Below, one piece after another: positions 1 through 20,308 of a DNA stretch of 20,308 nucleotides (its first letter is position 1; each line of letters begins with the position of its first letter). The notes beneath the pieces are model-generated. The model made no database searches, was not told where the DNA came from, and worked only from the letters and a program-made list of their open reading frames with translations. This DNA comes from a virus: the IMG/VR virus record IMGVR_UViG_3300042449_000097, positions 1-20,308 of that record; one strand, written 5' to 3'. A program made the translations under genes and the position numbers.

Positions 1-259
1 CCTGCCGGACACCGCTATTGACCGCCGCGTCGAACACGGCGAAGCGAACGTGTTTCGGTAGTTCGTCGGCGTGGACGACGTCCCAGAAGTCGCGGTGGTA
101 GATGGCTTGGGCGCGCGGCAGCGTCAGGCCGGCGATGTCCTCACCCGGATAGGCGCGCTTGGATATGCCGTACTTTGTCTCGCCGCCGGGGTCTTTCGGG
201 TCGTTGACGTAGCCGCCTTCGTGCCCGATGAGTACTTTGAATGCGTCTTCAAACGTCAT
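1..259 (-). CDS. Endolysin, GH108-type muramidase (3' end outside window)
   Basis: This is the first 86 residues of a peptidoglycan-degrading endolysin of the glycoside hydrolase 108 / N-acetylmuramidase (ZliS-like) family, which cuts the glycan backbone of the cell wall at lysis. The signature is clear: IGHEGGYVNDPKDPGG at residues 11-26, followed by TKYGISKRAYP. Glu14 in HEGGY is the family's expected catalytic acid. Further on come FWDVVHADELP and VFDAAVNSG, also typical of the family. There is no signal peptide or N-terminal membrane anchor, so it should depend on a holin to reach the wall. The ATG overlaps the stop of the upstream membrane-protein gene by 4 nt (ATGA), suggesting translational coupling. 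The C-terminal half, including any PG-binding domain, lies beyond position 1. The family call is confident from sequence; activity is inferred. Confidence 0.9.
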   Translation of the reverse strand, partial: MTFEDAFKVLIGHEGGYVNDPKDPGGETKYGISKRAYPGEDIAGLTLPRAQAIYHRDFWDVVHADELPKHVRFAVFDAAVNSGVRQ

Positions 260-489
260 TTGTCTACCTTGGAGTCTAGTTTGTCAAAGATGCGGGTCAG
301 CATTTCTTTTACTTCGCGGATGTCTGAACGGTAATCTTCGCGCGAAATGTAAGTGCGGGGGATGTCCTCGCGCAAGCGCGAAAGGTCAGCGCGGAGTTCG
401 ATGGAAGCCTCCCACACGGAGCGGCCAAACCATCCAATAATTGCCATCACAACGCCAAGGATGATGTTAAAGAGTGTTTGGTAGTCCAC
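256..489 (-). CDS. Small membrane protein with one TM helix and a coiled coil
   Basis: A 77-residue protein with an N-terminal hydrophobic helix at about residues 5-22 (LFNIILGVVMAIIGWFG), then a charged heptad-like region at 28-77 rich in Arg, Glu, Asp and Lys, including EVKEMLTRIFDKLDSKV. Small proteins of this build are common beside phage holin and endolysin genes, where they may act as a second holin, an antiholin or an accessory lysis protein; the sequence does not decide which. The start is GTG (487-489) with GGAG seven bases upstream; no ATG lies nearby in frame. It begins 2 nt after the holin-like gene and overlaps the endolysin start by 4 nt. It lacks the Pro-rich or lipobox features of a classical Rz/Rz1 spanin pair. 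The gene is secure; the function is inferred from position. Confidence 0.75.
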   Translation of the reverse strand: MDYQTLFNIILGVVMAIIGWFGRSVWEASIELRADLSRLREDIPRTYISREDYRSDIREVKEMLTRIFDKLDSKVDK

Positions 490-491
490 TG

Positions 492-725
492 TTAATCTCC
501 GTCGCGGCGTTGGTCAGTGGCAATCTTGATGCCGGTAATCAGGCCAATGAAGCCGCCTACGATGGTCTGGAACGCAGGCAAGATGGCCTCAAAAATCTTG
601 TTGTTGTCCACTTTCTCGTCAAACAACCCAATCATCATACCGCTGACCATTGAGACTAGAATCAACGATAACGTCGTTGTGGCGATGAGCGTGACCCAAG
701 TGCTTAGGCGGTCACGGGGGGTCAC
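492..725 (-). CDS. Holin-like small membrane protein with two TM helices
   Basis: A 77-residue protein with two predicted membrane helices, about residues 11-34 (WVTLIATTTLSLILVSMVSG and onward) and 47-66 (ILPAFQTIVGGFIGLITGIK). A short charged linker (FDEKVDNNK) joins them and the C-terminus is charged (DQRRDGD). This plan fits class II-type holins, which form the inner-membrane lesion that triggers lysis. The start is GTG (723-725) and shares one base with the TAG stop of the 889-residue ejection protein (TAGTG). GGAG lies about 8 nt upstream, inside that gene. The position, two genes before a GH108 endolysin, supports a lysis role. Holin assignment is inference from size, topology and context; another small inner-membrane protein is possible. 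Confidence 0.7.
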   Translation of the reverse strand: MTPRDRLSTWVTLIATTTLSLILVSMVSGMMIGLFDEKVDNNKIFEAILPAFQTIVGGFIGLITGIKIATDQRRDGD

Positions 726-3394
726 TACGGCGCTCCGAGCTGGTTGGTGTTGCCGGCGGCTTCTTCAGCCATACGCGCGGCTTCTTTTGGGGTCAACAAC
801 GACTTTGAGCCAAAACGGTTGTTGTTGGGGTTCGGCGTTAGCGCGTTTATCGTAGCACCTTTAAGCGCGGCACTTGCACTAATCTGCTTTGAAACCGGCA
901 CGCGGAATTTACGTTTTGACGCGGCCAACGCGGCTTTTTCCAGCGCCGCCCGTAACGTCGGCGAGTCCAGCAGTTCTTTGCCGATTTTAGCCGCCAACGG
1001 CCCGCGAAGATTTTTGGTCAACAACTTGTTGGTGTTGTTGTACAAAATTTCTTCGATGATGGTCAGCGGCACTTTGGCACTTTCGGGCTTGATTTCCCGC
1101 TCCATCGCATTGGGGACGCTTCGACCGTATGACAGCAGTTCATCAAACTGAGACTCGTCGGACAAGAACTTCTCGACGTCTTGCACCGCGCGGGTAACGT
1201 CGTCCATCGTATTGGCCGCGATTGCGTTATCCGGTGCGGCGTTCAGCGTAGCCTGCAAATCGGAAATAGACCTTACTTCCGACCTAAGCTGAGACTCAAA
1301 ATCAGACACGTTCCTGCGAGCCGTATCTACCGATCCGCGAAGTCCAGCGCCTGTTTCTTCGGCCACACGCGCTGCTTCACCTCGCGCGCGTATTGCTGAC
1401 AAATCAGCGCCAGCGTCTTCATAGATGCCTAGCGGGGCTCGGTACTTATCCATGAACCTGGCGTGCGCTGCGGGGTCTACCGCGCCGTTCCTGATGACTT
1501 CTTGCCGGTACCGCTCGCGGATACCCGCCTCCATCGATTCAATCGCCACCGGGTTGTCGCCCAGCATGTCCAGAAACCGCCGCGCAGGCGTTGCGCCGCC
1601 TGGCTTAAAAAAGGTCTTAATAATATCTTCGTCGGCGATGACCGGCGCGCCGTTGCGGTTTAACAGCATGTTTCGCTGTTGATTGCCGGACCTAAACCGA
1701 CGCACATATTCTTGCCGGAACAGCGCATCTGCGTCGGCAAACGCGGTCTTAAGCTCTTGCGGGATTACGTCTTCGGGGGCGGAATTGATTAGCCCCTGCA
1801 CTGAGCGCTTCAACTCGCGCAAGTTACGCAATTTCGGGCGCAGTTCTGGGTTCTGCGCCACAGACCGCATATCGGCATTGACCGCGCGAAGGACCGACGT
1901 TAATTCCGGCCACGTCATAGTGGGCTCGCCTTCAGTGCGTTGCAGGTTCATAAACCCACCGCGCTGCGTGCGTCCGCGAATTGCAGCTAAAGCATTTGCT
2001 AACTCAGGGACGTCTTTAGCGGCAAATCCCGCATCGCCGATTATGTTTTCCGCTGCGGTTCGCACGCTGCCTGCGGGAATAGGTGCCAAATCGGCGCCTA
2101 ACGCATCAACCTCATCATAAGCGTTGCGGGTAATTGTGCGCGCGCGAGCTTCAGCCGACGTAGCGGCGCCGCGTGTTTGCCGCCCTATTTGTTCTAGGTC
2201 TTGCGGCGGAAAATTTTGGTCCGCTACGTTTTGCCGTGCAAAACCTTCCGCCGTTTGTTCTGCGGATTGAAGACTAGCTTGCCGTTGCGCCAATTCGCGC
2301 GCGCCGGTGGCCTCCACAAATTCACGCGCGCCGGCCAGCGGGCCAGCAAGCTGTTGGCGTTGCTCAAGAGCAACGTCGGCTGTGTTTCGCACAACTTCTT
2401 CGTCTCTTAAACGCTGCGCGACAAAGTTAGCCAGCACCGGGTCTTGCTGAAGCACGGCAATAGTTTGGCCAGTTTCGCCGGCTTGGGCGAAACGTGCCGC
2501 CTGTTCCATGCGGGCGATGTTTTCGGGAGTGACACCTTGCTCAAGAAGCTGATTTGGTGTCGCGCCCCCAAACGTCCTCAGGTATAGCTCGTTGGTGACG
2601 CGGTCGGTCAACTCGCGCCGCCCGGCTTCGGTGCCGGAATAAATTGACCGACCAAGCTTGCCAATTTCACTGCCCAGAAAACCACCAATGCTAGTCAATA
2701 CTTTAGCAGCGCCAATAGGCGCCACACCACCCGCCAGCCCAGCCGCCATTTGTCCGCCAGGCCCCATACCCGACTGACGCGCTAATTCTGACGATGCGCC
2801 AGCGGTAGCGCCTGCGATACCCTGCGTGATGGGTTGTTCGGCAAATGTTTGCGCAAGGAACTGAGGCATTGTTAGGCGCGCGCCTGGCGCCGTAGCTGAC
2901 AACGCAAGCGCGGGTGCGGGCAGCTGCGTAGCGCCCAACCGCATCGCACCACTCGCCAACATATTCGCGGCGCCCGCGCCGGTAAGCGCGCCAGCCCCAC
3001 CTCGGATGGCGGCGGTCGTTGCGGTTTCGGGCGCTTGGGGTACGCCCGCCATGTTCAGCAAATTGTTTATGCCTTGCGACGTGGACGGCAGATTGGCGCC
3101 GGCCAGATTGGCAGTACCAGCCACGATGTCATACGGCAGCCCCGGCAACGCCACCGCGCCTTCCAGCACCGCACGGGAGCCGGTCACAAGTTCTTTGGGC
3201 GCGCCCAGCCATTTCTGACCGAATAGCGGCTTGTCATACCACGCGGGCTCAGGTGCTGGTGCGGGGGTAACGGCTTTTGGTGTGGTTTGCTGTTTTAATT
3301 GTCGAATCGCATCGGCAAACACTTGAGCATCTTCAACATTACCCGCCGCATCGGCTTTAACTAGCGCCGCGCTAAGTTCTTCGATGGTCGCCAT
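725..3394 (-). CDS. Ejection (internal virion) protein, P22 gp16-like position, 889 aa
   Basis: A large protein beginning MATIEELSAALVKADAAGN, a short helical opening I associate with phage internal virion proteins. Rough layout: charged/Pro-rich residues 1-65; a long Ala/Gly-rich stretch at about 75-250, low in charge and possibly membrane-active; then a long helical, charged, coiled-coil-prone region to the C-terminus (for example DVALEQRQQLAGPLAGAREF and RRNVSDFESQLRSEVRSISD). It is the third of three consecutive ejection-type genes and so sits where P22 has gene 16, whose product is injected with the DNA and helps it cross the inner membrane. P22 gp16 is about 609 residues, so this one is much longer. 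I see no transglycosylase or peptidase motif. The start ATG follows the previous stop after 3 nt. Role is inferred from order and composition. Confidence 0.7.
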   Translation of the reverse strand: MATIEELSAALVKADAAGNVEDAQVFADAIRQLKQQTTPKAVTPAPAPEPAWYDKPLFGQKWLGAPKELVTGSRAVLEGAVALPGLPYDIVAGTANLAGANLPSTSQGINNLLNMAGVPQAPETATTAAIRGGAGALTGAGAANMLASGAMRLGATQLPAPALALSATAPGARLTMPQFLAQTFAEQPITQGIAGATAGASSELARQSGMGPGGQMAAGLAGGVAPIGAAKVLTSIGGFLGSEIGKLGRSIYSGTEAGRRELTDRVTNELYLRTFGGATPNQLLEQGVTPENIARMEQAARFAQAGETGQTIAVLQQDPVLANFVAQRLRDEEVVRNTADVALEQRQQLAGPLAGAREFVEATGARELAQRQASLQSAEQTAEGFARQNVADQNFPPQDLEQIGRQTRGAATSAEARARTITRNAYDEVDALGADLAPIPAGSVRTAAENIIGDAGFAAKDVPELANALAAIRGRTQRGGFMNLQRTEGEPTMTWPELTSVLRAVNADMRSVAQNPELRPKLRNLRELKRSVQGLINSAPEDVIPQELKTAFADADALFRQEYVRRFRSGNQQRNMLLNRNGAPVIADEDIIKTFFKPGGATPARRFLDMLGDNPVAIESMEAGIRERYRQEVIRNGAVDPAAHARFMDKYRAPLGIYEDAGADLSAIRARGEAARVAEETGAGLRGSVDTARRNVSDFESQLRSEVRSISDLQATLNAAPDNAIAANTMDDVTRAVQDVEKFLSDESQFDELLSYGRSVPNAMEREIKPESAKVPLTIIEEILYNNTNKLLTKNLRGPLAAKIGKELLDSPTLRAALEKAALAASKRKFRVPVSKQISASAALKGATINALTPNPNNNRFGSKSLLTPKEAARMAEEAAGNTNQLGAP

Positions 3395-3397
3395 GTG

Positions 3398-4726
3398 TTA
3401 CTTACCGGGGTATTTGTCTAAGAGTTTAGTTGCGCGAGCCACGGGGTCATCTTCGGAAGACGTTCCTGCTGCTGTTTCTCGCGCGGACGTACCCTCATCG
3501 GCCATTGCAGGGCTAACAAACTGTCCTTTTCGTTCGGTCATTAAACGCACAATTTCGCGCGCTGCCGCTTTACGAATTGCGTTTGGAAGATTTCCATTCG
3601 CAAGCTGGCCCGCAGCTTCCTTATATGATTGCGTATCTTTATCAGATTGCGGGCCTTCAAATCGCGGTACCATTTTCAGCACCAAATCCGCGATAGGTTG
3701 CAATTTTGAAATAGCTATTGCGCCTGGCGTGGCTTGCCCGATAACACCCGCTGCCGTATCGGCAAGCTGCCCTAACCCGCTACCCGTAGATTGGTCGATA
3801 AGACCGCCATCTTCTGCGGCGGTGCTAAGCTCAATAATGGCGCGGTCAAGGTCTAAAGCTAGTTGCTTACGTTGCGCGGCGGTTTTCTCAAACGTCGCGC
3901 TGGGTTTGCCTTTAGGCGGCGGCGCTCCCGCAGCGGTCTTAGGTATGACTTCTTCGCCGCTTGCGGTAAACATCCTGACGTTGCCGGCGTTGTCGGTGAT
4001 AACTTGCGCGACTTTGCCCGTGTCGCCTTTACCAAACATCTGGCGATATAGGGCTTGCGTGTCTGGGTCTTGCGACTTTAGCCACTCTATCATGCGGGCA
4101 TCCGCTGGCAATTGGCTTGCGTCGGTGGGCGCGCGCGTCGAGTCTAGATTGACTTTTTGTTGCATCAATCGCGTGTATTCCGGCGAACCTGGCACATACC
4201 CTGCCGCACGGACCGTACGCTCATAATCGGTGGGTTTGTATTGGTCCAAAAAGGTTTTGGCGTCCATCACGTTTTGGGCGACCAACTTCTGGTCAAACAC
4301 GGAAGGAAGGTTAGCCGTCGAACCTGGGCGAAGCGCCTCTAGCTCTGGCAACGCGGCTTCGTAAGATGTTTGGTCGCTAATACGCGACCAAATATCACGG
4401 CCAGCGGTGGCAATTTTGGTTTTGCGGTCTAGGTCAGCACTGTCGGCATCGATTAAGGCTTTACTCATGGCAAGACCTTTTGCGCCATACTGAGATGCGA
4501 TTTTAGGGTCGCGAAAATCAGCGCCAGTCCGAATAGCCTCTCTCATTGCCTCAACGTCAGCCATTTCACGTTGCGTTTCGGTTAACTTCAGCGCGTTCAG
4601 CTGCCCTTCTGATTGAAGACCTTGCATCTTCATCATCATGGCAAGCTGATTCATCTTCGTCGCCGGGTCGGGGCCGGCGAAGTTAATCGGCGCGACGCCT
4701 TGGGCAAGAACAGGATCTAACGGCAT
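3398..4726 (-). CDS. Ejection (internal virion) protein, P22 gp20-like position, 442 aa
   Basis: The protein starts MPLDPVLAQGVAPINFAGPD, then has a Met/Gln-rich helix at about 25-60 (MNQLAMMMKMQGLQSEGQLN). The middle is helical, and a conserved-looking C-terminal region at about 355-402 contains SYKEAAGQLANGNLPNAIRK and EIVRLMTERKGQF, which I recognise from phage internal virion proteins. It lies between the gp7-like and gp16-like genes and is close in length to P22 gp20 (about 471 residues), so the likely role is a DNA-ejection protein released from the capsid during infection. The ATG has a GGGGAT-type Shine-Dalgarno about 7 nt upstream and begins 11 nt after the previous stop. No catalytic motif is visible. 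Family placement rests on order, size and the C-terminal pattern. Confidence 0.7.
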   Translation of the reverse strand: MPLDPVLAQGVAPINFAGPDPATKMNQLAMMMKMQGLQSEGQLNALKLTETQREMADVEAMREAIRTGADFRDPKIASQYGAKGLAMSKALIDADSADLDRKTKIATAGRDIWSRISDQTSYEAALPELEALRPGSTANLPSVFDQKLVAQNVMDAKTFLDQYKPTDYERTVRAAGYVPGSPEYTRLMQQKVNLDSTRAPTDASQLPADARMIEWLKSQDPDTQALYRQMFGKGDTGKVAQVITDNAGNVRMFTASGEEVIPKTAAGAPPPKGKPSATFEKTAAQRKQLALDLDRAIIELSTAAEDGGLIDQSTGSGLGQLADTAAGVIGQATPGAIAISKLQPIADLVLKMVPRFEGPQSDKDTQSYKEAAGQLANGNLPNAIRKAAAREIVRLMTERKGQFVSPAMADEGTSARETAAGTSSEDDPVARATKLLDKYPGK

Positions 4727-4737
4727 TACTCTATCCC

Positions 4738-6468
4738 CTAGCTAAGATATCTCTGCATCAGCGCGTTCATAAACTCATTCTGCTGGGACTGCCCAGGTAT
4801 CGCGGCAGTGTTCTGAATCGCCTGATTCCAACTCTGCTGCGAACCCAAATACCCCGATGCGCGAGCGTTCGCCGCGTTCTGAATGGCGTTAGCCTGCGCC
4901 GTACCCGCACCGCCCAGCGCGTTGCTACCTTCACTACCATACCCCGCTGCCGCAGCGCCCATTGTATTCGCCGACGTCTGCCCTGCGCCCGCCAAGCTCT
5001 GAAGCGGATTCAGCAGGTTTGTCCGGTTGGTCTGGTATCGATTATAGGCGTTTTGATATTCCTGCGACGCCAAATCCTGCCCGTAACGCTGGCTGGCCTT
5101 GAGCGCGCCGCCGGAAATAAGGCCGCCGCGCGCCGCAGCTTGCCGATCTACCGCCTTCAAACCTTCGCGCATACGGAACGCATAGCCGGGGTCGGCTTGA
5201 AAATCAGACATACCAAAGTTCTTGGCAAGCGACCCATAGCCCGCCGCGCCTCGATTCGGGCTAAGCCCCAGCAAGTCCAACATGCGGTTTTGCGCCGCCA
5301 CACCGCTCTGCCGAAAGGGCTCTTGCAGTTCAACTTGCTTGTTGAACATCTTCTCCAACAAGGCCATTTGCTTGTCGGCGGTTTGCGACGCTAGCTGGCC
5401 CCCAGCGGTAGCCGCGTTGGCTTGCATCCGCGCGGCTTCTTCAGCAGCGTTGGCGCTCATTGCGCCCGAAATTAAATTGGCGCCGCCGCGTAAAAGGTCA
5501 CCGCCTGTGATGCCAAACGTATCTTTGGCCGTTTTTAGCGCGTCACTCACCCAACTCATCTCGCCTCCTTTAGCCCCTGCTTGCGTTCCAAGTGCGCCAG
5601 CACCTTTAGATAATGTGTTCGCGGTGCCGATTGCACCTGCCGTTTTGGCGGCGTTAGATAATCCAGCTTGCGCGCCTTCAGATACCCAAGCCGCGTTTGG
5701 AAATAACGCGGTTGTGTTGATGTTGTTCAGCGTAGACTCAGCCGCACCGCCGGGAAAATAACTGGCGAACTGCGCGCTGCTCAGCTCAGGGCCGTATTTC
5801 AGATAGTTTAGCGCGTTGCTGGGTGCGTTTGCGATGGACGACCCAATGTTTCGCGCATAGTTAGCCCAGCCGCCAGCAGCGTTGACGCCGGACGCGATGT
5901 TGGCGCCGCTCATGCCGCCAAGATAGCCGCCGCCGGCGCTCAGCAAGATGTCGCCAAAATCGCCGCCTTCACCCGCCGTGCGACCGCCAGCGTAGGCCGC
6001 CGACAGCGCCGGGTTAACAAACCCAAGGCCAACGGTGATGATGGGGTCCAGAATCGACATGATGTTGAAGTCGCGCGGCGCTAGGGCGTTCTGCGCCTGA
6101 TAGTTCCGCGCCGTCATGTCGAACAGAGCATGTACCGGCGCGTTGGGGTTCTGCGCCATCAGCGTCTTTAGCCCCGGCTGTCGTGCGTCGTCGCGCCCGT
6201 ACTGGGCTTCGCTAAACGCGCGGTTGTAGCCCGCTTGGCCTTTGCGGTTGTTCGGGTTTTCGCGATACCGCTTCAGCCAGGCAAGTGTGTCTTGCTCTAC
6301 GGTCGGTGACTCGGGGTCAATTCCGCGAGCGTACAGCCCAGCACCCGGCGAATTGGCGAACCGCTTGACGTCTTCATCGTGCCTAAACCCGCCAGACAGG
6401 CCGAAGCGGACCTTCACGCCGTTAAAGACGCGGACGTCCCCCTTCTTTGGCCGGCGATAGGTAGCCAT
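4738..6468 (-). CDS. DNA transfer / ejection protein, P22 gp7-like position, 576 aa
   Basis: The C-terminal part matches the common phage 'DNA transfer protein' pattern: FQADPGYAFRMREGLKAVDR at about 423-442, RQAAARGGLISGGALKASQR, then a helical SQEYQNAYNRYQTNRTNLLN region and an Ala/Gly/Gln-rich tail. Residues 140-200 and 320-365 are Gly/Ala-rich, with hydrophobic patches such as IMSILDPIITVGLGFVNPAL. The N-terminal 130 residues (MATYRRPKKGDVRVFNGVKV and onward) are basic and look like a separate domain. P22 gp7 is about 229 residues, so this is more than twice as long. It is the first of three ejection genes in P22 order, following the fibre genes. The start ATG has AAGG about 8 nt upstream, in a 31-nt gap. 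Virion ejection is inferred. Confidence 0.75.
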   Translation of the reverse strand: MATYRRPKKGDVRVFNGVKVRFGLSGGFRHDEDVKRFANSPGAGLYARGIDPESPTVEQDTLAWLKRYRENPNNRKGQAGYNRAFSEAQYGRDDARQPGLKTLMAQNPNAPVHALFDMTARNYQAQNALAPRDFNIMSILDPIITVGLGFVNPALSAAYAGGRTAGEGGDFGDILLSAGGGYLGGMSGANIASGVNAAGGWANYARNIGSSIANAPSNALNYLKYGPELSSAQFASYFPGGAAESTLNNINTTALFPNAAWVSEGAQAGLSNAAKTAGAIGTANTLSKGAGALGTQAGAKGGEMSWVSDALKTAKDTFGITGGDLLRGGANLISGAMSANAAEEAARMQANAATAGGQLASQTADKQMALLEKMFNKQVELQEPFRQSGVAAQNRMLDLLGLSPNRGAAGYGSLAKNFGMSDFQADPGYAFRMREGLKAVDRQAAARGGLISGGALKASQRYGQDLASQEYQNAYNRYQTNRTNLLNPLQSLAGAGQTSANTMGAAAAGYGSEGSNALGGAGTAQANAIQNAANARASGYLGSQQSWNQAIQNTAAIPGQSQQNEFMNALMQRYLS

Positions 6469-6499
6469 CAGTCAACCTTTTACTCAGTCATGCCGAATT

Positions 6500-7600
6500 T
6501 TACGCCACAAGATAAGTGAATGAATACTGATACGTTACTGCCGAAGTAGAAGTCGGGCGAAGTCTAAATTGAGCGCAGTCATCAGTGGTATCGCCCAATA
6601 TAGCCGCAGGAACGCTCCCATACACGCCGGTGCTGGTGGACGCCCCAGTTCCGCTTAAATTTCGCGAGCTGGAGAAATTACTCGCAATTGGCAGCGACAT
6701 AAGGAGAATCGTATCTGTAGCAGATGCGGTTGCAGTAATTGAAACGCTTCCAATCACCGTCACCATGTCCCCTACGCGCATGTAAGAGCTAGCGCCAAAC
6801 GTAACCGACGCAATGTTAGTGTTAGTGCTTACTTGCGCGGGGGTATACGAACCAGAGAAAATGTTGCCGTCTGTTGCGGCGGGCGCGGTGACGGCAACTC
6901 GGCTAGTCTTAATGCCACCAGTAACATCCGCCGCGCAAGTGGGAGCGGCGGTAATAACGCCCAAAAAGCCCGTCGTGTTTAGCGTAGTAAACGCGCCGGT
7001 GTTAGGCGTGACGTCGCCAATCGGCGGCGGCGCAGATAGATAGACGGCATTGGTTATCTGAAACCTGGCGCCGTCGTACACCACGGTAATTACTTGGCCG
7101 GCTAAGATGTCGCCAGCTGCCAACGCTAGCGTACCTTTTTTAGTGACCGTTTTTGCACCCAACCCGTTCAAGTTCAACGTCACACTAGAAGTTGCGTTAG
7201 TTCCGGCAGCAACAAAATTAAACATTTGTCCGGCGGCATACGCAATGAAACTTGACGAGGTTACGGTGGCCGTAATGGTATCCGAACCACTTACGCCGGT
7301 CAGAAACTGCACGGTGCCAAACTGGTCGCCACCACCGATATTATCAACGGTCCAGAGTTCTACGTTCGCGGCGGTCGCCAATTTGAATTTGTACGACGCA
7401 GCACCAAGCCAAACATCGGCCTCGCCCCTAGAGTCTAAGATGACGGGATTCGTATTGTACGTCGTGCCCGAGGCGTCATTGTAAGTCGCCAGCGGGGTGC
7501 TGGTGCCAGCCGTGTACGAATACAAAAGCCCCCCAGACAATGGATTGCCATTTGAATCGAAGAATTGCAGTTTAGGGGGCGGCGAAAGCGTGACTGACAT
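6500..7600 (-). CDS. Tail fibre protein with spike-type N-terminal domain, 366 aa
   Basis: An acidic, Ser/Thr/Ala-rich beta protein. Residues 8-88 form a recognisable phage fibre/spike N-terminal domain: PKLQFFDSNGNPLSGGLLYS, AGTSTPLATYNDASG, NTNPVILDSRGEADVWL and YKFKL, ending LWTVDNIGGG. Residues 195-211 hold a DVTPNTGAFTTLNTTG hinge, and about 250-366 form a C-terminal domain of a type seen in many phage and prophage fibres (SSYMRVGDMVTVIGSVSITA, SLPIASNFS). It should be a virion receptor-binding fibre docked through its N-terminus. GGAG stands 7 nt before the ATG. It follows the 579-residue fibre gene by 16 nt and precedes the ejection genes. There is no enzymatic motif and no chaperone domain. 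The fibre assignment is good; the receptor is unknown. Confidence 0.8.
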   Translation of the reverse strand: MSVTLSPPPKLQFFDSNGNPLSGGLLYSYTAGTSTPLATYNDASGTTYNTNPVILDSRGEADVWLGAASYKFKLATAANVELWTVDNIGGGDQFGTVQFLTGVSGSDTITATVTSSSFIAYAAGQMFNFVAAGTNATSSVTLNLNGLGAKTVTKKGTLALAAGDILAGQVITVVYDGARFQITNAVYLSAPPPIGDVTPNTGAFTTLNTTGFLGVITAAPTCAADVTGGIKTSRVAVTAPAATDGNIFSGSYTPAQVSTNTNIASVTFGASSYMRVGDMVTVIGSVSITATASATDTILLMSLPIASNFSSSRNLSGTGASTSTGVYGSVPAAILGDTTDDCAQFRLRPTSTSAVTYQYSFTYLVA

Positions 7601-7616
7601 GACAATCTCCGAAGGC

Positions 7617-9356
7617 TTAGTTAGCCATCATTGTAATCCAGTTGGTCCCATCGGACTGAATCATAGCAAATTTACCGGCGGTCGCCGCAAGAATTGCTGT
7701 GCCCGCCGTGTTGGACCCCAAGGGAATGACGTTGGATGACGCAGAAGTTACCGCAATCGCGGTGACGTTGTTCAAATACAAGACGCGGCCCGTAAAACTT
7801 GCGGCGGCTGGCAAGGTGACCGTGCAAGCCGTGGTCGTGAACCGCAACGATACATCGGTGGTCGCTACCGTGTAGGTGGCCGCATTGGTTAGGCTGGGCG
7901 CTCGAAAGGCAATCGAACCGTTGACATCCAAGTTGGTCGTCGGGGTTCGGCTAATACCGACTTTGCCGCCAAAATAGTTATTAGCCGTGCCATTAGCATA
8001 AAAGCCCCAAACCGTACCCGTCCCCGAAGTGTTGACGTTTGAAAAAAATCCATACGCGGTGCCGGTTGTGGCAGAAAGGTCATCGGCGTTAAACGCATAA
8101 TTGGTACTCGCGCCAACAAGCGTAGAGTTAACGTAAAACCCAACCTGAGTTGTAACCGTAGAAGCGTTAAACGATGCCTGCGTAGCAAGAAAATGTTGAA
8201 GCCCAGAAAGGGTCGGGTGGGCGGCAACAACACCAATGCTAGTTGTATAGCCTCGCGCAGTGCCTGTTGCGTCAGTTTGCACGGTAGCAACGGTTCTATT
8301 TGAATACGGGTTTGCGCTCCCGGTTAAAGTTTTGTTGTTGTAAAAGTTAGTGCCTGCTGGGGCAGCGGAACCCACACTTGCGCTAGTTGACGCAACAACT
8401 GTCGTAAATGAACCCGTGGTGGGTGTTGTAGCGCCTACAGTGCCGTTGATATTGATAGACGCCGTGCCGGTCAGGTTGGTCACCGTGCCGCTGGACGGCG
8501 TGCCCAACGCGCCGCCGTTGACAACAAAGGCGCCCGCGCTTCCGGTGTTAACGCCCAACGCCGTAACAACACCTGTGCCCGTTGTAGTGGTCGCAGGCGC
8601 TACGCCCGCGCCGCCGCCGATGACCAAAGCATTCGCCGCTAACGTCGCCGACGACGCCCAGGTGCTTGCGGATGAAAAGTAAGGAACGCCGCCCGACGTC
8701 CCCGCAACCGTTAACGCCAACGTGCCAGACCCGGTAACAGGCGACCCGGTTACCGATATGAGGCCGCCGGTAAATGTCTGCCCAACGCTAGTCACCGTGC
8801 CGGTAGTTGGGGTGGTCCAAGTAGGCGTACCGGCGCCTGCGCTGGTCAGCACCTGGCCCGCAGTGCCAGCCGCAGTAAAACCATAGGCGGTGCCGGTCCC
8901 ATATGGAACAGCGCCAGCAGTTGGGGTTGCAGCACCATTCGTACCGCCGTTAGCGATTGCTAGTGTTCCGCCCAACGTAATGGTGCCCGACGATGTTATG
9001 GGGCCGCCCGACGTCGTAAACCCGGTGGTGCCGCCAGATACATCCACGCTGGTGACAGAGCCCCCTGGCGCCGTAGTCCACCCCGGCGAACCAGCGCCGT
9101 TGCTGGTCAATATTTGTCCGGGCAAGCCAACCGTCGTAAATCTATATGACGCGCCGTCACCATACGCTATGGCGCCGGATTGCGGCGTAGACGTAGAGTT
9201 TGTTCCGCCATTTGCAATAGGCGTAACGCCGGTTCCCGCGCCGGTGATGGTGAACAGGTTTAGAAAGAATCGATACCACTCGCGTGATATTTGACCGTTT
9301 CGCGCGTCCAAAAATGGAACGCGTGGTGGTGTGATATTAGTGGTATTGTCAGCCAT
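7617..9356 (-). CDS. Repetitive tail fibre protein in the P22 tail-needle slot, 579 aa
   Basis: A low-charge Gly/Thr/Ser/Ala-rich protein. Residues 9-38 carry an anchor segment common to phage fibres: NITPPRVPFLDARNGQISRE then WYRFFLNLF. Two diverged repeats of about 87 residues follow (47-133 and 134-220), each starting IANGGTN and containing GAGxPxWTT and GxxTSV. The more variable body contains TTPTTGSFTTV at 310-320, and the C-terminal beta domain includes TTDVSLRFTTTACTVTLPAA. It overlaps the gp10-like gene by 8 nt (ATGGCTGA) and has no good Shine-Dalgarno, so coupling is likely. In P22 the gene after gp10 encodes the tail needle gp26; this protein fills that slot but lacks a heptad needle. 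Likely a virion fibre; docking on the hub is inferred. Confidence 0.75.
   Translation of the reverse strand: MADNTTNITPPRVPFLDARNGQISREWYRFFLNLFTITGAGTGVTPIANGGTNSTSTPQSGAIAYGDGASYRFTTVGLPGQILTSNGAGSPGWTTAPGGSVTSVDVSGGTTGFTTSGGPITSSGTITLGGTLAIANGGTNGAATPTAGAVPYGTGTAYGFTAAGTAGQVLTSAGAGTPTWTTPTTGTVTSVGQTFTGGLISVTGSPVTGSGTLALTVAGTSGGVPYFSSASTWASSATLAANALVIGGGAGVAPATTTTGTGVVTALGVNTGSAGAFVVNGGALGTPSSGTVTNLTGTASININGTVGATTPTTGSFTTVVASTSASVGSAAPAGTNFYNNKTLTGSANPYSNRTVATVQTDATGTARGYTTSIGVVAAHPTLSGLQHFLATQASFNASTVTTQVGFYVNSTLVGASTNYAFNADDLSATTGTAYGFFSNVNTSGTGTVWGFYANGTANNYFGGKVGISRTPTTNLDVNGSIAFRAPSLTNAATYTVATTDVSLRFTTTACTVTLPAAASFTGRVLYLNNVTAIAVTSASSNVIPLGSNTAGTAILAATAGKFAMIQSDGTNWITMMAN
8697..9218 (-). 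repeat. Two diverged ~87-residue tandem repeats within the fibre gene
   Basis: Within the 579-residue fibre protein, residues 47-133 and 134-220 align as two consecutive units. Both begin IANGGTN, followed by a TP.(S/A)GA(I/V).YG.G..Y.FT segment, GQ(I/V)LTS.GAG.P.WTT and a (T/S)VTSV segment. The DNA has diverged: the IANGGTN codons differ at most third positions between copies (att gca aat ggc gga aca aac versus atc gct aac ggc ggt acg aat). The repeat is therefore old and kept at protein level, not a recent duplication. Confidence 0.8.
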
Positions 9357-10779
9357 TAGTTGCAGATACGGTCAATTCAGCGCCGATAATGGCTACTTTT
9401 ACTGGGTCGGTGCCGGACACTTCGTAAACCCTGTCTCGAATCTTTTCCGTCATCCCTAACCGGCGCCAAATGGCCCGCGTGCCATACGACCCAATTGCGC
9501 CCATTGATGTCCAATGTTCGTTTGACCAGGTGTGACCACCATCGTCAGACCAACGAAGCATGGCTTGAGGGTCACTGCCTTGCCCGGTGTTAAGGCCAAC
9601 GCCCGTTTCGCAGTCAAGCTGTAGCGAATGCTGCGCCGTTCGCTTTAGGTTGTTTTGCCCAGATGGCAGCGCTCGCCACGACCGAAGCCAACGCTGTACC
9701 GCGCCGTTGTCCGCATAAACATCGAGGTCAAACGCATAGATATTGCCGTTGGCGTAATCACCCACCACGATTTCGTTGTTGTAATTCATTTGGCAGTTGC
9801 TGATATGCCGCGTAAATTGGCCGTTGCTGAACGCGGCCCGTTCATGCCAAGCGCCGGTTGCAACGTCGTACACCCAAGTAGCGTTGCCGGTTGGAAAAAT
9901 CAGCACATAAAACGAATGCCCGTCTTGCTGGTAAGTGTAGCCAATGGCGTCGGAGATGGTAGCGTAGCCTTGAATGGCAAACTCTATGGCGTGTGTGCTA
10001 ATCCGTTGACCGGTGTAACCGTTCGCCCGGTAGACCATACCGTTGCCACGGGCGTCGGAGCCCAACCAGAATAGCCCATTGTCCATCTTGGCTACTGAAT
10101 ACGGAGCCGCGCAACCAAGCTCGTTAAATGCGCCCTGTATGCGCTCCAGCGGAAACGCTGCCGCGCCTGAGTCGTACCACACCTCAACGGTGTTGGTGCC
10201 AAACAGCCACGCCTCGCGGTGGTCAATCGCAATGGCAAGCAGACCGTCAGGGGAACCTTCGGCGCTAGCAAAATCCAACGGATCTACCGACGTTCCATCC
10301 AGCAACTGAGTGACCCAAATCCTTTGCGAATTGGGTTCGTTGAACACGAAGTACCCGTCCAAATACCCCACCGTTACCGCGCCGGGAAAGTCAGGGTCGG
10401 TAATTTGCGCGAACACGCCGGTGCTGGCGTTGTAGATAAACCCGGCGGGGTTACAGGCGACAAATAGTTGGGTTCCATTGTCGGACATGCTGACCGGGCC
10501 AGCGCCAGATACGGTGCCCAGTGCAGTTGCGGTCCACGCTGAGTCTATTTTGTATAATGTGTTGCCGGACACCGCATAGCCGTACGCCCCAAATTGCCAC
10601 AGCCCGCGCACAGGGCCAGTCCCTAACGTCGCTAACAGCCGCAGACCAGGCGCGCGGTTGAGAAAGCCAGCGTCTTTGCCGTTTTCTGGGGTGGCTTCTG
10701 GAAACAGATTGACCATGCGGTTGTCCGCAGCGTTGACGCTGCGAGCCACATACGCCTGCCCCAGAATTGGCATTTTCAT
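9349..10779 (-). CDS. Packaged-DNA stabilization / tail hub protein, P22 gp10-like, 476 aa
   Basis: This matches the P22 gp10 family (Phage_stabilise), the hub ring below gp4 that seals the portal and binds spikes and needle. Length agrees with P22 gp10 (about 472 residues). Family features include the N-terminal MPILGQAYVARSVNAADNRM then VNLFPE, RAPGLRLLATLGTGPVRGLW, and a repeated beta-strand pattern (YGYAVSGNTLYKID, QLFVACNPAGFIYN, LDGYFVFNEPNSQRIWVTQL, NTVEVWYDSG) like propeller blades. I start at the ATG 10777-10779, which overlaps the TGA of the gp4-like gene (TGATG); a TTG one codon earlier is open but less likely. A second in-frame ATG (10771-10773, MPILGQ) is possible. No strong Shine-Dalgarno is visible, so translation probably re-initiates after the upstream gene. 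Confidence 0.9.
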   Translation of the reverse strand: MKMPILGQAYVARSVNAADNRMVNLFPEATPENGKDAGFLNRAPGLRLLATLGTGPVRGLWQFGAYGYAVSGNTLYKIDSAWTATALGTVSGAGPVSMSDNGTQLFVACNPAGFIYNASTGVFAQITDPDFPGAVTVGYLDGYFVFNEPNSQRIWVTQLLDGTSVDPLDFASAEGSPDGLLAIAIDHREAWLFGTNTVEVWYDSGAAAFPLERIQGAFNELGCAAPYSVAKMDNGLFWLGSDARGNGMVYRANGYTGQRISTHAIEFAIQGYATISDAIGYTYQQDGHSFYVLIFPTGNATWVYDVATGAWHERAAFSNGQFTRHISNCQMNYNNEIVVGDYANGNIYAFDLDVYADNGAVQRWLRSWRALPSGQNNLKRTAQHSLQLDCETGVGLNTGQGSDPQAMLRWSDDGGHTWSNEHWTSMGAIGSYGTRAIWRRLGMTEKIRDRVYEVSGTDPVKVAIIGAELTVSATNG

Positions 10780-11525
10780 CAATAGTTGCCGGCAAAGACG
10801 TTAAACCGCTGGCGGGTGCCAACGATGCTGTACGGCAAGCTCATGATGTCATCTGGGTTGTTGATGCGCTTCAGATTACGCTTGCTGGTCATGGCGATGC
10901 GCGACACGGTAGGCGACGGTTCGACGCCAAATTCCGGCGCCAATTCGCACGCCAGATTGTATTTGAACGCCCGCAAATAACCTGGCGGCAACACCAACAC
11001 GGTTGATAGTGACGCGGCTTGATGCAGTTCAGCCACTGAAACAAAATGCCATTCCAGCACCCGTGTGGGCACGGGGTAGATGTACATTTCAATGTCGGGG
11101 TATGTCATGTTAACCCAGATGACTTGCGGGTAAGTGCTGGTCACAGTCTTAACGGCGATGCCGTTATACTGTTGCTGGTTGAGGATTTTGATGCCGAACG
11201 AAATGCCCGTAGAAGCGTCCTTAAAGTACGTCGAATCATCAAGCAGGATAGGGCGGTTGCCCACAAAGTCGCCAGACGGGCCCAACGTGCGGCTGATAGT
11301 GTTCGGGGGCCAGCTAAACACTTGGTCTTGCGTTGAGAACACGCTAAGGCGCTCGGTGTTCCACGAATCAATCATTTGATTCATGGCGGTCAACGCATCT
11401 TGTGCGGTAGCCGCAGACGGCACTTCGCCTTCAGCTAATTGTCCAATCAACCGCAGCGCGGCGTTGATTTGGTCGCCCGCTGTCGTTGACGTTGTAAACG
11501 AAGTTGATGGGACAATAATCGTCAT
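10779..11525 (-). CDS. Head-tail adaptor / tail accessory factor, P22 gp4-like, 248 aa
   Basis: This matches the P22 gp4 tail accessory factor family, which forms the ring that binds the portal and carries gp10. The first third is helical and typical: AGDQINAALRLIGQLAEGEV, then AATAQDALTAMNQMIDSWNT and an SVFSTQDQVFSWP segment. The middle is beta-rich (YPQVIWVNMTYPDIEMYIYP, VLEWHFVS). The C-terminal part is helical, with YLRAFKYNLACELAPEFGV and a basic SKRNLKRINN. It is longer than P22 gp4 (about 166 residues), as in many distant relatives. P22 gp4 has muramidase activity; I cannot assign catalytic residues here. The ATG is preceded by GGAG about 9 nt upstream and starts one base after the membrane-protein stop. 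It is followed at once by the gp10-like gene, as in P22. Confidence 0.85.
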   Translation of the reverse strand: MTIIVPSTSFTTSTTAGDQINAALRLIGQLAEGEVPSAATAQDALTAMNQMIDSWNTERLSVFSTQDQVFSWPPNTISRTLGPSGDFVGNRPILLDDSTYFKDASTGISFGIKILNQQQYNGIAVKTVTSTYPQVIWVNMTYPDIEMYIYPVPTRVLEWHFVSVAELHQAASLSTVLVLPPGYLRAFKYNLACELAPEFGVEPSPTVSRIAMTSKRNLKRINNPDDIMSLPYSIVGTRQRFNVFAGNY

Positions 11526-11526
11526 T

Positions 11527-11826
11527 TCACATTACTCCGGCCATTAGAAGCACAGCCGCTATGGGCAATGATAAATTCCAGAACCAAGAATGAACATCCC
11601 ACACCCGCCGGTCAGCCCAACCCCACCAAGGCAGGTTGGCGCGGCGGCCTTGGCCGTATCGTTCAATCCACTTGTACTCGGCCTGCGCGTGTTCACGGCC
11701 CATCAAAACGCCCGACATCAACGCCGCGCCAATCCACCAGTTGCCGGTGGCAAAGCCGACTGCGGTTTGCACCGCAATGGCAATTAGCGCGTGCTCTAAA
11801 CAGTTCAATGGCGAATTTTCAATCAT
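11527..11826 (-). CDS. Small phage membrane protein, three hydrophobic segments, 99 aa
   Basis: I set the start at the ATG 11824-11826, five bases after the tailspike stop; the frame stays open upstream, but that extension would lie inside the tailspike gene. The 99 residues contain two adjoining hydrophobic helices at about 12-43 (ALIAIAVQTAVGFATG, NWWIGAALMSGVLMG), the motif GREHAQAEYKW at 43-53, a Trp-rich loop (NLPWWGWADRRVW) and a C-terminal hydrophobic segment (LSLPIAAVLLMAGVM). I recognise the HALIA...GREHAQAE pattern from phage membrane proteins of unknown function. It sits between tailspike and gp4-like genes, away from the lysis block. It could be a lysis accessory, a superinfection-exclusion protein or something else; the sequence does not settle this. 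There is no clear Shine-Dalgarno. Confidence 0.75.
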   Translation of the reverse strand: MIENSPLNCLEHALIAIAVQTAVGFATGNWWIGAALMSGVLMGREHAQAEYKWIERYGQGRRANLPWWGWADRRVWDVHSWFWNLSLPIAAVLLMAGVM

Positions 11827-11831
11827 GGCGG

Positions 11832-13799
11832 CTACGCGAGGTTCACGAACGCAGCCAAAACCCCAGTGCCGGGGGAATTGGTATTGCAACTCAGGAACGT
11901 GACCGCATACGAGTAAGTCCCCCCGAGTCGATTTTCAATGTAGAGCCTGTTGGTTGCAGTGTCTGCGCTAACCGTTAATTTGCCGTCGGTGCCTGTCGTC
12001 CCAGTTAGCTGGCCCGTTGTGACGTTCAAATTTGATGTGACGGACATCGAGGTTAACGAACCGGACGTTCCGACCCTAAACGTCAATAATCCGCTTTGAC
12101 CAGCAGCGGCGTTCCCGCCAATAAGCACCAGCCCTTTAGTGACGTCGTCCCATTGAAAATACCCGGCTTTGTCATCCAACAAGGTAATGACGTCTGGCTG
12201 CGCCATCCCGTTCTGTGTCCCACCAGCCGCGATTTGCATCGACTGAGCCGTAATATTTGCGCCGTTGAACCGTTCTTCCCATTGCGTGTTTACGGTTCTG
12301 TTTGTTAAAGCGGCAATGCCTGCCGCAGAGGTTGCGTCCGGCTGGTTGCAATCCACCAAAACGCCGCGCACGGCAGAGGCAATGTTTACCACAGGATTGA
12401 AATATCCAGCGCCGCCGGAACTGTTTACGACGTATAAGCCGGTTATTTCAACGCCGCGAGAGTAAGTCGCTACACCAGCCGCAGGAGCCACAACATATGC
12501 AGCCGGAGTTGTGCACTGAATCATCCGATGGTTGATCAGCTTGATATTTACGCCGCGAATCACCGCGCTTGAGTTTGCTGGCGCATTACTCGGAAACTCC
12601 GCTCGGCCATCGAACGCGCAGGAAATCAGCGTATGCGTCAACCCGCTGAGATAGAGGTTGGCAATTGCAGGCGTGGACACACAGTTCGCCGCGATAATCG
12701 TGTTGTAAAACGCTTCAAATTGGATGGCGACCACGCGATAACAAGCATCAGTCCCATCCACTTCGGCTGTGCCGCCACCTACGCGCAGCCCATGACCGCC
12801 CGTCCAACATGATGTGCAATTCAGCAGCGTGACCATGCCGGGCTGTGAACGGTTGGTAAACGATAGATACGAGCCTCCGGCCACCATAAACCCGGAGCCT
12901 TTGACGCAATTTACCTCGCAGTTTTCGGCCACGGAATTAACAAACTCATTACAAAAAAGGATGCCGTCCCCGTTCTGGTTCATGACGCGCAAGTTGAGCA
13001 AGTAAGCCTTGCGTGCCGTTTGATAACCAACCGCGTCGTCGGGACAAACCATTACGCCCGCGTCGTTCACCGCAAAACTTGCTGCGTAGGCTGTCGCTGA
13101 CCGCGAAATGGTCATGTCAGACACTGTGCAGCCTTGCGCTTTGATGCGAATCACCGCGCCGCCGTTGAAATCGCCAATGATCTGCGTTGCGCTGACGTTG
13201 CTGCCAGTACCAACTACGCCCGCGCTGCCTGTCGCACTGCGTGCGTTTCCGCCACCACCAGCGCCTATGAAAGACATCCCTACCGCATCCATCACCAGCG
13301 ATGATGTCACTCGGTAGCTGCCTGCGGGGAAAAATAATTCTTTTGACGTATTTTTGACGGCGGTGATAGCAGCTTGAATCGCCGCCGTGTCATCCGTCAC
13401 CCCATTCCCAACCGCGCCAAAGTCTTTAACGCTTACGCTTTCGCGCAGCTTGGTTTGGACGGTAGTAGAAACTGCGCCTGTTCCGGCTGGCAGATAGCCC
13501 ACGCTGTTGCTGCCCGATGGTGCCATAAGGTCATCAAGTTCAATGGCGTTGATGGTGACAGTAAGATAGCCAATCTTGGACACTACAAGGTCATACGTTC
13601 CGTTAGCGGCGTAGAACGCTACCTGGCCGGTCGAAGACGATAGGAACGGGTTAGCCAACGGCGTAATGCCATTGTCGCTATACAGCGTGGCTGCTGTAGA
13701 AGTGCCGGCGACATAGACCGTGCAGGTGGCGTTAGAAAGAACCATTAGCGTCGAACTGGTGGAAGTCGTGGACGCTATAAAGTTGACATATCTCTGCAC
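11832..13799 (-). CDS. Tailspike with pectate-lyase-fold beta-helix, 655 aa
   Basis: Probable receptor-recognising and possibly polysaccharide-degrading tailspike. Residues 1-90 form a virion-binding domain (MQRYVNFIASTTSTS, AGTSTAATLYSDNGITPLAN, STGQVAFYAANGTYDLVVS). Residues 121-145 are the hallmark entry to a pectate-lyase superfamily beta-helix (SVSVKDFGAVGNGVTDDTAA then IQAAI), followed by LFFPAGSYRVTSSLVM and helix-like rungs (GGAVIRIKAQGCTVSDMTIS, VNSVAENCEVNCVKGSGFMV). About 560-655 is a beta C-terminal domain. Length is close to P22 tailspike (666 residues), but the gene lies between coat and gp4 instead of at the end of the late region. Catalytic acids cannot be assigned by eye. The start is GTG (13797-13799), with AGGAG about 8 nt upstream overlapping the previous stop codon. 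Confidence 0.85.
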   Translation of the reverse strand: MQRYVNFIASTTSTSSTLMVLSNATCTVYVAGTSTAATLYSDNGITPLANPFLSSSTGQVAFYAANGTYDLVVSKIGYLTVTINAIELDDLMAPSGSNSVGYLPAGTGAVSTTVQTKLRESVSVKDFGAVGNGVTDDTAAIQAAITAVKNTSKELFFPAGSYRVTSSLVMDAVGMSFIGAGGGGNARSATGSAGVVGTGSNVSATQIIGDFNGGAVIRIKAQGCTVSDMTISRSATAYAASFAVNDAGVMVCPDDAVGYQTARKAYLLNLRVMNQNGDGILFCNEFVNSVAENCEVNCVKGSGFMVAGGSYLSFTNRSQPGMVTLLNCTSCWTGGHGLRVGGGTAEVDGTDACYRVVAIQFEAFYNTIIAANCVSTPAIANLYLSGLTHTLISCAFDGRAEFPSNAPANSSAVIRGVNIKLINHRMIQCTTPAAYVVAPAAGVATYSRGVEITGLYVVNSSGGAGYFNPVVNIASAVRGVLVDCNQPDATSAAGIAALTNRTVNTQWEERFNGANITAQSMQIAAGGTQNGMAQPDVITLLDDKAGYFQWDDVTKGLVLIGGNAAAGQSGLLTFRVGTSGSLTSMSVTSNLNVTTGQLTGTTGTDGKLTVSADTATNRLYIENRLGGTYSYAVTFLSCNTNSPGTGVLAAFVNLA

Positions 13800-13810
13800 G
13801 GCGGAAACTC

Positions 13811-13975
13811 CTATGCGGCAGGTCGGCGGCGGCGTTTAGCCTCTAATTCATTGACCGGAGCTTCCGGTTCACCGGGAGTATATCGCACCCATCCATTACG
13901 TTCATCCGCATCCGCTTCCGCATCCGCGATAGCGACTTTGGTGCCGTGTTTGGGGTGTCTGAGGTAGATGTGCAT
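13811..13975 (-). CDS. Conserved small phage protein MHIYLRHP, 54 aa
   Basis: A 54-residue protein starting MHIYLRHPKHGTKVAI, with a central RNGWVRYTPGEPEAPVNELE and a basic end AKRRRRPAA. I recognise the HGTKVAI...GWVRYTP pattern as a small conserved protein next to phage head genes; its function is unknown to me. The C-terminal KRRRR tract suggests contact with nucleic acid or an acidic partner, as inference. The ATG (13973-13975) immediately follows the U-tract of a strong terminator hairpin and has no Shine-Dalgarno. Its stop TAG forms part of the AGGAG that serves the tailspike gene. A longer open frame (13843-14112) overlaps it in another frame but runs through the terminator hairpin and looks like noise. 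Residues 18-26 are encoded around a hexanucleotide repeat. Confidence 0.8.
   Translation of the reverse strand: MHIYLRHPKHGTKVAIADAEADADERNGWVRYTPGEPEAPVNELEAKRRRRPAA
13904..13927. repeat. Four-copy hexanucleotide repeat in the 54-aa gene
   Basis: Four tandem 6-base units, read on the coding strand as gcggat, gcggaa, gcggat, gcggat, encode alternating Ala-Asp/Glu (ADAEADAD). In-frame gain or loss of units would change the length of this acidic stretch without shifting frame. Confidence 0.8.
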
Positions 13976-14005
13976 AAAGAAAACGGGGCGGTTGCCCGCC
14001 CCGTT
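13976..14005 (-). terminator. Intrinsic terminator after the head gene block
   Basis: On the minus strand a perfect 10-bp GC-rich stem (AACGGGGCGG pairing with CCGCCCCGTT) with a 4-nt loop GCAA is followed directly by TTTTCTTT. This is a textbook rho-independent terminator. It lies 12 nt after the stop of the 129-residue gene and ends right at the ATG of the 54-residue gene, dividing the head genes from the tail genes. Confidence 0.9.
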
Positions 14006-14017
14006 CCTATTCGCTTT

Positions 14018-14407
14018 TTAGGCGATTCGGTACAAAGTCCAAGCGCCGTCGCCGGTCTTGCGCGCGCGGAACGCAGCCGACGTAACAGTCGCAGCGGTTG
14101 CCGTGCCCACAATCGTCCAACCCGTGCCGGTCGCCACGGTGGCGGTAGAGCCAGCCGTGTTGATCAGATTCAAGTTGAACCCGCTGTCCACTTTTACGTT
14201 GGGCAGCGCAGCCTCAAGCAAAGCCACCGTTGGCAGAGTCTGCGTGCCAGGCGTGCCGCTAGCGACAATCAAACCAGTCAGCAGTTGAGCCGCCGTCAGA
14301 GTGCCCGCCGCCGAAACCGTAGCCGGGGCGCTCTGAATCGCCAAGGTGATTTCGTTAACATTGCCGTCAGTAGTCTGATAGCCGTTGCCGGTAGAAGGAA
14401 ATGCCAT
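14018..14407 (-). CDS. Small beta-rich head protein, possible decoration protein, 129 aa
   Basis: A 129-residue protein rich in Thr, Ala and Gly. A helix-like opening (MAFPSTGNGYQTTDGNVNEI) is followed by LTAAQLLTGLIVASGTPGTQ, a TLPTVALLEAALPN segment and a beta C-terminus with GSTATVATGTGWTIVGTATA and ARKTGDGAWTLYRIA. I recognise this C-terminal pattern from phage structural proteins, but I know no proven function. It comes directly after coat, with a very good ribosome site (AAGGAG, 8 nt from ATG), so it is probably made in quantity. A capsid decoration or cement protein would fit; a fibre-like accessory is the alternative. A strong terminator follows its stop codon. Confidence 0.65.
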   Translation of the reverse strand: MAFPSTGNGYQTTDGNVNEITLAIQSAPATVSAAGTLTAAQLLTGLIVASGTPGTQTLPTVALLEAALPNVKVDSGFNLNLINTAGSTATVATGTGWTIVGTATAATVTSAAFRARKTGDGAWTLYRIA

Positions 14408-14419
14408 GATATTTTCTCC

Positions 14420-15634
14420 TTAACCCCAGATGCGGCAGGCCATCGGCGGGCGGATGGTTGAGAAACCATACAACACGTCGATACGGCAAGGCATACGGTC
14501 GTTGTTGATGTCGTACTGACGGACAACACGCAGGCTGATGCCGTTGTGAACCTGGCGGCTAGCCATGTCCACGCCCTGCGGAAGCAGGAGGTCAGCAGTC
14601 GCCAGCGTAATGGCGTCTTTGTGGTAAACCAGATTCTGCGGATACTGGGTCGAAGCAGAACCAACAAAGGTCACGACAGCGTTGTCAGCCGGGAACGAAT
14701 CCACGGTAGCCAAAGCGTTCGCGCTGGTAAAGATAGGCGGCGAAATCGCCACGTTGGTCCACGCGCCGCTGGACGCAGTGGCGGTCGCGGTGCAGACGAA
14801 CTGCTGGAGCGAACCGGTGGACTGACGGGTCTGCGGGTTGACGGCAAAAACGCCGGCAATCGTGAATACGTCACCAACAGCAATCGTAGCCGAAGCCGTG
14901 CCGCCATCAAGGCTGATGGTGGTCGCGCCCTGCGTGCTGACCGCGCCGTTCACCAGAATGGTGTCGGAGGTCGAACGGCTACCGGTGGTGTGCTGGACGA
15001 TGGACTGCGACATGTTGATTTCGTCGAGGCCCAGAACGCCTTGGCCCATCATGCCGTTCTTGAACTGACGGCTAACAGTATCAACCGGGTTAAAGAGGCC
15101 CTTCATGCCTTCGACCAGACCAGCGTTGGCCGCCGGGTTAACGGTGGCGTAACGCGGCGCCATACCAGCGGCGGATTCGTTCAGCTTCTGCTGCGCCTGC
15201 AACAGGACGAGCGAAGTAGCCGGAACGGTGCCGGGGGTGCCAACCGACTGGAAGATGCTCTTGTACGCATTTGCAACGTCAGCATCAACCGAGGCAGCCA
15301 GCTGGCTAACGCGGGGTTTCAGCACACGTTCCGCGAAGTCATCCAACTGCATGGTAAGTTCGGCAGAAGTGAAGTTCACGCCGATGTGCTTCTGCGAAGC
15401 AACAGTCAGGGTGGTGAACTGTTCGTTGTCGTCCTGCACCTGGAGGGCAGCGCCATCGGTGACGAGCGCGCGGTCAGGCAGACGGATGCGGAGGGTCGAG
15501 CCAATTTTGGCGCCCTCGACGGCAAAGGAATCGTCGTATTGACGGTTCACGTTGCGGGAAATCACCAGGTTGTTCTCAAGAATTTCGAGAGCTTTCCGAG
15601 TGATCATATCAATCGTAAGGATTGAGTTAGCCAT
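14420..15634 (-). CDS. Major capsid (coat) protein, P22 gp5-like, 404 aa
   Basis: This matches the P22 coat protein family (HK97 fold). Characteristic parts are the N-terminal MANSILTIDMITRKALEILE then NNLVISRNVNRQYDDSFA, GSTLRIRLPDR at 46-55, an E-loop/spine region (KHIGVNFTSAELTMQLDDFA), RYATVNPAANAGLVEGMKGL at 161-180, an inserted beta region at about 225-330 in the place of the P22 I-domain (ISLDGGTASATIAVGDVFTI), and the C-terminal NGISLRVVRQYDINNDRMPC then RIDVLYGFSTIRPPMACRI. P22 gp5 is 430 residues. It follows scaffold by 12 nt, as in P22, with an AGGAG about 7 nt before the ATG. High expression is expected. Confidence 0.93.
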   Translation of the reverse strand: MANSILTIDMITRKALEILENNLVISRNVNRQYDDSFAVEGAKIGSTLRIRLPDRALVTDGAALQVQDDNEQFTTLTVASQKHIGVNFTSAELTMQLDDFAERVLKPRVSQLAASVDADVANAYKSIFQSVGTPGTVPATSLVLLQAQQKLNESAAGMAPRYATVNPAANAGLVEGMKGLFNPVDTVSRQFKNGMMGQGVLGLDEINMSQSIVQHTTGSRSTSDTILVNGAVSTQGATTISLDGGTASATIAVGDVFTIAGVFAVNPQTRQSTGSLQQFVCTATATASSGAWTNVAISPPIFTSANALATVDSFPADNAVVTFVGSASTQYPQNLVYHKDAITLATADLLLPQGVDMASRQVHNGISLRVVRQYDINNDRMPCRIDVLYGFSTIRPPMACRIWG

Positions 15635-15646
15635 GATATCTCCTAG

Positions 15647-16408
15647 TTAGCGAAGTCTTTGCGCTTCTAGCTTCTTCATCTGGCGTTGCCGCTCTGCTTC
15701 AATCCACTGCGATGCGGTCATACTTTTGATAGACCGAGGGTCAGTGGTATCAAAGCTCGGTGCCGAAGCACTTCGCGGTTTACCGGGTTGAATAGGCTCT
15801 GGCGCGTTAGTTACCCGTTTTGTTACCGGTTCAGAAACCAATTTGGCTTCCAAACGGCCAATTTCTTTAGCTTGCAAATACGGCGATAACCGGGAAATAC
15901 GGTCAGCTTCTTTCGGATTAGACCCAAGGTAATACGCCAGGTCAGGTCCAATGTCCGAAGAATGAATCGTCTCAGCCATCACGTTCGTAATCGGAAGATT
16001 CGGGTTGTACGCGACCTGTTCAAAGTCATCGTACTTGCCCCGCGCTTCTTCCTCGCGGTCGTGATAAGCCTCAAGAACCTCAGTCTGCTGCTGCTGAGCC
16101 GTCCGCTGCTGAATCAGTTGCTCCGCTTTACGCGAAGCCAACGCTTCGGCATACGCCTCTACGCTTTCAAACTGGTCGGCTGGCGGCAGCTCTACCGGTT
16201 GTGCCGGCGCTTTTGGCTGCTGAGTTCTCTCCCACTTACGCTGCTCTCTTGCAAGCCGTTTGCTGACAATCGCATCAAGCTCTTCTTGTGTGAAGGTCTT
16301 GGGCTCTGCCTGCTCTTCAACTTCCGGCGCTGAAACATCGGGCTCAGGTGCTGCCGTCGCTACCTGTTCCGGCGCGGGTACTTCCGCTAACAGTTCTTCA
16401 CCACTCAT
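15647..16408 (-). CDS. Scaffolding protein, P22 gp8-like, 253 aa
   Basis: A highly charged, helical protein directly before coat, as P22 gp8 is. It has an acidic, Pro/Ala-rich N-terminus (about 1-35), then FTQEELDAIVSKRLAREQRK, Gln-rich helices (KAEQLIQQRTAQQQQTEVLE), and a basic C-terminal helix (RQRQMKKLEAQRLR). In P22 a short basic C-terminal helix-turn-helix binds coat, so this end is the likely coat-contact site. Scaffold directs procapsid assembly and leaves before maturation. I chose ATG 16406-16408, with AAGGAG 6 nt upstream; a GTG one codon earlier would sit too close to that site. The 79-nt region upstream carries two inverted repeats. Low direct sequence recognition, but order and composition are convincing. 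Confidence 0.85.
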   Translation of the reverse strand: MSGEELLAEVPAPEQVATAAPEPDVSAPEVEEQAEPKTFTQEELDAIVSKRLAREQRKWERTQQPKAPAQPVELPPADQFESVEAYAEALASRKAEQLIQQRTAQQQQTEVLEAYHDREEEARGKYDDFEQVAYNPNLPITNVMAETIHSSDIGPDLAYYLGSNPKEADRISRLSPYLQAKEIGRLEAKLVSEPVTKRVTNAPEPIQPGKPRSASAPSFDTTDPRSIKSMTASQWIEAERQRQMKKLEAQRLR

Positions 16409-16428
16409 CACTGGCTCCTTAAAAGCCC

Positions 16429-16445
16429 CCGGTAAACCTTACCGG
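16429..16445 (-). promoter_or_regulatory. Perfect hairpin in the scaffold mRNA leader
   Basis: A perfect 7-bp inverted repeat with a 3-nt loop, CCGGTAA GGT TTACCGG on the minus strand, ends about nine bases before the AAGGAG ribosome site of scaffold. There is no U-run directly after it, so it is a poor terminator. It is well placed to affect translation initiation. The repeat is directly visible; its role is inferred. Confidence 0.5.
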
Positions 16446-16458
16446 TACGGTTTGTGCG

Positions 16459-16487
16459 TTTTTACCCTATATGGGTAAAACTAGCAA
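16459..16487 (-). promoter_or_regulatory. Possible promoter overlapped by an 8-bp inverted repeat
   Basis: On the minus strand, TTGCTA (16487-16482) and TAAAAA (16464-16459) are 17 nt apart, each matching the sigma70 consensus at four of six bases. A perfect inverted repeat, TTTTACCC then 5 nt then GGGTAAAA (16480-16460), fills most of the spacer and the -10. This looks like an operator over a weak promoter, but could be an RNA hairpin instead. The repeat is certain; the promoter is a weak call. Confidence 0.35.
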
Positions 16488-16490
16488 TAA

Positions 16491-16757
16491 CTATTCAAAA
16501 GAAACAGTTGCGGCAACAGTTCCGCTAATGACGATATACAACCCGTTATTAAACTGAAGGCCGTCTGCCGGGAAAAAATAATTGGTTGCCGACACGGGCG
16601 TAAACACACCAATTAGCGTTTTGGTCGTTGTTGCTGCGGCAGAATCGTAAATCGTAATGGTCGGCGTGGAAGACGCTGAACTAACGAAAATGCCTTTAAG
16701 TTTACCGAAGCTAGGCTTTAGATTGGCCGTGGCGGTAATGTAAGAAGCTAAAGCCAT
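16491..16757 (-). CDS. Small beta-rich phage protein, 88 aa
   Basis: I start at ATG 16755-16757, with GAGG about 6 nt upstream, although the frame is open further into the preceding gene. The protein (MALASYITATANLKPSFGKL, GIFVSSASSTPTITIYDSAA, FFPADGLQFNNGLYIVISGT, AATVSFE) is low in charge and looks like a single beta-sandwich. I recognise the pattern 'STPTITIYDSAA ... GLYIVISGT' from small phage proteins near head genes, without a known function. It lies between the DUF5856-like gene and scaffold, within the head assembly block, so a minor virion protein is plausible. It is followed by the 79-nt regulatory-looking gap. Confidence 0.7.
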   Translation of the reverse strand: MALASYITATANLKPSFGKLKGIFVSSASSTPTITIYDSAAATTTKTLIGVFTPVSATNYFFPADGLQFNNGLYIVISGTVAATVSFE

Positions 16758-16764
16758 ATAAACC

Positions 16765-17127
16765 TCACGAAAGGAATTTAAGTTTGTACAGCGTGGACAG
16801 GTATAACTCCACAATACCATCAATCAGGTTCTGCAACGGCGTGTCGGTCTTAGAACACACGGTGTACCTGGCGGCTTCAATCTCTTCTACCTGATTTTGC
16901 AGGAACTCCACCACGTTGCTGGTTTTCTTTGCCGATTGCAGCGAGATAGGCCCAATCAAACCATGCCGGCCCTGATACGCTTCAGCGAACCCGTCCGCCA
17001 AGCCCACAATGCCTTCGTAGAACTCTTGCAGCGCCTTGTGCTTGGCATAGCTGCGAGTGTTCAAATGCACGCTGTGCGTCACGTCCCGCGCCAGAAAGAA
17101 CAGCCCTACGAACTCGGCGCACTTCAT
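16765..17127 (-). CDS. DUF5856-like helical protein with Dps/ferritin-like signature, 120 aa
   Basis: An all-helical protein resembling the viral DUF5856 family. The central HLNTRSYAKHKALQEFYEGI then VGLADGFAEAYQGRHG (21-56) resembles the Dps/ferritin metal-site pattern: His21-x-Asn, His30, and D45-G-F-A-E49, which has the same DxxAE spacing as the Dps 'DTMAE' segment. The C-terminal PLQNLIDGIVELYLSTLYKL would be a further helix. By eye it could be a small four-helix bundle, but metal binding is only an inference. Dps proteins store iron and protect DNA; whether this one does is unknown. The ATG overlaps the portal stop by 4 nt, and AGGAG lies about 9 nt upstream within portal. It is not part of the P22 head block. 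Family call moderate, function uncertain. Confidence 0.7.
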   Translation of the reverse strand: MKCAEFVGLFFLARDVTHSVHLNTRSYAKHKALQEFYEGIVGLADGFAEAYQGRHGLIGPISLQSAKKTSNVVEFLQNQVEEIEAARYTVCSKTDTPLQNLIDGIVELYLSTLYKLKFLS

Positions 17128-19307
17128 TGCATCGGCTCCTGCTGCATCATCTCAGGAGGCATCTCAGGTGGCATCGGGGGCTGTTCGCCCATCATTTCTT
17201 GCGCTGGCATCTCGGGCATCCCAGAGTTTTGCGGCATTAGGTCGCCGGACTCCATCATACCGTGGATAGTGCCTAGCACCACATCCTGTACTTGGTCTGG
17301 CGTCATGCCCGCCATCGTGGCGCTAATCCGCTTCGTTTCGGCTTCATAACGCTTGATGCTAAGCTCTTGCGCTTCCATCGACTGCGCGACGCTCTGGAGC
17401 ATGGCGTGCATCTGCTCCATTTCCTGCCCCATCGCCTGCATCTGCTGCTCGGCCTGCTGTAGCGCCGGTGACTTGTCGTCGTCAGCCAACAATTTCGGGT
17501 CGATGGTCTTTTCAAACCGTTTCGCCATTTCCTGCGCGCCTGGCCAGTCCATGTTCTTGATGAACAGGTCGCCGGCCACTGCCCACAGCTGCGGGTTGCC
17601 TTGCAGAATCTGCGACATGGCGTCCATCGCTTCCTGCCGCTTGGTCATGTAGCTCGGACCAGTCGTCACGCAGACGTCGTACTTGCCAACCCCAGGGTTG
17701 TAGATTTTCTCGATGGTGTTGCCCATCTGGTCCACTATTTTGCGGACAGGCTCGGGCTGCATCGGGTCAATCCGCGCCGAATTAGCTTCGCCATCAATCC
17801 CGATAATCCGCGCAATTCGTTGCGTATCGTAGATTTTCGGTATCAAGTCTACTATTTGCCGGGTGCAGTAGCGAATAGCTCGGGCCAAGTTATCAACGTA
17901 GTGGTAGGTGCCCGTATCGCCCTGCTTTTCGCGAGCCAAAATCGCTTTGCCAGACCGCTCGTTGCTGGTGGCACCGAGGCTTGAATCATACTGCCCAGTG
18001 GTCGATTTGATGTCGTCGGAGGCACCGGCTTTGGCCTGTAGCAGGCCGCTGGACGCCATCGGGGGCTGCGCGCGCGCTGGCAACGGCAGAACAGAGCCCT
18101 GACCGTCGGTTACGTCGGGGTTGACCTCCAAATACGGCCAGTTGGTCGTGTTGGCGGTCTTCCACTGGCTCTCATAGCCCTCAAACTGCCCGCCGTAGCC
18201 AATAAATGGCGCTTTTGGCGCCAATGCAAGCATTTCGGCCTCTTGACTGACCCAGTAGTTGTACATGCGCTGGGCATCTTTGGCGTTTCGGACGATGCCG
18301 GACACAAAAACACGCCCATCAACCTCAAATTCGTTGCCAATTACGCGGATAACCGGTATCCACTTGCCCGCCCATTCGCGTTCATCAAGGATTTCGTACC
18401 CGTTGATGCGGCACCACTTGATTTTGCGGCGGTCCACAAGGCGCGTTTTAATGGGTTTAATGCCCATCATTTTCATTTGCTTTGCGTCGGGCGAATCAGC
18501 AAACACCGTGATGTTGTTTGAATACAAATGTAGGGTTGCTTTTTCGTATTCGGCGTAGAAATACTCCGCAATACGGACCACATCTTCGTTAATCCATTGC
18601 GACAAGGACTGGTCGCCAACGCCTTGCTGTTCTAGGCTCGACAGCGGCTGCGCGTCAGGAAATTGACGTTCATATTCGTCGCGCAACAAGTCTTCGGTGA
18701 TGAAACACCATTCCGCATCCGCCCCGCAGGGGTCTTGGATGGTCGGGTCCATGTATACCGAAAACGAATTACGAATGCGCCCAATTTTAATGTCTTGGTC
18801 AAACGTATCGTCGTCGCAATACTCGGTCAAAAGGCGGATGTAGCCCTCGCCATACGTCACCTGGTTTTCGCACGCGGTGTCGTAAGCCACGTCGGCGTCG
18901 CTGATGTACTCAATATGACGGACAATGCCGTCAAATATCTCCGCGACTTCTACGTCCGCCTTGTCGTCGGCGGGAATGACCTTCCCCGAGGGCCGGTTCT
19001 GCCGTTGGTCGTTGGTGACCTGCTTTACATGCTGCGGCAGCTTGTTAATAGTCAGACAAGGGCGCGCATTGATGGTCTGCCCTTGAACCGACCCTCGGGT
19101 CGCCAGTACGTCTGCCGGCCATTGCCAGTGATTGTCTGGCGAACCGGCGGCAAAACGCAGGTCGTCTAGCTCATCTTCGCGTGACTCGGAGTACGCCGCT
19201 ACCGCCATCGTCATGCGATGACGAGCCGTCGCTAATACATTGGCGCTGTCCTTATCGGACCGCGAGCCCCCATTAGCTACCGCTTCTACGGCGTTGTAGT
19301 CAGCCAT
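17124..19307 (-). CDS. Portal protein, P22 gp1-like, 727 aa
   Basis: This is the dodecameric DNA-entry portal at one capsid vertex. Length (727) is almost that of P22 gp1 (725). Recognisable stretches are the N-terminal SREDELDDLRFAAGSPDNHW, ARPCLTINKLPQHVKQVTND with QRQNRP, NQVTYGEGYIRLLTEY, FSVYMDPTIQDPCGADAEWC, and STTGQYDSSLGATSNERSGK AILAREKQGD from the wing/stem region. About 600-670 is a long coiled coil (LQQAEQQMQAMGQEMEQMHA), which would correspond to the P22 portal barrel. The last 40 residues are a Met/Pro/Glu/Gln-rich tail (EMPAQEMMGEQPPMPPEMPP). The ATG follows the 49-residue gene by one base, with only a weak A-rich Shine-Dalgarno. It overlaps the next gene by 4 nt. Confidence 0.95.
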   Translation of the reverse strand: MADYNAVEAVANGGSRSDKDSANVLATARHRMTMAVAAYSESREDELDDLRFAAGSPDNHWQWPADVLATRGSVQGQTINARPCLTINKLPQHVKQVTNDQRQNRPSGKVIPADDKADVEVAEIFDGIVRHIEYISDADVAYDTACENQVTYGEGYIRLLTEYCDDDTFDQDIKIGRIRNSFSVYMDPTIQDPCGADAEWCFITEDLLRDEYERQFPDAQPLSSLEQQGVGDQSLSQWINEDVVRIAEYFYAEYEKATLHLYSNNITVFADSPDAKQMKMMGIKPIKTRLVDRRKIKWCRINGYEILDEREWAGKWIPVIRVIGNEFEVDGRVFVSGIVRNAKDAQRMYNYWVSQEAEMLALAPKAPFIGYGGQFEGYESQWKTANTTNWPYLEVNPDVTDGQGSVLPLPARAQPPMASSGLLQAKAGASDDIKSTTGQYDSSLGATSNERSGKAILAREKQGDTGTYHYVDNLARAIRYCTRQIVDLIPKIYDTQRIARIIGIDGEANSARIDPMQPEPVRKIVDQMGNTIEKIYNPGVGKYDVCVTTGPSYMTKRQEAMDAMSQILQGNPQLWAVAGDLFIKNMDWPGAQEMAKRFEKTIDPKLLADDDKSPALQQAEQQMQAMGQEMEQMHAMLQSVAQSMEAQELSIKRYEAETKRISATMAGMTPDQVQDVVLGTIHGMMESGDLMPQNSGMPEMPAQEMMGEQPPMPPEMPPEMMQQEPMQ

Positions 19308-19308
19308 A

Positions 19309-19458
19309 TTATTTCTTTTTTGCGGTCTTAGCCGACTGCTTGAACGCCTTGGCGGTGGGCGCCCCTTCAGTTCCAGGCTTACGCATCTTTTCGCCGCTGC
19401 CGGCTTTGATGCGGTCGCGTTTGGCGTTGATGTTCGCGTAGAGTCCAGCTTTGCTCAT
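19309..19458 (-). CDS. Very basic small protein MSKAGLYANI, 49 aa
   Basis: A 49-residue protein, MSKAGLYANINAKRDRIKAG followed by SGEKMRKPGTEGAPTAKAFK and a QSAKTAKKK end. It has about 14 Lys/Arg against 3 acidic residues. I recognise it as a recurring small protein next to phage portal genes; the function is not known to me. Its ATG overlaps the stop of the DUF6321-like gene by 4 nt and its TAA lies one base before the portal ATG, so it is translated within the portal operon. The strong positive charge and position between terminase and portal suggest contact with DNA or an acidic packaging partner, as inference. The short length makes it easy to miss, but both ends are fixed by neighbours. 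Confidence 0.8.
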   Translation of the reverse strand: MSKAGLYANINAKRDRIKAGSGEKMRKPGTEGAPTAKAFKQSAKTAKKK

Positions 19459-19712
19459 GGGCATTTCCACCTTTTAAGCGACGCCTTGGCGCGTTCGCCA
19501 TCTTTGGCCTTGGCCGCTACCGCACCCATCCGCGCGCAGAAGGACGCTTTGCGCCCTTTGTCCGCATTGGTCTTAGGGCTCGGCGCTGGCGCCTTTAGGT
19601 TGCTGCCGGTTTCGCGGTTGTACTTCTCCCGCCCTTTGGCCGTCAGTCCGGCACCTTTGCTAGCCGGCAGCTTTTCGCCTCGGCCTACACTAAGTGATAC
19701 TGACTTACCCAT
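19455..19712 (-). CDS. DUF6321-like basic protein, 85 aa
   Basis: An 85-residue protein resembling the DUF6321 family: MGKSVSLSVGRGEKLPASKG then AGLTAKGREKYNRETGSNLK, a middle KAPAPSPKTNADKG, and a conserved-looking GRKASFCARM ... LKRWKC end with two cysteines. It carries about 21 Lys/Arg against 6 acidic residues. Members occur in phage and prophage packaging regions; no activity is established that I know of. Here it lies three genes upstream of scaffold, between terminase and portal, and precedes another basic protein with a 4-nt overlap. A role in DNA binding or packaging is an inference from charge and context. There is no clear Shine-Dalgarno; translation may be coupled to the preceding gene, whose TAA ends one base before this ATG. 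Confidence 0.8.
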   Translation of the reverse strand: MGKSVSLSVGRGEKLPASKGAGLTAKGREKYNRETGSNLKAPAPSPKTNADKGRKASFCARMGAVAAKAKDGERAKASLKRWKCP

Positions 19713-19713
19713 G

Positions 19714-20130
19714 TTAAGCGCAGTGAATCAACGCAAAGTTAATAACAATTGCTTCCGACAGCGACCCACCCGAAATGTTTCGCAGCGTGATGCTTACCGA
19801 ACCCGCAGCCAGCGAGTTGGCAAACACGTTGTACGAACCGGGCGTTGCTTGACCACCAGCGATAGTCAAAATCACGGTGTCGTTGGCGCTGATAAGATTG
19901 TTGTTCAGCGTGAACGTGGCGTTGGTGGCAGTTGCCAGCGATGCGTTGTTCATTGTAATTACACCGGCGGACTTGTTCAAAGTCACGGCAGTGGACTTGC
20001 TGGTCGCCTGCGTCACGGCGCCCTGCGCGTTGGCGGTGTAGCCCAGCTCGCGGTCGGTCAGGATGCGGTCGGAACCAACGATTTCCTGATCTAGATACGC
20101 AACGCCAATCGATATCGTATTGCTGCTCAT
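19714..20130 (-). CDS. Small beta-rich phage structural-type protein, 138 aa
   Basis: A Thr/Ser/Asn/Ala-rich beta protein of 138 residues. The N-terminal MSSNTISIGVAYLDQEIVGS is followed by a module I recognise from many phage proteins: GAVTQATSKSTAVTLNKSAG then VITMNNASL, FTLNNNLISANDTVILTIAG, and SVSITLRNISGGSLSEAIVI NFALI at the end. It begins 3 nt after the terminase stop, with GGAG about 9 nt upstream inside terL. A minor head or decoration protein is plausible; position between terminase and portal is unusual for an abundant virion protein. No proven function is known to me for this module. It has little charge, in contrast to the two basic proteins that follow it. Confidence 0.7.
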   Translation of the reverse strand: MSSNTISIGVAYLDQEIVGSDRILTDRELGYTANAQGAVTQATSKSTAVTLNKSAGVITMNNASLATATNATFTLNNNLISANDTVILTIAGGQATPGSYNVFANSLAAGSVSITLRNISGGSLSEAIVINFALIHCA

Positions 20131-20133
20131 TTC

Positions 20134-20308
20134 CTACGCTCCCATCCAACTTGTGATGACGCCGCCATTGCTTTGCGTGGCGTAGCGTCGGGGTTTTTCA
20201 ACATACTCCCGGTGCGCTACCGGAAAGGCAAACGTCACCGCCAACGCATCCGCAGCGTCTGGCGATGCCAGGCCCCGCGCCTTCATGTCCTTTTTCGACT
20301 CCAGCTGG
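20134..20308 (-). CDS. Terminase large subunit, C-terminal end only
   Basis: The right edge holds the last 57 codons of a terminase large subunit, the ATPase/nuclease motor that packages DNA into the procapsid. The readable segment includes MKARGLASPDAADALAVTFA then FPVAHREYVEKPRRY and ends GGVITSWMGA. The SPDxADALAxTFA motif is the typical end of the RNase H-like nuclease domain; the Asp of SPD is a conserved acidic residue near the nuclease site. The ATPase domain, the start codon and terS are beyond position 20308. Its TAG stop is 3 nt before the next gene. Identification is good despite the short fragment, because the motif and its position before portal agree. Confidence 0.88.
   Translation of the reverse strand, partial: QLESKKDMKARGLASPDAADALAVTFAFPVAHREYVEKPRRYATQSNGGVITSWMGA

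Follow-up and report, generated by a model that had tools for sequence, protein, structure and literature searches.

A conserved pseudoknot and hairpin before the scaffolding protein gene of P22-type phages, a candidate translational operator

To our knowledge, the mechanism by which tailed phages match the supply of scaffolding protein to capsid assembly has been an open question since the P22 work of the 1970s and 80s. The P22 scaffold represses its own synthesis post-transcriptionally, and Wyckoff and Casjens reportedly described autoregulation of its gene (gene 8) in 1985. Compact H-type pseudoknots near a Shine-Dalgarno (SD) sequence are familiar from the preQ1-I and SAM-II riboswitches. 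Self-regulation of the P22 scaffolding protein gene also figures as the title of a work cited in PMC5744158. In phage T4 the leader of gene 32 has as its operator an H-type pseudoknot that precedes the ribosome site (PMC3014915 and PMC535899), and the E. coli rpsO gene (S15) has a pseudoknot in its translational operator, under autogenous control (PMC3014915). The element described here, which lies before the scaffolding protein gene, is very likely a real, conserved and widespread structured RNA, as judged from sequence comparison; our literature search, whose coverage took in few subscription titles, returned no paper describing it.

The window, meaning the whole stretch of DNA analysed, comprises 20,308 nucleotides (positions 1-20,308 of IMG/VR record IMGVR_UViG_3300042449_000097). 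The element is on its minus strand, where the late genes are ordered portal, 120-aa protein, 88-aa protein, a 79-nt gap, scaffold and coat. The scaffolding protein gene (15647..16408, minus strand) matches PHROG 8865, head scaffolding protein (E 2.1e-32), and has a weak sequence match (E 0.012) to the 303-aa chain labelled 'Scaffolding protein' in 8i1v, which we take to be that of P22; the next gene downstream (14420..15634, minus strand) encodes a P22-type coat protein (PHROG 283 major head protein, E 6.1e-79). The 88-aa gene in the slot upstream of the element (16491..16757, minus strand) has no PHROG or Pfam match; the sequence of this slot differs in many of the best 80 of at least 596 relatives (L001-L080), the element and scaffold staying in place, so that the slot appears variable in gene content and ends sharply where the element begins. 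The 120-aa protein beside the portal (16765-17127, minus strand) matches PHROG 858 (starvation-inducible transcriptional regulator) and Pfam DUF5856. The initial annotation described the 79-nt gap as the only sizeable one, which holds provided that the small minus-strand ORFs at 13811-13975 and 19309-19470 (54 and 53 aa), which fill the late region's other two apparent gaps, are genes. The scaffold start is better assigned to the ATG at 16408-16406 than to the GTG 16411, because in L001, a close relative, that GTG is replaced by GAG.

The element runs on the minus strand from 16451 to 16413 and consists of an H-type pseudoknot followed by a hairpin, P3, that holds the SD, with the scaffold AUG at 16408. 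From 5' to 3' the order is S1 5' strand, loop L1, S2 5' strand, S1 3' strand, a short loop L3, S2 3' strand, a single G, P3 and AUG; S1 and S2 cross, hence the classification as an H-type pseudoknot. All the following coordinates are on the minus strand. The S1 5' strand is ACC (16449..16451; up to 4 nt in the register of the relatives) and pairs with the S1 3' strand GGU (16436-16438), which lies inside the S2 loop. L1 is GUA (16446..16448) in the window and UA in most relatives, UA being the commonest L1 in window-like (43/57), Vibrio-type (14/15) and L106-type (29/31) leaders alike. S2 pairs CCGGUAA (16439..16445) with UUACCGG (16429..16435), which in DNA form is the second of two inverted repeats in the initial annotation (CCGGTAA/TTACCGG, 16429-16435/16439-16445; 7 bp, 3-nt loop); that repeat is part of the conserved element, whose S1 pairing and P3 had been missed. 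A 7-bp S2 would leave L3 at zero, so the innermost S2 pair may open. P3, GGCUUUUAAGGAGCC (16413..16427), stands directly 3' of the pseudoknot with one G between, is contained in the minimum-energy fold of the window leader, and carries the SD, AAGGAG (16415..16420, assigned from sequence), in its loop and 3' arm. The pseudoknot ends roughly 20-30 nt before the AUG.

When IMG/VR was searched at the protein level with the window scaffold, at least 600 stretches matched, at least 596 of them were confirmed, and the best 80 loci were kept. Leaders of these best 80 of at least 596 loci have in common a block some 47 nt long that directly precedes the scaffold AUG, and many differ farther upstream. 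The 66 distinct leaders out of 81 were aligned with MAFFT on sequence only, the structure being specified by us. In these 66, paired cells amount to 88.4%, vs. 74.7% in shuffled alignments and 28-46% when the structure is slid, the covariation score is 0.415 vs. 0.176 in shuffles, and two-sided compensatory changes occur in 14 of 15 pairs, including 3 of the 4 pseudoknot (S1) pairs. Both strands of S2 covary, with two-sided changes in 6/6 register pairs, as do all five pairs of P3 (97.3% of cells paired in the 66 leaders), one of which shows 10 U-G in place of C-G. Four of the five measures were reached by none of 500 shuffles; the fifth, further pair types, showed no excess over shuffles in the 66 leaders (407/500), nor in any count. 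The MAFFT alignments A1-A3 contain some mis-gapped rows (L028-type and L013-type); A1 was counted unmended, A2 and A3 were left uncounted. RNAalifold, which draws no pseudoknots, recovered the S2 core and P3 unprompted. A chance origin of the element is ruled out by the covariation, and the structured leader that the initial annotation had suspected at the scaffold start is strongly supported by compensatory changes across relatives.

S1 was tested in 73 matches aligned by a covariance model that held S2 and P3 without S1; 65 of the 73 were among the model's 66 building sequences, and L070 was the only one of 74 sources left unmatched. In these leaders S1 is paired in 77.2% vs. 69.6% when shuffled (15-37% when slid), with 26 two-sided cells vs. 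8.1 and a covariation score of 0.274 vs. 0.161, each of these values being reached by 0 of 500 shuffles. Two-sided changes occur in three of the four register pairs, the outermost A-U pair having none; for S1 alone, neither two-sided pairs (3 vs. 3.6) nor pair types (6 vs. 7.1) are more numerous than in shuffles. In a fixed register S1 beats all 500 shuffles in the window-like (57 distinct), Vibrio-type (15) and L106-type (31) leaders, and 3 of 500 shuffles reach the value of the annotated phages. Sf6-type leaders fail this test (500/500 shuffles as good) because they use a different register. Counted in that register, their S1 is 100% paired, with two-sided changes in only 1/3 S1 and 1/6 S2 pairs, which does not exceed shuffles (312/500).

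Leaders of 24 annotated phages and of further IMG/VR sets were scanned for related folds. The pseudoknot scanner lacks specificity, reporting 27 of 740 shuffles and, from the same loci, 57 of 740 other 80-mers, and was used only to locate candidates. It fires on 58/74 distinct window-like, 14/20 Vibrio-type, 36/42 L106-type, 17/17 Sf6-type, 0/3 P22-type and 12/18 annotated-phage leaders; it reports something in 16 of the 24 annotated phages, with the match in L105, 78 nt away, probably due to chance, and those in L100, L116 and L119 equalled by 2-3 of 60 shuffles. L101 was missed by the scanner and found by the covariance model. The rows for L112 (leader anchored 7 nt off) and L122 (true start not found) are unreliable in the scanner, S1 and hairpin counts, and leaders whose upstream sequence was too short, or for which no start was located, were left out (2/28 Vibrio-type, 2/5 PAE2-type, 1/80 Sf6-type).

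Pseudoknots of like layout and other letters precede the scaffold in Vibrio, Shewanella, Thalassomonas, Pseudomonas, Sf6-type and other phages. S2 can be wholly different between lineages, as in CCAGUG/CACUGG, CCCAUG/CAUGGG and CUGACG/CGUCAG. Thalassomonas BA3 has AACCG UA CCAGUG CGGUU CACUGG; Vibrio 1.183, FGH and Shewanella X14 have GGC UA CCAGUG GCC UUU CACUGG; VvAW1 has AAGC UA CCCAUG GCUU CAUGGG (each with 0/60 shuffles as good); PAE2 has CCG ACU UCCGG CGG AA CCGGA (2/60). Further candidates occur in APSE-1, Sodalis phiSG1, Sf101 and Shewanella ZP9 (respectively 1, 6, 11 and 1 of 200 shuffles as good). The set centred on MW202520 holds many S1 and S2 variants, S1 not being kept in every leader, and S1 is absent from some L106-type leaders, e.g. 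L200; in Sf6-type leaders the element lies within the 3' end of the portal gene. Among 18 coat-bearing bacterial contigs (hosts according to the records, mostly MAGs; several of the others having too little upstream sequence), seven match the model at E <=0.1 (L082, L084, L085, L086, L091, L092 and L096), and contigs of Rhizorhabdus histidinilytica (L087) and of the Burkholderiales (L089) hold scanner candidates; in L087 a hairpin with an AGGA loop is seen by eye after the pseudoknot. The covariance model is tuned to window-like leaders: it matches 2 of 14 named phages at E 0.1, most divergent lineages lying outside its reach. The H6/1 scaffold, used as a scan query, yielded no relatives. In the Vibrio phage records L112 (1386), L123 (1495) and also L122 (1497) the annotation puts the scaffold start on an ATG at the pseudoknot's 5' edge; L112 and L123 have a likelier start 54 nt downstream of it, behind the SD. 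In Xanthomonas phage PBR31 (L103) and in PAE2 (L116) a G+C-rich hairpin with a U-run is seen by eye in the interval between the upstream gene and the scaffold; in PAE2 the pseudoknot follows this terminator-like hairpin, and in PBR31 none was found by the scanner.

The fold is kept while its letters change and so probably controls the amount of scaffold, and the crossing stems, the U-G exchanges and the SD inside P3 point to an RNA acting at translation initiation; control of scaffold translation is the likely role of the element. The scaffold itself is the most economical ligand, since the element tracks its gene through deep divergence and since the P22 scaffold is a known regulator of its own synthesis; we put the chance that the element is an autogenous operator at about even. 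In the reading that we prefer, and to which we would give an even chance in this full form, a cis-acting leader RNA sets scaffold translation as a translational operator, with free scaffold the most likely ligand. P3 would hide the ribosome site, and the pseudoknot beside it would be the recognition site, whose occupation would hold P3 shut or block the 30S subunit. The ligand would most likely be free scaffolding protein, such that scaffold not yet taken up in procapsids would lower its own synthesis. In favour of this reading, the element fills the space before the AUG, its length being about the median distance from the upstream stop codon to the AUG, 51 nt.

A possible reading, which we think the less probable side of the wager, does without any trans-acting ligand: the pseudoknot and the SD hairpin would fix a translation rate, offer the ribosome a standby site, or shield the mRNA ahead of the scaffold-coat segment after processing. 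Such a role would explain a structure kept with great freedom of sequence in S1, S2 and P3. The SD lies under the best hairpin in 55 of 57 distinct window-like leaders, 16/17 Vibrio-type, 19/26 L106-type and 9/16 annotated-phage leaders, and the other lineages have, at the place of P3, SD hairpins as different as CGUUUC/GGAACG, CGUAUA/UAUACG, UGAG/CUCA, UGGA/UCCA, CGUU/AACG and CGUA/UACG. Hairpins also appear in 549/1140 shuffles of window-like, 92/340 of Vibrio-type, 190/520 of L106-type and 115/320 of annotated-phage leaders; as a short hairpin is common by chance, the claim for P3 rests on covariation and not on presence. Among Sf6-type leaders a qualifying hairpin was found in 1/8 and one over the SD in 0/8, and a ligand-free device would also account for these leaders without P3 and for the occasional use of the element before other genes. 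A simpler hairpin could, however, fix a rate, and an H-type pseudoknot kept over such divergence suggests, by way of argument, recognition of its shape.

If a ligand is recognised, it could be something other than scaffold, such as the coat or portal protein, a host ribosomal protein or a small molecule, an alternative that we consider improbable. Pseudoknot operators for host proteins do exist (S15 and rpsO, in PMC3014915), but the element is closely tied to the scaffold gene. A DNA pattern written for the commonest variant of the pseudoknot, without regard to the gene downstream, was found at no fewer than 120 IMG/VR loci, 18 of whose contigs were already among the best 80 scaffold relatives, and a scaffold ORF follows 115 of the 119 usable places among the matches listed (those with more than 60 nt downstream; 75/79 and 40/40). 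As for the misses, L475 has a scaffold-like start and its stretch ends after 72 nt, L457:3506-3554 (minus strand) has a scaffold-like start and then diverges, and in L420 and L452 the pattern is followed by other small genes, which adjoin a homologue of window ORF 256-489. Exactly one match was found in 35 of 36 whole IMG/VR records, the window included, the records having been picked for holding the element; the L056 record has two, the second (3632-3673) being a pseudoknot without P3 before an 80-aa gene. These copies before other genes (L420, L452, L457 and the second copy in L056) are unneeded by a strictly scaffold-specific switch. Since the coat gene is always nearby too, gene linkage separates scaffold from coat only weakly. 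With both sides varying at 14 of the 15 paired positions, the stems show no evident letter-specific pocket, and a known RNA family was rejected: Rfam 15 gave no match above the gathering cut-off in the window, L010, L013, L030 or L069 (the best weak hit being Ref84, 19.9 bits vs. 52 needed), none at E 5 for L042 and L118, and two weak hits far below the cut-off for Sf6, so that no family, riboswitches included, matches beyond chance level.

Some of the stray copies have surroundings of their own. At L452:2036-2087 the pseudoknot, P3 and AUG are intact before a small protein, membrane-type by eye, which is followed by the ORF 256-489 homologue; at L420:7803-7845 (minus strand) the pseudoknot stands before that homologue, adjoining a homologue of window ORF 2-259, which is endolysin-like by eye. 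The second L056 pseudoknot (3632-3673) is about 280 nt upstream of the scaffold leader and looks like a duplication around an inserted gene.

The element might instead be a coupling device, in which the ribosome ending the upstream gene opens the pseudoknot and scaffold is translated in proportion, and this we regard as very unlikely. An ORF of at least 50 aa does end 160 nt or less before the AUG in 78 of 81 loci, at a median distance of 51 nt, and in several loci the stop codon abuts the element. Against coupling, the distance can be as short as 24 nt or as long as about 140 nt, many of the phages differ in their upstream sequence, and an upstream ORF so counted is not proof of a gene.

Both of the perfect inverted repeats reported for the gap are present, the upstream one, TTTTACCC-N5-GGGTAAAA, at 16460-16467/16473-16480 (minus strand; 8 bp, 5-nt loop). 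With one 8-bp and three 7-bp perfect repeats (loops 3-8 nt), two of the latter within the 8-bp repeat, the gap exceeds chance for its 79 nt (means of 0.013 and 0.087 in dinucleotide shuffles of the gap); the window as a whole is also rich in repeats relative to shuffles (8 bp, 7 vs. 2.15; 7 bp, 20 vs. 10.1). The upstream repeat is present in 4 of 80 relatives (L001-L004; best 80 of at least 596), all close to the window, with scaffolds 96-98% identical to the window's, and it is therefore not conserved. Compensatory changes, which the initial annotation would have sought in each stem, are found for the second repeat. A -35/-10 pair had been suggested to overlap the upstream repeat; a sigma-70 scan of 10000-20308, confined to that promoter type, gave five sites (6.3 in shuffles) and none in the gap. 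A search of the gap for a terminator-like site found none, P3 being followed by AGUGAUG, with no G+C-rich stem with a U-run. The upstream repeat was accordingly rejected as an operator, a role proposed for it at a separate scaffold/coat promoter, and as a terminator. We give hardly any credence to a DNA-level operator and promoter for a separate scaffold/coat transcript, for the upstream palindrome, improbable as a perfect 8-bp repeat is by chance in 79 nt, is confined to those four relatives and has no sigma-70-like site, while the conserved pairs cross and include the U-G exchanges in P3, as fits a single RNA strand.

Returning to the translational operator answering to free scaffold, a broader form of it can be put forward, tentatively and at somewhat short of even chances: a family of pseudoknot operators in P22-type phages of alpha-, beta- and gammaproteobacteria, in which free scaffold would sense head assembly and lower its own translation, and from which a few phages would have copied the switch to other genes, some of them in an apparent lysis region. 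The natural variants in Sf6, Thalassomonas BA3, Vibrio VvAW1, Shewanella X14 and Pseudomonas PAE2 make the question of scaffold supply directly testable, and the element would add to Rfam 15 a widespread RNA family that it lacks.

Of the described systems, P22 gene 8 resembles the present case in the role and position of the gene and in its autoregulation. The leaders of P22, Bas106 and Proteus V3, however, are without a conserved pseudoknot of the element's kind, which, with autoregulation reported for P22 itself, appears to speak against self-regulation through the element. P22 has another candidate of 4+4 bp, CGGC A GUGU A GCCG AG ACAC (1/100 shuffles as good), Bas106 only a different one of 3+4 bp (6/100) and Proteus V3 none, and we make no claim that P22 carries the element. 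The preQ1-I and SAM-II riboswitches are alike in having an H-type fold near the SD and differ in that the element has no Rfam match. The E. coli rpsO operator is a pseudoknot under autogenous control, as proposed here; the element differs from it in serving a phage capsid gene and, again, in matching no Rfam family. The T4 gene 32 operator and the element are both H-type pseudoknots 5' of the ribosome site in a phage leader; that of T4 sits 67 nt ahead of the start codon, with an unstructured A+U-rich stretch after it, whereas the element's ends some 20-30 nt before the AUG and is mostly followed, outside the Sf6 type, by the SD-holding hairpin. The T4 gene encodes a single-stranded DNA-binding protein, that of the element a capsid scaffold. 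By analogy, the two would seem to share the same logic in a different layout, and the element appears to represent a widespread RNA family, so far undescribed, whose kind, the pseudoknot translational operator, is already known from T4 gene 32.
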